From: Mucilaginibacter empetricola
GTDB lineage: Bacteria > Bacteroidota > Bacteroidia > Sphingobacteriales > Sphingobacteriaceae
Direction of reading: 5' to 3'
DNA: 64,000 bases
NCBI RefSeq assembly: GCF_024808665.1
Contig: NZ_JANUBZ010000012.1
Location: 62,001 to 126,000 of the forward strand
The notes under the pieces were generated by a model. The model saw only the letters and a list, made by a program, of their open reading frames with translations. It searched no databases and was not told the origin of the DNA. Positions within the stretch are counted from its first letter, which is position 1. Each line of letters starts with the position of its first letter. Shown here in pieces: positions 1 through 64,000 of the stretch. A program made the translations under genes and the position numbers.

Positions 1-1735
1 CTACCCGCCCGACCAGCATTTTTTGGATGCTTGTGATTCGCTGGGCTTGTTTGTACTGGACGAATTAACCGGCTGGCAAAATAAATATGATACCATTGTT
101 GGCAAAAAGCTGGTTAAAGAAATGGTGGTACGCGATGTTAACCACCCTTCCATCATATTTTGGGACAATGGAAACGAGGGCGGATGGAACACTGCACTTG
201 ACGATCAGTATAAATTGTATGATCCGCAAAACCGGGTAGTGCTTCATCCCTGGGAGAAGTTTAACGGGACAGACACACGCCATTATCCGGATTATAACTA
301 TGTGGCGAATTCAGCTTTGTATGGTAATGATGTGTTTTTCCCTACAGAGTTTATGCATGGTAATTATGATGGCGGCGCAGGAGCCGGTTTAGAAGATTTT
401 TGGAACGCAATACTCAAACATCCCTACGGGGCGGGCGGATTTATTTGGGTGTTTGCCGACGGCGGAATCAAACGGGCAGATCAGGACAGTACTATGGATA
501 CAGCCAATGACAGTGCCCCCGACGGAATTCTCGGGCCGTACCGGGAAAAAGAAGGTAGTTTTTATACGATCAAGGAATTATGGTCGCCGGTGGTGATCGA
601 TAGAAAAATTATTCCTCCGGGATTTGACGGAAATTTAAGCGTCGAAAACCGTTATATCTATACCAACCTGAACCAGTGTAAATTTTATTGGAAGCTGGTT
701 AAGTTCCCATCGCCTGGCGAAAATTCTGTTAAATACGATGAGATTACACAAGGACAGGCACCTCCACCATCACTGTTTCCGGGAGAGAAAGGCTTTCTGC
801 ACATTGATCTGCCACACAACTGGCAAACAGCCGATGCCTTGTACTTAACAGCCACCGACCCGCATGGCAGGGAATTATTCACCTGGACATGGCCCATTAA
901 ATTACCTGCTGAAATCAAAAGGCCGGTATTTCCGGATAATGTTTCTAAAATCACTAAAGAAGAAAAGGATAGTGTTTTGATTGTTACTTCTGCCGGGATA
1001 AAATATTTTTTTAATAAAACTAACGGGCAGCTTCAAAAAGTGATTAACAGTAAAGGCGAAATTTCATTAAGCGGGCCTGTTGAAGCAGGGTTTAATCATC
1101 AACTTGTACAACTAAAAAGTTACGCCGACGGCGCAAGCTTTATTGTAGAACCGGTTTACCAGGGAGATACTTACTTTAATGTAAAATGGACCTTCGCACC
1201 CGGTAAGGCAGTGGAACTGCAGTATCAGTATACGCTGGAAAAACACTGGTCGCAACAAACAGGCGTTGACTTTGCCGGGATAACCTTTAATTATCCTGAA
1301 CAAAAAATAACGGGTATGAAATGGCTGGGTCGCGGGCCATACCGGGTATGGAAAAACAGGATGAAGGGACAGCAATTTGGCGTATGGCACAAGGACTACA
1401 ATAATACCATTACAGGAGCAAGCTGGAATTATCCCGAATTTAAAGGTTACCATGCCGATTTGTATTGGGCGGTAATTGAAAACAAAGAATCGCCGTTTAC
1501 AGTTTACACGGATGATCAATCAATATTCCTTCAGATGTTAAAGCCAGATCATTCCAAATATGAGCATGAAAGCCTCCAGGCCGCTTTTCCTGCGGGGGAT
1601 ATCGGGTTTTTAAATAGTATTTCACCGATAGGAACGCGTTTTCAAGTTCCGGCACTCCTTGGTCCGCAAAGTCAAAAAAACATCCAGCTTAATTACGGAA
1701 TAATTAAAGGTACGCTGTGGTTTGATTTCAGATAA
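1..1735 (+). CDS. Glycoside hydrolase family 2 (beta-galactosidase-like), 5' end outside window
   Basis: The frame is open from base 2, so the start lies outside the window; about 577 codons are present. The first residues (YPPDQHFLDACDSLGLFVLDEL) are the GH2 barrel segment just before the catalytic region. The acid/base glutamate is seen in GNEGGWN, and a candidate nucleophile glutamate in PTEFMHGNYDGG. The rest is the C-terminal beta-sandwich part found in large GH2 enzymes, including GRGPYRVWKNR. Role by family: exo-hydrolysis of beta-linked sugars from plant polysaccharide fragments, probably in the periplasm. The signal peptide would lie in the missing part. Relics of a second carbohydrate-active gene follow directly, which suggests the edge of a degraded polysaccharide-utilisation cluster. 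The exact substrate cannot be read from the sequence. Confidence 0.88.
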   Translation, partial: YPPDQHFLDACDSLGLFVLDELTGWQNKYDTIVGKKLVKEMVVRDVNHPSIIFWDNGNEGGWNTALDDQYKLYDPQNRVVLHPWEKFNGTDTRHYPDYNYVANSALYGNDVFFPTEFMHGNYDGGAGAGLEDFWNAILKHPYGAGGFIWVFADGGIKRADQDSTMDTANDSAPDGILGPYREKEGSFYTIKELWSPVVIDRKIIPPGFDGNLSVENRYIYTNLNQCKFYWKLVKFPSPGENSVKYDEITQGQAPPPSLFPGEKGFLHIDLPHNWQTADALYLTATDPHGRELFTWTWPIKLPAEIKRPVFPDNVSKITKEEKDSVLIVTSAGIKYFFNKTNGQLQKVINSKGEISLSGPVEAGFNHQLVQLKSYADGASFIVEPVYQGDTYFNVKWTFAPGKAVELQYQYTLEKHWSQQTGVDFAGITFNYPEQKITGMKWLGRGPYRVWKNRMKGQQFGVWHKDYNNTITGASWNYPEFKGYHADLYWAVIENKESPFTVYTDDQSIFLQMLKPDHSKYEHESLQAAFPAGDIGFLNSISPIGTRFQVPALLGPQSQKNIQLNYGIIKGTLWFDFR

Positions 1736-1746
1736 ACAAGCCCGAA

Positions 1747-1875
1747 ATGCCGGGCCTCGATGTTTCATTAATCGATGGTGACCTTGCCTACAGAGAACAT
1801 AATGGCGGACATACAGATTTACCCGACTGGCCGGTATTTATCAGCTTTGCTGATCGTTATTTTACGAATAGGTAG
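1747..1875 (+). pseudogene. Relic of a carbohydrate esterase (alpha/beta hydrolase C-terminus)
   Basis: An open stretch of 42 codons ends with a normal stop. It contains GGHTDLPDWPVFISFADRYF-like residues, which resemble the C-terminal end (catalytic His region) of acetylxylan or glucuronoyl esterase-type alpha/beta hydrolases found in Bacteroidota xylan clusters. No N-terminal part, nucleophile serine or start region is present, because the preceding bases belong to the GH2 gene. I read it as a deletion remnant rather than a functional small gene. The family assignment rests on pattern recognition of a short piece and is moderate. Confidence 0.5.
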
Positions 1876-1995
1876 ATGCTAAGGTTTTTGTTGATATGAA
1901 ATGAGACTGTCCGCAACAACACCGGTCTAAGTTACGATATCGCTAAATTTAGATCAGTGGGTGAGGAACAATTGTATTGCAAAATGCAATATCAA

Positions 1996-2373
1996 TTAAT
2001 TGACTAATTCATATTCTTTAACCAAAGCAGAGGCGGGTAAATGCAGTAGCTCGCTAAATTTTCTAATCATAGTAAGCGATAGGGGCTGTTTGTAATTTAG
2101 CACTTTGCTTACGGTGCCCTTATCACCATATACTGCGGCAAGATCAGCTGCTTTATAACCAAAATCTTCCATGCGGATTTTGATCATTTCAACCGGATTG
2201 ACATCTGGAAGATCCCAAAGATTATTTTCATAATTTTCAATCAGATGCACCAGCAAGAGTTTTTCCTGATGCTCTTCTCCTGCTGTTGCATGTTTGATAG
2301 TTTCATACCGAGCAACAGCTTCGTTGTACTCTTGCTCGGTTTCAATTAAAAACCACTGTGGCTTTTTGTTCAT
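1996..2373 (-). CDS. higA: HigA-type antitoxin with HTH domain
   Basis: 125 residues. The C-terminal half (MIKIRMEDFGYKAADLAAVYGDKGTVSKVLN) is the Xre-like helix-turn-helix of the HigA/COG5499 antitoxin family. The N-terminal half is acidic and helical and would contact the toxin. It lies 19 bases downstream of the HigB-type toxin gene on the same strand, and toxin-before-antitoxin is the order typical of hig loci. By family it neutralises the toxin and represses its own promoter. A candidate operator is noted upstream of the toxin gene. Confidence 0.85.
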   Translation of the reverse strand: MNKKPQWFLIETEQEYNEAVARYETIKHATAGEEHQEKLLLVHLIENYENNLWDLPDVNPVEMIKIRMEDFGYKAADLAAVYGDKGTVSKVLNYKQPLSLTMIRKFSELLHLPASALVKEYELVN

Positions 2374-2392
2374 ATTTTTTAAAGTTTAACCT

Positions 2393-2686
2393 TTAAATCG
2401 TACTCGCATCAATAGTGTCATATTCAGAATGAGTGCCGACAAAACGAATTTCTACAATTTCGTCTGCATAATCTAATTCAATGATTAAACGGTATTTGTT
2501 ACCGGTAATTTTGAAGCGGGCCCGTTTTGCAGGTATAAGTTTAGCTTTCGGAAAATCGGCTAAAATATCAGCTCCTTTATTCCATTTGGCTTGCTCTACT
2601 ACCCTTTTCCAGGTAGTGATACTGTTAGCAGCATCTGCGTGTTTTTTGGCAAAATCCTGTAATTTTTTTTGATAAACGATTTTCAT
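2393..2686 (-). CDS. higB: HigB-type toxin (RelE-fold mRNA interferase)
   Basis: 97 residues, a normal length for HigB. Family hallmarks are W26, [10 protein letters not shown], the basic [15 protein letters not shown] segment and the closing [18 protein letters not shown] block, all features of the HigB/COG4680 ribosome-dependent mRNA endonucleases. It starts at an ATG, is the first gene of the pair, and higA follows after a 19-base gap. By family it cuts mRNA on the ribosome when the labile antitoxin is lost. The pair may act in stress response or locus maintenance; which of these applies cannot be decided here. Confidence 0.88.
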
Positions 2687-2751
2687 TACCTTTTAAATTT
2701 TTTGACATCAACAATCTCCTTTCTTTTGATTTTTACCTATTGATAAAATTG

Positions 2752-2774
2752 ACTAATCCTACAATCGTATTAGT
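2752..2774. promoter_or_regulatory. Candidate HigA operator upstream of higBA
   Basis: Inverted half-sites ACTAAT and ATTAGT with 17-base centre spacing lie 66 to 88 bases upstream of the higB start. Autoregulation by the antitoxin is the norm for hig loci, so an operator is expected here. The half-sites are short and AT-rich, so this stays tentative. Confidence 0.3.
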
Positions 2775-2806
2775 TTCGGGGCCTTCCCGATTATTAAACC
2801 AAAGGT

Positions 2807-2839
2807 AAATAAAAGTTGGCAAAAAACCAACTTTTATTT
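2807..2839 (-). terminator. Hairpin terminator of the 2861-4459 gene
   Basis: A perfect 13-base-pair stem (AAATAAAAGTTGG with its complement) and a 7-base loop begin 22 bases downstream of the stop of the 532-residue gene. It is AT-rich with a U-rich 3' arm. It also separates that gene from the higBA promoter. Confidence 0.6.
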
Positions 2840-2860
2840 GCATATTTTTCGGTTTGTCAA

Positions 2861-4459
2861 CTAAAAATCCAGTAATTTATTTTCTTTAGCACTGATATAC
2901 TGTTCGTTGGTTAAGTAAATAAAAGAGTCTTCATACGCAAGCTGATAAAAATTACCTGCTAAGTTATTCTCCTGACTCAAGCGTTTTATAAATTTCATAA
3001 ACCCGGCATTGATCCAACCATTCGCGGTATTAAACGTGTGAGTGTGCGTTATTCCGTTAGAGAAATATCGTATTTGTACGTCGTCGTTCATTTTAATCTG
3101 AGTGATTGCCGTTGGATTAAATGCCCCATGTGTAATATCTGCAAGACGATTTAATATAGCGTCATATGGGCAATTTGGACTCATTATCGCTGAATCTAAA
3201 GAATAAATCACTTGCGGAAAATTGGATAGCAATTGATTCCTGGAAAAGGGATCACTAGCTTCAGTATTATCAATTGCCCTTCCGATCTCGGCCTCAGAAA
3301 GATGCGTAAAAAGACCGATCTTTTTCCATCCGGCTATGGTAGCGGCAATTTTTGTTGATGTTAGCATAGTGTCGTAACCATCCAGGCTTACGGCCATGTA
3401 AGAATAATTGGATTCTTTCATGAATACCCTGGCCTGTGCTCCGGTTAGTGCAATAAGAGCAAAGTAGCGAAAGCTGTCATTGCCAGTGTTGCTAGGGTTA
3501 AACATAATGCTATGCAACCTAAATGGTGATTGTTGATCTGTCAAAACTTTATTGAAGATGCGGTAAAAATCTTCGACGAAAATATCCCGAGGCTTAATTT
3601 GTTCGTGCTTGTTTCTATAATTATTAAATGGGAGGCTGATATGTTTGTAAGTATGCCCGTTGCAAACTAAACTAACCTTAAAGCGAACTCCCGGTAGGGA
3701 AAATGAGGTATCAGGTATTTCTGTATAACTAAAATTGGTAAAATTAAGCCCTGGTAATATTGATGCAATGTCGCGATGTATCAGTTCTAGCCAAGCATTC
3801 GGGTCGTCGGGATATTTTGCTAAGTCAATCGCCTTGCTATGTTTGCAATAATCATTCAATTGAAATGCCGATTCTATTTTATCGCTTCGTATATCATCTG
3901 CTAACCGCACAAACGACGAGTCATCAACAATGCCGTTTTTGTGCAAATCTTCTGCAACGGGCAGTAATTTATCTGATGTAAGCTGCTCCAAACGTGAACT
4001 CATTTCTCTTACAATCCCAATCAATTGCAGATCAAGAACATAACTACCACTGTCTATATTCTTTAGCGTATATGTATAAACCTTATCAGTCAGCAACCCC
4101 GCTTTCTTAATCTTCTCCAGCAAGATGCGGAGTGTTGTATTAACACTATCCTGATTTTTTTTATTTAGCTGCTCCTTACCATAAGAAATCATAAAATCGG
4201 TTTTATGCGGATCTACATGAAATTTCTTTTGCAGCATGACGCTTTCTACTCCCCCTAAAATAGCAACACGATAAGAAGAATATTTTTCACCTTTAAGCTC
4301 CTTTTCCAGTATCGGTCTGTCTTCAACTGTTATAATTTGATATTTAATAAGGCTGTCGATAGCCGCGGATGGTGATTGTGCGCAAACCTTGTTAAACAGG
4401 CTGCAAAGACAGATCAAGATGATAAGGCAACATTTCATAGCAGCAATGAAGATAATCAT
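2861..4459 (-). CDS. Secreted protein of unknown function, 532 residues
   Basis: No family recognised. The N-terminus carries a hydrophobic signal sequence (MKCCLIILICLCSLFNKVCAQ) with an Ala-Gln cleavage context common in Bacteroidota. The preceding seven residues (MIIFIAA) may not be translated, since an alternative ATG lies at 4438. The mature part is soluble-looking, without further membrane segments or obvious repeats, and has several internal cysteines. It stands alone, with a hairpin terminator after it and a divergent membrane-protein gene in front of it. The likely location is periplasm or outer surface. Confidence 0.7.
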   Translation of the reverse strand: MIIFIAAMKCCLIILICLCSLFNKVCAQSPSAAIDSLIKYQIITVEDRPILEKELKGEKYSSYRVAILGGVESVMLQKKFHVDPHKTDFMISYGKEQLNKKNQDSVNTTLRILLEKIKKAGLLTDKVYTYTLKNIDSGSYVLDLQLIGIVREMSSRLEQLTSDKLLPVAEDLHKNGIVDDSSFVRLADDIRSDKIESAFQLNDYCKHSKAIDLAKYPDDPNAWLELIHRDIASILPGLNFTNFSYTEIPDTSFSLPGVRFKVSLVCNGHTYKHISLPFNNYRNKHEQIKPRDIFVEDFYRIFNKVLTDQQSPFRLHSIMFNPSNTGNDSFRYFALIALTGAQARVFMKESNYSYMAVSLDGYDTMLTSTKIAATIAGWKKIGLFTHLSEAEIGRAIDNTEASDPFSRNQLLSNFPQVIYSLDSAIMSPNCPYDAILNRLADITHGAFNPTAITQIKMNDDVQIRYFSNGITHTHTFNTANGWINAGFMKFIKRLSQENNLAGNFYQLAYEDSFIYLTNEQYISAKENKLLDF

Positions 4460-4652
4460 TGTTGCATGATTTACTAGTAAAAATGTCTTTAATCGAAAGT
4501 TTAGAAACTTTTCTTGTTTAATGCATGATCGTCCTCATTACTTAGCGTTAAAGCCTAACATAAGAACCTCCTCCCCCATTTCTTGCCATATGTCAAGTGG
4601 AAGCCAGCCTATTTGATTTTTATTTGTGCTATTCATTTAATCAAGAAATAAA

Positions 4653-5399
4653 ATGGCACATTACATTTCGGGTATGCCTCTTTGGGCTATCATTCTGTTC
4701 GTTATAAGCTTTCTTTATTCAATTACTTTCATTGCCAAGCCGGCCAAACAAGCGGCGCTCAATGCCGGTATGAGTGCGAATAAAGCGAGAAATATCCAGT
4801 TCGGTATTTTGGGTTTTTATGTTATTTACCTGGCTTATGTTTCCTGTTTGGCGTTAATGGGTGTGTTTGACGTTAATACCGTGCTACCTAAGCCAATGAT
4901 TTGGGCGGGGATTCCACTGCTTATCTTCTTATTCGGCTTTATTGGGAATACACCACTATTCAAAAAATTGCTTAAGGCTGTCTCGCTGGAATCGTTGATC
5001 GCGCTGCACGTATTCAGGCTGGTGGGTGTATTTTTCATTATTCTATACTTTTATCACCTGCTTCCGGGCAAATTTGCTTTTTCGGCAGAGATGGGTGATG
5101 TTATTACAGCGCTTTTAGCCATACCTGTGGCCCGGATGGTTTCAAAAGGAAACCGATGGGCAAAGCCTGTTGTTTATGCCTGGAACATCTTCGGCATGCT
5201 GGATATTATTAACCTGTTGACCATAGCCGTTATTAATGCCACAAATCCGGCTTTTATTGGCGGACAGGGTGATCTGCGGGAAATGCTGATCTTTCCATTT
5301 GTATGGTTCCCGGCATTCGCCCCGGCAACTATTTTGTTTTTACATGTGATGATTTTTAGAAAGATGTATCAACTGGGCTTGGAGGATAACAAAGGGTAA
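4653..5399 (+). CDS. Integral membrane protein of unknown function, 248 residues
   Basis: About seven hydrophobic segments are visible, spread over the whole length: near residues 10-28, 50-72, 83-100, 117-135, 150-165, 175-195 and 215-235. There is no signal peptide and no recognisable catalytic motif. Charged loops are short, as in small multi-pass proteins. It starts at an ATG and is followed directly by the intergenic repeat region. I do not recognise a named family with confidence. Confidence 0.7.
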   Translation: MAHYISGMPLWAIILFVISFLYSITFIAKPAKQAALNAGMSANKARNIQFGILGFYVIYLAYVSCLALMGVFDVNTVLPKPMIWAGIPLLIFLFGFIGNTPLFKKLLKAVSLESLIALHVFRLVGVFFIILYFYHLLPGKFAFSAEMGDVITALLAIPVARMVSKGNRWAKPVVYAWNIFGMLDIINLLTIAVINATNPAFIGGQGDLREMLIFPFVWFPAFAPATILFLHVMIFRKMYQLGLEDNKG

Positions 5400-5418
5400 A
5401 ATCTTAGGTGACGCCGAA

Positions 5419-5499
5419 AAACTTACGAAGTTTAATTCGGTATAGTTTATTTTCAATGGCCTCATTGAGGGCTACGCCGTTTAAAAACTTCGTAAGTTT
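5419..5499. repeat. Dispersed palindrome family, copy 1 (arms separated)
   Basis: The arms AAACTTACGAAGTTT (5419-5433) and AAAACTTCGTAAGTTT (5484-5499) are reverse complements but are separated by about 50 bases. In the other three copies of this window they are nearly adjacent. It lies between the membrane-protein gene and the hairpin-repeat array. Confidence 0.7.
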
Positions 5500-5508
5500 A
5501 ATGCCGCT

Positions 5509-6058
5509 TCTGCCCATGTTTGTGTTGTCACAAACATGCCCGGATGCCTGTGTGTCCAAAAGGATTTGCTTACGGTTTCTTCATCCAAAAAGCTTTACGT
5601 TTCCGTTGGTGACAACACCAACTGGGGCGCGGAAGTTTTGAAACGCTATGTAGAAAAGCATAGCGAAAAGGCATGAGAATTTATCTCTGCCCATGTTTGT
5701 GTTGTCACAAACATGACCGGATGCCTGTGTGTCCAAAAGGATTTGCTTGCGGCTTCTTCTGCCCATGTTTGTGTTGTCACAAACATGCCCGGATGCCTGT
5801 GTGTCCAGAGAATTTGCTTGCGGCTTCTTCATTCAAAAAGCTTTACGTTTCCTGTTGGTGACAACACCAACAGGGGCGCGGTTTTGAAACGCTATGTAGA
5901 AAAGCATAGCGAAAAGGCATGAGAATTTATCTTTGCCCATGTTTGTGTTGTCACAAACATGTCCGGATGCCTGTGTGTCCAAAAGGATTTGCTTACGGCT
6001 CCTTCATCCAAAAGACTTACGTTGCCTGTCGGTGACAACACCGACAGGGGCGCGGTTT
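5509..6058. repeat. Four-unit array of hairpin-rich intergenic repeats
   Basis: Four related units begin near 5511, 5688, 5761 and 5934. Each opens with a 10-bp hairpin, CATGTTTGTG with loop TTGT. Units 1, 3 and 4 close with a second hairpin of type CCTGTTGGTG, loop ACAA, then GGGGCGCGG. Units 1 and 3 are followed by a third hairpin (CGCTATG/CATAGCG at 5644-5665 and 5890-5911). Unit 2 is truncated after about 72 bases. The second hairpin shows a compensatory change: T5856-A5869 in unit 3 is C6030-G6043 in unit 4. The reading frames across this region (Cys- and Pro-rich peptides) come from the repeats and are not genes. With its flanks this array fills the gene-free interval 5400-6279. After 6060 I see only the upstream region of the next gene. 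Confidence 0.9.
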
Positions 6059-6279
6059 GATATCACTTTAAAAACCAAGTTTTTGTCCCACGGATTCGCT
6101 TAAACTTCACATTTTCTGTACCATTTTGTCCCAGCTTTTCCCATATTTCGCATAACTTATTGATTGACTGAATGCGTTGTTTCGGGCGTACCGCGCTGTT
6201 TCTTTTGTGTCATATATTCGTGGGACAGCGTTAATGGTTGGACATCTTTGTTAAATTTAGTCCTCCATAAATAAACGTC

Positions 6280-6738
6280 ATGACCGATCATCAATCAGCT
6301 GTTCCTCAAACTATCCATAAGTCAATTCGCATCAATGCGCCGAAAAGCGAAGTATGGAAAACACTCACCGAACCGGATCTGATGAAAAAATGGATGTCTG
6401 ATTCAGAAATTGAAATCATCACCACCTGGGAAGTTGGCAGCCCTATTATTGTCAATGTGCAGGAGATATCCTACAAAACCAGCTTTACCAATAACGGTAT
6501 AGTTTTGCAGTTTTTGGAGGATCATATTTTGGAGTACACCCACTTAAGTTCTCTATCGCGACTGCCTGATGAACCTGAAAACCGGACGATCATCAAATTC
6601 ACCCTGCAGCAGGAAGAGCCGGATACTTTGCTAAACCTCGATTTAAGCAATTTCCCCACCGAGTCGCATTACAAGCACATCGACTTTTATTGGACCATCA
6701 CCCTCAACATCATAAAACAATCTCTGGAAGAAAAATAG
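6280..6738 (+). CDS. SRPBCC/AHSA1-family protein (START-like fold)
   Basis: 152 residues. The N-terminal pattern IHKSIRINAPKSEVWKTLTEPDLMKKWM is the standard opening of AHSA1/SRPBCC domains: a beta strand, then the helix that opens the ligand cavity. The C-terminal long helix (HYKHIDFYWTITLNIIKQSLE) closes the fold. By family it binds a hydrophobic ligand or acts in stress physiology, and no enzymatic residue can be assigned. It starts at an ATG, with a following small membrane-protein gene 68 bases downstream on the same strand. Cytoplasmic, with no signal peptide. Confidence 0.85.
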   Translation: MTDHQSAVPQTIHKSIRINAPKSEVWKTLTEPDLMKKWMSDSEIEIITTWEVGSPIIVNVQEISYKTSFTNNGIVLQFLEDHILEYTHLSSLSRLPDEPENRTIIKFTLQQEEPDTLLNLDLSNFPTESHYKHIDFYWTITLNIIKQSLEEK

Positions 6739-6806
6739 CTGTAACCTTTTTATTTGGCTCGTCGTCTTAAATGCATAAAACATTGACAGCTAAACCCAAA
6801 TAAACG

Positions 6807-7268
6807 ATGAAACTAAAACTCACCCGCGCTCTCGTCCTGTTTTTTATTGCTTATGTGCTCGTAACCATTTTGGCAGCTACCACTACCGAAACTTATGCTA
6901 CAGTTTATAATACATCGCCGCCTGCACCAGGTGTTACTGTGTTAAAGTCGGCTTCTTTTGTGGCCACTGTGCCCTACCATGTATTAATCATGCTGATCGT
7001 ATGGCCTATTTTCGCGTGGATTTATTTCAAAAAGCCACAATCAAAAGACATTGCTCAACGTGCAACAGAAACCCGCAACCTGGCATTTTTGTGGTTAGTA
7101 GCGGCCATAACAGTTGATTTTGTTGGTTTTGTATTAATTAAAAGCCCCTATTCATTAACTGCCCACGAATTTTACATCGACTATCAACCCTGGATCACGC
7201 TGATATACATAGCCATCTTTCTAAGCCCTTGGATAAATTTCAGGCTTTGGAAATTGTTGAGCAGATAA
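6807..7268 (+). CDS. Small multi-pass membrane protein, 153 residues
   Basis: Four hydrophobic segments are visible (about residues 7-25, 51-73, 88-108 and 130-147), with short charged loops and a positively charged C-terminus. No motif or family recognised. The first segment might serve as a signal anchor. It follows the AHSA1-type gene in the same direction and ends at a convergent terminator shared with the decarboxylase gene. Confidence 0.65.
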   Translation: MKLKLTRALVLFFIAYVLVTILAATTTETYATVYNTSPPAPGVTVLKSASFVATVPYHVLIMLIVWPIFAWIYFKKPQSKDIAQRATETRNLAFLWLVAAITVDFVGFVLIKSPYSLTAHEFYIDYQPWITLIYIAIFLSPWINFRLWKLLSR

Positions 7269-7301
7269 CGGGCTGTTTAACTTAAATATACGATTGAAAA
7301 G

Positions 7302-7336
7302 GCCAGACAATTCTTTTTTCCATCGATTTGTCTGGC
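7302..7336. terminator. Bidirectional terminator between convergent genes
   Basis: A 9-bp stem, GCCAGACAA/TTGTCTGGC, with a 17-base loop containing a T run. It lies in the 80-base gap between the stops of the 6807-7268 and 7349-8623 genes. Confidence 0.6.
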
Positions 7337-7348
7337 TTATAATGTTGT

Positions 7349-8623
7349 CTATTTATTTAAAACTGTGGCAATTCTTTCGTTAATACGAATGTTTTGTGAG
7401 TCGAGGCCCGGCTTTTGTCCATGCAAATCGAACTCAAGTTTAACGTGGGGTTCAAAAATGAGGCAATGTGTAGATCCACCGAAATGAAACATTCCCAGTT
7501 GCTCGCCTTTTTTCACATGTTGCCCTTCGTAAACTGTTATCTGGCAGGTAGAAACTTCAGCCATGCCAACCGGCATCATGCAAACCGTTCCAATAGCGGG
7601 ATTATCAGCTTTAATAAAAATCAGCGCACGGGTGGCAACTTCGGTAATATACCCCTGTGAGTCGTTGGGCCCCGCCGGGTCATAACCTTCTGACAATGCT
7701 TCCGAATAATAGGTTCCATCAATAACGTAGGCTTTAATAATGGTGCCACTCACCGGACTGTGCCAGCGGTGGTAGCTCAAAGCGCTTAAAAATGCCTGGT
7801 ATATCGTTCCACCTACAAATTTTTTAGTTAAGGGATCTTCCGCCAGCATGTATTCAAGCGAATAAGGTTGTGCTTTTATCCAAAAGCGTTGCTGCTTTTT
7901 TACTTTGGCGGCAATTCTGTAGGGCGCAGATTCGCAAGCATTTACAATCACATTATCGTCACCTGGGTTTGCTACCGGACGCTGCCCCTCCCTGAATTGA
8001 CGGGTAAAAAAATCGTCCCACGATTTAAAACCGTGGTAGGGAAGCTCGGGATTACATTGAAACTCCTGGTTAAAACCGGGCATTGCCTTCATAGCATCTG
8101 CGCCAAACCAGCCTGTTTTGGGGTCTTTATTTAAAACATATCTCGAGTCGACCGAGTCTAGAAAAATGGCCCATTCTGCTAAAATTCTTTTTAATTGTTT
8201 GTTTATTTTTTCATCAAGGAAAGCTGCAAAGCCCGCCGTAGTGCCCATTGACCAATCAAAAATGGCATTTATAGGAAATCCTACTAATCCGGTCTCATTA
8301 AATTCAGGCGCTTTGGTCATAATAATATTTAGTAACCGCAGCATCATTTGATAGTGCCTTACCTGCGGACCAAGGGCAGGATTTTTGTTGTACGGCGGTT
8401 TCCGCGATACCTCTGTAAACATTAAATTAAAATACATGTATACAACAGGATCGCCTTCTATAAAACTCTTAAATTCTTCAATAACCGGCAATAATGGCCG
8501 CGTGTCGGCCTCCGCTTCAGCTATTAAATTACTTAACCAATTTTCGAGTATTGTTTGATCTGATGGCAGCCATTTACCAACCCGGAAAGGTGCCGATTTT
8601 TCGGCAATTTGATTATTTTTCAT
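7349..8623 (-). CDS. PsiD-like phosphatidylserine-decarboxylase family protein
   Basis: 424 residues in two parts. The first 150 or so residues match the PSDC domain that precedes the catalytic domain in PsiD-type tryptophan decarboxylases (LPVIEEFKSFI, VYMYFNLMF, FPINAIFDWSMGT). The catalytic part has HRWHSPVSGTI and the self-cleavage site FGGSTHC, with Ser384 expected to become the pyruvoyl group; classical phosphatidylserine decarboxylases have LGST here. Length is close to PsiD (about 440) and longer than classical Psd. There is no membrane anchor, so a soluble amino-acid or amino-lipid decarboxylase is likely. The substrate cannot be read from the sequence. No phosphatidylserine synthase gene is next to it, which argues against the housekeeping Psd. 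Confidence 0.8.
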   Translation of the reverse strand: MKNNQIAEKSAPFRVGKWLPSDQTILENWLSNLIAEAEADTRPLLPVIEEFKSFIEGDPVVYMYFNLMFTEVSRKPPYNKNPALGPQVRHYQMMLRLLNIIMTKAPEFNETGLVGFPINAIFDWSMGTTAGFAAFLDEKINKQLKRILAEWAIFLDSVDSRYVLNKDPKTGWFGADAMKAMPGFNQEFQCNPELPYHGFKSWDDFFTRQFREGQRPVANPGDDNVIVNACESAPYRIAAKVKKQQRFWIKAQPYSLEYMLAEDPLTKKFVGGTIYQAFLSALSYHRWHSPVSGTIIKAYVIDGTYYSEALSEGYDPAGPNDSQGYITEVATRALIFIKADNPAIGTVCMMPVGMAEVSTCQITVYEGQHVKKGEQLGMFHFGGSTHCLIFEPHVKLEFDLHGQKPGLDSQNIRINERIATVLNK

Positions 8624-8805
8624 TTTATTAAGGTTTAGGGATAACTTAATATGAAGTTATAAAATTCCATTTAAATATTAACCAAAAAGACCAGTAAAAT
8701 TTATTTTTAGTTAAATTAAAACATAATTAAGGTTGATTACCGGTAAGCCCTTATATGCTATTGGTGATGAATATCAATATAGCTTTCGCCGATTTCAGGG
8801 CAGTA

Positions 8806-10170
8806 TTAAAATGCCTCGTTTAAATTCAAAAAGAAACCCCTGTTGCCAAATACGCCGTACGCATAATCAAGGGCCAGGTTGGTGCGTGTATGTTTGTTGA
8901 ACAATATCCGCAAACCTGCTCCTCCGCCCGGTTGAAATACCTGGAATAATTTAGTACCCTGATCATCATTTGCTGTCTGCATACTAACAAAGGTAACCCC
9001 GCTAATAAATTTGTTTCTTAATATTGGGAAACGAAACTCGGCTTCCGTATCATTAAATTGAGTACCCTTAAAAAATTGGGAAACATAGCCTCTGTCGCTT
9101 CTGAAAGATACATCCCTGGCGGTACCTGGTAGTTCCAGGTAAGGTATGGCACCGCTGAGCAGGTACGAGCCCCAATTCCAAAGCGCTAAAACCATTTCAG
9201 GGTTAGTATCCGATAAACTGAAGTATTTTCTAAAATCGGTAGTGAGTTGTGCCGCGTTTTTGGTGCTGCCAATCCATGTTTGATTAACCCGGATACCAAC
9301 ATCGGCGTAAATACCTTTGTAGGCTCTATTTTGATTATCGCGTGAGGTATATTCTGCATTAAAAAGAAATCCGCTGGTGGTATAGTGATCTTGCGGAAAG
9401 CCATACCTGTTGTTATAAACGCTTAAAGGCGTTCCATTGTTAACCGTATCAGTCTGATGGATATTCCTCCGCACCTCTGCCGATATGCCGGCTCCGACAA
9501 AAAATCCTTTCGCAATCTGCTTATATATCTTTTCCCTCACATTAAAATACAAAGAGTTAATGGCGTAACCCTGGTGATCCGGATCCGCCAGTATTTTGTC
9601 CTCTTCGGTGCCGTTGGTAATATCCCTGCCTATTCCCAAGCCATGATCGGGTGTAACCGTTTTTGCAACTACAAGGTTCCCCTGCAGATTCCATTTGTTG
9701 CCTGGGGTGAATATATTGTGATTAACATAAAAATAAATGATCCCTTTAGTGGTAATAGAGGCCGATGTTGCGGCTATAGACAGTAATGTATTAGGATCAT
9801 CGCCTAATTTTCTGCCTACAACAGCTTTAATTCCAGCTTGCGCACCAATTGTGGGGTTAGCCGAAATATTAGGAACAATAATAATGCCCGACGGCCTATT
9901 TAAGGTATCAGCTTTTTTATGGGGATGGAAGATATTACGCATCAGATCAGTAAAATCATATTCTTGATTGACACTTTTGGCTGGTTTGTAAACCTTATTG
10001 CCCTTTGCGCCTAAAGAATCAGCCTTAAGGGAATCGACCGGAGTAATTACCTGTCCGTTGGCAAAACTGCAGATAATTGTCAGAGCCCCTGCTAAAAGTA
10101 GTTTAAAAAATAAGTGTTTTTTAAAAACAGCGTTAAACTGCACTGTTAAAGTGTAAATGTTCAAATCCAA
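8806..10170 (-). CDS. BamA/TamA-family outer-membrane beta-barrel protein
   Basis: About 450 residues. A hydrophobic signal segment (LLLAGALTIICSFANGQ) is followed by a linker and a 16-strand-like barrel domain. It contains the Omp85-type strand pattern RSDRGYVSQFFKGTQFNDTEAEFRFPI and ends in phenylalanine (LNLNEAF), as outer-membrane proteins do. No POTRA repeats are visible, so this is the surface-antigen-only form common in Bacteroidota rather than BamA itself. The start is uncertain: the frame opens at TTG 10170 and no in-frame ATG precedes the signal peptide, so TTG or GTG initiation is likely. Transport function unknown. Confidence 0.8.
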   Translation of the reverse strand: MDLNIYTLTVQFNAVFKKHLFFKLLLAGALTIICSFANGQVITPVDSLKADSLGAKGNKVYKPAKSVNQEYDFTDLMRNIFHPHKKADTLNRPSGIIIVPNISANPTIGAQAGIKAVVGRKLGDDPNTLLSIAATSASITTKGIIYFYVNHNIFTPGNKWNLQGNLVVAKTVTPDHGLGIGRDITNGTEEDKILADPDHQGYAINSLYFNVREKIYKQIAKGFFVGAGISAEVRRNIHQTDTVNNGTPLSVYNNRYGFPQDHYTTSGFLFNAEYTSRDNQNRAYKGIYADVGIRVNQTWIGSTKNAAQLTTDFRKYFSLSDTNPEMVLALWNWGSYLLSGAIPYLELPGTARDVSFRSDRGYVSQFFKGTQFNDTEAEFRFPILRNKFISGVTFVSMQTANDDQGTKLFQVFQPGGGAGLRILFNKHTRTNLALDYAYGVFGNRGFFLNLNEAF

Positions 10171-10284
10171 ATAATTAATATGAGTTTAATTATAATTTTA
10201 ACCAAAATAAGTGTTAAATGTTTTATAGCCAGATATTATACCAAAAGAAATACCTGTACCTGAAAGGTCAACTTCTGACAACAA

Positions 10285-10318
10285 AAATGGGCTATATCGT
10301 TTATGATACAGCCCATTT
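10285..10318 (-). terminator. Intrinsic terminator of the 728-residue gene
   Basis: The stem AAATGGGCT/AGCCCATTT is extended by TATC/GATA after one mismatch. On the minus strand it is followed by a short T run. It lies 20 bases after the stop at 10338 and separates this gene from the barrel gene. Confidence 0.75.
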
Positions 10319-10337
10319 AGCAATAAAAAACTAATTC

Positions 10338-12524
10338 CTATTGCGGTGGCTTAGCCAAACAGAAACCTAAAGTAGCATCATTATACTCGGTATAAATGCT
10401 ATAGGCATATGAGATATAGGCATAGCACACAACTGTTTTATCATATCCCCATAAGCGGATGTTATAGCCACATGGTACAAGCGAATTAGTAGTAACCGCC
10501 CATACTCCATTTTTGCCTATGGCCGGAACATCCACCAGAGCACCAAGTCCTTGCACCACGCCATCCACAGTAAGGCTGCTGCTTGAACCTGGCGGAAGAT
10601 AAATGAAATCAATTGCTACCCCTAAACAATTGTTCTCGGTATCTGCAATTGAGTAAGTACCGGTTACAGGGTTACCTTGTACCAATGTTCCGCAATTCTG
10701 GCCGTTATCAATATTTATAGCTACTGAAGGTGCGCTTGTATCTGATTTCACGCGGTAACGTGTTGTTTTAAGCCCGCCTTCAATTTCCAGATAGAATTCG
10801 TAAAGGTCTGAATCCGGCAGTATCAACGCACCAAGTAAATCGCCGTAAACAGTAACAAGCGTAGGCGGAGTATAATCAACCAGGTAATTATAATAACCAA
10901 GGCTGTTAACTTGTGAAACTACCGTAGAAACAGGTATTCCGGCTGTGATAACAGTTTGCAATACATCGAATGAATTTGTTACGGGGGCAAAGGCACTGTC
11001 AGGCTGACTGGCTCTTTTCAACATAATACGATACTTCAATTCACTCGCGGCATTGCTATTGGAATCAGGCGGAGTAGAAATGATACCGGTAATCGGTATA
11101 ACTCCAGTGAACGAGTAGCCACTATAAGTCTCAAAATTCAACAGTCCGGTGTTTGTATCGACATTTGTAGCCGGGAAGGTACCGATGGTAATAATAGTTG
11201 GCTGATTGTTGCCGCCAATTACAACAGTGGTATTACGTATTTCGGCCCATGCCTGTATCATGTTACCCCAAACAGGTACCCAGGCAGGGTTAACAGGTGG
11301 CAGTTGATTCCATGAAAGTATGGCCATAACTTTTGCCAGGTATACATTTTGACAGCCTACCTTTTGATAAGGTAAAAGGTTAACGGGTAGTTCAACATTG
11401 TAACTGAGACCGCCCGCAGGTAATGGTGTTATATCGTGTACACCTACTGATGATGTACCCATATAAACCCATCCCGAGCCAAAATCCATATAAAACGCCA
11501 CGTACTCCCGGCTACCGGTGGTACACAAGCCACCTGAAAAGCCCGACGATTGCTTCAGGTTAACGGTGGCATTTAAAGTACTGGCATCACGGTTTAAGCC
11601 CACACACTTCACTTCTTCATAAGTTGTGTTATAGTTGGGTTTGTTTATAACAGGTATTATTTTGGCGATATCCAAACCAGCTGTTGCTAAGGTTGAGTGA
11701 AGCAGGTTAGTATTTAACGAGCTGGTACTCAAAGCCTGGGTAACAGCAGTAAATCCTACACGTTCGGGCGGCACGGTATTTCCATAGGCTTTTACCAGAT
11801 CAGGAAGGGCAGCCGGCAGTTTTTGAGCCAAAGTAGCCGTTTTCAATGCCGCAGTGTTAATAGCCGCCGCTGGTAATGAGGTAGCCAATGTTGTCACTTT
11901 TTCTTTTGCTACATCAACCCCTATATTGGTAAGGCCTTTTTTAAGCAAACATGCAAATGAAGTACTTGGTGCAATCTGGATGTTTACATTCAATACATTA
12001 CCCCAAACCGGTATGTAGTTTGGATTTCCGGCAGGGGGTATAATGCTCCATGATAAAATGGCCTTTACTTGCGGCAATACAGGCGCTTCGAAACAACAGT
12101 GCTCTTCGGCAGGCACAAAATGCAGATTTACGGCATAATCCAGTGGATTTTCGGTAGTATGCGGAATATCGTGTATATTAAAACTCTGCACACCGAGGTC
12201 TTGCCAGGCGGTACCATAGTTGATAAAGAAACGGACGTATTCATTACTACCGGCTGTGCACGGGCCACCGTTGTAACCCGCATTCAAATTAATTTTTACT
12301 ATCCCCGACAATTCCTGTAAATCGGGATTATAGCCAATGCAGGTAATTTGTTCATAGGTAGTGTCCCCGTTTTTAACTATTACAGGTTTAAATTTGGCGG
12401 CCAGCGCATCAGTAGCGGGCAATGTTCCGAAATAATTCGGATTCTGTAGCAGCAGCGATTGAACTTTGGTTCTTTCCAAAGGAGGCAGTGCTGCTTGTGG
12501 TGTTGCTTTTGTGGTGGTAGGCAT
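10338..12524 (-). CDS. Large protein of unknown function with an internal duplication
   Basis: 728 residues, ATG start, no signal peptide. Residues of about 40-190 and 290-450 are two copies of one module. Both contain TTYE(Q/E)(I/V)xC(I/V)G, then GxxGGxC(T)xGSxEYV, then a beta-rich stretch with (N/V)xHDI, and end with ILSW...PxWVPVWGN or a close variant. Conserved Cys, Gly-Gly and Trp suggest a folded beta-sandwich-like domain. The C-terminal 250 residues differ and look like beta-sandwich modules with acidic turns. The function is unknown to me. Two direct-repeat elements lie immediately upstream of the start and a good terminator follows, so it is probably a single-gene unit. Confidence 0.75.
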   Translation of the reverse strand: MPTTTKATPQAALPPLERTKVQSLLLQNPNYFGTLPATDALAAKFKPVIVKNGDTTYEQITCIGYNPDLQELSGIVKINLNAGYNGGPCTAGSNEYVRFFINYGTAWQDLGVQSFNIHDIPHTTENPLDYAVNLHFVPAEEHCCFEAPVLPQVKAILSWSIIPPAGNPNYIPVWGNVLNVNIQIAPSTSFACLLKKGLTNIGVDVAKEKVTTLATSLPAAAINTAALKTATLAQKLPAALPDLVKAYGNTVPPERVGFTAVTQALSTSSLNTNLLHSTLATAGLDIAKIIPVINKPNYNTTYEEVKCVGLNRDASTLNATVNLKQSSGFSGGLCTTGSREYVAFYMDFGSGWVYMGTSSVGVHDITPLPAGGLSYNVELPVNLLPYQKVGCQNVYLAKVMAILSWNQLPPVNPAWVPVWGNMIQAWAEIRNTTVVIGGNNQPTIITIGTFPATNVDTNTGLLNFETYSGYSFTGVIPITGIISTPPDSNSNAASELKYRIMLKRASQPDSAFAPVTNSFDVLQTVITAGIPVSTVVSQVNSLGYYNYLVDYTPPTLVTVYGDLLGALILPDSDLYEFYLEIEGGLKTTRYRVKSDTSAPSVAINIDNGQNCGTLVQGNPVTGTYSIADTENNCLGVAIDFIYLPPGSSSSLTVDGVVQGLGALVDVPAIGKNGVWAVTTNSLVPCGYNIRLWGYDKTVVCYAYISYAYSIYTEYNDATLGFCLAKPPQ

Positions 12525-13120
12525 AAAATTGAAATATTTTTTTTGCCTACTCTTTTCCCTTTTCGGCTTCCGGGTGCCTACTCTCTTAAGGATTTTCGGC
12601 TTTTTCCTTTAAAATGAAATTTTAGGCGATTAGTTGATTGCTTTAATGCAATACCGGGTAAGGGGGGAGTAATTTGGTTTTATTGATAGATGTAATTGGA
12701 TATTATAACTCTCAAACTATTGGCGTACCAATTCATCAATAATGAAAATAATCAGGAGGCTCTATTATATTGGGTAGATGAGGATGTTTCTGCAAATAAC
12801 TAATTGAATACTATTTACTTATCAAATCTATAGCATTAAGAAACCTCTTGAGTGCCGGGTTTTACTCCACTTTTTACCGTTTTTTAACGGTAACTTTTTC
12901 ACGGAAAGAGATTACTTTATCTTACTAGAAAAAAAGATGCGCTATTCTTAATTATAACCCATTATTTTAAAACCATAATTAAAAAACAAATCACAAGGTG
13001 AGTCATAACGGGCTCAAAAGCAGAAAGGCGGATTTACAGAAAGCATTAAAAAAACACCTGATAAAGAAAATTGCCTTATATTAATGGCGAAATATTTACT
13101 TTTTAACTGCCCCTCACTAC
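12525..13120. other. Gene-poor intergenic region with direct repeats and a hairpin
   Basis: No coding frame that I can support. It holds the direct repeats at 12545-12602, a hairpin at 12874-12893 (TTACCGTT, loop TTTT, AACGGTAA), and the upstream region of the symporter gene. The rest is AT-rich sequence without a recognisable element. Confidence 0.5.
12545..12602. promoter_or_regulatory. Two direct repeats upstream of the 728-residue gene
   Basis: GCCTACTCT followed by TTTTCGGCTT occurs twice: at 12545-12553 with 12560-12569, and at 12575-12583 with 12593-12602. The first element repeats at 30-base spacing. They lie 20 to 80 bases before the ATG of the minus-strand gene, a position suited to a regulator site or a structured leader. 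Confidence 0.45.
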
Positions 13121-14344
13121 ATGAATAATTGGATTAAAAACTACAGCGGAATGATTTGGTTGATAACCGGCATACTGGTTGGTAGTTTTGCCGGGGCGAT
13201 ATTTGGGAAAAGCGCAGAAATTTTAAAACCTGTTGGCGATATATTTTTAAACCTGCTGTTTGTTGCAGTAATTCCGCTGGTTTTCTTCGCCATATCATCG
13301 GCTATAGCCAATTTACAGGGAGCGCAAAAACTTACCCGCATAATGGGTGTAATGTCGGCCGTATTTGTTATAACCGTTATTATTGCGGCTATATTAACTA
13401 TTATTGGTGTTTGGATGTTCCCAATTCATCAGCACATAACTGCAACACAAACGCCACAAGACATTGGTAAACAGTTATCTGCCGATCAAATCACCCGGAT
13501 CTTTACCTCCAGCGAGCTTTTTGAGCTGCTATCGCGCAAAAACATGCTGGCCATGATCATATTTTCTATACTGGTTGGCTTTGGAACATTAAAGGCCGAA
13601 GAAAAAGGACAAGCCTTTAAGCAATTTTTAAATGCCGGGAATGAAGTATTTAAACAAGTATTCATAATTATAATGAAAGCCGGCCCAATAGGCCTGGGTG
13701 CTTATTTTGCTTACCAGGTAACTGTGTTTGGCCCTTCATTATTCGGTACCTATGCACATACTTTAAGCATTGGTTATGGCGTAAGTATTTTTTACTATAT
13801 CGTACTGTTCAGCGTTTATGCCTTTATTGCGGGTGGCGTTAACGGCATAAGGCGCTACTGGAAAAACAATATCATTCCATCTGCAACTGCGGTGGGTACT
13901 TGTAGCAGTATTGCCACCATTCCTGCCAATTTGGATGCTGCTAAAAAAATGGGAATTTCAGATGTGATAGCAAATATCACTATACCCCTTGGCGGCACGT
14001 TGCATAAAGAAGGATCGGGCATTTCGTCCATTTTAAAAATGACGGTGGTATTTGCCATGTTTGGCAAAAGCTTCAATAGCCCCGAAACCATTTTAATTGC
14101 CCTCGGTATGACAGTGCTGGTAAGTATTGTAGAGGGTGGCATACCTAATGGCGGCTACGTTGGCGAAATATTGTTTATATCGGCCTACGGTTTCCCACCC
14201 GAGGCATTGCCGCCAGCCATTATTATCGGTACACTTATTGACCCGGTTGCAACTTTATTAAATGCCACGGGCGATACCGTATCGGCAATGATGATTAACC
14301 GCTTTGTTGATGGTAAAAACTGGATGGCAGCGCCAACTGATTAA
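13121..14344 (+). CDS. Dicarboxylate/amino acid:cation symporter (DAACS family)
   Basis: 407 residues, close to the family norm, with about eight hydrophobic helices plus two re-entrant loops. The signature serine-rich hairpin is visible (AVGTCSSIATIPANLDAAKKMG), followed by the helix-7/HP2 region (IPLGGTLHKEGSGISSILKM) and the C-terminal binding region (PDPVATLLNATGDTVSAMMINR-like). By family it imports glutamate, aspartate or C4-dicarboxylates with sodium or protons across the inner membrane. It stands alone with a long upstream region. The exact substrate is unresolved. Confidence 0.92.
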   Translation: MNNWIKNYSGMIWLITGILVGSFAGAIFGKSAEILKPVGDIFLNLLFVAVIPLVFFAISSAIANLQGAQKLTRIMGVMSAVFVITVIIAAILTIIGVWMFPIHQHITATQTPQDIGKQLSADQITRIFTSSELFELLSRKNMLAMIIFSILVGFGTLKAEEKGQAFKQFLNAGNEVFKQVFIIIMKAGPIGLGAYFAYQVTVFGPSLFGTYAHTLSIGYGVSIFYYIVLFSVYAFIAGGVNGIRRYWKNNIIPSATAVGTCSSIATIPANLDAAKKMGISDVIANITIPLGGTLHKEGSGISSILKMTVVFAMFGKSFNSPETILIALGMTVLVSIVEGGIPNGGYVGEILFISAYGFPPEALPPAIIIGTLIDPVATLLNATGDTVSAMMINRFVDGKNWMAAPTD

Positions 14345-14857
14345 ATAAAACCTGTCAAATCTATATTATCTTCCTTCTTTTGCCGTTTGCGGCCCGCGTC
14401 CGGTTTAAATATTTAATTAAAAAAACATTTTTAACAAAACAGCCAGACAGGTTATACTGACTGGCTGTTAAAGCAGGTGAATGTTCATATGGGACCCCGG
14501 ATACCTGATAATCAACGGGATGACATTCAAAAATTCAGACTGCTCATATACCTTTTCGCCATTAAATTTTAAAGATTTAAACTTTAAAAAAATTTAATTA
14601 AAAAGCGTAACCTTCAAAATATTGCTTCCGTATAAAAGCATTCATTGAGCGCCCTGCTCATCAATAATTTATCAAATCAAAAAGTTCCCTGACGCGAGGT
14701 TGGGGACCTTTTTATTGACGCGAATATAATATATAACTTTAAGAATATCAACTGCGTATAAATAATATAGTTTAGTTTAAATGTTAATAGTTAAGGATGT
14801 AATTTTTAAATAACCGATGAGTAACCGTCGGTTATTTTTTTTAACTATCCTGATGTT
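14345..14857. other. Gene-free interval with three hairpins
   Basis: No supported gene. It contains an inverted repeat AACAGCCAG/CTGGCTGTT at 14438-14469, an imperfect hairpin at 14679-14712 (AAAAAGTTCCC with GGGGACCTTTTT) followed by T residues, and the strong bidirectional terminator at 14808-14837. The remaining bases are AT-rich and featureless. Confidence 0.5.
14808..14837. terminator. Strong bidirectional terminator
   Basis: A 10-bp stem, AAATAACCGA/TCGGTTATTT, with a 10-base loop and T tracts on both strands. It lies 20 bases after the stop of the ankyrin-repeat gene on the minus strand and would also stop transcription arriving from the symporter side. Confidence 0.8.
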
Positions 14858-15505
14858 TTATATTAAAGCTTCGGCAATTTCAACAAAACCTTTTTCCCGG
14901 GCCAGGTCGGCAGGCAGCTTCCCTCCTTCCATCCGGATGCTTACATCAGCGCCGTGTTCAAGCAACAGGATCAGCAAATCAATATTACCATTTTGAGCGG
15001 CAGAATGAAGCGCGGTGGCACCGGCTTGTTGTTTTACATTTACCTGCGCATTATTTTCTACCAGCATACGTGCAATTTGGGTATAGTTGCCCGCAGCAGC
15101 AGAATGCAGGGGGTAAACCTTGAACCCATTATTTGATGGCAGATTAACATCCGCACCTTTTAAAACCAAATAGCGCGCAATTTCATATTGTCCAAAATAA
15201 CAGGCTAAACCTAAAGGCGTAAACCCGTCTTCCGCATAAAAATTAATTGCTTCCGGGTGTTTATAAACCAAATTGGCAACTACATCAAATTTACCCGAGG
15301 CTGCGGCTTCAAAAAGATTGATATCTTCCAGGTGTTTTAAAAGAAGCTCAGTTACTGATGGCTTTTTATAATAGCAACTGAGCATAAGCGGCGAAACCTG
15401 ATGACTGGTACGGCTTTTTGCCAGGGCAGGATTTTCCAATAGCAGAGCCTCCAGGTTCACCAAATCGCCATTGGTAATGTACTGTTCCAGTTTTTCAACA
15501 CTCAT
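14858..15505 (-). CDS. Ankyrin-repeat protein
   Basis: 215 residues, almost entirely ankyrin repeats of about 33 residues. Examples are DGFTPLGLACYFGQYEIARYLVLKGADVN, the repeat around YPLHSAAAGNYTQIARMLVENNAQVN, and AGATALHSAAQNGNIDLLILLLEHGADVS. About six repeats are visible, the first and last degenerate. There is no signal peptide, so it is probably a cytoplasmic protein-interaction protein. The partner is unknown. It is divergent from ftsK, with a 174-base gap before the ftsK ATG. Confidence 0.88.
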   Translation of the reverse strand: MSVEKLEQYITNGDLVNLEALLLENPALAKSRTSHQVSPLMLSCYYKKPSVTELLLKHLEDINLFEAAASGKFDVVANLVYKHPEAINFYAEDGFTPLGLACYFGQYEIARYLVLKGADVNLPSNNGFKVYPLHSAAAGNYTQIARMLVENNAQVNVKQQAGATALHSAAQNGNIDLLILLLEHGADVSIRMEGGKLPADLAREKGFVEIAEALI

Positions 15506-15631
15506 ATATTTACGTTTTTGTAAATGATAGCTATTTAGCGGGCCGCCAGCTGAGACTGTTCACACTAAATTTACAATAATTTCATCAGTCAAATCCAATA
15601 TTACGTAAAATTAAAATATCACGGTAATAAG

Positions 15632-15658
15632 TTGTTTAATCTATTAACTTTATATTTG
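15632..15658 (+). promoter_or_regulatory. Bacteroidota-type promoter of ftsK
   Basis: The -7 element TATATTTG (15651-15658) matches TAnnTTTG exactly, and a TTG at 15632-15634 is in the range of the -33 element. It overlaps the 5' part of the longer reading frame, so translation must begin at the ATG at 15680. Confidence 0.55.
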
Positions 15659-15679
15659 TACAATAACAGTGTTATTAGG

Positions 15680-18262
15680 ATGCCGGTAAAAGGAAACCAA
15701 TTTAAATCAAATAATTTTAAGCAGGAAAATCAGTCCCGTCAGTCATCTTCAAAGACTGAAAAGGAATATTCGGCAAAGCAAAAACAGGATAATCCGCGTT
15801 CGCAGGAGCTGCTCAACACCAAAATTTCTAAAATTTCCGGGGTGTTTCTTTTGTTGCTTTCGGTATATTTTATGGTGGCATTTACCTCGTATATGTTTAC
15901 CTGGCAGGAAGATCAAAGCTATGTTTCAGCAGCCAACGGCGGCTGGCATAATCTGTTCAAAACTACCCAGGAACTGATGGAAAGCGGTGTAAAAAACCCG
16001 ATCATCGAAAACTGGACGGGTAAATTTGGCGCCCTGCTTTCTAATCAATTCATCTACGAGTGGTTTGGTGTTGCATCGTTCCTTTTTGTTTTTGTATTTT
16101 TCGTTACCGGATACCGCCTGCTATTTAGGGTTAGCCTTTTCTCAGTAACCAAAACATTGGTTTATTCTTTTTTCTGTTTGATATTTTTATCGGTTGCTAT
16201 TGGCTTTTTTCACGCCTTTATGTCTGATACACCCAACTATCTGGAAGGTGAGTTTGGCTATTGGAGTAACCAGTTGCTCAATGCCCAAATAGGTCAAACC
16301 GGTATCGCCGGATTACTGATATTTGCAGCTTTAACCATATTGATAGTTGCTTACAATATCGATTTTAAACTACCAAAAAGAAAGGAAAAAGTTGCTGTTG
16401 ATACAACACCGGAAGACAAGCTGACACAAGAACCTGTTACAGTGGATGAAGATGATAAGGAAGATGTTCCGTTGCCGTTGGAATGGTCGGGCAGGGCAAA
16501 TAAGTTAAAAGATACACCCGAAAATGTAATTAAACCCGAGTCGCCAAAACAGCAGCCGCTGGTTCAAAACCCTATATTTCATGAGCCATTGGTGCTGATG
16601 CCGGATGCTGATGCAGAAGGCCATGAGCTCGAGTTTGAAAATGGAATTCCCCTAACTATAGGTGTTACCAGGCCAACCCCCGCTTTAAATATTGAACAAT
16701 CAGACGAAGAAAAAGCAAAAGGCTTATTAGATAAATTCGGCACATACGATCATAAGCTTGATCTGGCATCATATAAATACCCTACGCTTGATCTGCTCGA
16801 AAACTACGGTTCAAACAAAATTAATGTTAATTCTGATGAGCTTGCGGCAAACAAAAACAAAATTGTTGAAACGCTGAACCATTATAACATTGAGATAGAT
16901 AAAATAAAGGCCACCATAGGGCCAACAGTTACGCTATATGAGATTATCCCGGCACCGGGTGTAAGGATCTCGAAAATAAAGAACCTGGAAGATGATATCG
17001 CCTTGAGTTTAGCCGCCCTTGGTATACGTATTATTGCACCAATGCCAGGCAAGGGTACAATAGGTATTGAGGTGCCTAATCAAACTCCCGAAATGGTTTC
17101 GATGAAATCGGTTTTGGCAACTGAAAAGTTCCAGAACACCACAATGGATTTACCGATTGCACTTGGAAAAACCATCAGTAACGAAGTATTTATTGCCGAT
17201 TTGGCCAAAATGCCTCACTTGCTGGTTGCTGGTGCCACCGGTCAGGGTAAATCGGTTGGTATTAATGCCATTTTGGTATCCTTACTATTTAAAAAGCACC
17301 CGGCCGAACTTAAATTTGTATTGGTTGACCCTAAAAAGGTAGAGCTAACACTTTTCCGCAAAATTGAGCGCCACTTTTTAGCCAAACTGCCTGATGAGGC
17401 CGACGCCATCATCACTGATACCAAAAAGGTTGTAAATACCCTCAATTCGCTTTGTATAGAGATGGATCAGCGTTATGACTTGCTGAAAGACGCGCAGGTG
17501 CGTAACCTTAAAGAATACAACGACAAATTTGTACACCGCAAAATAAGCGATCCGGAGAAACACCGTTATCTGCCGTTTATTGTACTGGTGATTGACGAGT
17601 TTGCCGACCTGATGATGACCGCAGGCAAGGAAGTTGAAGTGCCTATTTCGCGTATTGCTCAGTTGGCCCGTGCGGTGGGTATTCACCTGGTAATTGCTAC
17701 ACAAAGGCCATCCGTTAATATTATAACGGGTACCATAAAAGCCAATTTCCCTTCAAGGCTGGCTTTCAGGGTGCTTTCAAAAATAGATTCGCGCACCATT
17801 TTAGATAGCGGAGGTGCCGATCAGCTGATAGGCCGCGGTGATATGTTGTTATCAACGGGAAGCGATCTGATACGCCTGCAATGCGCTTTTGTGGATACCC
17901 ACGAAGTTGAAAGAATCTCCGACTTTATCGGTAATCAACGTGGTTATCCGTCGGCATTTATGTTACCCGAATATGTTGGCGAAGGTGAAACAAGCAGTGC
18001 AAAAGACTTTGATCCCGATGACAGGGACCCTTTGTTTGACGATGCTGCCAGGTTGATTGTACTGCATCAACAAGGATCTACTTCACTTATACAGCGTAAA
18101 ATGAAATTGGGTTATAACCGAGCAGGCAGAATTATTGACCAGTTGGAGGCAGCCGGTATAGTGGGCCCGTTTGAAGGCAGCAAAGCCCGCGAAGTTTTAT
18201 ATCCGGATGAGTATAGCCTCGAACGTCATCTCGAATCATTAGCAAAACAAAATAACAATTAA
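15680..18262 (+). CDS. ftsK: DNA translocase FtsK/SpoIIIE family
   Basis: 860 residues from ATG 15680. The longer frame from 15632 is rejected because the promoter lies inside it. An N-terminal basic segment is followed by about four membrane helices, an acidic/proline-rich linker, and the motor with Walker A GATGQGKS (residues 518-525), Walker B-type VIDEFADLMM and the C-terminal winged-helix gamma domain (MKLGYNRAGRIIDQLEAAGIVGPFEGSKAREVL). By family it pumps DNA through the closing division septum and activates dimer resolution by Xer recombination. lolA follows after 53 bases and is probably co-transcribed. Confidence 0.95.
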   Translation: MPVKGNQFKSNNFKQENQSRQSSSKTEKEYSAKQKQDNPRSQELLNTKISKISGVFLLLLSVYFMVAFTSYMFTWQEDQSYVSAANGGWHNLFKTTQELMESGVKNPIIENWTGKFGALLSNQFIYEWFGVASFLFVFVFFVTGYRLLFRVSLFSVTKTLVYSFFCLIFLSVAIGFFHAFMSDTPNYLEGEFGYWSNQLLNAQIGQTGIAGLLIFAALTILIVAYNIDFKLPKRKEKVAVDTTPEDKLTQEPVTVDEDDKEDVPLPLEWSGRANKLKDTPENVIKPESPKQQPLVQNPIFHEPLVLMPDADAEGHELEFENGIPLTIGVTRPTPALNIEQSDEEKAKGLLDKFGTYDHKLDLASYKYPTLDLLENYGSNKINVNSDELAANKNKIVETLNHYNIEIDKIKATIGPTVTLYEIIPAPGVRISKIKNLEDDIALSLAALGIRIIAPMPGKGTIGIEVPNQTPEMVSMKSVLATEKFQNTTMDLPIALGKTISNEVFIADLAKMPHLLVAGATGQGKSVGINAILVSLLFKKHPAELKFVLVDPKKVELTLFRKIERHFLAKLPDEADAIITDTKKVVNTLNSLCIEMDQRYDLLKDAQVRNLKEYNDKFVHRKISDPEKHRYLPFIVLVIDEFADLMMTAGKEVEVPISRIAQLARAVGIHLVIATQRPSVNIITGTIKANFPSRLAFRVLSKIDSRTILDSGGADQLIGRGDMLLSTGSDLIRLQCAFVDTHEVERISDFIGNQRGYPSAFMLPEYVGEGETSSAKDFDPDDRDPLFDDAARLIVLHQQGSTSLIQRKMKLGYNRAGRIIDQLEAAGIVGPFEGSKAREVLYPDEYSLERHLESLAKQNNN

Positions 18263-18315
18263 ACCTGTTGACTGATAACTACTCTAACGTGTAAATTCAG
18301 GCACTGTAAATTCAA

Positions 18316-18993
18316 ATGAAAAAACTATTTATATTCTCCGTTCTCTCTTTACTAACCTCTTATACTTTCGCTCAAAAAGATGTAGCGGCAAAAGAAATAT
18401 TGAATAAAGTAAGTGCAAAATACCGCACTTATGATGTTGTAAAAACCGATTTCGACTTCACGCTAGATAATAAACAAGCCGGCATTAAAGAAACCCAAAG
18501 CGGCACGCTGATAGCCAAATCAAAGGCAAATAAATTCAGGGTAACTATTTACAGTCCAGAATCAACTGCTAAACAAGATGTGGCACAGGAAATTATAAGC
18601 GATGGCAAAACACAATGGACCTATCTTAAAAAAGATAACGAGGTTCAGGTAAATAATGTTGATGTAAGTGGCGAGGGTCTTAACCCAGCCCAGGTATTTA
18701 CCATTTATGAACATGGCTATAAATACATCTACACAGGCGATACCAAAGTTAATGGCAAAGTTTATCAGGAAATTGATCTTACACCGGAAGACATCAACAA
18801 ATCGTTTTTTAAAGTAAGGCTATTAATTGATAAGGTAAAAAAACAGATTTACAGCGCTTTGATATTCGATAAAAACGGCAATCACTATACCTATACTTTA
18901 AAAAGCTTGGTACCCAACCCTCCAGTAACCGAAAACTTGTTCACTTTTGATGCCAAAGCGCACAAAGGTGTTGAGGTTGTTGATTTGAGATAA
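18316..18993 (+). CDS. lolA: Outer-membrane lipoprotein carrier LolA-like
   Basis: 225 residues with a clear signal peptide (MKKLFIFSVLSLLTSYTFAQ). The mature domain shows the LolA/LolB-type half-barrel pattern: DVAAKEILNKVSAKYRTYDVVKTDFDFTL, SGTLIAKSKANKFRVT, and DGKTQWTYLKKDNEVQVNNV. By family it carries lipoproteins through the periplasm from the LolCDE transporter to the outer membrane. The ftsK-lolA order is seen widely in Bacteroidota, which supports both calls. Confidence 0.85.
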   Translation: MKKLFIFSVLSLLTSYTFAQKDVAAKEILNKVSAKYRTYDVVKTDFDFTLDNKQAGIKETQSGTLIAKSKANKFRVTIYSPESTAKQDVAQEIISDGKTQWTYLKKDNEVQVNNVDVSGEGLNPAQVFTIYEHGYKYIYTGDTKVNGKVYQEIDLTPEDINKSFFKVRLLIDKVKKQIYSALIFDKNGNHYTYTLKSLVPNPPVTENLFTFDAKAHKGVEVVDLR

Positions 18994-19036
18994 ATGCCGT
19001 GCGCGGTTAGGTGCCGCAGTTTATTTGAGCACTTTT

Positions 19037-19513
19037 TTACAAATAGAAATTTTTGTATTGATGTTTTTGCGATAAGCTGGATTCTGCGTAACCAATTACT
19101 TTGTTTTTTTCGAGCAGCTCCAACAGTTGTTTTGCCGGGTAATAATCAACCTCAACCGGAATGATGAGTCCGAGGTATTTGTTGTTGAGTACCCTGCTTT
19201 TGCATCCCAGCAGCTCAAACTCCTGGCAAATATCTGTTATGGTGTATTCATCGTCTGTTACCACCACGTGAACAGTTGAATTGCCCGAATATTCAATTGT
19301 TTTGCGGTAGGTAAGCTTTCCTTCAATCGCTTTAAACTCGGCCCATACAATATCGCCTATGGCTATTTTGGGGAGATAAAACGGAATATTTAACAATTTA
19401 TAGTAGCCATATTCTTCATTAACAACTTCAGCTTTAACACTTTCAGAATGTTCATCTTCCAGTATATCGCTATACAAACGGCACAATATGCTTACTACAG
19501 TATCTTCGGACAT
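19037..19513 (-). CDS. DUF4265-like protein
   Basis: 158 residues from ATG 19513; a longer frame starts at TTG 19531. The central block LLNIPFYLPKIAIGDIVWAEFKAIEGKLTYRKTIEYSGNSTVHVVV resembles the DUF4265 core (PF14085), a small soluble domain of unknown function. No signal peptide. It is convergent with lolA, with about 40 bases between the stops and no clear terminator. Confidence 0.65.
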   Translation of the reverse strand: MSEDTVVSILCRLYSDILEDEHSESVKAEVVNEEYGYYKLLNIPFYLPKIAIGDIVWAEFKAIEGKLTYRKTIEYSGNSTVHVVVTDDEYTITDICQEFELLGCKSRVLNNKYLGLIIPVEVDYYPAKQLLELLEKNKVIGYAESSLSQKHQYKNFYL

Positions 19514-19597
19514 TGATAATTTTTGAGCCAATTTAATTATTCCGTATTACCTGTTTTAACGCAACGCTCTACAACCCTACATCAGGTAATTTTTAAA

Positions 19598-19648
19598 AGG
19601 TTGATTAAATTTATTCCTAAAACTACTAAAATTAAACTTAATCAACCT
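19598..19648. terminator. Possible long-loop hairpin after the DUF5009 gene
   Basis: An 11-bp stem, AGGTTGATTAA/TTAATCAACCT, with a 29-base loop, located 27 bases beyond the stop at 19675. The loop is large and there is no clear T run, so a terminator role is uncertain. Confidence 0.35.
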
Positions 19649-19674
19649 ACAATACGATTGTCTCTTTTAAATTG

Positions 19675-20808
19675 CTACACCCTTATATAAATTTTATTTT
19701 TATCCAATATTTTGCCCAATAACCAACAAACCAGCATGTAGGTGATGGCAAATAATAGAGAGCCTACAGCGCCTGGAGCTATCACCTGGAAAAAGACATT
19801 GTTAATCCAATCATTGAAGTTTACCTTGTTTATAACAATATAGCCAAGCCATCCACCTAAAAGTTCGGAGAAAATATAGATTGGCAATGGGTTTTTGCCA
19901 ACAACGGTAAAAAAGGAAGTCCACTTATTATTTGCTTTGGTGCGTATTTCAATAATATACACCAGCGCCGAAATCCAAACTAAATCAATACCTACTGTTA
20001 ATAAAACAAATGGGCTCGACCATAATTTTTTGGCGATAGGGAAAGTCATGTTCCAAAACAATGCGATAAAGATAAACAGGAAGCCAAACAGCATCAATTT
20101 CGAAATGGTTTCATAACCTTTTCCTTTTTCCTGGATGAATTTACCTGCATAATAGCCACAAATTACATTTACAATGGCAGGCAGCGTACTCAATATTCCT
20201 TCTGGATCAAAGGCTACTCCTTCGCCATGATACATGTGTGCATCACCAACAATAAATTTATCTAAATAGGTACCTGCATTGGTTAACATGCCATAAGGAG
20301 CAGCGTGATCGCCAAAAACAAGCAATAGAACCCAGTATCCAACCAAAAGCAGTATACTTATAATAATAATGGCTCTTTTTGACTTTATAAAGTAAATAAG
20401 CAATGAAGCAAAAAGATAGCAAAGACCAATACGTTGTAAAACACCAAAAATTCTTGTTTGACCTATTGATTCAATTGACCATCCTTTATCGCCGTGTTCA
20501 ATACTGCCAATCCAATACATCAAATATCCTAGCAAAAATATAAGGGCCGCCCGCTTAAATATCCGGTACACTACCGCGCCGGTACCTAAACCAATGAATT
20601 TCTTTTGTGAAAAACTCATCGCATTTCCCACTGCAAATAAAAACGATGGGAAAACCAAATCGGTTGGTGTAAAACCAAACCAGGCTGCGTGATCCAGCGG
20701 TGGAAATGCAGCCGCGCCGCTTCCCGGTGTATTTACAATGATCATAAAACAAATTGTCATTCCGCGAAATACATCCAGCGAAAGGAAACGGTTGTTACTT
20801 TGGTCCAT
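19675..20808 (-). CDS. DUF5009 membrane protein (heparan-alpha-glucosaminide acetyltransferase-like)
   Basis: 377 residues, ATG start, with about ten hydrophobic helices. The opening LSLDVFRGMTICFMIIVNTPG and the following FPPLDHAAWFGFTPTDLVFPSFLFAVGNAMSF are the signature of the NagX/YeiB-like acyltransferase family related to lysosomal HGSNAT. By family it moves acetyl groups across the membrane onto amino sugars. The conserved His in the first loop (LDHAAWFG) could carry the acetyl group. In Bacteroidota such genes often accompany glycan degradation; here it stands alone. Confidence 0.85.
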   Translation of the reverse strand: MDQSNNRFLSLDVFRGMTICFMIIVNTPGSGAAAFPPLDHAAWFGFTPTDLVFPSFLFAVGNAMSFSQKKFIGLGTGAVVYRIFKRAALIFLLGYLMYWIGSIEHGDKGWSIESIGQTRIFGVLQRIGLCYLFASLLIYFIKSKRAIIIISILLLVGYWVLLLVFGDHAAPYGMLTNAGTYLDKFIVGDAHMYHGEGVAFDPEGILSTLPAIVNVICGYYAGKFIQEKGKGYETISKLMLFGFLFIFIALFWNMTFPIAKKLWSSPFVLLTVGIDLVWISALVYIIEIRTKANNKWTSFFTVVGKNPLPIYIFSELLGGWLGYIVINKVNFNDWINNVFFQVIAPGAVGSLLFAITYMLVCWLLGKILDKNKIYIRV

Positions 20809-21016
20809 TTTTTGATTAAAGGTTTAAAATTTTTAGGGAAATAAGGGACAATATAAAAATATTAAAATTCAAACCCAATCTTGATTGCAATATTTTTAAA
20901 ACCCAGCTAAAGATTTTAATTTTTTTTAAGAAGTGCACTTTAAACGCCTTGTCATCTTTCTCGTCCGAGCACTTTCAAACTTCAACTAACAAAACAAATT
21001 GCTATTTTTGAAACTC

Positions 21017-21289
21017 ATGTTAACAATAACTAATCATACTCTCGAAAAACTGGAAATGTTATTAAAAACAACTGGTTATAAGGTTCGATATGAAAAAGGC
21101 AACTTTAAAACCGGAGCCTGCCTGCTGCAACACAGTAAGATTATTGTGGTTAACAAATTCTCAGGTTTGGAAAGCAAAATTTTGGCGTTAAGCGAACTTG
21201 CTCGTGACCTGGAGATGGATTATAATTTACTTGATGATAAACAAGTTGCCTTTCATCAGCAGCTACAACAAATAAAACTGGAATTGTGA
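21017..21289 (+). CDS. Small conserved protein, unknown function
   Basis: 90 residues from ATG 21017; the upstream TTG at 20999 is less likely. It is soluble, mixed alpha/beta, with a single cysteine in FKTGACLLQHSKIIVVNK. No family recognised. Its TGA overlaps the GTG start of the PhnP-like hydrolase gene (GTGA overlap), indicating translational coupling, so the two proteins probably serve one pathway. Confidence 0.75.
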   Translation: MLTITNHTLEKLEMLLKTTGYKVRYEKGNFKTGACLLQHSKIIVVNKFSGLESKILALSELARDLEMDYNLLDDKQVAFHQQLQQIKLEL

Positions 21290-22047
21290 CCATTACATTT
21301 TTAGGAACCGGAACCTCGCAGGGTGTGCCTGTTATTGCCTGCAATTGTGAGGTATGTATTTCAACCGATAAAAAAGACAAGCGCTTGCGCACTTCCATAT
21401 TAATTGAAGGCGAGGATAAGGTAGTTGTGGTTGATTCCGGTCCCGATTTCCGTTACCAGATGTTACGAGCAAACGTGCAGCACCTGGATGCTATTGTTTT
21501 TACGCACGAGCATAAAGATCATATTGCCGGCATGGATGACATAAGGGCATTTAACTACAAGCAAAAAGGACCTATTGAAGTGTATGCTTCGCCACGTGTT
21601 CAAACCGCGCTTAAAAGAGAATTCTATTATATTTTTGAGGAGTTTAAATATCCCGGCATCCCGCAACTTAACCTGCACACCATTGGGCTCGATCCTTTTA
21701 AAATAGGCGATATTAATTTTACCCCGATAGAGGTAATGCATTATATGCTACCTGTACTGGGTTTCAGGATAAAAGATTTCACCTATATCACTGATGCCAA
21801 AACGGTGTCAGAAACAGAAAAGGAAAAGATAAAAGGAAGCAAAATATTGGTAATTAATGCACTGCAGATACAGAGCCATATTTCGCACTTTACCTATGAC
21901 GAAGCAATTGCTTTTGCCCAGGAAATTGGCGCCGAAAAAACTTATTTTACACATATTAGCCACAGGCTGGGTAAACATGCCGATGTTATGGACCAATTAC
22001 CGCCGGGTATTGAATTAGCCTATGATGGCTTAAAAATTGAAATATAA
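21286..22047 (+). CDS. Metallo-beta-lactamase-fold hydrolase, PhnP-like
   Basis: 253 residues with GTG start, overlapping the preceding stop by 4 bases. TFLGTGTSQGVPVIACNCEVC is the family opening, with paired cysteines as in PhnP. The metal-binding motif is HEHKDH (His74, His76, Asp78, His79), with later ligands in EVMHYM, YITDAK and THISHRLG. By family it is a phosphodiesterase of the phosphoribosyl cyclic phosphate type or a general cyclic phosphodiesterase. There are no phn genes nearby, so a role in phosphonate use is not supported. Confidence 0.88.
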   Translation: MTITFLGTGTSQGVPVIACNCEVCISTDKKDKRLRTSILIEGEDKVVVVDSGPDFRYQMLRANVQHLDAIVFTHEHKDHIAGMDDIRAFNYKQKGPIEVYASPRVQTALKREFYYIFEEFKYPGIPQLNLHTIGLDPFKIGDINFTPIEVMHYMLPVLGFRIKDFTYITDAKTVSETEKEKIKGSKILVINALQIQSHISHFTYDEAIAFAQEIGAEKTYFTHISHRLGKHADVMDQLPPGIELAYDGLKIEI

Positions 22048-22050
22048 GGC

Positions 22051-22542
22051 TTATAGTTTAACAAAGCTTATCCTGTCCATTGACCCGCGATAGCTACCCA
22101 AGTGACCTTTATGGCGCATATCAACTTTTCCCCTGATGGTAATTTTCCTGTTGTTAATCAACGTAAACTTACCATCATTAAATTCAAAAAGCCCCTGGCG
22201 GGTTCCTGTTAAATATAAAGGGCAATCCTGACTGAAATTAATCCAGATGGCGTGACCGCTGGAATGGTCGACAAAGGAGCTGTCATTAACCAAGGCCGAT
22301 TCCTCGTTACCCTCCACATATTTGCCATCAACCTCAATATATTGATGATCGTATTGCTGGATGCTGTCAATGAGTTGAGTAAAGGTAATGTGCTTAAAAA
22401 CGATACCGTCATCACAACTGCTTCTGTAAATTTTTGCTTGTTTATGCTTGCAGGATGAAAGTATCAGAGAAAGTATCAGGCAAGTAAAGACGAGTCCTTT
22501 ATGAAACGAACTTAGTAATGGTTTTAAAGGGGTATCGGCCAT
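22051..22542 (-). CDS. Putative lipoprotein of unknown function
   Basis: 163 residues. The N-terminus has a hydrophobic stretch ending in the lipobox LILSSC, so lipid attachment at that cysteine is likely. The mature part is a small beta-rich domain (HITFTQLIDSIQQYDHQYIEVDGKYVEG, KITIRGKVDMRHKGHLGSYRGSMDRISFVKL), possibly OB-like. It is convergent with the PhnP-like gene, only 3 bases between the stops. No function recognised. Confidence 0.7.
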   Translation of the reverse strand: MADTPLKPLLSSFHKGLVFTCLILSLILSSCKHKQAKIYRSSCDDGIVFKHITFTQLIDSIQQYDHQYIEVDGKYVEGNEESALVNDSSFVDHSSGHAIWINFSQDCPLYLTGTRQGLFEFNDGKFTLINNRKITIRGKVDMRHKGHLGSYRGSMDRISFVKL

Positions 22543-22824
22543 AGACTACATTTGTAGATAAAAATTCAATAGAGGACCAATTAAGCCCCTTAGCGTTTCG
22601 AAATTTAATTTCGCCCCTTATAGACCTGCACTTACACCAAAGGTTTAAAATGCAATATAACTAATTTTGAGCGAATTCCGGCTATGCAAATAAACTAAGC
22701 GTAAGCGGTACCTGGCTTTTATATTCACAAACTTTACATTTTAAAGATCAGCGAACGGCGATTACAGATTATGGTGACAAACAAGTATCATAAAACCATT
22801 TATTAGCTCACCTTTCAAAGAAAA

Positions 22825-23991
22825 CTACTGCCCGGCCCGAAGCATTTGTTTATGCGTTCTTCTGTGGGTAACTTCTTTCTCTTTTTGTTTTTTGGGCTTT
22901 TTCCGTTTACCCAACCAAACAATAAAACCGGTAACAGGTAATGTTGCACAAATTAAACTGGCTAAAAAAGCAATAATTTTAGTGGTTAAACCCCACACCT
23001 GCCCTACGTGAATATCATAATTCAAATCATTCAGCTTTAGGCCGGCGCTTTTTTTAACATCGGGTAAAAATTTAAGCAGCTTGCCATTATTTCTGTCGTA
23101 ATAATACTCATCACTGTTGCCAAAATGCATGCTTTCGCGATAAGCGGTAATATTTATGGTCCCGCTTTTAGTGCCATCATCAGCAATTAAAAACATCTGC
23201 GCATTGGGTTCTGATTTTTTTACTTCGAAAAATACCCGATCTGCCACCGGCTGCGCAGCCACTGCAACTTTGCCTGTTGTGTCCGATTTAGGGAAAACAG
23301 CCTCATCCGGATAACTTTTACCCAGGTTGGCTGCTTTATAAATGCCGGTATTTACCCAATTAAAAGCAATTGATAAACCACTCAACGCCAATATAATGGC
23401 TATGCTGGTAGCATAAAAGCCAAACACATTATGCAGGTCGTAATTGATTCTTCGCCAACGACTGCCCCATTTTATAGTGAAGCTTCTTTTGCGGTCGCTT
23501 TTGCGTTTGGGCCACCAAAGTACAATGCCGGTGATCATTAAAATCAAAAAAATAATTACCGAAATACCTACCACCATTTGCCCCACTTTTGCGGGCAGCA
23601 ATAAATAAAGGTGAATGTATTTTACGACGGTAAAAAAGTTTTCCTGCAATCCTTCGGTGTGTAGTAATTGCCCAGTGTATGGGTTGATGTAGATATAAGT
23701 AAAACCTCGCCGCTTTACATTTGCCAGTACCGCTGCGGGCCTGTCAGGACCAAAATAATAGATATAATTAGCCGCTGCACCGGGGTATTTTGCTGTCGCG
23801 ATATTTTTTAAGGTAGATGGTGCAATATAAGGCTTATGTTGAACTTCCACCTTTCGCCACGAGTATATGGCGTCTTGTATTTCATCCTGAAAACAAAAAA
23901 TACAACCGGTAATACTCACAATAAACACCACCAGCCCGGAGGTGAATCCGAGCCAGCGATGTATAAATAATATTGTTTTTTTAAACGTCAT
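22825..23991 (-). CDS. PepSY-associated membrane protein
   Basis: 388 residues from ATG 23991. Four transmembrane helices: the first at residues 8-30 (HRWLGFTSGLVVFIVSITGCIFCF), others near 140-165, 185-215 and 335-365. The large periplasmic loop and the segment DLHNVFGFYATSIAIILALSGLSIAFNW are typical of the PepSY_TM family. It ends with a lysine-rich cytoplasmic tail. By family it is a ferric reductase-like or iron-siderophore handling protein beside TonB receptors. It follows the receptor gene after 4 bases and is surely co-transcribed. Confidence 0.88.
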   Translation of the reverse strand: MTFKKTILFIHRWLGFTSGLVVFIVSITGCIFCFQDEIQDAIYSWRKVEVQHKPYIAPSTLKNIATAKYPGAAANYIYYFGPDRPAAVLANVKRRGFTYIYINPYTGQLLHTEGLQENFFTVVKYIHLYLLLPAKVGQMVVGISVIIFLILMITGIVLWWPKRKSDRKRSFTIKWGSRWRRINYDLHNVFGFYATSIAIILALSGLSIAFNWVNTGIYKAANLGKSYPDEAVFPKSDTTGKVAVAAQPVADRVFFEVKKSEPNAQMFLIADDGTKSGTINITAYRESMHFGNSDEYYYDRNNGKLLKFLPDVKKSAGLKLNDLNYDIHVGQVWGLTTKIIAFLASLICATLPVTGFIVWLGKRKKPKKQKEKEVTHRRTHKQMLRAGQ

Positions 23992-23995
23992 CAAC

Positions 23996-26413
23996 TTAAA
24001 ACTTGAAAGCTATGCTGCCTACAACCTGCCTCGGCATTTGCGGGTTAACGGTTGAATAACCTGTATAATATTTTTCGTTGGCAAAGTTGTTTACCCCAAA
24101 GGAGAAACGGTATTTTGATACTTCATAAAATACAGTGCTGTTTAAAACCACGTACGATGGTAAAGTAAACACGCCTGTTGAAGTGTTCAGCACATCATTA
24201 GCACTTGCATAATTACCGCCAATGCCAAAGCCTAAACCTTTAATAAGCTCTTTTGGCAAACGGTAGCTCAACCATAAATTGGCTGTATAAGGAGAACCCG
24301 CGGTAGTTGGCCTGGTGCCATCAACACTCGGGCTGATATTAGTATATTTTGAATCGTTATAAGCAAAACCGGCTATCACATTGAATCCGGCAAATGGATT
24401 AGCTATAACTTCTGCTTCGAAGCCTTTACTCAACTGTGTACCGTTTTGAATGTTGAAATTAGGATTCTCCGGATACTGACGGATAACATCCTGCACCTTA
24501 ATGTCATAATAACTTAAAGTACTGGTCAGCTTACCATCAAATAAACTCAGTTTCACACCACCTTCAACCTGGTTAGCTTCTTCGGGTTTAAAAGTTTTGC
24601 CGGCATAATCTGTTCCCGGTTCGTTGGTAAAACCGTTTTGGTAGTTAGCAAATAAGGATACTTCGTTTTTTACCACCTGGTAAACTAATCCGAATTTAGG
24701 CGATAAATCATTTTGCGTATACAAGCCCGTTTTTACCTGGGTAGTTGGATTATAGCTTCCTTGGTTATCAAAATGATCAAAACGAATGGCAGCCTGCGCA
24801 ATTAACCGGTCAGTAATATTTACTACATCAGAGGCATAGGCAGCATAAGTGTTCGACGAAAAAATATAAGGAAAAACATAATAACCGCCTGCTGCATATT
24901 GCGCACTCAAGTTGGCTTTGTTAAAAGTATTATAATTAAAAGTACTGCTGTTAATAGGCGCAACATCATAAGCACCTTCAATAAACGACTGATCAGAATT
25001 AACTCTGAAAAAGTCCAGCCCAGCAACAAAACGGTTTCTTACATTACCGATGTTAAAATCACCGTTAATATTTTCCTGTACGTCCAGTTGTTTTTGCCAG
25101 CTGTTGCGGGTCGATTGATCATCACGCGCCATCGAATCTTTTGACATCAGGTAGTAGTAGGGTCCGAAACCGTTGGAGTAGCTATAAGATGATGAAATGT
25201 TGGTTTGTGATTTCCAGTGATCTGAAATTTTATAATTAATCACCCCAAAAAAGTTATAGCTTTTTGATTGTTGCGATAAATCGCCATTGTTATATGTTTT
25301 GTAATAATCAATGTTTAACTGCTTGGCGTTAGTAGCGCCCAACTCGGCAGTGGTTACACCATAGTTGAAAAAGTAAATAGGTTGAATGGTGTTATTTCCC
25401 TCCGAAAGTTCAGCATCAAACTGAATAGAAAGCCTATCGTTCACTTTATATAATAAACTCGGATCAACAGTAATTCCCCTGCTAAAACCATTTTGCTGCC
25501 AGCTGCCCTGGTAGTTAAATGCCGTGTTTAAACGGAATAGTAATTTTTTAGCGGAGTCAAGCGGCGTGTTGATATCGGCGCTAACACGGTTCATGCCATA
25601 GCTGCCTACATTATAGGTTAGCTGGCCGCCTAAACTGTCATATGGTTTTTTGGTAATCCGGTTAATTAAACCACCGTATGAAGTTAAAGCGCTGCCAAAC
25701 AGCGTTGCCGAAGGACCTTTTAAAACCTCAACACTCTCAATATTTACTGCATCAATAGTGTTGCTTACATTACCCAATACACCATTGCGTAATAAGCTTT
25801 GTACCACAAAACCGCGTGAAGTATAATAGCTGCCACCATCGCCACTACGGCCGGTTGCCTGCCACATGGTTTGTATACCGGGAGCATTTTTCACAGCATT
25901 ATCAACAGTGGTAACATTTTGTTCTTCTAACAGTGAGGAAGCTATATTGCTGTAAACCTGTGGATTCTCCAGATTATCTAATGGTATTTTTTGAACATCG
26001 TCGCTGCGTTTTTTGGCAAATTTGTTTTTGTTGCCATTTATAGTTACCTCGCTCAATGCGCTAGCGCTAATTTGAATCGTAATAGCTGGTACAAGAGTTG
26101 TTTCGCCAGCCTTTACCACAACGTCAATTTCCTGATTTTTTATGCCGATGTGCGATACAATCAGTTTGTAATTGCCCGCGGGTGCTTTAAATTCAAATTC
26201 ACCGTCTTTGTTGGTAACCACTCCGTAGCCGGTACCTTTCAGTTTTACGGAGATGTTTTCGGCAGGTGTTTTTTCTGCGGTAACCACATCACCTTTTATG
26301 ATGCCCTTAACTGTTCCTTTCTGTTGGCCGTATGAAACACCTGCGAACATGAGAAAGAATAATATGAAGAGAATTGCCGATAAGTTTTTGAATGATAAGT
26401 TGAGTTTGATCAT
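23996..26413 (-). CDS. TonB-dependent siderophore receptor
   Basis: 805 residues. Signal peptide (residues 1-29), carboxypeptidase-like regulatory beta domain (about 35-115, with IKGDVVTAEKTPAENISVKLKGTGYGVVTNKDGEFEFKAPAG), plug domain with VEVLKGPSATLFGSALTSYGGLINRITKKP, then the 22-strand barrel ending in phenylalanine (VVGSIAFKF). This order is standard for Bacteroidota ferric-siderophore receptors. By family it imports an iron chelate using TonB/ExbBD energy. The downstream PepSY membrane protein and the inverted repeat over its promoter fit iron-regulated uptake. Confidence 0.93.
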   Translation of the reverse strand: MIKLNLSFKNLSAILFILFFLMFAGVSYGQQKGTVKGIIKGDVVTAEKTPAENISVKLKGTGYGVVTNKDGEFEFKAPAGNYKLIVSHIGIKNQEIDVVVKAGETTLVPAITIQISASALSEVTINGNKNKFAKKRSDDVQKIPLDNLENPQVYSNIASSLLEEQNVTTVDNAVKNAPGIQTMWQATGRSGDGGSYYTSRGFVVQSLLRNGVLGNVSNTIDAVNIESVEVLKGPSATLFGSALTSYGGLINRITKKPYDSLGGQLTYNVGSYGMNRVSADINTPLDSAKKLLFRLNTAFNYQGSWQQNGFSRGITVDPSLLYKVNDRLSIQFDAELSEGNNTIQPIYFFNYGVTTAELGATNAKQLNIDYYKTYNNGDLSQQSKSYNFFGVINYKISDHWKSQTNISSSYSYSNGFGPYYYLMSKDSMARDDQSTRNSWQKQLDVQENINGDFNIGNVRNRFVAGLDFFRVNSDQSFIEGAYDVAPINSSTFNYNTFNKANLSAQYAAGGYYVFPYIFSSNTYAAYASDVVNITDRLIAQAAIRFDHFDNQGSYNPTTQVKTGLYTQNDLSPKFGLVYQVVKNEVSLFANYQNGFTNEPGTDYAGKTFKPEEANQVEGGVKLSLFDGKLTSTLSYYDIKVQDVIRQYPENPNFNIQNGTQLSKGFEAEVIANPFAGFNVIAGFAYNDSKYTNISPSVDGTRPTTAGSPYTANLWLSYRLPKELIKGLGFGIGGNYASANDVLNTSTGVFTLPSYVVLNSTVFYEVSKYRFSFGVNNFANEKYYTGYSTVNPQMPRQVVGSIAFKF

Positions 26414-26432
26414 TTTATTTTTATTTAGACTA

Positions 26433-26480
26433 ATTATAAATAATGGCGCAAATGTATATCTGTATTATTTATAATCCAAA
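26433..26480 (-). promoter_or_regulatory. Promoter and inverted-repeat operator of the TonB receptor operon
   Basis: On the minus strand TTTG (26480-26477) and TACATTTG (26456-26449) are 20 bases apart, a complete Bacteroidota -33/-7 promoter. Two perfect 12-bp inverted arms, ATTATAAATAAT (26433-26444) and ATTATTTATAAT (26464-26475), flank the -7 element. A repressor bound there would block initiation; an iron regulator of the Fur type is the obvious guess. Confidence 0.6.
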
Positions 26481-26518
26481 ATATTTTAAATAAAAATGCT
26501 GTGATAGAAAAGGGAAAT

Positions 26519-26547
26519 ACTTACGAAGTTTTAAAAACCTCGTAAGT
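26519..26547. repeat. Dispersed palindrome family, copy 2
   Basis: ACTTACGAAGTTTT joined to AAAACCTCGTAAGT, near-perfect inverted repeat. It lies between the IlvN-like gene and the TonB receptor gene. Confidence 0.75.
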
Positions 26548-26634
26548 GCTATTGCTTAATAATTTAATTACAAGCGATTTACAAATTTTAAAATACGAAG
26601 CTACAGCTTGCTACTTTAACCTTACCGACCATTA

Positions 26635-27168
26635 TTATGCAGGCACGGCTGCATAATAATTATCTAATTGTACCATACATTTTTCCGCAATCAAGCCGCT
26701 TTTGCAAAAGCTTAACAGATGTTGCCCATCTAAACGGTTATATAATTCGTTTAAATCGCGGTCGGTTCCAGTTTTTTGAATAACCAGCGAATCATCAAAT
26801 ATTTTACTTACTACGGCGCCATACTTTTGCAGCATTAACCATAAATCATCATTCAGCAATTGTTTGGCAACCCTGTAAAAACCAACTTTATTAAGCTCCA
26901 GTTCGCCGGGAAGCCAGGCCATTGCTTTGTAAATCTCAATCACCTTTTCAATTTTTTTCAATAAATTCTGTAACTCATCAAGCGGTAGTTTAGCCTCAAT
27001 GGTGATTAATACTAGCTCGTTGATATCGGTACGGGATACGTTAAGGCTGCTAATTACATAACTGCGTTTGTTCAGCAAGTTTAAGATCTGTGCAAGCAAA
27101 CCTTTTTTATCATCGGCATAAATAGCGATGATGCAATGATCATTTTCGTGGGGCCGGGGCTGTTTCAT
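26635..27168 (-). CDS. Divergent acetolactate synthase small subunit-like protein (IlvN/IlvH)
   Basis: 177 residues. The N-terminal ACT domain (CIIAIYADDKKGLLAQILNLLNKRSYVISSLNVSRTD) and the C-terminal domain (VGFYRVAKQLL, YGAVVSKIFDDSLVIQKTG, LLSFCKSGLIAEK) align by eye over the full length with IlvN of Bacteroidota, but at low similarity. By family such subunits bind valine and control acetohydroxyacid synthase in isoleucine/valine/leucine synthesis. No ilvB, ilvC or ilvD is nearby, which is unusual. A leader peptide rich in Ile, Leu and Val and a terminator precede it (27191-27320), which supports a branched-chain amino-acid role independently. Confidence 0.7.
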   Translation of the reverse strand: MKQPRPHENDHCIIAIYADDKKGLLAQILNLLNKRSYVISSLNVSRTDINELVLITIEAKLPLDELQNLLKKIEKVIEIYKAMAWLPGELELNKVGFYRVAKQLLNDDLWLMLQKYGAVVSKIFDDSLVIQKTGTDRDLNELYNRLDGQHLLSFCKSGLIAEKCMVQLDNYYAAVPA

Positions 27169-27190
27169 ATTTAATAATTAATTTTTGAGC

Positions 27191-27221
27191 AAAAAAAAAG
27201 CCCTCCGTTGAGGGAGGGCTT
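27191..27221 (-). terminator. Attenuator terminator in front of the IlvN-like gene
   Basis: A 9-bp stem, AAGCCCTCC/GGAGGGCTT, followed on the minus strand by nine T residues, ends 23 bases before the ATG of the IlvN-like gene. A second GGAGGG at 27259-27264, inside the leader peptide gene, can pair with the CCCTCC arm, giving the alternative antiterminator. It could also serve as the end of the upstream CocE-type gene, 200 bases away. Confidence 0.8.
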
Positions 27222-27251
27222 ACATTTATCTATTTAAAAGTTTTTACATAG

Positions 27252-27320
27252 CTAAGTTACCCTCCATTGTTTTGCAATGACAGTAATAACCAGAATAATC
27301 AGGTTAAAATTCAGTATCAT
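27252..27320 (-). CDS. Branched-chain amino-acid leader peptide, 22 residues
   Basis: A small open frame from ATG 27320 to TAG 27252. Eleven of the 22 residues are Ile, Leu or Val, with the run LIILVITVI in the middle. Its last codons (for Q-W-R-V-T) contain the GGAGGGT that can pair with the 5' arm of the terminator at 27191-27221. This is the arrangement of classical ribosome-mediated ilv attenuation: stalling at Ile/Leu/Val codons frees GGAGGG to form the antiterminator, and full translation covers it so that the terminator forms. Expression has not been shown; the argument is composition plus pairing plus position. Confidence 0.7.
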   Translation of the reverse strand: MILNFNLIILVITVIAKQWRVT

Positions 27321-27425
27321 CCCCAAAAAGGAATTATCCGGTTTAGCATTTGCTGTATATGGAAGTTTTACGTGCATATATTGATAAAGCACAAGGTAAG
27401 TATTTATTTCAATTACAAAAATTTA

Positions 27426-29300
27426 TCACTTCACTACCGGCAAAATAATCTTTGACTGATCGTGATAAACATTAATAGTTTCTTTTATAAAATCATCCGC
27501 CTTTGCGTGGTAAATATCAATAAACTGTTGTGGGTTACGGTCAACCAACGGGAACCAGCTGCTTTGTACCTGTATCATTAACCGATGCCCTTTTTTAAAG
27601 GTATGGGCAACATCGGGCAAAGTATATTTTACCTGTGTTGGCTTGCCAGGAACAAATGCTTCCGGGTTTGAATAACTGTTACGGTACCGGCCACGCGTTA
27701 TTTCTGCACGCACCAGCATCTGGTAGCCGCCCATAGGGTATTTCACCACCGGATCTGTTTCTGCATAAATGTCCACATCGTTATAACTTCCATTATCCGG
27801 AAATACGTCAATCACTTTTACCACAAAATCAGCATCGGTGCTGGATAGGCTTACCAGTAAATCGGCAACTACCGGACCTGCAAGAGTTAAATCACTTGTT
27901 AACGTATCTGTCTCAAAAGTCAACACATCCGTCCTGCGTGAGGCGAAACGCTGATCATCGGTCATATAATTACGGGTGCGGTTGTAATGCACATCCTGCG
28001 TATAAGGAACCGGCTTGGCAGGATCACTGATATAGGCATCAAAAGTAGGTTTATCATGATTACTTGCTGTAAAAGAAAGTTTTCCTTTTTCCTTTAGGTA
28101 GATATTGGTAGGCTGTACATCTGCAGGGGGCCATTGTTTTAGCTGATGCCATTTGTTTTCGCCGGTAAAAAATACAGTGGCTTTGCTGATACTATCAACC
28201 GAGCCCACACCACGCAAATAGTATTCAAAAAATGGAATTTCGATGTTGTTAGCGTAATATTCGCTCGTGTTACTACCCCACTCCACATTACCTAAATGGG
28301 TGCCATCATTATTGCGCCATTGTTCATGATACCAAGGGCCCATTACCAGCCGGTTATTGGTAGCCGGACTTTGTTCATTAATAGCTTTATAAACATTCCA
28401 GGCGCCGAAACAATCCTCAGCATCAAAAATACCACCTACAACAAGCATAGCGGGTTTAACATCTTTAATACCAACCCTTGCATTGCGGGCCATCCAAAAT
28501 GTATCACGGTTAGGATGATTCATCATCTGGTTCCAAAACACCAAGCTGTCGCCCGCCAGTTTGGTCAGGCCCGGTAATCCTTCTGTTAAGTAAAATTTAT
28601 AATTGTCATGTATTGTCGGATCATAAGTTGGTGCCGGTATTGGGGTTGGTTTCGGATGCGGCATCCCAAAGCCAAACTGCTTATAAAATGCGAAGGCATC
28701 CATCTGGAAAAAAGCACCGTTGTGATGAAAATCATCGCCCACAAACCAATCTGTAACTGGCGCCTCGGGACTAACTGCCTTCAATGCCGGGTGCCCGCTC
28801 AGCGAGGCCATAGTCGAATAAAAACCCGGATACGAAATGCCGAATACGCCTACTTTTCCGTTATTATTTTCCAGATTTTTCACCATCCAGTCTATGGTAT
28901 CATAAGTATCGCTTGCCTCGTCAATATCCTTTTTTGTTTTCTTATTGAAAACAAATGGCCGTACATCTTTATAAACGCCCTCGCTCATCCAGCGGCCACG
29001 TACATCCTCAATCACCATAATATATCCTTTGCGGCAGTATTTAATCAGGTGATTTACCCAAAAAGCACGGTATTCTTTACCATAAGGGGCACATGAATAA
29101 GGCGTGCGTTCCATCAGGATGGGATGTTTTTCGGAGTTGTCTTTTGGCAGATAAACCGAAGCAAAGAGTTTTACACCATCGCGCATTGGGATGGTTACTT
29201 CTTTCTTAGTGTAGTTATTTACAAACCAGGTTGAATCGGCATTCTGCGCCCTCGATAAAAAGGGTAAAAGAACGCATACAATGAAGTATAACTTTTTCAT
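27426..29300 (-). CDS. CocE/NonD-family hydrolase (X-Pro dipeptidyl-peptidase-like)
   Basis: 624 residues from ATG 29300; the two preceding codons read from TTG are not needed. Signal peptide MKKLYFIVCVLLPFLSRAQ. The N-terminal S15-type domain starts with VTIPMRDGVKLFASVYLPKD and has the nucleophile motif GISYPGF (Ser156). Later residues of the triad are probably Asp in GIFDAEDCFGAW and His in MGPWYHEQW. The C-terminal jelly-roll domain (DFVVKVIDVFPDNGSYNDV, VKYTLPDVAHTFKKGHRLMIQVQSSWFP) completes the family architecture. By family it hydrolyses acyl esters, glutaryl amides or X-Pro peptides in the periplasm. Confidence 0.9.
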   Translation of the reverse strand: MKKLYFIVCVLLPFLSRAQNADSTWFVNNYTKKEVTIPMRDGVKLFASVYLPKDNSEKHPILMERTPYSCAPYGKEYRAFWVNHLIKYCRKGYIMVIEDVRGRWMSEGVYKDVRPFVFNKKTKKDIDEASDTYDTIDWMVKNLENNNGKVGVFGISYPGFYSTMASLSGHPALKAVSPEAPVTDWFVGDDFHHNGAFFQMDAFAFYKQFGFGMPHPKPTPIPAPTYDPTIHDNYKFYLTEGLPGLTKLAGDSLVFWNQMMNHPNRDTFWMARNARVGIKDVKPAMLVVGGIFDAEDCFGAWNVYKAINEQSPATNNRLVMGPWYHEQWRNNDGTHLGNVEWGSNTSEYYANNIEIPFFEYYLRGVGSVDSISKATVFFTGENKWHQLKQWPPADVQPTNIYLKEKGKLSFTASNHDKPTFDAYISDPAKPVPYTQDVHYNRTRNYMTDDQRFASRRTDVLTFETDTLTSDLTLAGPVVADLLVSLSSTDADFVVKVIDVFPDNGSYNDVDIYAETDPVVKYPMGGYQMLVRAEITRGRYRNSYSNPEAFVPGKPTQVKYTLPDVAHTFKKGHRLMIQVQSSWFPLVDRNPQQFIDIYHAKADDFIKETINVYHDQSKIILPVVK

Positions 29301-29371
29301 CAGCAATAATTTTTCAGTTAATACAGTAAATATGCTGATTTTTAGGTTGTACGCAAAGAGGTATTTTCCAT

Positions 29372-29400
29372 ATAACGATGGGTTTTAAACCCATCGTTAT
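29372..29400. repeat. Perfect 29-base palindrome between two minus-strand genes
   Basis: ATAACGATGGGTTT, one T, then the exact reverse complement. A 14-bp stem with almost no loop, in the gap between the GH5 and CocE-type genes. A cruciform or transcription-end function for the GH5 gene (stop at 29415) is possible. Confidence 0.75.
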
Positions 29401-29414
29401 AGTGCGAGCCAATC

Positions 29415-30392
29415 CTATTTATTCAACTCACGCAGTTCGTCGCGTATATAAATGCCGGCTGGGGTTAATTGATCACTCGTCCAACCACCGTTGTCGGGTG
29501 CGCCGGGCATTAGCAATGCGGTGGTTTCTGTTTTATCGGTGATGTTCCAGTTTGTCCAGCTCAATTTATTGTCTTCCATCCATTGCACCCAGGGCTTTAC
29601 TAATTTCCTGTCGAATTTGCCATCGCCGCTGGCCTCTCCTACTCCCCATTCGGTAATAATTAGTGGCAGGCCCATTTTTAAAGCTAAATCGGCTTTCGCC
29701 CTTAATTTTTCCTGGTGATAGGGATCAGAAGCATAAAAGTGAAACGAATAAGCAATGTTTTTAAACCCAGTTACGGGATTGGCTGCAACCACATCCACAT
29801 CCTGATCCCAATGCGGACTACCCACAACTATCAGGTTATCGGGGTCATATTTGCGGATCTCCGTAATTACTTGTGTTGCATAGTTTTTTACGGTATCCCA
29901 GCTAATAGCTGTTGGCTCATTCCAAATTTCATAAATCACATTCGGCACGCCTTTATACCGTTGGGCCATATCGGCAAAAAATGCTTTTGATTGTTGCAAA
30001 TGCAGGTTGCTATGATGATCGTGCCAGTCTATCAATACGTAAATACCGTCTTTTACAGCCTCATCAATCACATTTACCATCAATTGGCTTTGTAAGGCCG
30101 GTTCCTGCAAATACCCATGTTCGGGCTCAACACCCATAGACGCCCGGATGATAGACACATTAAAATCGCTCGACAACCAATCAACCACCGCCGGATTATA
30201 ATACTTACGTCCCTGCCATAAACTCCACGAAAAACTGATACCGCGTAATTGCGGTGCGGCTCCGTTTTGATTAACAATTTTATTATTCTCAACTCTGAGT
30301 GCTCCATTTGTACCAACCGGAGTCGTTGATTGAGCAAAAAGAGTTAAATTAAAAACGATACTAAGAAGAAGAACACCGATCACTCTTTTCAT
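29415..30392 (-). CDS. Glycoside hydrolase family 5 (endoglucanase-type)
   Basis: 325 residues with signal peptide (MKRVIGVLLLSIVFNLTLFAQ). The (beta/alpha)8 barrel shows the GH5 landmarks: LRGISFSWSLWQ, VIYEIWNEP with acid/base Glu159, SFHFYA, and IITEWGVGEASG with nucleophile Glu248, in the subfamily of bacterial endo-1,4-glucanases. No carbohydrate-binding module is present. By family it cuts beta-1,4-glucans or mannans outside the cytoplasm. It is a single gene with the palindromic repeat after it. Confidence 0.92.
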   Translation of the reverse strand: MKRVIGVLLLSIVFNLTLFAQSTTPVGTNGALRVENNKIVNQNGAAPQLRGISFSWSLWQGRKYYNPAVVDWLSSDFNVSIIRASMGVEPEHGYLQEPALQSQLMVNVIDEAVKDGIYVLIDWHDHHSNLHLQQSKAFFADMAQRYKGVPNVIYEIWNEPTAISWDTVKNYATQVITEIRKYDPDNLIVVGSPHWDQDVDVVAANPVTGFKNIAYSFHFYASDPYHQEKLRAKADLALKMGLPLIITEWGVGEASGDGKFDRKLVKPWVQWMEDNKLSWTNWNITDKTETTALLMPGAPDNGGWTSDQLTPAGIYIRDELRELNK

Positions 30393-30483
30393 TCTGTTAT
30401 GATATTATTATCCAATGTAGAGCAATATTATAACAGAATGATAATGATGTAAAAAATGGACTATAAATTGTTAAAAGTTCCAT

Positions 30484-30521
30484 AAACAACAATGGGCGCA
30501 ATAAATGCCCCATTGTTGTTT
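30484..30521 (-). terminator. Terminator of the SdpR-SdpI-hydrolase-beta-lactamase operon
   Basis: A 13-bp stem, AAACAACAATGGG/CCCATTGTTGTTT, with an additional inner GCA/TGC pair, 20 bases beyond the beta-lactamase stop on the minus strand. Confidence 0.7.
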
Positions 30522-30540
30522 ACAGTATCTAAAAAGCTAT

Positions 30541-31428
30541 TTACTTATTATAAAAATCGTACGATGCTTTTGCAATTTTGGCGATAATGGAGTCGCGGGT
30601 GGCCTCATCATCTGTTGAATTGCAAACAAATATGGAAACAATAAGATGATTACCATTTGGCAAGGTAATTATGCCCACATCATTAGTAGCAGGCGATAAA
30701 CCTTCTGCATTGGTTGGCGATGTACCTGTTTTATGAGCAACAACAGTACCATCAGGCAATAAGCCTTTAATTCTTTTTGGCCCGGTGGTGGTTTCGGTCA
30801 TTATTTTATACAGGAAATCAGTGCTTGTTTTTGAGAGGATTTTTCCCTGGTAAAATTTCTGGAGCAATAAAGTCATTTCTGTTGGCTTGCACCAATTGGT
30901 GTATTGCAGTTCCCAGGCAGATGCCATGTCGGCTTCAGATGCACGAATAGCTATGCCTCTTATACCCGATTTCAGCATAAAACTCTGTACCGTTTGTGGG
31001 CCGTTAAGTACCCTTAATAAAATATCACAAGCATCATTATCACTTTGTGAAACCATGTAGCTTAACAGATCGCTGACAGAAACATCTACGTTGCCTTTGG
31101 GATATTTATCACGCAGGGGGCTGTAGGTTTTCTGCATGTCTTTTTTGGTAACGTGAATCATTTGATCCAGCTTAAGCACCCCCGAATCAACCAAATGCAA
31201 AACAGTTAAAGCTATGGGAAACTTCATAACACTGTGCAGTACCAAACGGGCTTTTCCATTATAATTAACCGTATCGCCGGTCTCCAAATTTAAAACGGAT
31301 ACACCAACTATTGCTTTTGCCGGTTTGGCAATCTGCTCAATCTGATCGTGCAGTGAAACCTGTGCTTCAACACTTATAGGAATTAAAAAAACTATAAATA
31401 ATAATATGGATAGACAAACTTTCTTCAT
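30541..31428 (-). CDS. Class A beta-lactamase (subclass A2-like)
   Basis: 295 residues from ATG 31428; the longer frame starts at TTG 31446. Signal peptide MKKVCLSILLFIVFLIPISVEAQ. All catalytic elements are present: Ser66-V-M-Lys69 (SxxK), Ser129-Asp-Asn131 (SDN), Glu165 in RASEADM and Lys233-Thr-Gly (KTGTSP). The RASEADM and LLPDGTVVAHKTGTSPTNAEG segments are of the A2 type known from Bacteroidota enzymes such as CepA, PER and VEB. By family it hydrolyses penicillins or cephalosporins in the periplasm. It is the last gene of a tightly packed operon under an ArsR/SdpR-type repressor, 18 bases after the hydrolase gene, a context I do not recognise as standard. Confidence 0.93.
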   Translation of the reverse strand: MKKVCLSILLFIVFLIPISVEAQVSLHDQIEQIAKPAKAIVGVSVLNLETGDTVNYNGKARLVLHSVMKFPIALTVLHLVDSGVLKLDQMIHVTKKDMQKTYSPLRDKYPKGNVDVSVSDLLSYMVSQSDNDACDILLRVLNGPQTVQSFMLKSGIRGIAIRASEADMASAWELQYTNWCKPTEMTLLLQKFYQGKILSKTSTDFLYKIMTETTTGPKRIKGLLPDGTVVAHKTGTSPTNAEGLSPATNDVGIITLPNGNHLIVSIFVCNSTDDEATRDSIIAKIAKASYDFYNK

Positions 31429-31446
31429 AACACAATAATAACGCAA

Positions 31447-32856
31447 TTATCTTGTATGAAGTTTAATCCAATTGCAAATAATGTTCAAAGCTACCGGCGA
31501 TATGGTTTCTTCTATCTTTCCATATTCTGTAAAATCACCTGTCTGGGCGGTCTCCAATAAATGATTTAATCCGGGGATTGCCTTTACTTCAAAATCCTTA
31601 TTCCCGTTTTCCGTCAATATTTTTTTAATCAGACTTAAATTTTCGACAGCCAATACCTGGGTATCTTTTTCACCGTTTATGGCCAAAACGCTGCACTTAA
31701 CTTTCGCCAGATCTGTTTGAGGATTATAAGCAAAGAAGAAACGGATCCACGGAACATCATAAATACTATTATACATCAAAAACAAGGTTTGCCCGATTAT
31801 GGAGTTATCGTGTACCTTTAAATCGTCAAGCACTTTCGGGCTTTGGTTCTTTTTCCAGTTATCAAAAATTACCTGGATCCTTTTATCCAGTGTATCTTTA
31901 TTTGGCGATGATGCAAAAAGAGGCAGTATCTGGCTATGCAAATCCATAAACGCCTTAACAGACAAACTATCTAATCCCGATTTCCTAAGTGCATAAGCAT
32001 TTTGCTCCTCGTTAATTTGAGCTCCACCCACTTCTGATGCGCCCCACATTACTATAAAACTAATATCCTTGCGTCTTGCCGCAACCATGGGCGCTATCAT
32101 ACCGCCTTCGCTATGGCCAATTAAACCCACATGTTTTTTGTCAACATCGGGCCTGCTTTCCAGGTAGTTTAAACTGGTTTCTACATCATACGAAAAATCA
32201 AGCGTGGTAGCATTTTTGCCTTTATCACCTACAGTGCTTTTCCCGGCTCCCCGGTCATCTACCCTTAAAACTGCAATCCCATTTTTGGTTAAAAAATCGG
32301 CCAGCACCCAATACAATTTATGCCCAAAAAGGGTTCCGTCCCTATCCTGCGTGCCGCTGCCGGTAATTATAATTACCGCCGGATATTTTCCGTTACCATT
32401 TGGCCGGGTAAATGTTGCGCCGTAATGCAAGCTTTTATCAGCGTTGTCATACTCCACATCTTCACTGTAATAACCGTAAGGTTGCTTAGGTGTTTGCGGC
32501 CTTAATTGTATCTCTAAATTCAAAGGCAGTTTAGCTGTTCCTTGAATAAAGGTACCCGAAATAGACTTTTTCTTGTCCCAAAGTCCTTTATAACTAATCC
32601 CAGCTTTGCCAACTTCTATAAACAAACTGTCACCAATCATTACCGTTTTGCTGCATGATATACCAAATGCCTTCTGGTTAGGACTATCAAAAGTGGCCGT
32701 GTAACTGGTATCATTTATTTTTTTGATATTAAAAACCATCTGAAGCTGTTTCCCATTAGCCGGAATTTCGCCTTGCCAGCCACCTGTAATATCCTGCGCA
32801 TTTAAGCCAGCGGCAGCAGTCAGTATAAAAATTAAAAGGAGAAGTATCTTTTTCAT
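31447..32856 (-). CDS. Secreted alpha/beta hydrolase (two-domain)
   Basis: 469 residues with signal peptide (first 20 residues, ending GLNA-QD). Residues 21-125 form a beta-rich domain (WQGEIPANGKQLQMVFNIKKI) found before many Bacteroidota hydrolases. The alpha/beta-hydrolase part has the oxyanion region ITGSGTQDRD, nucleophile GHSEGG (Ser249), Asp in AINGEKDTQV and His in PGLNHLLE. By family it is an esterase or peptidase of unknown substrate in the periplasm. Its start overlaps the SdpI gene stop by 4 bases, so the two are translationally coupled. Confidence 0.88.
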   Translation of the reverse strand: MKKILLLLIFILTAAAGLNAQDITGGWQGEIPANGKQLQMVFNIKKINDTSYTATFDSPNQKAFGISCSKTVMIGDSLFIEVGKAGISYKGLWDKKKSISGTFIQGTAKLPLNLEIQLRPQTPKQPYGYYSEDVEYDNADKSLHYGATFTRPNGNGKYPAVIIITGSGTQDRDGTLFGHKLYWVLADFLTKNGIAVLRVDDRGAGKSTVGDKGKNATTLDFSYDVETSLNYLESRPDVDKKHVGLIGHSEGGMIAPMVAARRKDISFIVMWGASEVGGAQINEEQNAYALRKSGLDSLSVKAFMDLHSQILPLFASSPNKDTLDKRIQVIFDNWKKNQSPKVLDDLKVHDNSIIGQTLFLMYNSIYDVPWIRFFFAYNPQTDLAKVKCSVLAINGEKDTQVLAVENLSLIKKILTENGNKDFEVKAIPGLNHLLETAQTGDFTEYGKIEETISPVALNIICNWIKLHTR

Positions 32857-33521
32857 ATTTTTTTATCCAATTGATGGTTCTTAAAATACACGTATGAATA
32901 AATAACCGGTACCAACACTATTATGGCAAGGATTGATGCCGATATAATTTTTGCAGCTGTGGGTGGTATCAACAATATGGATATAGTTAACAGAATACCG
33001 CCGGCAAACCAGATTTTACCCGCCAGGCGATGGGTAGCGCGCCAGGTGTCTTCACTCTCCAGTGTCCACGGGGTACGGATGCCTGCAAAATAGTTTGGCT
33101 TTATGCTGTTCATTATATTACCGATAAAGGCCAAAAACAAGCCTATTATTGGCAGTATTACCTTACTGGCATTAAAACCATGGTGCAAGGCCCCAAATAT
33201 GACGGCAATATTTAAGGCCGATAAAAATATCACCAACCCCATCCCTAATTTCTGAAAAGTACTTTCACCATACTTCACCTGTCTTTTGGGGTCAATTACC
33301 GGAAGAAATTTTAACAACAGGTAAATAAGCAGCGCCACGCCTTGCATCAGCGCCTGAAAAAGCAGGAACTCGCTTTTATCACCATATCTGTTTGCATTGC
33401 CATTCATGTCGTAATGCATAGGAGCGGTTGCCGGTAATGATGACATTGTAAAAAGTAAATAAGTAATTGGTATTAACCAAACAATTAGCGCCGAAACGTC
33501 AGACGCGGAAAACTTTTTCAT
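32853..33521 (-). CDS. SdpI/DUF1648-family membrane protein
   Basis: 222 residues with about six hydrophobic helices. PATAPMHYDMNGNANRYGDKSEF is the DUF1648 signature, and GIRTPWTLESEDTWRATHRLAGKIWFAGG is the SdpI signature. In Bacillus SdpI confers immunity to the SDP toxin and sequesters the repressor SdpR. The same gene pair, repressor then SdpI, is present here with 1-base overlap (TAATG). Whether it senses a toxin here is unknown, because no SdpC-like toxin gene is in the window. Confidence 0.85.
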   Translation of the reverse strand: MKKFSASDVSALIVWLIPITYLLFTMSSLPATAPMHYDMNGNANRYGDKSEFLLFQALMQGVALLIYLLLKFLPVIDPKRQVKYGESTFQKLGMGLVIFLSALNIAVIFGALHHGFNASKVILPIIGLFLAFIGNIMNSIKPNYFAGIRTPWTLESEDTWRATHRLAGKIWFAGGILLTISILLIPPTAAKIISASILAIIVLVPVIYSYVYFKNHQLDKKI

Positions 33522-33790
33522 TATGATTTATTTTTATGTGATTGTAAACTGATAATCCATTTCAGCATTTCGTCCATTACGGTTGTATTAAGCGAGTAAT
33601 AGATAAACTGCCCTTCTTTTACCGATATCACCAAACCAGCCTGCCGTAAAAGATCAAGGTGATGCGATATACTCGGCTTGGATATATTGAACTGGTCGGC
33701 TATCTCGCCGGCTGTAAGGTCTTTTTCCTTCAGCAATTCCAATATCTCCCTTCTGGTGGGGTCGTTTAATGCTTTGAACAGGTTATTCAA
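33521..33790 (-). CDS. ArsR/SdpR-family repressor
   Basis: 89 residues, a single winged-helix domain: LFKALNDPTRREILELLKEKDLTAGEIADQFNISKPSISHHLDLLRQAGLVISVKEGQFIYYSLN. No metal-binding cysteines, as in SdpR. The only start that keeps the conserved N-terminus is TTG at 33790, because a stop lies three codons further upstream. First gene of the four-gene operon, which it very likely represses through the 33791-33913 gap. That gap also holds the upstream region of the divergent amidase gene. Confidence 0.9.
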   Translation of the reverse strand: MNNLFKALNDPTRREILELLKEKDLTAGEIADQFNISKPSISHHLDLLRQAGLVISVKEGQFIYYSLNTTVMDEMLKWIISLQSHKNKS

Positions 33791-33913
33791 AATGATTTAT
33801 TTATATATTTAGACAAATATCTAAATACTTTTTAAATATCCAAACAAAATTTTTGTTACGATGCCGCTAAGTCTTTAAAATTGTGTTAATTGACGGTGAA
33901 AATCAAAATCTTT

Positions 33914-35530
33914 ATGCAAAGAAGAAATTTCCTTAAAACCGGTTCGTTAGCAGGTTTAACTTTAAGCACGCTGGCCTTAAGTTCGTATAACAGCCCATCG
34001 GCACAACAAAAAAGTGCAATAACTGACGATGCCGACGATTTTGTATTGAACGAGGTAACCATTGATACCTTGCAGCAAAAAATGCAAAGCAGGGAGTATA
34101 CTTCGCGCTCCATTACTGAATTGTATTTAAAACGCATAAATGATATTGATAAAAATGGCCCAAAACTCAACTCCGTAATTGAGCTTAACCCGGATGCATT
34201 AAGCATTGCTGACGCGATGGACAAAGAACGCGCTTCGGGTAAAGTGCGGGGGCCACTACATGGCATTCCAATTTTAGTTAAGGATAATATAAGCACCGGC
34301 GACAAGATGCATACTACCGCAGGCGCATTAGCCATTGCCGATAATATTTATAAAGAAGATGCCTTCATCATAAAAAAACTGCGGGAAGCCGGTGCGGTAA
34401 TTTTGGGCAAAACCAATTTAAGCGAATGGGCAAATTTCCGCTCAACCCATTCAACAAGTGCATGGAGTAGTCGTGGCGGCCAAACTAAATGCCCTTATAT
34501 TTTGGATCGAAATCCAAGTGGATCGAGCGCGGGATCGGGCTCTGCAGCGTCGGCCAATTTATGTGCTATCGCGATAGGGACTGAAACTGATGGATCTATT
34601 GTATCGCCATCGTCGGTAAACGGATTGGTTGGTATTAAGCCTACGGTAGGTTTGTGGAGTCGCACGGGTATTATCCCCATATCAAAAACACAGGATACAG
34701 CAGGGCCAATGACCCGTACGGTAAAAGATGCGGCCATTTTATTAGGCGCACTTGCCGGTCAGGATGCCGCAGATAGTTACACAGCTGCCAGTAAAGGAAA
34801 AATAGCTGCCGACTATACTCAATTTTTAGATGTAAACGGATTACAGGGTAAGCGGATAGGCGTTGAAAAAGATGGATTGAAAGTTAGTCCGCAAATGGAT
34901 CCTTTATTTGAGCAGGCAATTGCGATATTAAAAAGCAAAGGCGCTACCATTGTTGAGGTTGAATTATACAAGCAAATAATAGAAGCCGGCAAAGCACAAT
35001 TTACCGTTCTACTCTATGAATTTAAAGACGGCTTAAACAAATACCTGGGTACAGCCAACTCTAAAGTAAAATCATTGACCGACGTGATTGCTTTTAATAA
35101 ACAGAATGAGGCAACTGCGATGCCCTTTTTTAAACAGGAAACATTGGAATTGGCCAATGCCAAAGGCGGTTTAAATGAAAAAGAATACCTGGATGCCGTA
35201 AAAAACACAACTGAAATTACACGGACCGCCATTGATACCTTAATGAAAGAAAACAACCTGGATGCCATCGCGGCCCCTACTAACGGTTTTGCCTGCTGCA
35301 TTGATCTGGTAAATGGCGATTATGATAATGGGTTTTCGTTTTCGTCGCCGGCTGCCATGGCCGGGTATCCGCATATTACCGTGCCAATGGGCTATTTTAA
35401 CGATTTACCTATAGGCTTATCTTTCATCAGCACTGCTTATAAAGAAGGAGATATTATTAAACTGGGATATGCGTATGAGCAGGCTTCTAAAAACAGATTT
35501 GCACCGAAATTTAAAGCAGTTATTGGGTAA
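33914..35530 (+). CDS. Tat-exported amidase (amidase signature family)
   Basis: 538 residues from ATG 33914; the longer frame starts at TTG 33890. The first residues MQRRNFLKTGSLAGLTLSTLAL form a twin-arginine signal (RRxFLK). The catalytic Lys lies in ILVKDNI, and the Ser-cisSer region is GSSAGSGSA. By family it hydrolyses amides or small peptides, or acts in a pathway-specific deamidation, in the periplasm. The substrate is unknown. It ends 24 bases before the AraC-type gene and may share its transcript. Confidence 0.9.
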   Translation: MQRRNFLKTGSLAGLTLSTLALSSYNSPSAQQKSAITDDADDFVLNEVTIDTLQQKMQSREYTSRSITELYLKRINDIDKNGPKLNSVIELNPDALSIADAMDKERASGKVRGPLHGIPILVKDNISTGDKMHTTAGALAIADNIYKEDAFIIKKLREAGAVILGKTNLSEWANFRSTHSTSAWSSRGGQTKCPYILDRNPSGSSAGSGSAASANLCAIAIGTETDGSIVSPSSVNGLVGIKPTVGLWSRTGIIPISKTQDTAGPMTRTVKDAAILLGALAGQDAADSYTAASKGKIAADYTQFLDVNGLQGKRIGVEKDGLKVSPQMDPLFEQAIAILKSKGATIVEVELYKQIIEAGKAQFTVLLYEFKDGLNKYLGTANSKVKSLTDVIAFNKQNEATAMPFFKQETLELANAKGGLNEKEYLDAVKNTTEITRTAIDTLMKENNLDAIAAPTNGFACCIDLVNGDYDNGFSFSSPAAMAGYPHITVPMGYFNDLPIGLSFISTAYKEGDIIKLGYAYEQASKNRFAPKFKAVIG

Positions 35531-35554
35531 TTGGTATATTTGAATTAAAAAGCG

Positions 35555-35947
35555 ATGGTAGCAAAAATCCCACAAAAACTCTTATCCCGCCAATATGAAA
35601 TCACTGCGGACTTTTTAAAAGAGATTGACAAGCACCTGGAAGACATAATGACCAATAAGGTGTTGGATATGATGGAGATAAGGGATATTGCCGACAATAT
35701 GCACATCCACCCTACTCACCTGAGCAATACCATTAAATTAACCACCGGCAAAGCACCTTGTTTCTTTTTTGAAGAAAAGATAATGGATATTGCTAAAAAC
35801 ATGCTGAAGGATACTGCTATACCAATCGCTGCCATTGCCACACAATTAACTTTCGACCCATCAAATTTTACTAAATTCTTTAAACGCTTTGAAGGTGTTA
35901 CCCCTAAACAATACCGCGAAGAAATATTCATGGCGTCATTAAAATAA
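35555..35947 (+). CDS. AraC-type transcriptional regulator (DNA-binding domain only)
   Basis: 130 residues, ATG start. It contains the tandem HTH of AraC proteins: MEIRDIADNMHIHPTHLSNTIKLTTGKAP and the second helix pair PIAAIATQLTFDPSNFTKFFKRFEGVTPKQYRE. There is no separate effector-binding domain, only about 25 residues before the HTH. It follows the amidase gene and precedes the SDR gene. Two direct repeats in the gap before the SDR gene fit as its binding sites. Confidence 0.9.
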   Translation: MVAKIPQKLLSRQYEITADFLKEIDKHLEDIMTNKVLDMMEIRDIADNMHIHPTHLSNTIKLTTGKAPCFFFEEKIMDIAKNMLKDTAIPIAAIATQLTFDPSNFTKFFKRFEGVTPKQYREEIFMASLK

Positions 35948-35969
35948 TTAGCTAGCCCGAGCTAAAAAA

Positions 35970-36005
35970 CTGAAACAGTCACCATTTAATCTGAAGTAGT
36001 CACCA
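35970..36005 (+). promoter_or_regulatory. Two direct repeats, likely AraC-type binding sites
   Basis: TGAAACAGTCACCAT (35970-35984) and TGAAGTAGTCACCAT (35991-36005) have a spacing of 21 bases, two helical turns. They lie 58 to 93 bases before the SDR start and just after the AraC-type gene, as expected for activator sites. Confidence 0.6.
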
Positions 36006-36062
36006 TAATTTTTCGACATTTTAGCTGCAATTTTGTTCTATCATCTTAAAAACAAAAAGACA

Positions 36063-36827
36063 ATGGAAACAAAAACTAAAATTGCATTGGTAACAGGCAG
36101 CAGCAGGGGCCTGGGTAAAAACGCAGCCATGCATATCATACAAAAAGGTATCGACGTAATTATTACCTATCGCAGTAAAAAAGAAGAAGCAGAAGCTGTT
36201 GTTGCCGAAATTGAAAAAAGCGGACAAAAAGCAGCAACCTTACAATTAGATACCGGCGTCGTTAGCTCATTCGATGCTTTTATTAAACAACTTGCTACTG
36301 TACTAAAAGAAAAATGGAACAGAGATAGCTTCGATTTCCTGGTGAACAATGCTGGTATTGATGCAGCTGCTCCTTTTGCAAAAACCACCGAAGAAGATTT
36401 CGACAACCTGTTTAACGTTCATTTTAAAGGCGTGTACTTCTTAACTCAAAAAAGCCTGCCTTTAATAGCCGACGGCGGCCGCATCATTAACCTTTCAACA
36501 GGACTTACCCGCTTTGCTACGCCTGGTTATGCCGCCTATGCTTCCATGAAGGGCGCTATTGAGGTATTCACCAAATATCTGGCGAAAGAGTTGGGCTCAC
36601 GGGGTATTGCCGCAAACCTTGTTGCGCCGGGTATTATTGAAACTGATTTTACCAAAGCGGCATTTACCGCACATCCCGAACTGGATAAATATATGTCATC
36701 TATTACCTCATTAGGCCGCGTTGGTCAGCCAGATGACATTGGCGGCATTATTGCTTTTTTATGTACCGAAGATGCACGTTGGATTAACGCTCAAAGAATT
36801 GAAGCATCCGGTGGAATGTTTTTGTAA
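36063..36827 (+). CDS. Short-chain dehydrogenase/reductase (SDR)
   Basis: 254 residues from ATG 36063; the longer frame begins at TTG 36033. Classical SDR elements: the cofactor loop TGSSRGLG (residues 11-18), NNAG in LVNNAGID, the active-site Tyr-x3-Lys in YAAYASMKGA, and PG in VAPGIIETDF. A basic residue after the glycine-rich strand (YRSKKEEA) suggests NADP(H) preference. The substrate is unknown. Regulation by the neighbouring AraC-type protein is suggested by the direct repeats in front of the gene. Confidence 0.92.
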   Translation: METKTKIALVTGSSRGLGKNAAMHIIQKGIDVIITYRSKKEEAEAVVAEIEKSGQKAATLQLDTGVVSSFDAFIKQLATVLKEKWNRDSFDFLVNNAGIDAAAPFAKTTEEDFDNLFNVHFKGVYFLTQKSLPLIADGGRIINLSTGLTRFATPGYAAYASMKGAIEVFTKYLAKELGSRGIAANLVAPGIIETDFTKAAFTAHPELDKYMSSITSLGRVGQPDDIGGIIAFLCTEDARWINAQRIEASGGMFL

Positions 36828-36838
36828 TAACGCTAAAA

Positions 36839-36869
36839 AACTTACGAAGTTTCCAAAACTTCGTAAGTT
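36839..36869. repeat. Dispersed palindrome family, copy 3
   Basis: AACTTACGAAGTTT, two bases, then AAAACTTCGTAAGTT. A near-perfect hairpin just after the SDR stop. It may also end transcription. Confidence 0.8.
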
Positions 36870-36902
36870 TGATGCCTTATCTTTCACAAAAATTAATATG
36901 CT

Positions 36903-37814
36903 ATGGAATTTGGTCGCGTAACACCCGAAGAACTCGAACTTGCCAATTTTGCGCTTCCGCCTGATACTGCTTTAACCATCAAAACTTTGCAGGAATCAAA
37001 AAATGATAAGCCTTTGCAGGTTCACGTTGGTTGTGCCAAATGGGGCCGAAAGGAATGGGTTGGCCAGATCTATCCACCCAAAACAAAAGACGCTAACTTT
37101 TTAGATGAGTATGTTAAGCATTTTGATTGTATCGAGTTAAACGCCACCTTCTATAACATATACAGTCCCGAAATTATTGCCAAATGGCGGGACAAGGCCG
37201 AAAAGAATTCCGAGTTTAAGTTTTGTCCTAAATTTTCACAAATGATCAGCCATATCCGCCGTTTAAAAAATGCGGATGAACTGACCACGCAATACTACAA
37301 AGGCATTATGGCTTTTGGCGATAAGCTTGGCCCTTTGTTTTTGCAGTTGGGCGATAACTATACACCTAAAAGTTTCCCGGATGTAAAAACCTACCTGGAA
37401 AATTTACCAAAAGATGTTCCTTTATTTTTGGAGATAAGGCACAAAGAGTGGTTCTCGGTAAAAGAAAACAGCGATCAGCTATTTAACCTGCTGCGTGAGC
37501 TGAATATTGGCGCGGTTATTACTGATGCTACCGGTCGACGTGACGTGGTGCATATGAATTTACCTACGCCACATACTTTCATCCGTTTTGTTGGTAATGG
37601 CCTACACCCTACCGATTATGCCCGCGTTGACGAATGGGTAGATCGTATAACCCAATGGAAAGAAATGGGCCTGCAATCCGTTTGGTTTTTTATGCATCAG
37701 CATGATGAACAATACTCGCCCAAACTGGCCGATTATGTGGTAGATGAGCTTAACAAACGATTGGGCTTAAGCCTTAAGCGACCTTACTTTTTAGATAAAG
37801 GCGAATTGTTTTAG
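36903..37814 (+). CDS. DUF72 (YecE-like) protein
   Basis: 303 residues. The core is a TIM-barrel-type DUF72 domain: VHVGCAKWGRKEWVGQIYPPKTK, FDCIELNATFYNI, FKFCPKFSQMISHIRRL, FLEIRHKEWF, and the final FMHQHDEQYSPKLADYV. The function of DUF72 is not settled; nuclease and sugar-isomerase-like roles have been suggested for the family. Cytoplasmic. It is convergent with the DUF1345 gene, whose stop is the very next base (37814/37815). Confidence 0.9.
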   Translation: MEFGRVTPEELELANFALPPDTALTIKTLQESKNDKPLQVHVGCAKWGRKEWVGQIYPPKTKDANFLDEYVKHFDCIELNATFYNIYSPEIIAKWRDKAEKNSEFKFCPKFSQMISHIRRLKNADELTTQYYKGIMAFGDKLGPLFLQLGDNYTPKSFPDVKTYLENLPKDVPLFLEIRHKEWFSVKENSDQLFNLLRELNIGAVITDATGRRDVVHMNLPTPHTFIRFVGNGLHPTDYARVDEWVDRITQWKEMGLQSVWFFMHQHDEQYSPKLADYVVDELNKRLGLSLKRPYFLDKGELF

Positions 37815-38507
37815 TTATTGCGCCACCATTCCCGATATAACATTGATGCTTAAAGCCAGAATAGCGGTATTGAAAGCAAATGACAACAAGGCATGCAACA
37901 AAGCAAAACGGCGTATCTTCCTTGAAGATATTTCAACATCAGATACCTGGAAAGTCATCCCTATAACAAAGGAAAAGTATACAAAATCAAGGTAATCAGG
38001 ATCTTCTTTACCCGGAAATTCAAGGCCGCCTATTTCCCGGGTTTGACCATCATCAGTATCCGTATCATAAAACAAATGGGCATACAACAAGGTAAATATG
38101 GTATGCACCAGCCACCAGGAAATAATTACTGCTACTATAGCCAACAAAATATGATCATTCACACTTACTCCCGGATGCCCTTTTGCCGATTTTAATAAAA
38201 ATACAATAGCACCCATACTCGCCAGTGAGGCAGCCAATACAAAAAGAAATATCATGGTGCGGCTAAAATCCTGCAGTTTGGCTATTCTGCGCACCTCGCG
38301 GGGATGAGAAGTGGCGATAATGATCCAGTCGAGCAAGATAATGGTAGATGCAAAGCTGATCCAGGTAAATAAAATTAAGGCCGGCAGTGAATGGCTGTTA
38401 CGCAATAGAAAAAAAAATATCACACTAACACAAACAGCAATCATCAGCCTGAAGTGAGCATCTAAACGAAAAAAGAATCTTTTATCGGCCTTTAAGTTTT
38501 TGGTCAT
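37815..38507 (-). CDS. DUF1345 membrane protein
   Basis: 230 residues with four to five hydrophobic helices. Typical DUF1345 text: TWISFASTIILLDWIIIATSHPREVRRIAKLQD, then FVYFSFVIGMTFQVSDVEISSRKIRRFALLHALLSFAFNTAILALSINV. Function unknown. There is no intergenic base between its stop and that of the DUF72 gene. Confidence 0.88.
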   Translation of the reverse strand: MTKNLKADKRFFFRLDAHFRLMIAVCVSVIFFFLLRNSHSLPALILFTWISFASTIILLDWIIIATSHPREVRRIAKLQDFSRTMIFLFVLAASLASMGAIVFLLKSAKGHPGVSVNDHILLAIVAVIISWWLVHTIFTLLYAHLFYDTDTDDGQTREIGGLEFPGKEDPDYLDFVYFSFVIGMTFQVSDVEISSRKIRRFALLHALLSFAFNTAILALSINVISGMVAQ

Positions 38508-38573
38508 TGTTTATTTGATTGATAATTCATAGATAGCAATTTTTACTCATAAAAAGCTAAGTACGATCGAAAA

Positions 38574-38774
38574 TTAATCCTCTTCAACAATTTCAGCAAC
38601 GCGGCCAACTTGCCCGTCTTCCAATCTTACTTTTATGCCACGCGAATGAAAAGATGAGCTGGTTAGCAAATCTTTTACTATCCCCCTGGTTAATTTGCCT
38701 GAACGCTGATCCTTTTTAAGAATAATATCAACTTCAAGGCCGGGGTAAATATCACTTCTGTTTTGTCCGTTCAT
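38574..38774 (-). CDS. YwbE-family small protein
   Basis: 66 residues, ATG start. PGLEVDIILKKDQRSGKLTRGIVKDLLTSSSFHSRGIKVRLEDGQVGRV is the YwbE/DUF2196 signature, a small beta-rich domain of unknown function conserved in Firmicutes and Bacteroidota. Soluble. Neighbours are not obviously related. Confidence 0.88.
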   Translation of the reverse strand: MNGQNRSDIYPGLEVDIILKKDQRSGKLTRGIVKDLLTSSSFHSRGIKVRLEDGQVGRVAEIVEED

Positions 38775-38844
38775 CGTATCGTTACCTATTTTAATCTTTT
38801 TCTTCTGAGTTCAAAAAGATCATCAGTAGTAATTATGTGTTTTT

Positions 38845-39051
38845 TTACTTAATAAATCTTGTCTTATTTGCCTCCCACCAGGAAGAATTAACTTCATCGG
38901 CTAATTCATCAATAGCAGTTTGCTGAGCTTTTGATTTTGATGTAGCTTCTAAGTACTTCAGGTGCTCGATCAGTCGTTGCAGTCCAAACTTATCTATCGA
39001 TGATGATACGGTAATAGTTATTGTATTATTTTTTGAATTTTGAATCAACAT
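38845..39051 (-). CDS. Small protein resembling a type II antitoxin, without partner
   Basis: 68 residues. An N-terminal beta strand (NTITITVSSSIDK) is followed by long charged helices (LQRLIEHLKYLEATSKSKAQQTAIDELADEVNSSWWEANKTRFI), the build of several antitoxins in Bacteroidota. No toxin gene lies next to it on either side, so it may be an orphan. Similarity is by pattern only. Confidence 0.5.
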   Translation of the reverse strand: MLIQNSKNNTITITVSSSIDKFGLQRLIEHLKYLEATSKSKAQQTAIDELADEVNSSWWEANKTRFIK

Positions 39052-39097
39052 ACATAAATGTAGCTAATTAGTATGGAGATTAGAAAGATTGAAAGAC

Positions 39098-40432
39098 CTA
39101 CGAAACCAATTTATCAATAGCCTCCTGTACCTTATCAAAATCAAAGCTTTTTACAACTTTGTTCATTGAAGCTGTAATTTGTTCATTCTCTAAATTGCCA
39201 ATACTGCCTTCGTGGGTATGGTTTACGGTTTTATCCGGGTTAAATTCTCCTTTTTCTATGGCTGCTCCCACCTGCTTATAAGCATCGCGGAATGGTATTC
39301 CATTCAGCACCATACGGTTAACTTCTTCTACACTAAAAAGATAGGCATATTTAGGGTCGTTCAATATATCTGCATTTACGCTGATGTGCTTTAACATAAA
39401 CGCTGCCATATGCAGGCAGTTTTTTAAATCGGTAAATGCCGGGAATAGTAGTTCTTTTAATAATTGCAGCTCACGGTGATAGCCCGATGGCAGGTTGGTG
39501 GTCATCATGGCCACATCATTAGGCAATGCCTGCAAACGATTACACTTACCACGCATTATTTCCCAAACATCAGGATTTTTTTTATGCGGCATAATGCTGC
39601 TGCCGGTAGTTAAATTATCCGGGTAACTTACAAATGCAAAGTTCTGACTCAAATACAAAGCCTGATCCATTGCCATTTTGCCTAACGTAGCCGCTATAGA
39701 TGATAGCGCCTGCGCAATAACACGTTCTGTTTTACCCCTGCCCATCTGTGCATAAACCACATTATAATTCAGGCTCTCAAAACCCAAAAGCTGCGTAGTT
39801 AAAGTACGGTTAAGCGGAAACGATGAGCCATACCCCGCTGCCGACCCCAATGGGTTTTTATTGGTGATTTTATAGGCTGCTAAAACCATTTCCAGGTCAT
39901 CGGCCAAACTTTCGGCATAGGCGCCAAACCATAAACCGAAGGATGACGGCATAGCTACCTGTAAGTGCGTATATCCCGGCAGTAAAACATCTTTATGCTT
40001 CTCGCTCAGTTCAATAAGCAGGTTAAAGAGATTTTTTGTTTCTTCAACAACCTGTTGTATCTCGTGTCTGAAAAACAGCTTCAAATCAACCAGCACCTGA
40101 TCGTTACGTGAGCGACCGCTGTGGATCTTTTTGCCGGCATCACCTATCCGCTGTGTAAGCAAAAATTCAACCTGCGAGTGCACGTCTTCCACTTCTGGCG
40201 ATATAGAGAAATTCCCGGCTTCAATGTCTTTATAAATATTTTTCAACTCCTGCTGACAAAGCTTCAAATCCTCAGCATCCATCAAACCTATGCTGTGTAG
40301 CATGCGGGTATGCGCCAATGATCCCAGCACATCAAAAGCGGCCATTTGCTCATCAAACTCACGATCAAGACCAACCGTGAAATTTTCAACCAACTCGTTT
40401 ACAGTAACAGATTTTTGCCAGATTTTTGCCAT
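39098..40432 (-). CDS. argH: Argininosuccinate lyase
   Basis: 444 residues, standard length. Family landmarks: the N-terminal QKSVTVNELVENFTVGLDREFDEQMAAFDVLGSLAHTRML, HSGRSRNDQV, the GSSIMPHKKNP signature at residues 277-287 with the catalytic serine loop, and THLQVAMPSS. It cleaves argininosuccinate to arginine and fumarate, the last step of arginine synthesis, in the cytoplasm. A dispersed repeat element of about 185 bases separates it from the argE-like gene on the same strand. Confidence 0.96.
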   Translation of the reverse strand: MAKIWQKSVTVNELVENFTVGLDREFDEQMAAFDVLGSLAHTRMLHSIGLMDAEDLKLCQQELKNIYKDIEAGNFSISPEVEDVHSQVEFLLTQRIGDAGKKIHSGRSRNDQVLVDLKLFFRHEIQQVVEETKNLFNLLIELSEKHKDVLLPGYTHLQVAMPSSFGLWFGAYAESLADDLEMVLAAYKITNKNPLGSAAGYGSSFPLNRTLTTQLLGFESLNYNVVYAQMGRGKTERVIAQALSSIAATLGKMAMDQALYLSQNFAFVSYPDNLTTGSSIMPHKKNPDVWEIMRGKCNRLQALPNDVAMMTTNLPSGYHRELQLLKELLFPAFTDLKNCLHMAAFMLKHISVNADILNDPKYAYLFSVEEVNRMVLNGIPFRDAYKQVGAAIEKGEFNPDKTVNHTHEGSIGNLENEQITASMNKVVKSFDFDKVQEAIDKLVS

Positions 40433-40455
40433 GGTACAAATATATTTTAAACTAC

Positions 40456-40640
40456 GTCATTGCGAGGTACGAAGCAATCTTTAAACTATGCATTTTGGCC
40501 ATGCAAATCGGGGATTGTTTCATGCCTACCCATGACATATATAGCGGTATTAAACTTGCGAAGTTTTAAAAACTTCGTAAGTTTTTCAGCGTTGGTCATT
40601 TCACCTTCAGAATCCCGTTGGATTTTCCACTCGCAATGAC
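40456..40640. mobile_element. MITE-like element, about 185 bases, with nested palindrome copy 4
   Basis: The 11-base ends GTCATTGCGAG (40456-40466) and CTCGCAATGAC (40630-40640) are exact inverted repeats, and there is no coding sequence inside. The nested palindrome AACTTGCGAAGTTTT/AAAACTTCGTAAGTT (40552-40584) belongs to the same family as copies 1-3. The end sequence resembles an intergenic repeat I recall as common in Sphingobacteriaceae genomes. It sits between argH and the argE-like gene. Confidence 0.65.
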
Positions 40641-40674
40641 TCGTGAATATTTTCAAACTTAATTAAATCGTAAA

Positions 40675-41739
40675 TCAACAAATGCTGCTCAGCATTTTTA
40701 CATACAACTCAATACCTTCCTTAATTTCCTCAACATAAACAAACTCATCAGCAGTATGCGAACGTGCAGAATCGCCGGGACCTACCTTAACCGAAGGTAT
40801 ATCCAGCAAGGATTGATCTGATGTTGTTGGCGAGCCATATGTGGTACGGCCCAGGGCAACACCTGCCTGCACTATTGGGTGATCCTTATCAATTTTTGAT
40901 GGTTTTAGCCTGATAGAGCGTGGTGTTACATCGCAGCTTACATGCTGGCGGATAATTTCCAGCACCTCTTCATTACGGTATGCATCGGTTACCCGCACAT
41001 CAACCGTAAAAGTACAGCTTGCAGGCACCACATTATGTTGCGAACCGGCATTGATAATGGTAACCGACATTTTTATCGGCCCAAAAACTTCTGATTCATT
41101 TGGAAAGCGGAAAGTTCTGAACCATTCAATATCTGTAAGGGCCTTATAAATAGCATTATCACCTTCCTCACGCGCAGCATGCCCGGCACGACCGTGCGCA
41201 ACGCAATCCAGCACCATTAAACCACGCTCGGCTATGGCTAATTGCATCAGGGTTGGCTCGCCCACAATCCCGAAATCAAGCTTACCTAAGTCGGGGATAA
41301 TTAGCTCCAGGCCGTTAACGCCTGATATTTCCTCTTCAGCAGTTGTTGCCAGGCAAAAGTTATATTTCAGATTTTCCTGCTCGTAAAAGTAAAGGAAAAC
41401 CGAAATCAGCGATACCAGGCAGCCACCTGCATCATTGCTACCTAACCCATAAAGTTTGCCATTTTCAATTTTAGCATCATATGGGTCGCGGGTGTAACCA
41501 GAGTTGGGTTTTACTGTGTCGTGATGTGAATTAAGCAAAATAGTAGGCTTAGCAGCATCAAAATGTTTGTTCCAGGCCCATATATTATTCAGTTTGCGAT
41601 GAGTGATAATACCGTGTTCTTTTAGAAACTTTTCAATCAGATCGGCAGTTTTATCTTCCTCTTTACTAAACGATTGTATAGATATCAGTTGTTGCAGCAG
41701 GGCAACAGCCTGCTCAAATAATGTGTTTGTATCGATCAT
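40675..41739 (-). CDS. M20 metallopeptidase, acetylornithine/acetylcitrulline deacetylase-like
   Basis: 354 residues from ATG 41739; the frame extends to GTG 41823 without support. Metal ligands of the M20 family are visible: His72-x-Asp74 (SHHDTV), Asp103 in GSNDAGG, Glu135-Glu136 in TAEEEISG, and a late His in DSARSHTADEF. The dimerisation domain sits between. Next to argH this is most likely the ArgE-type deacetylase of arginine synthesis. In Bacteroidota the substrate can be acetylornithine, acetylcitrulline or a succinylated equivalent, and the sequence alone does not decide. The usual partners argB, argC, argD and argF are outside this window. Confidence 0.88.
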   Translation of the reverse strand: MIDTNTLFEQAVALLQQLISIQSFSKEEDKTADLIEKFLKEHGIITHRKLNNIWAWNKHFDAAKPTILLNSHHDTVKPNSGYTRDPYDAKIENGKLYGLGSNDAGGCLVSLISVFLYFYEQENLKYNFCLATTAEEEISGVNGLELIIPDLGKLDFGIVGEPTLMQLAIAERGLMVLDCVAHGRAGHAAREEGDNAIYKALTDIEWFRTFRFPNESEVFGPIKMSVTIINAGSQHNVVPASCTFTVDVRVTDAYRNEEVLEIIRQHVSCDVTPRSIRLKPSKIDKDHPIVQAGVALGRTTYGSPTTSDQSLLDIPSVKVGPGDSARSHTADEFVYVEEIKEGIELYVKMLSSIC

Positions 41740-41921
41740 AAATGTGGCTGCAAAAATAATGTTTTTTACAAGTATGAACGATAGTTCTTTAAGATTAGCG
41801 TTGCCAAAACAAGCTACGAGCACGATTAACTTTTACCGTAATTACAATTTTACACAAGCCGGATTCAGGCTGCTCATTTAATGTTTAATATTGCGGGCTA
41901 AATTTCTGATTTCGTAAACTC

Positions 41922-42593
41922 ATGAAAAACGTACTTTTCGTTGCTATAATTTCTTCCTTCTGTTTGATAAACGTGGCAAATGCACAACAAACTAAAGTGT
42001 ACAAACAAGGTAAATATCAGCTTACGTTTATTAATTATGATGCCACTTTAGATAGTGTTGAACAACAACGATTGGTTAAGACATTTTATACCGTTTACCC
42101 CGAATTGGCAAAGGCATACAACAAAAACACGTTAAAAGCCGTAACGTTTGTTATTGACACCACTTACAAAGGCGTTGCCGAAACAGACAATGGCAAGGTT
42201 ACCATCAGCTCACGGTGGATGCACCAGCGCCCCGAAGATATTGATGTGATAACCCATGAGGTGATGCACATAGTACAGGACTACGGCGAAAGTAACGGCC
42301 CGGGCTGGCTTACAGAAGGTATTGCTGATTATGCCCGCTATAAATTCGGCGTAAACAATGTGGCCGCAAAATGGGCGCTGCCTGATTACAAATCAACCCA
42401 AAACTACGATAACGCTTACCGCATAACCGCTCGTTTTTTACTTTGGATGGAAGAAAAAGTTAAACCCGGTATAGTAAAAGAATTAGACAGCCGCTTAAGG
42501 AAACACACTTTTACTGACGATACCTGGAAACAGTTAACAGGAAAAACAGTTGATGAGCTCTGGAAAACGTATTCTGCCAACCCCGCAATTTAA
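41922..42593 (+). CDS. Secreted BSP-family metallopeptidase
   Basis: 223 residues with signal peptide (MKNVLFVAIISSFCLINVANAQ). The zinc motif is HEVMH (His112, Glu113, His116) with downstream GWLTEGIADYARYKFG. This is the plant-like basic secretory protein (BSP) peptidase family found in soil Bacteroidota. By family it is a secreted zinc endopeptidase. Its stop overlaps the stop of the convergent permease gene by 4 bases. Confidence 0.9.
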   Translation: MKNVLFVAIISSFCLINVANAQQTKVYKQGKYQLTFINYDATLDSVEQQRLVKTFYTVYPELAKAYNKNTLKAVTFVIDTTYKGVAETDNGKVTISSRWMHQRPEDIDVITHEVMHIVQDYGESNGPGWLTEGIADYARYKFGVNNVAAKWALPDYKSTQNYDNAYRITARFLLWMEEKVKPGIVKELDSRLRKHTFTDDTWKQLTGKTVDELWKTYSANPAI

Positions 42594-43885
42594 TCTTCAA
42601 TTTTTGAATATTTCCGGGTATCGTTCATAAATGCATAAAGCAATAGCGATAAGGCAATACAAACAGTAACATACCAGTAAAACCATTCCTGGTGGTGGTT
42701 ATTCTTAAAATCGAGGGCGATATATTCGGCTGTGCCGCCAAAAAGAGAAACGGCAATGGCGTAAGGGAAACCTACGCCCAACGCGCGTACATTAGCCGGA
42801 AATAGCTCGGCTTTTACGACGGCGTTGATAGATGTGTAACCGCTTACTATAATTAAGGCACACATAATAAGTATAAATGCCACCCAGGTATCTTTTGTTT
42901 GGCTAAGGGCCGTCATAATGGGTACAGTTGTTAAAGTACCCAGCACACCAAAACCTATCAGCAATGGCTTGCGCCCTATTTTATCAGACAGCAAACCAAA
43001 AACCGGCTGCAACAACATAAAAACACCAAGTGTAAGCGCAGAAATTAGCGTAGCCGTATTTTTAGAAAATCCGGATGTGTTTACCAAAAACTTTTGCATA
43101 TAGGTGGTAAAAGTGTAGAAAGCTACCGTACCGCCAACCGTTAAACCAATAACCAATAGCACCGCTTTGGGATGTTTAGCCAGCGCCTTAATAGTTCCCC
43201 GGTTAGAGCGTGTTTTACTGTCATCTACCTGAACTGATTCCTGTAAACTTCGCCTCAAATACATAACCGTTATAGCCAATATGGCACCAATGGCAAAAGG
43301 AATTCGCCAGCCCCATTGGTGAAGCTGTTTATCAGTTAAAAAAAAGTGTTGCAATAAAACCAGTACACCCAGGGCCAGCAATTGCCCCATAATTAATGTA
43401 ACGTACTGAAAGCTTGAATAAAAGCCACGATGTTTCTTAGTAGCCATTTCACTTAAGTAAGTGGCACTGGTGCCATATTCACCGCCAACACTCAAACCCT
43501 GGATAATGCGGGCCAGTACCAGCAATAGCGGAGCAGCCACACCAATCTGCTTATATCCCGGTGCAACAGAAATGAGCAGTGAACCGATACTCATTAATAA
43601 AACAGACAAGGTGAGTGCGGCTTTACGTCCTTTTTTATCGGCATAAGCACCCATAACCCAGCCGCCTATCGGTCGCATTAAAAAACCAATGGCAAAAATG
43701 CCCGCTGTATTTAAAAGTTGTACAGTTTGATTATCCGTCGGGAAAAAGACGGCCGAAAAATATAGCGAAAATGCGGTATAAACATACCAATCGTACCACT
43801 CTACCAGGTTACCTAAAGAGCCGCCAATAATAGACCGGATTCTTTGAATAGTAGTTGACGACGAGGTAATGGCAGGTGCAGGCAT
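42590..43885 (-). CDS. MFS permease, metabolite:proton symporter type
   Basis: 431 residues with twelve hydrophobic helices. MFS motif A is visible (GAYADKKGRKAAL), and the opening LGNLVEWYDWYVYTAFSLYFSAVFFP is typical of the MHS subfamily (KgtP, ShiA, ProP relatives). By family it imports small organic acids or osmolytes with protons. The substrate is not determinable here. The tail overlap with the peptidase gene leaves no room for a terminator. Confidence 0.9.
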   Translation of the reverse strand: MPAPAITSSSTTIQRIRSIIGGSLGNLVEWYDWYVYTAFSLYFSAVFFPTDNQTVQLLNTAGIFAIGFLMRPIGGWVMGAYADKKGRKAALTLSVLLMSIGSLLISVAPGYKQIGVAAPLLLVLARIIQGLSVGGEYGTSATYLSEMATKKHRGFYSSFQYVTLIMGQLLALGVLVLLQHFFLTDKQLHQWGWRIPFAIGAILAITVMYLRRSLQESVQVDDSKTRSNRGTIKALAKHPKAVLLVIGLTVGGTVAFYTFTTYMQKFLVNTSGFSKNTATLISALTLGVFMLLQPVFGLLSDKIGRKPLLIGFGVLGTLTTVPIMTALSQTKDTWVAFILIMCALIIVSGYTSINAVVKAELFPANVRALGVGFPYAIAVSLFGGTAEYIALDFKNNHHQEWFYWYVTVCIALSLLLYAFMNDTRKYSKIED

Positions 43886-43999
43886 TTGGTTTATGATTTA
43901 TATTGATGAAGATATAATTATATTTTCAAACAGAATAATCTATAATTGCACCCACATAATTAATTTAATTACTTTAGCCTCCATAATATTCCCCTATAA

Positions 44000-44638
44000 A
44001 TGGACAACAATTTTAAACTCATTGCAGCTGCAAGATCAAACGAAGAACTTCAGGAACGAATAGATAACCGTGAAAAATATTTGCCCGAAACGGTAGAAGC
44101 ATCGGTGGACGAGCTACAATTTCGCGGAGTAGAATTTTCGGATGAAGAGCTTAAAATTATAGCCGAAGATATGCAGGCACGCCGGGATTTGGCAGAAAGT
44201 AAACCCGATAGCTATGGTTTTTTTGGCAACCGCGATAAAAACAACCTGATTGAAGACCCGGATGCGCCCCTTCTTTTTTCAAAAAGAGCCATTTACGGCT
44301 TCTCGGTCTTTTTTAGTGTTGTATTTGGTTCTATCATGCTGGCCATCAATGTTAGCAAAATAGCAGGTAAAGGTAAGGCACTTTTGGTGGTATTGTTTGG
44401 TTTAGCTTATACCGTACTTACCATAACGTTGGCCGAAAATTTTAATGTTAGCTCCAGCATTGGCATAGTAATAAGCATAGCGGGTGCCTATTTAATTGAG
44501 GTATTATTTTGGAACAGGTTTATCGGCAATGCAACACTTTACAGAAAAAAGCCGATATGGGTACCACTGGCAATAGGTATTGCAATAGCGGCAGGGTTAA
44601 TTTTTGTGATTGTTAAATATGGTCAGTTGGGCAAATAA
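44000..44638 (+). CDS. Membrane protein with cytoplasmic N-terminal region, unknown
   Basis: 212 residues. The first 85 are hydrophilic (EELQERIDNREKYLPETVEASVDELQFRGVEFSDEELKIIAEDMQARRD), reminiscent of short regulatory or anti-sigma-like segments. Four hydrophobic helices follow (about 95-113, 125-141, 150-165 and 185-205). Function unknown. Confidence 0.7.
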   Translation: MDNNFKLIAAARSNEELQERIDNREKYLPETVEASVDELQFRGVEFSDEELKIIAEDMQARRDLAESKPDSYGFFGNRDKNNLIEDPDAPLLFSKRAIYGFSVFFSVVFGSIMLAINVSKIAGKGKALLVVLFGLAYTVLTITLAENFNVSSSIGIVISIAGAYLIEVLFWNRFIGNATLYRKKPIWVPLAIGIAIAAGLIFVIVKYGQLGK

Positions 44639-44653
44639 TAGCTGCCTAACAAA

Positions 44654-44878
44654 CTAACATACTAAGTTGTTATAATGCCGGTCAATGGCATCGCCAATTT
44701 CATCCAATGGAAACCTGTCGGTGCCAAACCGGTGTTCAACTTCAACCCATAATCCAAATTCAATTTTCTTTATTATATGACAAGTGGTATAGTTAAACAC
44801 GCTGAATGTTTGACTACTTCCCGAGTTACGGATAACTTTAAACGACTCGCCGCTGATTATTGCTTCAAATGATTCCAT
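44654..44878 (-). CDS. Small uncharacterised protein
   Basis: 74 residues from ATG 44878; the reading frame extends to GTG 44893. Soluble, beta-rich, with SGESFKVIRNSGSSQTFSVFNY. No family recognised. It is convergent with the preceding gene, 15 bases between stops. Confidence 0.55.
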   Translation of the reverse strand: MESFEAIISGESFKVIRNSGSSQTFSVFNYTTCHIIKKIEFGLWVEVEHRFGTDRFPLDEIGDAIDRHYNNLVC

Positions 44879-45242
44879 ATTGCTGTTGAACACAAATTTA
44901 ACTTATAGCTAATAGCTATACAACCATAAACAGGGGGTGTTTTAACGGTATTTTTACCTTATTTTTACCGTATTGCATTTAAAAAATAATTTTAGCAGAA
45001 CAATTTTTCATTTAATAATAGTTACCTTGTTGACTGTATTAAAGGGATTTTGTGTAACTCTCTTCTCTTGTTCACAGTTGGCTAACAGCCTCTAAGTCGT
45101 ACTATTTACCCAAAAAACACGTCACAACCTCACCCGATTGTCAAAAAGATGTTTAAACATTTATTTTTTATACTGGATTAAAATTTAAATATTATGTTTG
45201 TCCCGAGAAAATAAAAAAATAATAACATATCAAAAAACAATC
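44879..45242. other. Regulatory gap upstream of the YceI gene
   Basis: No gene supported. It holds the YceI promoter (45173-45200) and an AT-rich stretch with repeated ACCGTA/ACGGTA motifs near 44945-44985. The TTG-started extension of the YceI frame (45198) is rejected because it overlaps the promoter. Confidence 0.5.
45173..45200 (+). promoter_or_regulatory. Promoter of the YceI gene
   Basis: TATGTTTG (45193-45200) matches TAnnTTTG exactly, with CTGG at 45173-45176 in the -33 position. The ATG is 43 bases downstream. Confidence 0.5.
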
Positions 45243-45818
45243 ATGAAAAAGATCATCATTTTATTAGCAGTCGCTTTATTAAACACGGCTGCATTTGCAC
45301 AAACTACGTGGAACTCTGACAAAATGCACTCAAAACTTCAGTTCACCATTACTCACTTAATGGTTTCTGACGTTGACGGCGAATTCAAAGACTTCAGTGC
45401 TACTATCGTTGCTTCAAAACCTGATTTCAGCGATGCTACATTCCAATTAACTGCAAATACTGCTTCAGTAAACACAGGCGTTGACGCTCGCGACAATCAC
45501 TTAAAATCTGACGCATTTTTTAATGTTGCTAAATTCCCAACATTATCATTTACCAGTACTGGTATCACAAAAACTACTGCAAATCACTATAAATTAAGCG
45601 GCAACCTTACTTTAAACGGCGTAACCAAACCAGTTTCTTTTGATTTATGGTACCGTGGTACAATTACCAACCCAATGAGCAAAGCTGACGATGCAGGTTT
45701 CAAAGCTACAGGCGTTATCAAACGTTCTGACTTTAACTTCGGCACCAGCTTTGGCGCTTCTACATTAAGCGACGAAGTTACTATCACAGCTAACGGCGAA
45801 TTCGGTAAAGCAAAATAA
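45243..45818 (+). CDS. YceI-family periplasmic lipid-binding protein
   Basis: 191 residues from ATG 45243. Signal peptide MKKIIILLAVALLNTAAFAQ. The body is a YceI lipocalin-like barrel: TWNSDKMHSKLQFTITHLMVSDVDGEFKDFSATI, VNTGVDARDNHLKSDAFFNVAKFPTLSFTSTGI, FKATGVIKRSDFNFG. By family it binds isoprenoid-type lipids in the periplasm. Single gene with its own promoter and strong terminator, and codon use suggestive of high expression. Confidence 0.93.
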   Translation: MKKIIILLAVALLNTAAFAQTTWNSDKMHSKLQFTITHLMVSDVDGEFKDFSATIVASKPDFSDATFQLTANTASVNTGVDARDNHLKSDAFFNVAKFPTLSFTSTGITKTTANHYKLSGNLTLNGVTKPVSFDLWYRGTITNPMSKADDAGFKATGVIKRSDFNFGTSFGASTLSDEVTITANGEFGKAK

Positions 45819-45840
45819 TAAGCGAAAAGCTGAAAAGCGA

Positions 45841-45887
45841 AAAGCCCAAAACGGAAGATAAGTATCTTTTGTTTTGGGCTTTTTTTA
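45841..45887 (+). terminator. Strong intrinsic terminator after the YceI gene
   Basis: A 12-bp stem, AAAGCCCAAAAC/GTTTTGGGCTTT, followed by a T run, 23 bases after the YceI stop. Confidence 0.9.
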
Positions 45888-46059
45888 TGATTATGTCCAA
45901 ATAAATTTATCACCCCATCAAAAGCTTTTAGCTTTGGTCTTTCTGCTCTCAGCTTCTCCTCCGCTTTAAGCTCTCCCCCTCTATCAAATATTTTACATGC
46001 GGTACGGTAATGTATCTGCCCACAGTTTATATATTTGGCCCGACCTAATTTCATCCCTC

Positions 46060-48459
46060 ATGAGAAAATTACTACTCCCGTTACTCTTTTTGCCTATTTT
46101 TTTTCAATCATCCGCTCAGGAAAAAAGCATTTACCATAAAGGCTGGATTGATTTTAACAAAAATGGCAAGATGGATATTTTTGAAGATCCTTCGCAACCT
46201 ATTGATAAGCGTGTGGCCGATTTACTTAGCCAGATGACGGTAGAAGAAAAAACCTGTCAGTTAGCAACATTGTATGGCTACAAGCGTGTTTTAAAAGAAG
46301 AAATGCCGGCAGATTCGTGGAAGAACGAGGTTTGGAAAGATGGAATAGCCAATATTGACGAAGAACTGAACAACTTAACATCACACACAGATGCGGCGCC
46401 CACCCAATATTCTTTTCCTTATAGTAAGCACGCCGCTGCTATTAACACCATACAAAAATGGTTTGTTGAGCAAACCCGTATGGGAATACCCGTTGATTTT
46501 ACTAACGAAGGCATCCACGGTCTCAATCACGACAGGGCCACTTCTCTGCCCGCCCCCATTGGCATCGGCAGTACCTGGGATAAGCCGCTGGTTCGTTTAG
46601 CTGGCGATGTGGTTGGTCGCGAAGGCAAAGCATTGGGCTATACCAACATTTATACACCGATATTAGACCCGGCGCGCGATCAGCGTTGGGGTCGTGTGGT
46701 TGAAACCTATGGCGAAGATCCTTTTTTGATTGCTGAGCTGGGCAAGCAGATGTGTCTTGGTGTTCAGGAAGAAGGTGTGGCATCAACCTTAAAACATTTC
46801 GCCGTTTATAGTGTGCCTAAGGGCGGTCGCGATGGAGCAGATAGAACTGATCCGCATGTGGCGCCAAGGGAAATGTATCAAATTTATCTATATCCGTTTC
46901 GCAGGGTAATACAGGAAGCACACGCCCTGGGCGTAATGAGCAGCTATAACGATTGGAATGGTGAACCTATAACAGGCAGCTACTTCTTTTTAACCGAACT
47001 ATTGCGCCAAAAATTTGGATTTGATGGCTATGTAGTGTCCGATAGCGAAGCAGTTGAATATTTATACAGCAAGCATCACGTTGCCGGCAGTATTGACGAA
47101 GCAGTGCGCCAGGCATTTGAGGCGGGTTTAAACGTACGTACCAATTTCACTATGCCACAAACTTATATTATGCCCTTACGCAGACTTTATGCTGAAGGTA
47201 AAATATCCATGAAAACACTCGATTCGCGTGTGGGTGATGTGTTGAGAGTGAAGTTTAAGCTAGGCTTATTCGATCATCCTTATGTTGAGGACCCGAAAGC
47301 GGCTGATAAAATTGTGCACAATGCAGAAGCTACCGCAATGGGATTGAAAATGAACCGCGAATCGATGGTATTGCTTAAAAACGAAAACAACCTATTACCG
47401 CTAAATAAATCGGCTATTAAAAATATACTGGTTACCGGGCCGTTAGCCATGGAAACCAATTTTGAAGTTAGCCGCTACGGCCCATCGCACAACCCCATGA
47501 CAAGCGTGTTAGATGGAATTAAGAATTACGTTGGTAGCAGTGCAACCGTAAACTATGCAAAAGGTTGCAATATAGTTGATGCCACCTGGCCAGAGAGCGA
47601 GATCATTGAAACCCCGCTTACAAGCGATGAACAGGCATCTATTGATTCGGCAGTGCAGCAGGCAAAAAAATCTGACGTGGTAATTGCTGTTGTTGGTGAA
47701 GATGTTGATCGCGTTGGCGAAAGTTTGTCGCGCACTGGGCTTAATTTACCCGGCCGTCAGCTAAAACTGATCCAAGCTTTACAAGCTACCGGCAAACCGG
47801 TAATTATGGTAATGATAAACGGACAGCCGTTAACAGTAAACTGGGAAAACAAATATGTACCTGCCATATTGGAAGCCTGGTTCCCCGGTCCTGAAGGTGG
47901 CAAAGTAATAGCCGAAACTTTATTTGGCGATAACAATCCTGGCGGTAAGCTTTCCATCACTTTCCCAAAAACAACGGGACAAATAGAATTTAACTTCCCT
48001 TTTAAACAAGGCTCGCAAGCACCGCAGGGCGGAGCAAACAGCTGGGGTAAAACCAGTGTTAACGGTGCACTTTATCCGTTTGGCTATGGGTTAAGTTACA
48101 CCACTTTTGAGTATTCAAATTTGCAGGTATCGCCCAAAAAAGAACACCAGCAGGGCGATGTTACCGTTACGGTTGATGTAACCAACACTGGTCAGCTAAA
48201 AGGCGATGATGTGGTTGAACTTTACCTTAAACAGGAAGTAAGCAGCGTTACTACCTATGAGTATGATCTGCGCGGATTTGAACGCGTACCGCTTAACCCT
48301 GGTGAAAAGAAAACAATAACGTTCACCCTGCACCCGGATGACCTGACTATTTTAGATAAAAACATGAACTGGACAGTTGAGCCAGGCAAGTTTGAAATAA
48401 TGATTGGGCATTCGTCTGAAGACATCAAACTGAAACAGGAGTTTGAAGTGGTTAATTAA
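46060..48459 (+). CDS. Glycoside hydrolase family 3 (beta-glucosidase/xylosidase type)
   Basis: 799 residues from ATG 46060; the longer frame from 45997 has no supporting signal. Signal peptide MRKLLLPLLFLPIFFQSSAQ. N-terminal barrel with KHFAVYSVPKGGRDGADR and the nucleophile Asp328 in GYVVSDSEAVEYL. The alpha/beta sandwich domain has NILVTGPLA and VIAVVGEDVDRVGESLSR. The C-terminal fibronectin-III-like domain is present (VDVTNTGQLKGDDVVELYL). By family it removes terminal beta-linked glucose or xylose from oligosaccharides in the periplasm. The exact specificity is open. A strong terminator follows at 48567. Confidence 0.93.
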   Translation: MRKLLLPLLFLPIFFQSSAQEKSIYHKGWIDFNKNGKMDIFEDPSQPIDKRVADLLSQMTVEEKTCQLATLYGYKRVLKEEMPADSWKNEVWKDGIANIDEELNNLTSHTDAAPTQYSFPYSKHAAAINTIQKWFVEQTRMGIPVDFTNEGIHGLNHDRATSLPAPIGIGSTWDKPLVRLAGDVVGREGKALGYTNIYTPILDPARDQRWGRVVETYGEDPFLIAELGKQMCLGVQEEGVASTLKHFAVYSVPKGGRDGADRTDPHVAPREMYQIYLYPFRRVIQEAHALGVMSSYNDWNGEPITGSYFFLTELLRQKFGFDGYVVSDSEAVEYLYSKHHVAGSIDEAVRQAFEAGLNVRTNFTMPQTYIMPLRRLYAEGKISMKTLDSRVGDVLRVKFKLGLFDHPYVEDPKAADKIVHNAEATAMGLKMNRESMVLLKNENNLLPLNKSAIKNILVTGPLAMETNFEVSRYGPSHNPMTSVLDGIKNYVGSSATVNYAKGCNIVDATWPESEIIETPLTSDEQASIDSAVQQAKKSDVVIAVVGEDVDRVGESLSRTGLNLPGRQLKLIQALQATGKPVIMVMINGQPLTVNWENKYVPAILEAWFPGPEGGKVIAETLFGDNNPGGKLSITFPKTTGQIEFNFPFKQGSQAPQGGANSWGKTSVNGALYPFGYGLSYTTFEYSNLQVSPKKEHQQGDVTVTVDVTNTGQLKGDDVVELYLKQEVSSVTTYEYDLRGFERVPLNPGEKKTITFTLHPDDLTILDKNMNWTVEPGKFEIMIGHSSEDIKLKQEFEVVN

Positions 48460-48882
48460 TTTCGGAAGTGCGCCACCGCTAAAGCTAAGGCGGCATGCGG
48501 TCGGAGTTTCGATTTCGGAATTTTTGGAGCGCATTTTTAATGTAAGGGCTTTTTCAAATTATGAAACAAAGAACGCTTTGCCGTAGCAAAGCGTTCTTTG
48601 TTTTTGCTCCCTCCCCACCTGTCCAGACAACATACCTAAACGGATCAAATGATTCAGATATTATAAATATTGAAAATGAATATAAAACATATTATAAATA
48701 ATGTTTTATTTGTGTAAATGATGCTTCATCTATAGAAAATGTATAGTTTAATTTTTAAAAGTGTATTTAATACGCTTAATTAATTAAACCTATTGCGATT
48801 TGCTTCATTATTTATAATTTTAACAGATTTAATTCCCCCGCTTAAAGGGATAAATGAGCCTATTTATAAACCGAACTATATA
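48460..48882. other. Gap holding the GH3 terminator and the ROK-gene upstream region
   Basis: Apart from the terminator at 48567-48605 I see no gene or clear promoter. The last 150 bases are very AT-rich with several TATAAA-like words. Confidence 0.5.
48567..48605 (+). terminator. Strong intrinsic terminator after the GH3 gene
   Basis: A perfect 15-bp stem, CAAAGAACGCTTTGC and its complement, loop CGTA, then five T residues. Among the strongest terminators in the window. Confidence 0.92.
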
Positions 48883-50097
48883 ATGGAAGTTAAACCTAAG
48901 AATTTGAAAAGCACGCTTTTAAAAAACATGATCATTAAATGCCTTTATTTTGATAAGGCAATGTCATGTGCCGAACTAAGCGAGTTGTTTGACAAAAGTA
49001 TTCCGTCCATTGCAAAAGCGGTTAATGAATTAATTGATGAGGGTTTTGTTGTTGAACAAGGTTACGCTCCTTCAAGCGGTGGTCGCCGTCCCTTAATGTA
49101 TGCCATCAACTCCAATGCTATGTATATTCTTTCCATTGCAATGGACCAGTTATCAACCCGGCTTCAACTGGTTGACTTACTAAACCACCCCGTTGCCGAA
49201 TTGCAGACTTTTGAATTGAGGTTACTAAACAACAATAGCGCACTCGAAAAGCTAACGGAAAATATAAACCAATATATCAATCAATCGGGCGTTAGCCGCG
49301 ATAAAATAGCCGGTATAGGCATCGGTATGCCCGGTTTTATCAACCCAATTAAGGGCATCAACTACACCTATTTAGATGCAGGTGATAAAACGCTAACCCA
49401 ATATATTACCGATGAAACAGGCTTACCGGCTTACGTTGATAACGACTCCAGCTTAATCGCCCTCGCCGAACAAAAATTCGGTATAGCTAAATCACAAAAG
49501 GAAGTAATGGTGATTAACCTGGGTTGGGGTATCGGTTTGGGTATGATTGTTAATGGCGAAATATTCAGAGGACGTAACGGCTTTGCAGGTGAATTTAGCC
49601 ACATACCATTATCAGAAGATGGTGCGCTTTGTACCTGCGGTAAACGCGGCTGCCTCGAAGCTGAAGCATCAATGCTGGTGGTACTGCAAAAGGCTATTGA
49701 AGGTATTGAAAATGGCCGCATTACCAGTTTAAAACATTTAGACGAAGCACAGTCGAAACAAATGGGCGAAGCAATAATGGAAGCAGCCAATAATGGCGAC
49801 CAGTTTGTCATTGAGCTATTTTCTGATGCCGGCTATAAAATTGGCAAAGCACTGGCCATATTGATCCATATAATGAACCCCGAAACTATTGTGCTGAGTG
49901 GTCGTGGTGCCAAGGTTGGTAAAATATTACTTGCCCCTATTCAGCAGGCGCTGCACAAATATTGTATTCCGAGACTTTCGAGAGGTACCGAATTGCTGAT
50001 ATCTGATTTGGGTTTTGACGCCGAATTAATTGGCGCAGCAGTATTGGTAATGGAAAATTTTGACAAAGAGGTAAAAACACAAATTATTGCAAATTAA
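48883..50097 (+). CDS. ROK-family transcriptional regulator
   Basis: 404 residues from ATG 48883 (MEVKPKNLKSTLLKNMIIK). The N-terminal winged helix has SCAELSELFDKSIPSIAKAVNELIDEGFVVEQGYAPSSGGRRP. The ROK sugar-kinase-fold domain has IGIGMPGFI, NLGWGIGLGMIVNGEIFRGRNGFAGEFSH and the zinc-type motif CTCGKRGCLEAEAS. This is the NagC/XylR type of repressor that responds to a sugar. It follows the GH3 gene on the same strand, so control of a glucoside-related regulon is plausible. Confidence 0.92.
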   Translation: MEVKPKNLKSTLLKNMIIKCLYFDKAMSCAELSELFDKSIPSIAKAVNELIDEGFVVEQGYAPSSGGRRPLMYAINSNAMYILSIAMDQLSTRLQLVDLLNHPVAELQTFELRLLNNNSALEKLTENINQYINQSGVSRDKIAGIGIGMPGFINPIKGINYTYLDAGDKTLTQYITDETGLPAYVDNDSSLIALAEQKFGIAKSQKEVMVINLGWGIGLGMIVNGEIFRGRNGFAGEFSHIPLSEDGALCTCGKRGCLEAEASMLVVLQKAIEGIENGRITSLKHLDEAQSKQMGEAIMEAANNGDQFVIELFSDAGYKIGKALAILIHIMNPETIVLSGRGAKVGKILLAPIQQALHKYCIPRLSRGTELLISDLGFDAELIGAAVLVMENFDKEVKTQIIAN

Positions 50098-50144
50098 GTC
50101 GCACGCAACTAAAAGTGTAAATACTCTATTTCTCTAAAAAACTA

Positions 50145-50777
50145 ATGCAAAAACCCGATAGTTTAATATTTGATATGGACGGTACCCTTTGGGATGCTGT
50201 TGATACTTACGCCCATTCGTGGAATGTTGTTTTTAATGAGTTAGGGATTAATATCATTGTTGAACGTGATGATTTAGCCAAAATGGTGGGTTGGGAAGGC
50301 AAAAAAGTAATCAGCGTTATAATGCCCGATTTTAATGACGAAAAAAGGCAGGAAATTTATGCATTAGTGAACGAGAAACGACGCACACTTTTGCCCAAAA
50401 AGGGCGGTATTTTATACGAAGGCGTTAAAGAAGGTTTACAGCGCCTGGCAACCAAATATCCCCTATTTATTTTAAGCAATTGTGCCAAAGGCATTATCAG
50501 GTTATTTATTGATTGGGCCGGTATTGACGAACATATTACCGATGAGATGGCTTATGGCGTAAATTTTATGCCAAAAAACCATAACCTTAAATTGCTGATG
50601 CAAAAGCATGAGCTCAAAAGCTCCGTTTATATTGGCGATACCGCAGGCGATGGCGAAGAAAGCCGCAAAGCCGGCGTTCCTTTTGTATTTGTGAGCTACG
50701 GCTTTGGAGATACAGACGATTACAATTTAAAGTTTGACGACTTTAAATCACTTACCGATTACTTCATGGATTTTTAG
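50145..50777 (+). CDS. HAD-superfamily phosphatase
   Basis: 210 residues. Motif I FDMDGTLWD with nucleophile Asp10 and acid/base Asp12, motif II SNCAKG, motif III Lys in MPKNHNLKLL, and motif IV GDTAGDGEESRKAG. A helical cap is inserted after motif I, as in phosphoglycolate/beta-phosphoglucomutase-like HADs. Probably a small sugar-phosphate phosphatase. Located 47 bases after the ROK regulator, so it may be co-transcribed with it. Confidence 0.9.
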   Translation: MQKPDSLIFDMDGTLWDAVDTYAHSWNVVFNELGINIIVERDDLAKMVGWEGKKVISVIMPDFNDEKRQEIYALVNEKRRTLLPKKGGILYEGVKEGLQRLATKYPLFILSNCAKGIIRLFIDWAGIDEHITDEMAYGVNFMPKNHNLKLLMQKHELKSSVYIGDTAGDGEESRKAGVPFVFVSYGFGDTDDYNLKFDDFKSLTDYFMDF

Positions 50778-50917
50778 GCGAATCTATTTATCGTTTCCAC
50801 CAGTAAGCTTTCCATATTTTAATCTTTTCAACTTTAATTCAAAAACTAAAAACCTGTTGACATAGGGCTGTCATTGGCGCTTGTTTTATTTGTATAACAA
50901 TTAAAAACAACAACGCT

Positions 50918-51421
50918 ATGGACATTATCCCAATGTTATTAAAGGAGATGGAGCAAGAAGCTCAAACAACCCGTAAAATGCTTGAACGCATTCCTGCCGA
51001 TAAGTTCGATTGGCAGCCGCATGAAAAAAGCATGACAGTAAGAAGGCTTGCAACACATATTGCCGAATTACCCGGCTGGGTAACAATGGTAATAACCACA
51101 GATGAATTGGATTTTGCCGCCAATCCATATCAGCCCGAAGTTATAAATGACACTAAAAGGTTGCTGGAAGTCTTTGAAGAATCGTACAAAGGCGGTTATA
51201 GCAGTCTTTCTGAAACCAACGAACCAGAACTGTTGCGTAACTGGACCCTACGCAACGGCGATCAAACTTACAGCTCCTCGCCCAAGGTAGAAGTTATACG
51301 TATGGCCTTTTGTCAAACCGTACACCACCGTGCACAACTGGGTGTATTCCTTCGGCTGTTAAACGTACCGATACCGGGAAGCTACGGGCCAAGTGCAGAT
51401 GAAACAGAATTCAATCTATAA
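50918..51421 (+). CDS. DinB-family protein
   Basis: 167 residues. Four-helix DinB fold with the metal-binding histidines in RLATHIAELPGW and QTVHHRAQLGVFLRLL. By family a metal-dependent transferase or hydrolase, some acting in bacillithiol chemistry. The role in this organism is unknown. No operon partner on the same strand. Confidence 0.9.
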   Translation: MDIIPMLLKEMEQEAQTTRKMLERIPADKFDWQPHEKSMTVRRLATHIAELPGWVTMVITTDELDFAANPYQPEVINDTKRLLEVFEESYKGGYSSLSETNEPELLRNWTLRNGDQTYSSSPKVEVIRMAFCQTVHHRAQLGVFLRLLNVPIPGSYGPSADETEFNL

Positions 51422-51429
51422 TAAACAAA

Positions 51430-51465
51430 ACGCCTTGTGGAGTCTCAAAAACTTCACGAGGCTTA
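51430..51465. terminator. Bidirectional hairpin between DinB and histidine kinase genes
   Basis: AACGCCTTGTGGAG pairs with CTTCACGAGGCTT with two wobble or mismatch positions, and A/T tracts are on both sides. It lies between the two convergent stops. Confidence 0.55.
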
Positions 51466-51474
51466 CTTTTCCGA

Positions 51475-52965
51475 TTACGAGATCGGCAAAGGCAAACTAA
51501 AATAAAAAGTTGAGCCGACGTTATCATCACTTTCAACCCAAATTTTTCCTTTGTGGCGCAGTATAATTTCGCTGGCCAGGTAAAGGCCTATACCGAAGCC
51601 TGATATATTTTTCATTTTCTCGCTTTCAACCCGATAAAAACGTTGAAACAATTTCTCCTGATCTTTAAGCTTTATGCCTATTCCCTCATCAGCAACAGAA
51701 ACCACCAGGTTTCCATCGTATTTTTCACTGGTGATATGAATTAAGCTGCCTTTGTCGGAATATTTTATAGCATTGCTTAAAAAATTGCTTACTACCTGTT
51801 CAATTTTCTCTTTATCGGCATTTATAAAAATAGGTTCGTAATGCTTAAACCTGATACTGTTACCCGGGCTAACCACATTTATTTCGGCAATAACATCGGC
51901 AATCAATTTATTGATATCAAAAAGCTGTTCCTGCAAATGCAGTTTCCCCGATTCCAGTTTTGACAAATCAAGGAAACCGTGAATCAAATCAGACATTTTA
52001 TTAACCTGATAACCCGCCTTTAACAAAGCGTTTGAAACAAAGCTATCCTGCAGCGGAGCCATTTTTTTTAAAAGGATCTGCAAATAGGCTTTTATAGAAG
52101 TTAGGGGCGTTTTAAGCTCATGACTGGCCATGGCGATAAAATCATTTTTCCTTATTTCATCTCGTTTGCTCTCGGTAATATCCAATATGGTGCCCAACAT
52201 CCGTACCGGTTTCTTCCTTTCGTCTTTTATAACCACACCCTGGGTCCTTATCCAATGCACCGACCCATTTGGCCACAAAACTTTAACCTCGTAAATATAA
52301 TTGCCGGTTTCAAGTGCTTCAAAATATGCTCTCAACACTATATTGTGCATATCATCGGCATTAATACGCTCTCTTATGTCAGCAAGCGACAAATGTGTAC
52401 TGGCCGGGCTTCCAAATATCTCCGCTAAGCGTGGCGAATAAATAATGGTTTGATCTTCTAAATTCAGGTCCCATGTTGCCAGCGCGGCAGCCTCCGTTGC
52501 CAGGCGCAAACGGCTTTCACTTTCCAGGGCGGCTTCCTTGGCATTTACCTCTTCAGTTATATCAACAACCGTATTAAGGATATAGGCCACCCGGTTATCG
52601 GCTCCCAAAATCGGTGTATTACTGCACGACCAAAAATGTATTTCGGATTCTTTTATTTCCTGATTAAAAACATCGAAACGATAATTTGGAATACCAATCT
52701 TTTGCCGTGTAACTATTACTTTATTAAATACGTGCCTGGCTTTTGAATTTTCTTCCATTTGCACACTGTCATCCGGAAAAACTTCAAAAAAACCTTTACC
52801 AATAATATCTTCTCTTGTGGTGGAAGTTATGAGTAAATAAGAATCGCTTGCAGCCAGAATAGTAAAATATGGCGGATTAGCTTTAACTAATAAAGAACCA
52901 GGAGATTTTTCAAATATCAACTGAAAAATGCTTTCAGGTAAATCTATCACTGTTTCTGCACTCAT
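51475..52965 (-). CDS. PAS-domain sensor histidine kinase
   Basis: 496 residues, no membrane segment. A PAS domain at residues 10-130 and a second (PAS_3 type, with the PAC motif MLGTILDITESKRDEIRKND) at about 150-270. Then the H-box MASHELKTPLTSIKAYLQIL with His282, the N-box FLSNAIKYSDKG, and G boxes VADEGIGI and GFGIGLYLASEI. By family a cytoplasmic histidine kinase of unknown signal. No receiver or regulator gene is adjacent. Confidence 0.93.
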   Translation of the reverse strand: MSAETVIDLPESIFQLIFEKSPGSLLVKANPPYFTILAASDSYLLITSTTREDIIGKGFFEVFPDDSVQMEENSKARHVFNKVIVTRQKIGIPNYRFDVFNQEIKESEIHFWSCSNTPILGADNRVAYILNTVVDITEEVNAKEAALESESRLRLATEAAALATWDLNLEDQTIIYSPRLAEIFGSPASTHLSLADIRERINADDMHNIVLRAYFEALETGNYIYEVKVLWPNGSVHWIRTQGVVIKDERKKPVRMLGTILDITESKRDEIRKNDFIAMASHELKTPLTSIKAYLQILLKKMAPLQDSFVSNALLKAGYQVNKMSDLIHGFLDLSKLESGKLHLQEQLFDINKLIADVIAEINVVSPGNSIRFKHYEPIFINADKEKIEQVVSNFLSNAIKYSDKGSLIHITSEKYDGNLVVSVADEGIGIKLKDQEKLFQRFYRVESEKMKNISGFGIGLYLASEIILRHKGKIWVESDDNVGSTFYFSLPLPIS

Positions 52966-53181
52966 TTACTGGAATAAAATTGCGACAATTTAAAGTTATG
53001 ATTTTAAATTTAAATAATATTTAACCAAAAAGATATTACCTTAACCTACTCTACTGGTTATTACCCTGTTAAATATTTAACGAAATTAACACACACAGGC
53101 CAAAAATTGATTAATTACCTTTAAATTCATCCAGAGTTTTAAACGCGTAAAATAAATTCATCTGCCCCTGTTAATTTACTT

Positions 53182-54474
53182 ATGAAAAAGAAAACCGAAG
53201 TTGCCGCTAAGATTAAAGGTTTTTGGCGGGTTCTTGGACCAGGCCTGGTTACCGGCGCTGCCGATGATGATCCATCAGGCATTGCTACCTATTCACAAAC
53301 CGGGGCCCAGTTTGGATATGGCCAACTATGGACGGCGCTTTATATGCTGCCCCTGATGATTGCCGTACAAGAGGCCTGCGCCCGGATAGGCCTGGTAACC
53401 GGAAAAGGTATTACCACTATTATAAAAGAAGAATATAGTCGTACCGTTTTGTATGCCACCGTAGGATTGGTAGTTATTGCCAATACCATTAATATAGGGG
53501 CCGATTTAGGTGCTATGGCGGCGGCAGCACAGCTTTTGGTGCCTTTACCTTTTATTGCACTTACTTTGGGCTTCACCGTTATCATTTTATTACTCGAGGT
53601 ATTCACCAATTATAAGGTCTATTCAAAAATATTGAAGTGGTTGGCGGTGGCATTATTAGCCTATCCAATAACATTGTTTATTGTGCATCAGCCATGGGCT
53701 ACTGTTTTAAAAGCCACGGTGGTGCCCCATTTTGAACTTTCGTTTGCTTTCTTTTTTATTATTACGGGTGTTTTGGGTACAACCATTTCGCCGTACATGT
53801 TTTTCTGGGAAGCTTCGCAAGAAGTAGAAGAAGACAAGGAAAGGCACTTGATTAATGAGGGCATGACCAACATTAGCTGGATAAGCGTTAGAAAAATGCG
53901 TACCGACAATACCTTTGGTATGATAATTTCTGAATTTGCTACCTGGAGCATTATTGTTGTAGCGGCAACTGTTTTACATGCCAGCGGAGTTAGAGATGTA
54001 AATACCGCCGCCGATGCTGCTAAGGCTATTGAGCCTTTAGTACATACTTTTCCGCATGCGGGCTTTTTGTCAAAGCTCATATTTTCAATAGGTATTATAG
54101 GGTTGGGCTTATTGGCTATTCCCGTACTTTCGGGCTCGGCTGCTTATTCCGTGGCCGAGGCTTTTAATTGGCAGGCAAGTTTAAATCTGAAATTTAAAAA
54201 AGCAAAAGGCTTTTACGTAGTTATTATTGCGGCAACAGTTATTGGGCTTTTGTTAAATTTTGTAGGTGTTAATCCGGTAAAGGCATTGGTTTATGCGGCA
54301 GTATTAAATGGCGTTGCGGCTGTACCGCTTTTGTTTCTGATACTTAAAATAGCGGGAAGCGAAAAAATTATGGGCAAGTTTAAAAGTAAGTGGCCATCAA
54401 CAACTATACTTTGGATCACCTTTATTGCGATGGGTGCAGCAGCTGTTGGAATGTTCTTTACTATTTTCTCATAA
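53182..54474 (+). CDS. Nramp-related divalent metal transporter with altered signature motifs
   Basis: 430 residues with about eleven hydrophobic helices. The first-helix motif is DDDPSGI (Asp30, Pro31, Ser32, Gly33) where classical Nramp proteins have DPGN. In the sixth helix classical AxxMPH is replaced by ISPYMFFWEASQEVEE, which lacks the metal-binding methionine. These changes place it among Nramp-related proteins that may carry other ions, such as magnesium, rather than among standard Mn/Fe importers. Membrane location is certain; ion specificity is not. Confidence 0.88.
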   Translation: MKKKTEVAAKIKGFWRVLGPGLVTGAADDDPSGIATYSQTGAQFGYGQLWTALYMLPLMIAVQEACARIGLVTGKGITTIIKEEYSRTVLYATVGLVVIANTINIGADLGAMAAAAQLLVPLPFIALTLGFTVIILLLEVFTNYKVYSKILKWLAVALLAYPITLFIVHQPWATVLKATVVPHFELSFAFFFIITGVLGTTISPYMFFWEASQEVEEDKERHLINEGMTNISWISVRKMRTDNTFGMIISEFATWSIIVVAATVLHASGVRDVNTAADAAKAIEPLVHTFPHAGFLSKLIFSIGIIGLGLLAIPVLSGSAAYSVAEAFNWQASLNLKFKKAKGFYVVIIAATVIGLLLNFVGVNPVKALVYAAVLNGVAAVPLLFLILKIAGSEKIMGKFKSKWPSTTILWITFIAMGAAAVGMFFTIFS

Positions 54475-54494
54475 CAATAATCAACATAAGAAAT

Positions 54495-54547
54495 GTTCAC
54501 ATAGTGTTCATTTTTGAACGCGTGAACGCTGTGAACACCGCGAACAC
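54495..54547. other. Cluster of GTTCAC-type half-sites between convergent genes
   Basis: GTTCAC, GTGTTCA, TGAAC, GTGAAC, GTGAAC and CGAACAC occur within 53 bases between the Nramp-type and DUF2063 stops. It can fold as a hairpin and so may be a transcription end, or a site for a DNA-binding protein. Confidence 0.4.
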
Positions 54548-54611
54548 TTGTCTATCCCTGTAAAAAATTTACCCTTTTGGTGAATAATCCTGTAGTTAGT
54601 TTACACTATCA

Positions 54612-55430
54612 TTAAACCGCATCAAAAAATCCGGATGTAATAAAATTCTTTTTCCATTGGGGCCAAATGGCATCTACGTCATCCGCTTTAAACTTGAAGC
54701 CGCTGATAAGATCTTGCTTTGCCAGTTCAACGGATTTGCCTTGCTGCATACGCAGCAAGAAATAATATTGTGCTGCTCTTATGGTAAATAAACCTAACTT
54801 ATAATTGCGCCGGGTTACTACACAATAGCTTTCTTCCGGAAATGGCAATTCGGGTTCCTGTTGCTGACTAAAATCCAAATAATATTTACAAACCGGGTAC
54901 TGGTGCTTAAAAAGATGAAACACTGGTGCTAATCGTAAATTTCCATCCGGTGTTTCTTCAGTTGCTATGGGTCGATGTTCTTCGGCCGGCTCATCAAAAA
55001 TAACGGACAGTGCATATTCAAAACCAGCCAGTTCAATCATAAAATCGGGCCAGGTTTCTTTTTCATTAAGCTCTTTGTCGGGCCGTGTTTCTTCTAAAAA
55101 AGTTGCAAATTTTTCGCCCAGCGTATTCAAAGTATAACTTTCTGATGGATAAGTATCCAGAAACTGATCGGCAAAGGCCTCAAACAAATCAGCTCCCAGA
55201 GCATAGGTAAGGGCACTAAATTGATTTTGCATACAGGCCCGCAGCCGGGCAATATAGCTATGCCTATATATATCCAAATGACGAATGGCATTTAATCTTT
55301 TCGAAGAATTAACCAGATCCTCAACCGTCACTGCTTCTCCTCCCCGGCTATTGGTTACCGGGACATATTTAACCAGCATACCCTGCATCCAGTTTTGCAA
55401 TTCAACCAAAGAAAAATCATCACCACCCAT
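54612..55430 (-). CDS. DUF2063-type partner protein of DUF692
   Basis: 272 residues. The N-terminal part matches the DUF2063 (putative DNA-binding) domain found beside DUF692 genes: RHLDIYRHSYIARLRACMQNQFSALTYALGADLFEAFADQFLDTYPSESYTLNTLGEKFATFLEE. By family it is the accessory subunit that helps the DUF692 enzyme bind its peptide or protein substrate, despite the DNA-binding name. Last gene of the operon, 14 bases after the DUF692 stop. Confidence 0.88.
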   Translation of the reverse strand: MGGDDFSLVELQNWMQGMLVKYVPVTNSRGGEAVTVEDLVNSSKRLNAIRHLDIYRHSYIARLRACMQNQFSALTYALGADLFEAFADQFLDTYPSESYTLNTLGEKFATFLEETRPDKELNEKETWPDFMIELAGFEYALSVIFDEPAEEHRPIATEETPDGNLRLAPVFHLFKHQYPVCKYYLDFSQQQEPELPFPEESYCVVTRRNYKLGLFTIRAAQYYFLLRMQQGKSVELAKQDLISGFKFKADDVDAIWPQWKKNFITSGFFDAV

Positions 55431-55444
55431 TTCCGCTATATTTT

Positions 55445-56386
55445 TTAATTGATCAGTACATTATTCACCAAAAAATCAACCGGGTTTGATACCGCAGCTT
55501 CGAACTGTTCACCGTGTTCAGTAATGTATTCTCCCGAGCCTATACTGCTCATAAATTGTTTGGCTTTCAGTAATTCTGCGTGGTATTCTTCAAATTCTGG
55601 GATATTGCTGTCCCACTCCAATAAGGTTGCAACGCTGCCGGTTAACTGCCAGGCTAAAGTGAACAGTTTCCAAACATCGTTAACCACTTTGCGGTCGTGA
55701 GTATCAATAATGTAATCGCCACAATGTTGATGACCTGCAATATGCATCTGCACAATACTATCGTGAGGTAATTGATTGATATAATGTACCGGGTCAAAAT
55801 CATTGTTAAAACCCGATACATATACATTATTTACATCAAGCAATAAGCCGCAGCCGGTTTCTTCGGTCATGTATCGCAAAAAATCCCATTCCGCTATGGT
55901 TGATTGTTTAAAGGTGAGGTAAGTGCTGGGGTTTTCAAAAACAACCGGGCGTTCTAAAAAGTCCTGCACCTGGTTAATCCTGCTGCAGATATGCTTTAGT
56001 GATTCTTCATTCAGCACAACCGGTAAAAGATCATGCGTATTCAGGCTGTTTACTCCTGTCCAGCACAAGTGGTCACTTATCCATAAAGGTTTCACCTCTG
56101 CCGCCAGCATTTTTAGTTTTGAAAGATATTCCAAATTCAGCGGATCAGTACTACCGATGGAAAGCGATACCCCATGCATTACTACTGGATACTTTTCTGC
56201 TACCTGCCTCAATACATGCCGCGGCCTGCCGCCCGAATCCATAAAGTTTTCCGAGATCACTTCAAACCAATCAACCGCAGGTTCGTGTTCAATGATATAG
56301 TTAAAATGCTTACTCCTGAGCCCTAAGCCTAAACCGGGATTGGGTAAGCATTTTACCGCGTTACTATAAGCTTCTTTATCTTTCAT
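55445..56386 (-). CDS. DUF692 multinuclear non-haem iron oxidase (MNIO)
   Basis: 313 residues, a TIM-barrel of the xylose-isomerase-like superfamily. Candidate metal-ligand positions are: Glu46 in SENFMD, His71 in MHGVSL, Asp105-His106 in SDHLCW, Glu151-Asn152 in FENPSTYL, Asp184 and Asn186 in LDVNNVYVSGFN, His215 in MHIAGH, Asp229-His230-Asp231 in IDTHDRK and Glu257 in LLEWDSN. By family (MbnB, TglH, BufB, ChrH) it oxidises cysteines or other residues of a substrate peptide with iron and oxygen. The cysteine-rich gene immediately upstream, 9 bases away, is the obvious substrate. Confidence 0.93.
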   Translation of the reverse strand: MKDKEAYSNAVKCLPNPGLGLGLRSKHFNYIIEHEPAVDWFEVISENFMDSGGRPRHVLRQVAEKYPVVMHGVSLSIGSTDPLNLEYLSKLKMLAAEVKPLWISDHLCWTGVNSLNTHDLLPVVLNEESLKHICSRINQVQDFLERPVVFENPSTYLTFKQSTIAEWDFLRYMTEETGCGLLLDVNNVYVSGFNNDFDPVHYINQLPHDSIVQMHIAGHQHCGDYIIDTHDRKVVNDVWKLFTLAWQLTGSVATLLEWDSNIPEFEEYHAELLKAKQFMSSIGSGEYITEHGEQFEAAVSNPVDFLVNNVLIN

Positions 56387-56395
56387 TAAAATGCT

Positions 56396-56995
56396 CTATT
56401 CCTTTTTTCCTTCGCAAAGTTCTTTGGCATGCACTTCTGGGTCATTGAAACCGAATGAGCAACGTTTATCGCCGCTGTTTCCGCATGAATCATAAGAACC
56501 CAATACCGATACCAGCCAGTTTTGAGGCGGACCACATTTATAGGGAGCCTTACCGTAACTTCTGTTTGCCTTTACCATTCGTTGTTCAAATAATTTGCGC
56601 GCCTGCAGCCAAACACTTTTGCCTGCATTTTCGCCAAGGGTGCTAAAACGTTCGGCCTGTATAGGTACGGCACAACTGCCCTGCCATGCGCACTCATTAG
56701 CGCCGGGTATAAGTTGTTGTTCAGCATCGCCATAAAGACCGCAACCGCCCTGGCCGCGGCAATTATTTAGGGTTTGGCAGTTATGTTGTTGTGCTGTGGC
56801 ACAATAGCCGGTGCCAGCGCAGTTATTGGTTCCGTTACGGTCATGTCCCTTGCAAGCATTAAGCCCCATACAAACATGCAGTTCAACAGAAGGCGTAACA
56901 CTTGTACCCGGCGCAGCACCTTGAGGGGCTGGTGCAGGAGCTGGCGGAGTTCCACCACAAAGTGATACGTTAGGATTATAATTTACAATAGCCAT
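56396..56995 (-). CDS. Cysteine-rich protein, likely substrate of the MNIO
   Basis: 199 residues, ATG start, no signal peptide or membrane segment visible. Fourteen cysteines (13, 42, 48, 59, 65, 73, 79, 85, 102, 108, 154, 171, 179, 194). Ten of these (42 to 108, counting shared ones) form five CX5C units: 42/48, 59/65, 73/79, 79/85 and 102/108, in a Gly/Asn-rich frame such as CMGLNACKG and CAGTGYC. A proline-rich segment (residues 16-35) precedes them. The C-terminal half has more spread cysteines and basic residues (SVWLQARKLFEQRMVKANRSYG). Likely a modified or metal-binding protein, perhaps like bufferins, but longer. Modification is inferred from the gene order only. Confidence 0.8.
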   Translation of the reverse strand: MAIVNYNPNVSLCGGTPPAPAPAPQGAAPGTSVTPSVELHVCMGLNACKGHDRNGTNNCAGTGYCATAQQHNCQTLNNCRGQGGCGLYGDAEQQLIPGANECAWQGSCAVPIQAERFSTLGENAGKSVWLQARKLFEQRMVKANRSYGKAPYKCGPPQNWLVSVLGSYDSCGNSGDKRCSFGFNDPEVHAKELCEGKKE

Positions 56996-57032
56996 AATAT
57001 GCTGTTTTGAGTATTATTAAATCAGTTAATTA

Positions 57033-58418
57033 TTAAAATTTACCACGTATTTTCAACGGAACATCCGGTAAATCAAGTATCCGTGGCCCCAGGTAGCTGA
57101 TGGTTGGATAAACTGCAACTGCCGTATTGTACAGATCAATCAATTGTGATTTTGGGCTGGATAGCAATCCAAACGGATAATCTTCAAAGGTTGGCACAGC
57201 CGCACAAACCTCTCCCTGCGGGGTTGTATAAGTAAGCTTCATAATATCGCCACAAATAGAGTTCAAAATAAAGATCATGGATTTATGAACCCCGAACATA
57301 AATATCTCAAACTGGGTACTGCCTGCTTTCATATAACAGTTTTCAACCATTACAAACAGATAGGTATAAATACCATTTAACAAATCGGATACCGGGGCAA
57401 TATTTGACGGATAATCTACCGTTAAAGGGTTCAAAGGCACTTTAGTTACAAAATACTTGCTGATATCAACAACACCAATATCCAAGCTGTTAAATTTGTT
57501 CGACAGGGTTTTATAGTGGCAATATATCTGGGCAAATTTTTCAAAATGGCACAGTTCCTTTTTATCTTTATCATCAAAATCAGCCGGAACTATTGCTGTG
57601 CAATCTACCGAGCCATCCGGGTTTAAGCCGGGTACATCTTTTGTACCCTCGCCCTGGTCAACAATACAGGTAATAGCATGCAGGGCCGAATCTCTGTCAA
57701 AAACATATAAAAGATCGCCGCTGTCTTCTGCATTGGTAAAATGTGGTTTGTGATCCTTATCGTAATAAACGGTATCAATATTATTCTGTGCGTAATAACC
57801 TTTGCCCGGCAGCAATTGCGGCGAATGGGTATTATACGGCAGATCATTAGTGGCAATGCATTCCTTAATCATGTCATAAAACTGACCAATGGTTTTGTAA
57901 GGGATGGGCGCCTGTAGCAGGCCGACATCAGCCAAAGGATCAGGACTTTCAATCTTTAAAAATGTCTCTAACTGTTTAAGCGAGAAACCTGCCTTATTTA
58001 TCCAGAAAACGGGTTCGTGTCCCGGTAAACAAGTGGGCCAAACACTTGGCGATTTACCTACCAGATCGGGCAGGCCTGCAAGCGCCTGTTTTAAGTTTGA
58101 TGATAGCGCCATGTGCAGCATCTCTTCAATTACTACACTCATAATTAAAGCACCGGCTTTATTAGCATACACCATAATCTCCGCCGAAAGGTCAAGCGCA
58201 ATAGCGCTGGCATCAGCAACAGATTTGCCGCTTTTAACCAGTTCCTGTACCAGCGAACCACTAATAGCGTCCTGATCGGGTGAGCGGTTAATCGAATAAT
58301 AAGTGTACAAATAAACGGGGATGGTGGCAATTTCAATTTCAATTGCCTGCTGAATAGCATCTCCCAGGTTAGCGGGTGTTACCTCGCTTTCCTTTTTGAA
58401 AAATAGGTTTTGTGACAT
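57033..58418 (-). CDS. VioB-type ferritin-like protein
   Basis: 461 residues from ATG 58418; the longer frame starts at TTG 58436. The N-terminal 200 residues match the ferritin-like domain of the VioB/iminophenyl-pyruvate dimer synthase family: LGDAIQQAIEIEIATIPVYLYTYYSI and VVIEEMLHMALSSNLKQALAG, with Glu and EExxH carboxylate-bridged iron ligands. The rest is a domain I do not recognise, with several cysteines (STVDCTA, ELCHFEKFAQIYCHY, SICGDIM). First gene of the operon, 37 bases before the cysteine-rich gene. It could supply a second oxidation on the same product or store iron for the MNIO. Confidence 0.85.
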   Translation of the reverse strand: MSQNLFFKKESEVTPANLGDAIQQAIEIEIATIPVYLYTYYSINRSPDQDAISGSLVQELVKSGKSVADASAIALDLSAEIMVYANKAGALIMSVVIEEMLHMALSSNLKQALAGLPDLVGKSPSVWPTCLPGHEPVFWINKAGFSLKQLETFLKIESPDPLADVGLLQAPIPYKTIGQFYDMIKECIATNDLPYNTHSPQLLPGKGYYAQNNIDTVYYDKDHKPHFTNAEDSGDLLYVFDRDSALHAITCIVDQGEGTKDVPGLNPDGSVDCTAIVPADFDDKDKKELCHFEKFAQIYCHYKTLSNKFNSLDIGVVDISKYFVTKVPLNPLTVDYPSNIAPVSDLLNGIYTYLFVMVENCYMKAGSTQFEIFMFGVHKSMIFILNSICGDIMKLTYTTPQGEVCAAVPTFEDYPFGLLSSPKSQLIDLYNTAVAVYPTISYLGPRILDLPDVPLKIRGKF

Positions 58419-58608
58419 AAAGGTTAGGTTAATCAACAGAAAATTGTTCTCTGTTTATTTTTACTAAATTAGAAAATAAAGCTTCAACAAAAAAAATAAA
58501 AACACACATTTTTTATGCCTCTATTTATACTTTAAAAGAGCTTTATATTAATAAGCGGGATGCAAATCTATTGCCTATTCGTTAAATTATTTATAGATAT
58601 TTATTATC

Positions 58609-58636
58609 TTGGTATTTAAAACGATTTGTAGTTTTG
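58609..58636 (+). promoter_or_regulatory. Promoter of the DUF3078 gene
   Basis: The -7 element TAGTTTTG (58629-58636) matches TAnnTTTG, with TTG at 58609-58611 in the -33 position. It starts 59 bases before the ATG. It lies in the divergent gap (58419-58667) shared with the MNIO operon, whose own promoter I could not identify. Confidence 0.5.
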
Positions 58637-58667
58637 CCATTGATGAATTATTAAAACACCTTTCCAT

Positions 58668-59561
58668 ATGAAACATTACCTACTTATTTTAGCATTTTCG
58701 CTTATTAGTTTTGGGGTTTTGGCACAAACGCCCGCGCCGAAAGACACCACAAAAATCTGGACCATTCATGGCCAAAACACTATTCTGATTAATCAAAGTT
58801 CATTTTCTAACTGGTCGGCGGGCGGCTCCAACTCAGTGGCTTTGAACATTGTTCTGGATTATGATTTCAATTACAAAAAAGACAAATGGAGCTGGGACAA
58901 CAAAGCAATATTTGGTTATGGCCTGAGTAAACAAGCCGGTACCGATTGGCGAAAAAATGATGACCGGATTATACTCAACAGTCTTTTAGGCTACCAGGCT
59001 GCGCAATACTGGCTTTATACCTTTTATGCCAACTTTCAAACGCAGTTTACCAATGGTTACTCGTATGACGCCAACAATAACCGCACACTAATTTCGGCAG
59101 CTTTTGCACCTGCCTACCTTACTTTCGGGCCGGGGTTTGCTTACAAGAAATCCGACAATTTCAGAATCAACATTTCGCCTGCTGCTGCGCGTATTACTAT
59201 CGTTCAAAATGATTCGCTTTCATCAATCGGCTCATTCGGTGTAACACCGGGCAGCAAAAGCCTTTTTGAGTTTGGTGCTTCTTTGGATGCTTATTACAAG
59301 GTTAACCTTGTGCAGAATATTTCATTCGAAAACATTTTGAAGTTATACTCCAATTATCTCAGCAAACCTCAGAATGTTTACATGGATTATGCTGCCAACC
59401 TTTACATGAAAGTGAATAAAGTGGTAACTGTAAATGCAGGCGTTGAGCTTATATCTGATCCAAATGCTAAAATTCCGGTAATAACCGATGGTGTAACGGC
59501 CTACCACTCCCTGTTACAAGTGAAACAGATTTTCGGGGCAGGCCTTACTTATAAATTCTAG
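58668..59561 (+). CDS. DUF3078 outer-membrane-type protein
   Basis: 297 residues. Signal peptide MKHYLLILAFSLISFGVLAQ. WTIHGQNTILINQSSFSNWSAGGSNSVALNIVLDYDFNYKKDKWSWDNKAIFGYGLSKQ is the DUF3078 signature. Alternating hydrophobic strands end in phenylalanine (GLTYKF), fitting a small barrel. Function unknown. Divergent from the MNIO operon. Confidence 0.88.
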   Translation: MKHYLLILAFSLISFGVLAQTPAPKDTTKIWTIHGQNTILINQSSFSNWSAGGSNSVALNIVLDYDFNYKKDKWSWDNKAIFGYGLSKQAGTDWRKNDDRIILNSLLGYQAAQYWLYTFYANFQTQFTNGYSYDANNNRTLISAAFAPAYLTFGPGFAYKKSDNFRINISPAAARITIVQNDSLSSIGSFGVTPGSKSLFEFGASLDAYYKVNLVQNISFENILKLYSNYLSKPQNVYMDYAANLYMKVNKVVTVNAGVELISDPNAKIPVITDGVTAYHSLLQVKQIFGAGLTYKF

Positions 59562-59587
59562 TACCATTCTTTTTAAATACAGTATTT

Positions 59588-59638
59588 AATCATCTTATTA
59601 AAATATCCACATTTTATTTTAATAAGATGATTTTTTTC
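59588..59638 (+). terminator. Very strong hairpin terminator after the DUF3078 gene
   Basis: A perfect 17-bp stem (AATCATCTTATTAAAAT and its complement at 59616-59632), 11-base loop, then a T run. It ends 24 or more bases after the stop and isolates the kai-type operon that follows. Confidence 0.9.
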
Positions 59639-59856
59639 TTCCTCTACCCCCTTCTATCGCCCTCAAAGCAAAGCATATAAATACTAATTATCAATATTTT
59701 AAGTAGATACACCAGTAACACTTAGCTTTATATTCCTTTTGTAACAAATTCTTTAAGGAAAAAATATTCAAAAACAATTTGAGCCTGTTTCCATTTATAG
59801 AATTTGATATAAAACATAATGTTAAATTAATTATTTGTGCTATTTATTTTTCAATA

Positions 59857-61590
59857 ATGACTAACCATCATCATAAAAACAAAAAAACTAAATTCAATTA
59901 TCCTCAAATACCAAAAACACCAACCGGTATTACCGGCCTCGATGAAATAACCGGTGGAGGCATTCCGACGGGACGACCAACCCTAATTTGCGGCGGAGCC
60001 GGCTGTGGCAAAACGCTGATGTCGTTGGAATTTATTGTACGGGGAGCTACCGAATTTAATGAACCCGGCGTGTTTATGGCCTTTGAGGAAAAAGCTGCCG
60101 AGCTGGCCATGAATGTAACCTCATTAGGTTTCGACCTGGTAAAACTTCAGGAAGAGAAAAAACTAAAAGTTGATTATGTACATATTGACCGGAGCGAAAT
60201 TGAAGAAACCGGGGAGTACGACCTGGAAGGCTTGTTTATCCGTTTGGGTTACGCTATTGACAGCATAGGCGCCAAGCGTGTTGTATTGGATACTGTTGAA
60301 AACCTTTTTTTGGGCTTAACCAATCAGGGTATATTACGTGCCGAATTGCGCAGATTATTTACCTGGTTAAAAGAAAAAGGAGTAACAGCCATCATTACCG
60401 GCGAACGTGGTGAGGGCAATACCTTTACTCGCCAGGGCCTGGAAGAATATGTTTCTGACTGCGTTATATTGCTTGACCACAGGGTTATCAATCAAATATC
60501 AACCCGCCGTTTGCGTATCTTAAAATACCGGGGATCATTACATGGCACCAACGAGTATCCTTTTTTAATTGATGAGGATGGTATAGCTGTATTACCGGTA
60601 ACTTCCCTCAATCTCGAAAAAGACGTATCGACTGAAAGGGTTTCATCCGGCATCCCCGCACTTGATAAAATGCTGGACAACAAAGGATTTTTTAAAGGAG
60701 GCAGTGTGTTGGTTTCGGGCTCGGCTGGCACAGGTAAAACAAGTATAGCTGCCTGCTTTGCAAACGAAATCTGCAAACAACAAAAACGCTGCCTGTATTT
60801 TGCTTTTGAAGAATCGCCAAAGCAAATTATTCGTAACATGAAATCAATCAGCGTTAATTTGCAGCAATATATTGATAACGATTCGCTATTGTTTCATGCT
60901 TCCAGACCAACACTTCATGGGTTGGAGCAGCATTTGGTAGCGATGTATAAAATTATCAAAAACTTTAAACCCGATGCAGTGATCATTGATCCGATAACCA
61001 ATTTAGTAACTATTGGTACGGTTAGCGAAGTAAAATCTATGCTGATAAGGCTGATAGATTTTTTACAGGAGGAACAGATAACGGTAATGTTTACAGCGCT
61101 GAGCTTAAATTCTGTGGTTAATGAACAAACTGACGAAGGTGTTTCATCATTAGTTGATTCCTGGCTTTTGGTAAGGGATATTGAATTTAACGGAGAACGC
61201 AACAGGGGTATGTACATCATGAAATCGCGCGGAATGAGACATTCCAACCAGGTTAGGGAATTTATTATTACCGATGATGGGATTGATTTGGTTGATGTTT
61301 ACCTCGGCCCTGAGGGCGTACTCATTGGTTCGGCCCGCGAAGCACAAAGGCTACAGGAAAAAACCGGAGAAGTATTACGCGGCAATGCGGTTAATATGAA
61401 GGACCGGGAAATTGATCGTAAACGAAAAATGCTGGAGGCAAAAATTGCGAACCTTCAATCGGAATTTGAATCGGCCGAAGACGAACTGAATAAAATATCT
61501 GTTGAAGAAGAACTAATAAAAAAAGTATCCGAAAATAATCGTGATGCATTAACAAAACTTAGAGGTGGTGATAAAGCTTCTTCTAAATAA
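59857..61590 (+). CDS. kaiC: KaiC-family double RecA-domain ATPase
   Basis: 577 residues from ATG 59857; the longer frame from TTG 59779 is not needed. Two RecA-like domains. CI has Walker A GGAGCGKT (46-53) and EE at 77-78; CII has GSAGTGKT (288-295) and EE at 318-319. In the place of the phosphorylated Ser431-Thr432 of cyanobacterial KaiC there is Ser430-Ser431 (GVSSLVDSW), so autophosphorylation is possible. A C-terminal coiled coil (residues 510-565) follows, where KaiA-binding tails are in cyanobacteria. By family a hexameric ATPase with a slow autokinase cycle. It leads an operon with two kaiB genes and a histidine kinase. Confidence 0.92.
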
Positions 61591-61604
61591 GAAAAAAAAG
61601 AATA

Positions 61605-61895
61605 ATGGACTCTCCCGAAAATAAATATGAATTAAGGCTATATGTTGCCGGTAAAACAGCAAAGTCTGTAACGGCCTTAACCAATTTAAAAAAATATTGC
61701 GAAGAACACTTGAAAGGGCAATACGTTATAGAGGTAATAGATTTACTGGTGCAGCCTCAGCTGGCAGAAGGCGATCAGATTTTTGCTATACCAACATTGG
61801 TACGAAAAGTACCGGAGCCTATCAGGAAAATTATAGGCGACCTATCAAACGAAGAAAAAGTATTGGTAGGTTTAAACATACGCCCGGTAAACTAA
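61605..61895 (+). CDS. kaiB: KaiB-family protein 1
   Basis: 96 residues, standard KaiB length. [74 protein letters not shown] is the whole KaiB fold, with the AIPTL cis-proline loop. By family it binds the CI ring of phosphorylated KaiC after a fold switch. 14 bases after kaiC. Confidence 0.94.
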
Positions 61896-61901
61896 ATTAT
61901 A

Positions 61902-62225
61902 ATGACTGAAAAACAGCAGGTTACAGAAGAAAGCAATTCAATTAATGAGGATGTTTACCAATTACGTTTGTTTGTAACAGGGGCCACACCAAATTCGTCG
62001 CGGGCTATATCCAACTTAAAACAGGTTTGCGAAACCCACTTAAAAGGAAGGTATGAACTGGAAATAATTGACGTTTATCAACAGCCTTTAATAGCGGAGA
62101 GCGAACAGATAATTGCACTGCCCATGCTGATAAAAAAACTCCCTTTTCCGGAAAGAAGGCTGATTGGCGATATGTCAAATACAGATAAATTACTCAGAGG
62201 GCTCAGCATAACAGCTAATACATAA
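61902..62225 (+). CDS. KaiB-family protein 2
   Basis: 107 residues. Same fold as the first (YQLRLFVTGATPNSSRAISNLKQVCETHLKGRYELEIIDVYQQPLIAESEQIIALPMLIKKLPFPERRLIGDMS) but with a longer charged N-terminus and clear sequence divergence, so it is not a recent copy. It may compete with or replace KaiB1 on KaiC, or bind the following kinase. 6 bases after KaiB1. Confidence 0.92.
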   Translation: MTEKQQVTEESNSINEDVYQLRLFVTGATPNSSRAISNLKQVCETHLKGRYELEIIDVYQQPLIAESEQIIALPMLIKKLPFPERRLIGDMSNTDKLLRGLSITANT

Positions 62226-62226
62226 C

Positions 62227-63903
62227 ATGGAACAAGCAAAAATAACATATGAGCAGTTATTGAGCGAAAAGAAAGAACTAACGCTGCAACTGGAGGAAGC
62301 CAATGATACTATTGAGGCTATCCGCACAGGGCAGGTTGACGCCTTAATAGTAAATAATGGCGAAAGCCACCAATTATACACACTAAAAACTGCCGACCAA
62401 ACTTACCGGGTCTTTATTCAGAAAATGAATGAAGGCGCGGTCACTATTAATCGCGAGGGGTTGATTTTGTATAGCAATTCAAGATTTGCCAATATGGTAA
62501 AAATGCCATTGGAAAAAACTATTGGTTTGGTTTTTAACGGCTTTATAGCGCCATCATCCCGGCAGGCATTTGAATCATTAATAGACGATGCATGGGAGGA
62601 AGATTGTAAAGATGAAATTGAGTTGATGGATGCAGATAGTCAACTGATCCCATGCCTTTTATCCTGTAATACACTCGAACTGGACGAAGGTGTTGCCTTA
62701 AGTCTTATTCTTACCGATCTCTCTATATTGAAAGAGACGGAAAATCAGCTCCGGATAAAAAACCTGCAATTGGCGGCGGCCCATATGGCTACCGAAAAGT
62801 TAAATAATGAGTTAGAGGACATAGTAAAAGATCGGACCAATGAACTATTTTTAAGTCGCGAACATTTTAAGTACCTGGCAAACAACATCCCCCAAATGAC
62901 CTGGACCAATCTGCCCAATGGCGAGATTAATTATTTCAACCAGCAATGGTACACTTATACTGGTTTGGGTTTAGAAGAAACACGGGAGTTTGGTTGGAGA
63001 GGCATTCTGCACCCCGACGATGTGACCCCCACTTACGAGAAATATACTACAGGATTACAACAGGGTGAGGTTTTTGAGATTGAGAATCGTTATAAACGAA
63101 TAGCAGATGATAGCTACAGGTGGCATTTAAACCGCGCCGTACCCCTACGCAACGAGGATGGCGAGATTGTATATTGGGTAGGTACCGCTACAGATATTGA
63201 GGACCAGAAAAAAGAGATGGAAAAGCGGGATGAATTTATTGGCATTGCCAGCCATGAATTAAAAACGCCGTTAACCAGCCTTAAAGGATACCTGCAATTA
63301 ATCACTTCCTACAAAAAAGAAAATATTCCACCGGCTGTTACACAATATATTAATAAGGCTAATAACGCCTTGAGCAAATTGCAGTTATTGATTAATGACC
63401 TGCTTGATGTAAGTAAAATAAAGGCCGGTAAAATGGAGTATGAGTTTATAAATGTAAACCTTACCCAATTGATAGAAAGCTGCGTAGAAAATGCGCAGCA
63501 TATATACCCCGAAAACACTTTTATGAATGAAGACGGCAATCAATACCTTATTAAAGGCAATGCCGAACGATTGGAACAGGTTTTAATGAACCTGATAAAC
63601 AATGCCGTTAAATACTCGCAGGAAAATAAAACGGTGATCATTAAAACATCATTACATGATGATAGGGTGCGTGTTTCGGTTATTGACTTTGGAATAGGCC
63701 TCTCGGAAGATCAGAAAGAAAAGATATTCGAGCGTTTTTATCGCGTTGAGGATAAAAGATTTATGACAGGCGGTTTGGGCATGGGTTTATACATTTCTGC
63801 GGGCATCATCCAAAACCACAAAGGCAAAATTGGTGTTGATAGCGAATTAGGCAAAGGTGCAAGCTTTTATTTCGAACTACCTTTAACCAAAATTGAAAAG
63901 TAA
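62227..63903 (+). CDS. PAS-domain histidine kinase of the kai operon
   Basis: 558 residues, cytoplasmic. A short coiled coil (residues 1-45), PAS 1 (about 50-170), a coiled coil (170-215), PAS 2 of the PAS_3 type (about 215-330, with WTNLPNGEINYFNQQWYTYTG and WVGTATDIEDQKKEMEKRDE), H-box IASHELKTPLTSLKGYLQL with His343, N-box LINNAVKYSQ, and ATP motifs DFGIGLSEDQ and GGLGMGLYIS. It starts one base after the stop of the second kaiB gene and so belongs to that operon. It is a candidate output kinase of the KaiBC module, in the position of SasA but without a KaiB-like sensor domain of its own. Confidence 0.93.
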   Translation: MEQAKITYEQLLSEKKELTLQLEEANDTIEAIRTGQVDALIVNNGESHQLYTLKTADQTYRVFIQKMNEGAVTINREGLILYSNSRFANMVKMPLEKTIGLVFNGFIAPSSRQAFESLIDDAWEEDCKDEIELMDADSQLIPCLLSCNTLELDEGVALSLILTDLSILKETENQLRIKNLQLAAAHMATEKLNNELEDIVKDRTNELFLSREHFKYLANNIPQMTWTNLPNGEINYFNQQWYTYTGLGLEETREFGWRGILHPDDVTPTYEKYTTGLQQGEVFEIENRYKRIADDSYRWHLNRAVPLRNEDGEIVYWVGTATDIEDQKKEMEKRDEFIGIASHELKTPLTSLKGYLQLITSYKKENIPPAVTQYINKANNALSKLQLLINDLLDVSKIKAGKMEYEFINVNLTQLIESCVENAQHIYPENTFMNEDGNQYLIKGNAERLEQVLMNLINNAVKYSQENKTVIIKTSLHDDRVRVSVIDFGIGLSEDQKEKIFERFYRVEDKRFMTGGLGMGLYISAGIIQNHKGKIGVDSELGKGASFYFELPLTKIEK

Positions 63904-63963
63904 TTAACTATCATTCGGTAGCCTGATCAGGCAAATCAACGTCTAGTATTTCGGGGTAAATTG

Positions 63964-63998
63964 CCAGTGGTCACCAAAAATTGACCTGTGGTCAAAAA
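63964..63998. repeat. Short direct repeats at the right edge, possible insertion-sequence end
   Basis: CCAGTGGTCACCAAAAATTG and CCTGTGGTCAAAAATG are adjacent imperfect repeats of a TGGTCA-type unit. Multiple repeats of this kind mark ends of some IS21-type elements, but the window stops here and no transposase is visible. Confidence 0.35.
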
Positions 63999-64000
63999 TG

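Follow-up and report, generated by a model that had tools for sequence, protein, structure and literature searches.

A conserved cassette of a BufB-type MNIO, a cysteine-rich presumed substrate and a ferritin-like protein in Mucilaginibacter empetricola

Introduction

MNIO enzymes are known from peptides, and their largest families are exported copper binders. The Buf2 bufferins (BufA2/BufB/BufC) belong to the captophorins, and BufB/captophorin MNIO-PME1 pairs make 5-thiooxazoles (PMC13097082). Criteria for a bufferin or captophorin include a Cys-derived thiooxazole, an absorbance near 305 nm and copper binding. A second report states that bufferins protect against copper and lists the adjamnio-I group of precursors, which have 122-293 aa, 8-21 Cys, no signal peptide and a gene before the MNIO (PMC12452194, Table 2). 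It also describes a correlation between precursors that lack a signal and partners of PME-type 2, and the word "ferritin" is absent from its main text. Neither an MNIO paired with a ferritin-like protein nor the four-gene set described below was found in a literature search that reached few subscription papers.

Layout and conservation of the cassette

In the window (the whole stretch of 64,000 nucleotides that was analysed), four open genes lie on the minus strand in the order FER, CYS, MNIO and PME, with intergenic gaps of 37, 9 and 14 bases (Table 1); the coordinates confirm the order, strand and gaps given in the original prediction. A TTG in frame with FER stands at 58436. Upstream of FER, a promoter motif scan returned a single -7-like site without a pair.

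Table 1. Features of the cassette in the window
Feature	Positions	Strand	Details
FER: ferritin-like (PF12902), 461 aa	57033..58418	-	start ATG at 58418
CYS: 199-aa Cys-rich protein, presumed MNIO substrate	56396..56995	-	14 Cys
CYS CX5C motif C42-C48 (CMGLNAC)	56852..56872	-	both Cys in 81/81 rows
CYS CX5C motif C59-C65 (CAGTGYC)	56801..56821	-	both Cys in 81/81 rows
CYS double CX5C motif C73-C79-C85 (CQTLNNCRGQGGC)	56741..56779	-	three Cys in 81/81 rows
CYS CX5C motif C102-C108 (CAWQGSC)	56672..56692	-	both Cys in 81/81 rows
CYS C-terminal Cys pair C171-C179 (CGNSGDKRC)	56459..56485	-	C171 in 81/81, C179 in 80/81 rows
MNIO: PF05114, BufB-type	55445..56386	-	NF050167 MNIO_BufB 358.4 bits, cut-off 310
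MNIO presumed catalytic-base Asp259	55610-55612	-	Asp259 in 80/81 rows; remaining row is a contig end
PME: DUF2063 (PF09836) partner of MNIO	54612..55430	-	60.6 bits, cut-off 27.2

A locus scan seeded with CYS alone gave 132 relatives, of which 80 were kept and 52 stand outside the counts. The original prediction had named, as the outcome that would speak against it, CYS homologues mostly without a DUF692 enzyme; the opposite was found, with FER, CYS and MNIO in the same order in all 80 kept loci, which cover four phyla. PME is also present in 78 of them. In a sample of 296 genomes from the host's phylum, the five with strong matches to FER (550 bits or more) are also the five with strong matches to CYS (193 bits or more). 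Mean identity to the window over 78 loci is 59.9% for CYS and 66.5% for MNIO, CYS being the less conserved of the two; compared with FER, CYS has the higher identity to the window in 76 of the 78. Alignments A1-A3, A5 and A6 are hand-picked subsets.

FER and CYS form a single polypeptide in nine of the 80 kept loci, which come from two named strains (Paraburkholderia terricola LMG 20594 and Methyloglobulus morosus KoM1) and seven MAGs. On the MNIO tree, where 7 of the 40 cassette rows are fused, the fused and split states require at least four changes. Borosins also carry enzyme and substrate in one chain, and the FER-CYS single chain resembles them in this respect, but here the MNIO, which is of a known modifier type, stands apart, and it is a ferritin-like protein that is joined to CYS. 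Because the model of a fused protein is poor over much of CYS, it does not show a FER-CYS contact.

We counted one adjacent same-strand ORF per side within 300 bases, 41 before FER and 36 after PME, at those loci that have such an ORF. No Pfam family occurs in more than 3 of these 77 ORFs, some of which are perhaps not genes; the commonest are Peptidase_S9 (3), tyrosinase (2) and THAP4 (2), and genes for processing or export do not regularly lie next to the cassette.

The cysteine-rich protein

The 199-residue protein with 14 cysteines is as CX5C-rich as had been claimed. Its five CX5C pairs (42-48, 59-65, 73-79, 79-85 and 102-108) compare with a mean of 0.89 in composition-keeping shuffles, of which 15 in 20,000 reached five, and 11 Cys positions are kept in at least 80 of the 81 rows. 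The C-terminal pair takes a different form elsewhere, such as CGASGMSGA.SC in L067 and L075. CYS has no Pfam match. By hydropathy, used here in place of a signal-peptide program, it has no signal-like hydrophobic stretch: the best 15-residue mean in residues 1-60 is 0.86 for CYS and at most 1.43 across the 81 rows, against 1.76 to 2.44 in 14 BufA2-like rows. The predicted structure has a mean pLDDT of 56.6, with residues 44-83 below 50, while the C-terminal half is modelled with higher confidence and looks folded. Foldseek with this low-confidence model gave no match at E 0.001, and the comparison with solved structures by sequence gave three matches, all at E 0.46 or worse.

CYS resembles BufA2, a known family of MNIO substrates, at a level below the model cut-off (18.4 bits against 60). 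Of 43 CYS rows, 34 matched the BufA2 model with an E value of 0.01 or better, the best being 3.7e-6, and the comparison of profiles gave 86% probability and E 4.8e-6 over 41 columns. A reverse search with the CYS profile led to BufA2-like proteins, with five of the seven weak-match loci beside an MNIO, and one BufA2-like protein shares the first Cys spacings of CYS, 5-10-5-7-5. At E 0.001, a whole-genome search with the BufA2 model returned CYS itself in only 2 of 24 cassette genomes. In addition, the exosporium protein CdeC was matched by 2 of the 43 CYS rows (best E 0.002), and weak matches can come from a Cys-rich make-up alone. Together with the MNIO gene beside CYS, this below-cut-off resemblance supports the original proposal that the Cys-rich protein may be the substrate.

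The MNIO and its partner

The predicted DUF692 enzyme and DUF2063 partner are both borne out by Pfam, the former by PF05114 at 355.8 bits (cut-off 25) and the latter by PF09836 (Table 1). The MNIO is the sole PF05114 match of the host genome and keeps the His, Asp and Glu positions common to other MNIOs. Its Asp259 is the putative counterpart of FonB Asp249, as judged from the shared E-x-D motif and not from an alignment; the next residue, Ser260, occupies the presumed substrate-selectivity site. The residue after the presumed catalytic Asp is Gly, Ser, Asn or Ala in 75 of 80 cassette MNIOs; of ten MNIOs encoded next to BufA2-like genes, eight have Asp there. For the partner, the 39 proteins scanned out of 79, the window's included, all matched PF09836 at E 0.01 or better.

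The MNIO tree contains the window, 39 of the 80 loci and 30 of 32 other MNIO matches, one partial match and one fragment having been left out; 29 of the 30 comparison MNIOs come from genomes that also hold the cassette. One branch, with support 91/96, splits the 40 FER-CYS MNIOs from the 30 others, but this support carries no star, and long branches occur among the comparison rows in several cases.

Comparison with bufferins and adjamnio-I

The cassette shares with the Buf2 bufferins a BufB-type MNIO above the curated cut-off, a DUF2063 (PME-type 1) partner, the order substrate-MNIO-partner and a CX5C-type cysteine pattern. However, CYS shows by hydropathy no Sec signal peptide, is longer and has 11 fixed Cys; FER is an extra gene or fusion, the cassette MNIOs group apart, and the residue after the presumed catalytic Asp differs. 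In length, Cys count, signal-less state and position before the MNIO, CYS fits adjamnio-I, whereas the partner listed for that group is PME-type 2, without the DUF2063 signature seen in all cassette partners scanned. The cassette departs in this way from the correlation between signal-less precursors and PME-type 2 partners given in PMC12452194. The original prediction knew of no described system with these four genes, and none came up in the literature covered here, but adjamnio-I may already contain the CYS precursor.

The ferritin-like protein

FER matches PF12902 (Ferritin-like) at 123.2 bits against a cut-off of 22.3. The closest known PF12902 proteins are Caulobacter CC_0557 (3hl1) and VioB, which acts as an oxidative enzyme in natural-product biosynthesis. 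The original description as VioB-type holds for the shared domain and goes no further: the VioB equivalog model, whose cut-off is 1250 bits, gave 22, and we rejected FER as a VioB orthologue. Conservation points to E29, E99xxH102, E257 and E288xxH291 as candidate diiron ligands. Their pattern, E, ExxH, E, ExxH, is one that we take to be that of bacterioferritin, and the four-helix fold is taken from a fused relative. Ten other PF12902 loci of the same genomes (L148-L154, L161, L172, L173) have neither MNIO nor CYS in their short flanks, and their similarity to FER is weak or absent.

Proposed role and alternatives

We propose, with a probability of about 0.55, that the cassette encodes one non-secreted metalloprotein together with its maturation machinery, mature CYS being a subunit of FER. 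The MNIO and its DUF2063 partner would bind CYS and oxidise cysteines of the CX5C segment, with thiooxazoles as the probable product by analogy with bufferins. CYS would remain in the cytosol, because no signal peptide is seen by hydropathy, and after maturation would associate with FER as a metal-binding or redox subunit; in the fused loci it would be the C-terminal domain of FER. FER itself would be a ferritin-fold protein with, judged by conservation, a full diiron ligand pattern. The metal bound may be copper by analogy, and an O2- or peroxide-using oxidase is our guess at the reaction. We suggest only tentatively, at less than even odds, that an MNIO-made thiooxazole-type metal site on a separate or fused Cys protein supplies an intracellular diiron enzyme with a built-in cofactor.

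The original prediction gave FER a second redox step or the supply of iron, which is possible; a lasting partnership of mature FER and CYS is somewhat more likely because of the fusions (9 of 80) and the lack of a processing or export gene that regularly accompanies the cassette. In its fuller form, the first of these roles makes FER a second tailoring enzyme that would oxidise CYS further after the MNIO, acting in cis in the fused proteins in the manner of borosins, and yield a doubly modified protein. The constant linkage and the fusions would suit an enzyme joined to its substrate, and PF12902 also occurs in the oxidative VioB, weak as that match is, yet we consider this route doubtful: even Peptidase_S9, the commonest adjacent family, reaches only 3 of 77 ORFs, and CYS exceeds FER in conservation, unlike a varied product peptide.

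A cytosolic metal-stress system appears improbable; in it, modified CYS would act as a buffer for copper or a different soft metal, and FER would at the same time remove peroxide or else oxidise or store iron, the two not being one enzyme. It would agree with the BufA2 kinship of CYS, the ferritin fold of FER and the copper protection by bufferins (PMC12452194), but plain buffering makes a fusion to FER unnecessary, and the adjacent same-strand ORFs show no regular presence of a Pfam family related to metals; the Nramp gene beside the window's cassette is convergent on the opposite strand, and its cluster occurs in 8 loci, all of close relatives of the host. The folded look of the C-terminal half of CYS would also suit an unmodified disulphide, zinc or iron-sulphur protein, with the MNIO acting on another target. 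We regard this as very improbable, given the MNIO beside CYS in every kept locus, the single PF05114 match of the host genome, the BufA2-like Cys pattern and the retained His, Asp and Glu positions.

If the proposed FER-CYS metalloprotein is real, MNIO chemistry builds an enzyme subunit and not a secreted peptide metallophore. A conserved, non-secreted presumed substrate tied or fused to a ferritin-like enzyme suggests that this chemistry may also build enzyme parts, and the cassette is a small system, open to co-expression and direct test.

Other neighbours

A plasmid search gave no match at E 1e-5. A possible fifth gene, without a solved relative by sequence, occurs in 9 of the 80 loci. The largest of the 25 commonest neighbour clusters, which are mostly without annotation, is a sensor-kinase-like protein found in 15 of the 80 loci, on both sides; among the rest, whose positions are mixed, response regulators were seen in 7 and 5 loci and an ABC-ATPase-like protein in 6.

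Organization and conservation of the cassette

The genes for a ferritin-like protein of 461 residues (FER), a 199-residue protein with 14 cysteines (CYS), a DUF692 enzyme (MNIO) and its DUF2063 partner protein (PME) are transcribed from high to low coordinates, and the order and the gaps of 37, 9 and 14 bases in the original prediction were borne out. The MNIO exceeds the NCBIfam cut-off for BufB (358.4 versus 310), and the host genome has no second PF05114 match. Judged by the closest relatives, this host is probably a Mucilaginibacter.

Positions of the cassette genes, neighboring genes and related loci
Feature	Position	Strand	Match
FER	window 57033-58418	minus	PF12902 Ferritin-like (Pfam)
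CYS	window 56396-56995	minus	no Pfam match
MNIO	window 55445-56386	minus	PF05114 MbnB_TglH_ChrH (Pfam)
PME	window 54612-55430	minus	PF09836 DUF2063 (Pfam)
Metal transporter gene	window 53182-54474	plus	Nramp-type
Kai-type cluster	window 59779-63903	plus	PF06745, PF07689
Possible fifth gene	L067:5132-6493		
Possible fifth gene	L058:4790-6382		
Possible fifth gene	L060:5249-6346		
Possible fifth gene	L065:4692-5789		
Possible fifth gene	L039:5736-6590		
Possible fifth gene	L028, L049, L053, L056		
BufA2-like protein	L206:7215-7574	minus	

Of 600 candidates scored in a protein search with CYS, 459 were relatives at E 0.001, and a genome scan seeded with the CYS alignment only found 132 relatives, with 80 loci retained (Bacteroidota 43, Pseudomonadota 32, Acidobacteriota 3, and Actinomycetota 2). 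At all 80, CYS has FER before it and MNIO after it on one strand, and the predicted pairing of CYS homologues with a DUF692 gene held at each of these loci. PME follows in 78 loci; the two loci lacking it (L024 and L029) stop inside MNIO or shortly after. The intergenic distances are operon-like, with medians of 34 bases for FER-CYS (71 loci with separate genes; at most 150 in 69), 8.5 for CYS-MNIO (80 loci; at most 150 in 72), and -4 for MNIO-PME (78 loci; at most 150 in 77), some extreme negative values being an artefact of over-long ORF starts. FER and CYS form a single open frame at nine of the 80 loci, two in named strains and seven in metagenome-assembled genomes, and on the MNIO tree (40 rows, seven fused, with some forks unresolved) accounting for the fused or split state takes at least four changes.

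CYS and its probable kinship with BufA2

Eleven cysteines of CYS (42, 48, 59, 65, 73, 79, 85, 102, 108, 171, and 179) are conserved in at least 80 of 81 rows. By hydropathy alone, we found no signal-like hydrophobic stretch in the 81 rows; the best 15-residue mean in the first 60 residues was at most 1.43, versus 1.76-2.44 in 14 BufA2-like proteins. The window CYS scores below threshold against the NCBIfam model of BufA2, a secreted MNIO substrate (18.4 bits, cut-off 60), and 34 of 43 CYS rows match that model at E 0.01 or better; two of the 43 also match the Cys-rich protein CdeC, which calls for caution, since composition can yield such matches. Profile comparison of CYS with the 14 BufA2-like proteins gave 86% probability (E 4.8e-6, 41 columns), and whole-genome searches of 24 cassette genomes with the BufA2 model recovered CYS itself in two (L102 and L114) at E 0.001, below the cut-off.

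In the reverse direction, the CYS profile weakly matched seven loci in six genomes (L199-L205), all with a BufA2-like ORF and five with an MNIO within the short stretch read. The weakly matching BufA2-like protein of genome G419 has the first Cys spacings of CYS (5-10-5-7-5); no MNIO lies within the 15 kb read there, and the one MNIO of the genome is on another contig. With its signal-like N-terminus and CYS-type Cys spacing, this protein (L206) may be a link from BufA2 to CYS. We read CYS as an enlarged relative of BufA2 that would have lost export, though short Cys motifs may instead have converged. AlphaFold models CYS with low confidence (mean pLDDT 56.6, with residues 44-83 below 50), which would fit, without proving, a flexible substrate segment ahead of a folded half.

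Features of MNIO and PME

His/Asp/Glu positions including H71, H106, E151, D184, H215, D228, H230, and D259 are conserved in 80 or 81 of the 81 cassette MNIOs and, by sequence alignment, in 27-30 of 30 other MNIOs, 29 of which come from cassette genomes and many of which adjoin BufA1- or BufA2-like genes. A branch with support 91/96 (unstarred) separates 40 cassette MNIOs from these 30, and in 89% of 200 bootstrap trees a single change suffices to explain the two groups.

In FonB, the position after the catalytic Asp determines which residues may surround the target Cys (PMC13097082, section 14); the residue after the presumed catalytic Asp259 would correspond to it. This residue is Gly, Ser, Asn, or Ala in 75 of 80 cassette MNIOs and Asp in five, which would fit a substrate Cys followed by varied residues, not Lys. 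Asp occurs in eight of the 30 comparison MNIOs, all beside a BufA2 match, the ten MNIOs beside BufA2-like genes having Asp in eight, Ala in L121, and Glu in L135. Since Gly, Ser, Asn, or Ala is found in 12 of the 30 as well, the site sets the cassette group apart solely from BufA2-type MNIOs.

Each of the 39 PME proteins scanned has a DUF2063 match, so the signal-less presumed precursor has a PME-type 1 partner, contrary to the correlation of signal-less precursors with PME-type 2 partners in section 19 of PMC12452194.

Phyletic distribution

Among 296 sampled genomes of the host's phylum, strong matches to CYS and to FER occur in the same five (G000, G099, G166, G174, and G202). A sixth, weak CYS match (G192) is a BufA2-like protein adjoining an MNIO, and weak partial FER matches in G210 and at a second site in G166 are other PF12902-like stretches. 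PF05114 is found in 21 of the 296 (20 above the cut-off), MNIO by itself thus being more widespread than the cassette. The cassette is present in two of four genomes of the host genus among those listed; in the class of the Caulobacter locus L078, seven of 289 genomes have CYS matches, the sole strong one being the chosen centre. Horizontal transfer or loss may account for this patchy spread.

More than one PF05114 match was seen in 18 of 20 proteobacterial cassette genomes searched (from L022-L081), and in many of these the other MNIOs adjoin Buf1- or Buf2-like genes at separate genomic sites. Two loci of the host's phylum with high-scoring MNIOs (L218 and L219) have short flanks in which none of the ORFs listed is convincing as a Cys-rich precursor.

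Proposed function and relation to known systems

The set of four genes and its conservation are established, as are the fusions and the conserved residues. MNIO and PME would oxidise cysteines of CYS, a reading to which we give a probability of about 0.85. The product is probably thiooxazoles, because these are what the MNIO-PME1 pairs studied so far yield (PMC13097082, abstract); a passage of that paper leaves open whether they are the sole product. Mature CYS would then stay as a lasting subunit or domain of FER, a step we somewhat favour given the fusions, the shared phyletic profile, and the finding that no family occurs in more than three of the 77 adjacent same-strand ORFs. We guess that the metal is copper and that the oxidant is O2 or peroxide. 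In the rival explanations, FER may be a second tailoring enzyme, or the cassette a looser metal-stress system.

We class the cassette as a variant within the bufferin/captophorin kind. By description, CYS fits adjamnio-I, a published signal-less precursor group (PMC12452194, Table 2), in size, Cys number, and lack of a signal peptide, whereas the partner listed there is PME-type 2 and the cassette PME is a DUF2063 protein. The word ferritin is absent from the main text of PMC12452194 and was not found in PMC13097082; the parts are of known kinds, and no description of their combination was found in the portions of the MNIO/bufferin literature examined. VioB, another PF12902-domain enzyme, is only a trace match to the window FER (22 bits, NCBIfam cut-off 1250).

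Neighboring genes

A possible fifth gene adjoins the cassette in nine of the 80 loci, and in five of these it immediately precedes FER and shares its strand; the two members tested match THAP4 heme-binding below threshold (17.8 and 18.8 bits, cut-off 25). Among the 77 adjacent same-strand ORFs, two match the copper enzyme family tyrosinase, and one matches tryptophan halogenase. The Nramp-type gene is convergent with the cassette, and its cluster recurs in eight of the 80 loci, all close relatives. Elsewhere in the window, genes for a KaiC-like ATPase, two tandem KaiB-domain proteins, and a PAS histidine kinase follow one another head to tail; the host of this Kai-type signalling cluster is not a cyanobacterium.
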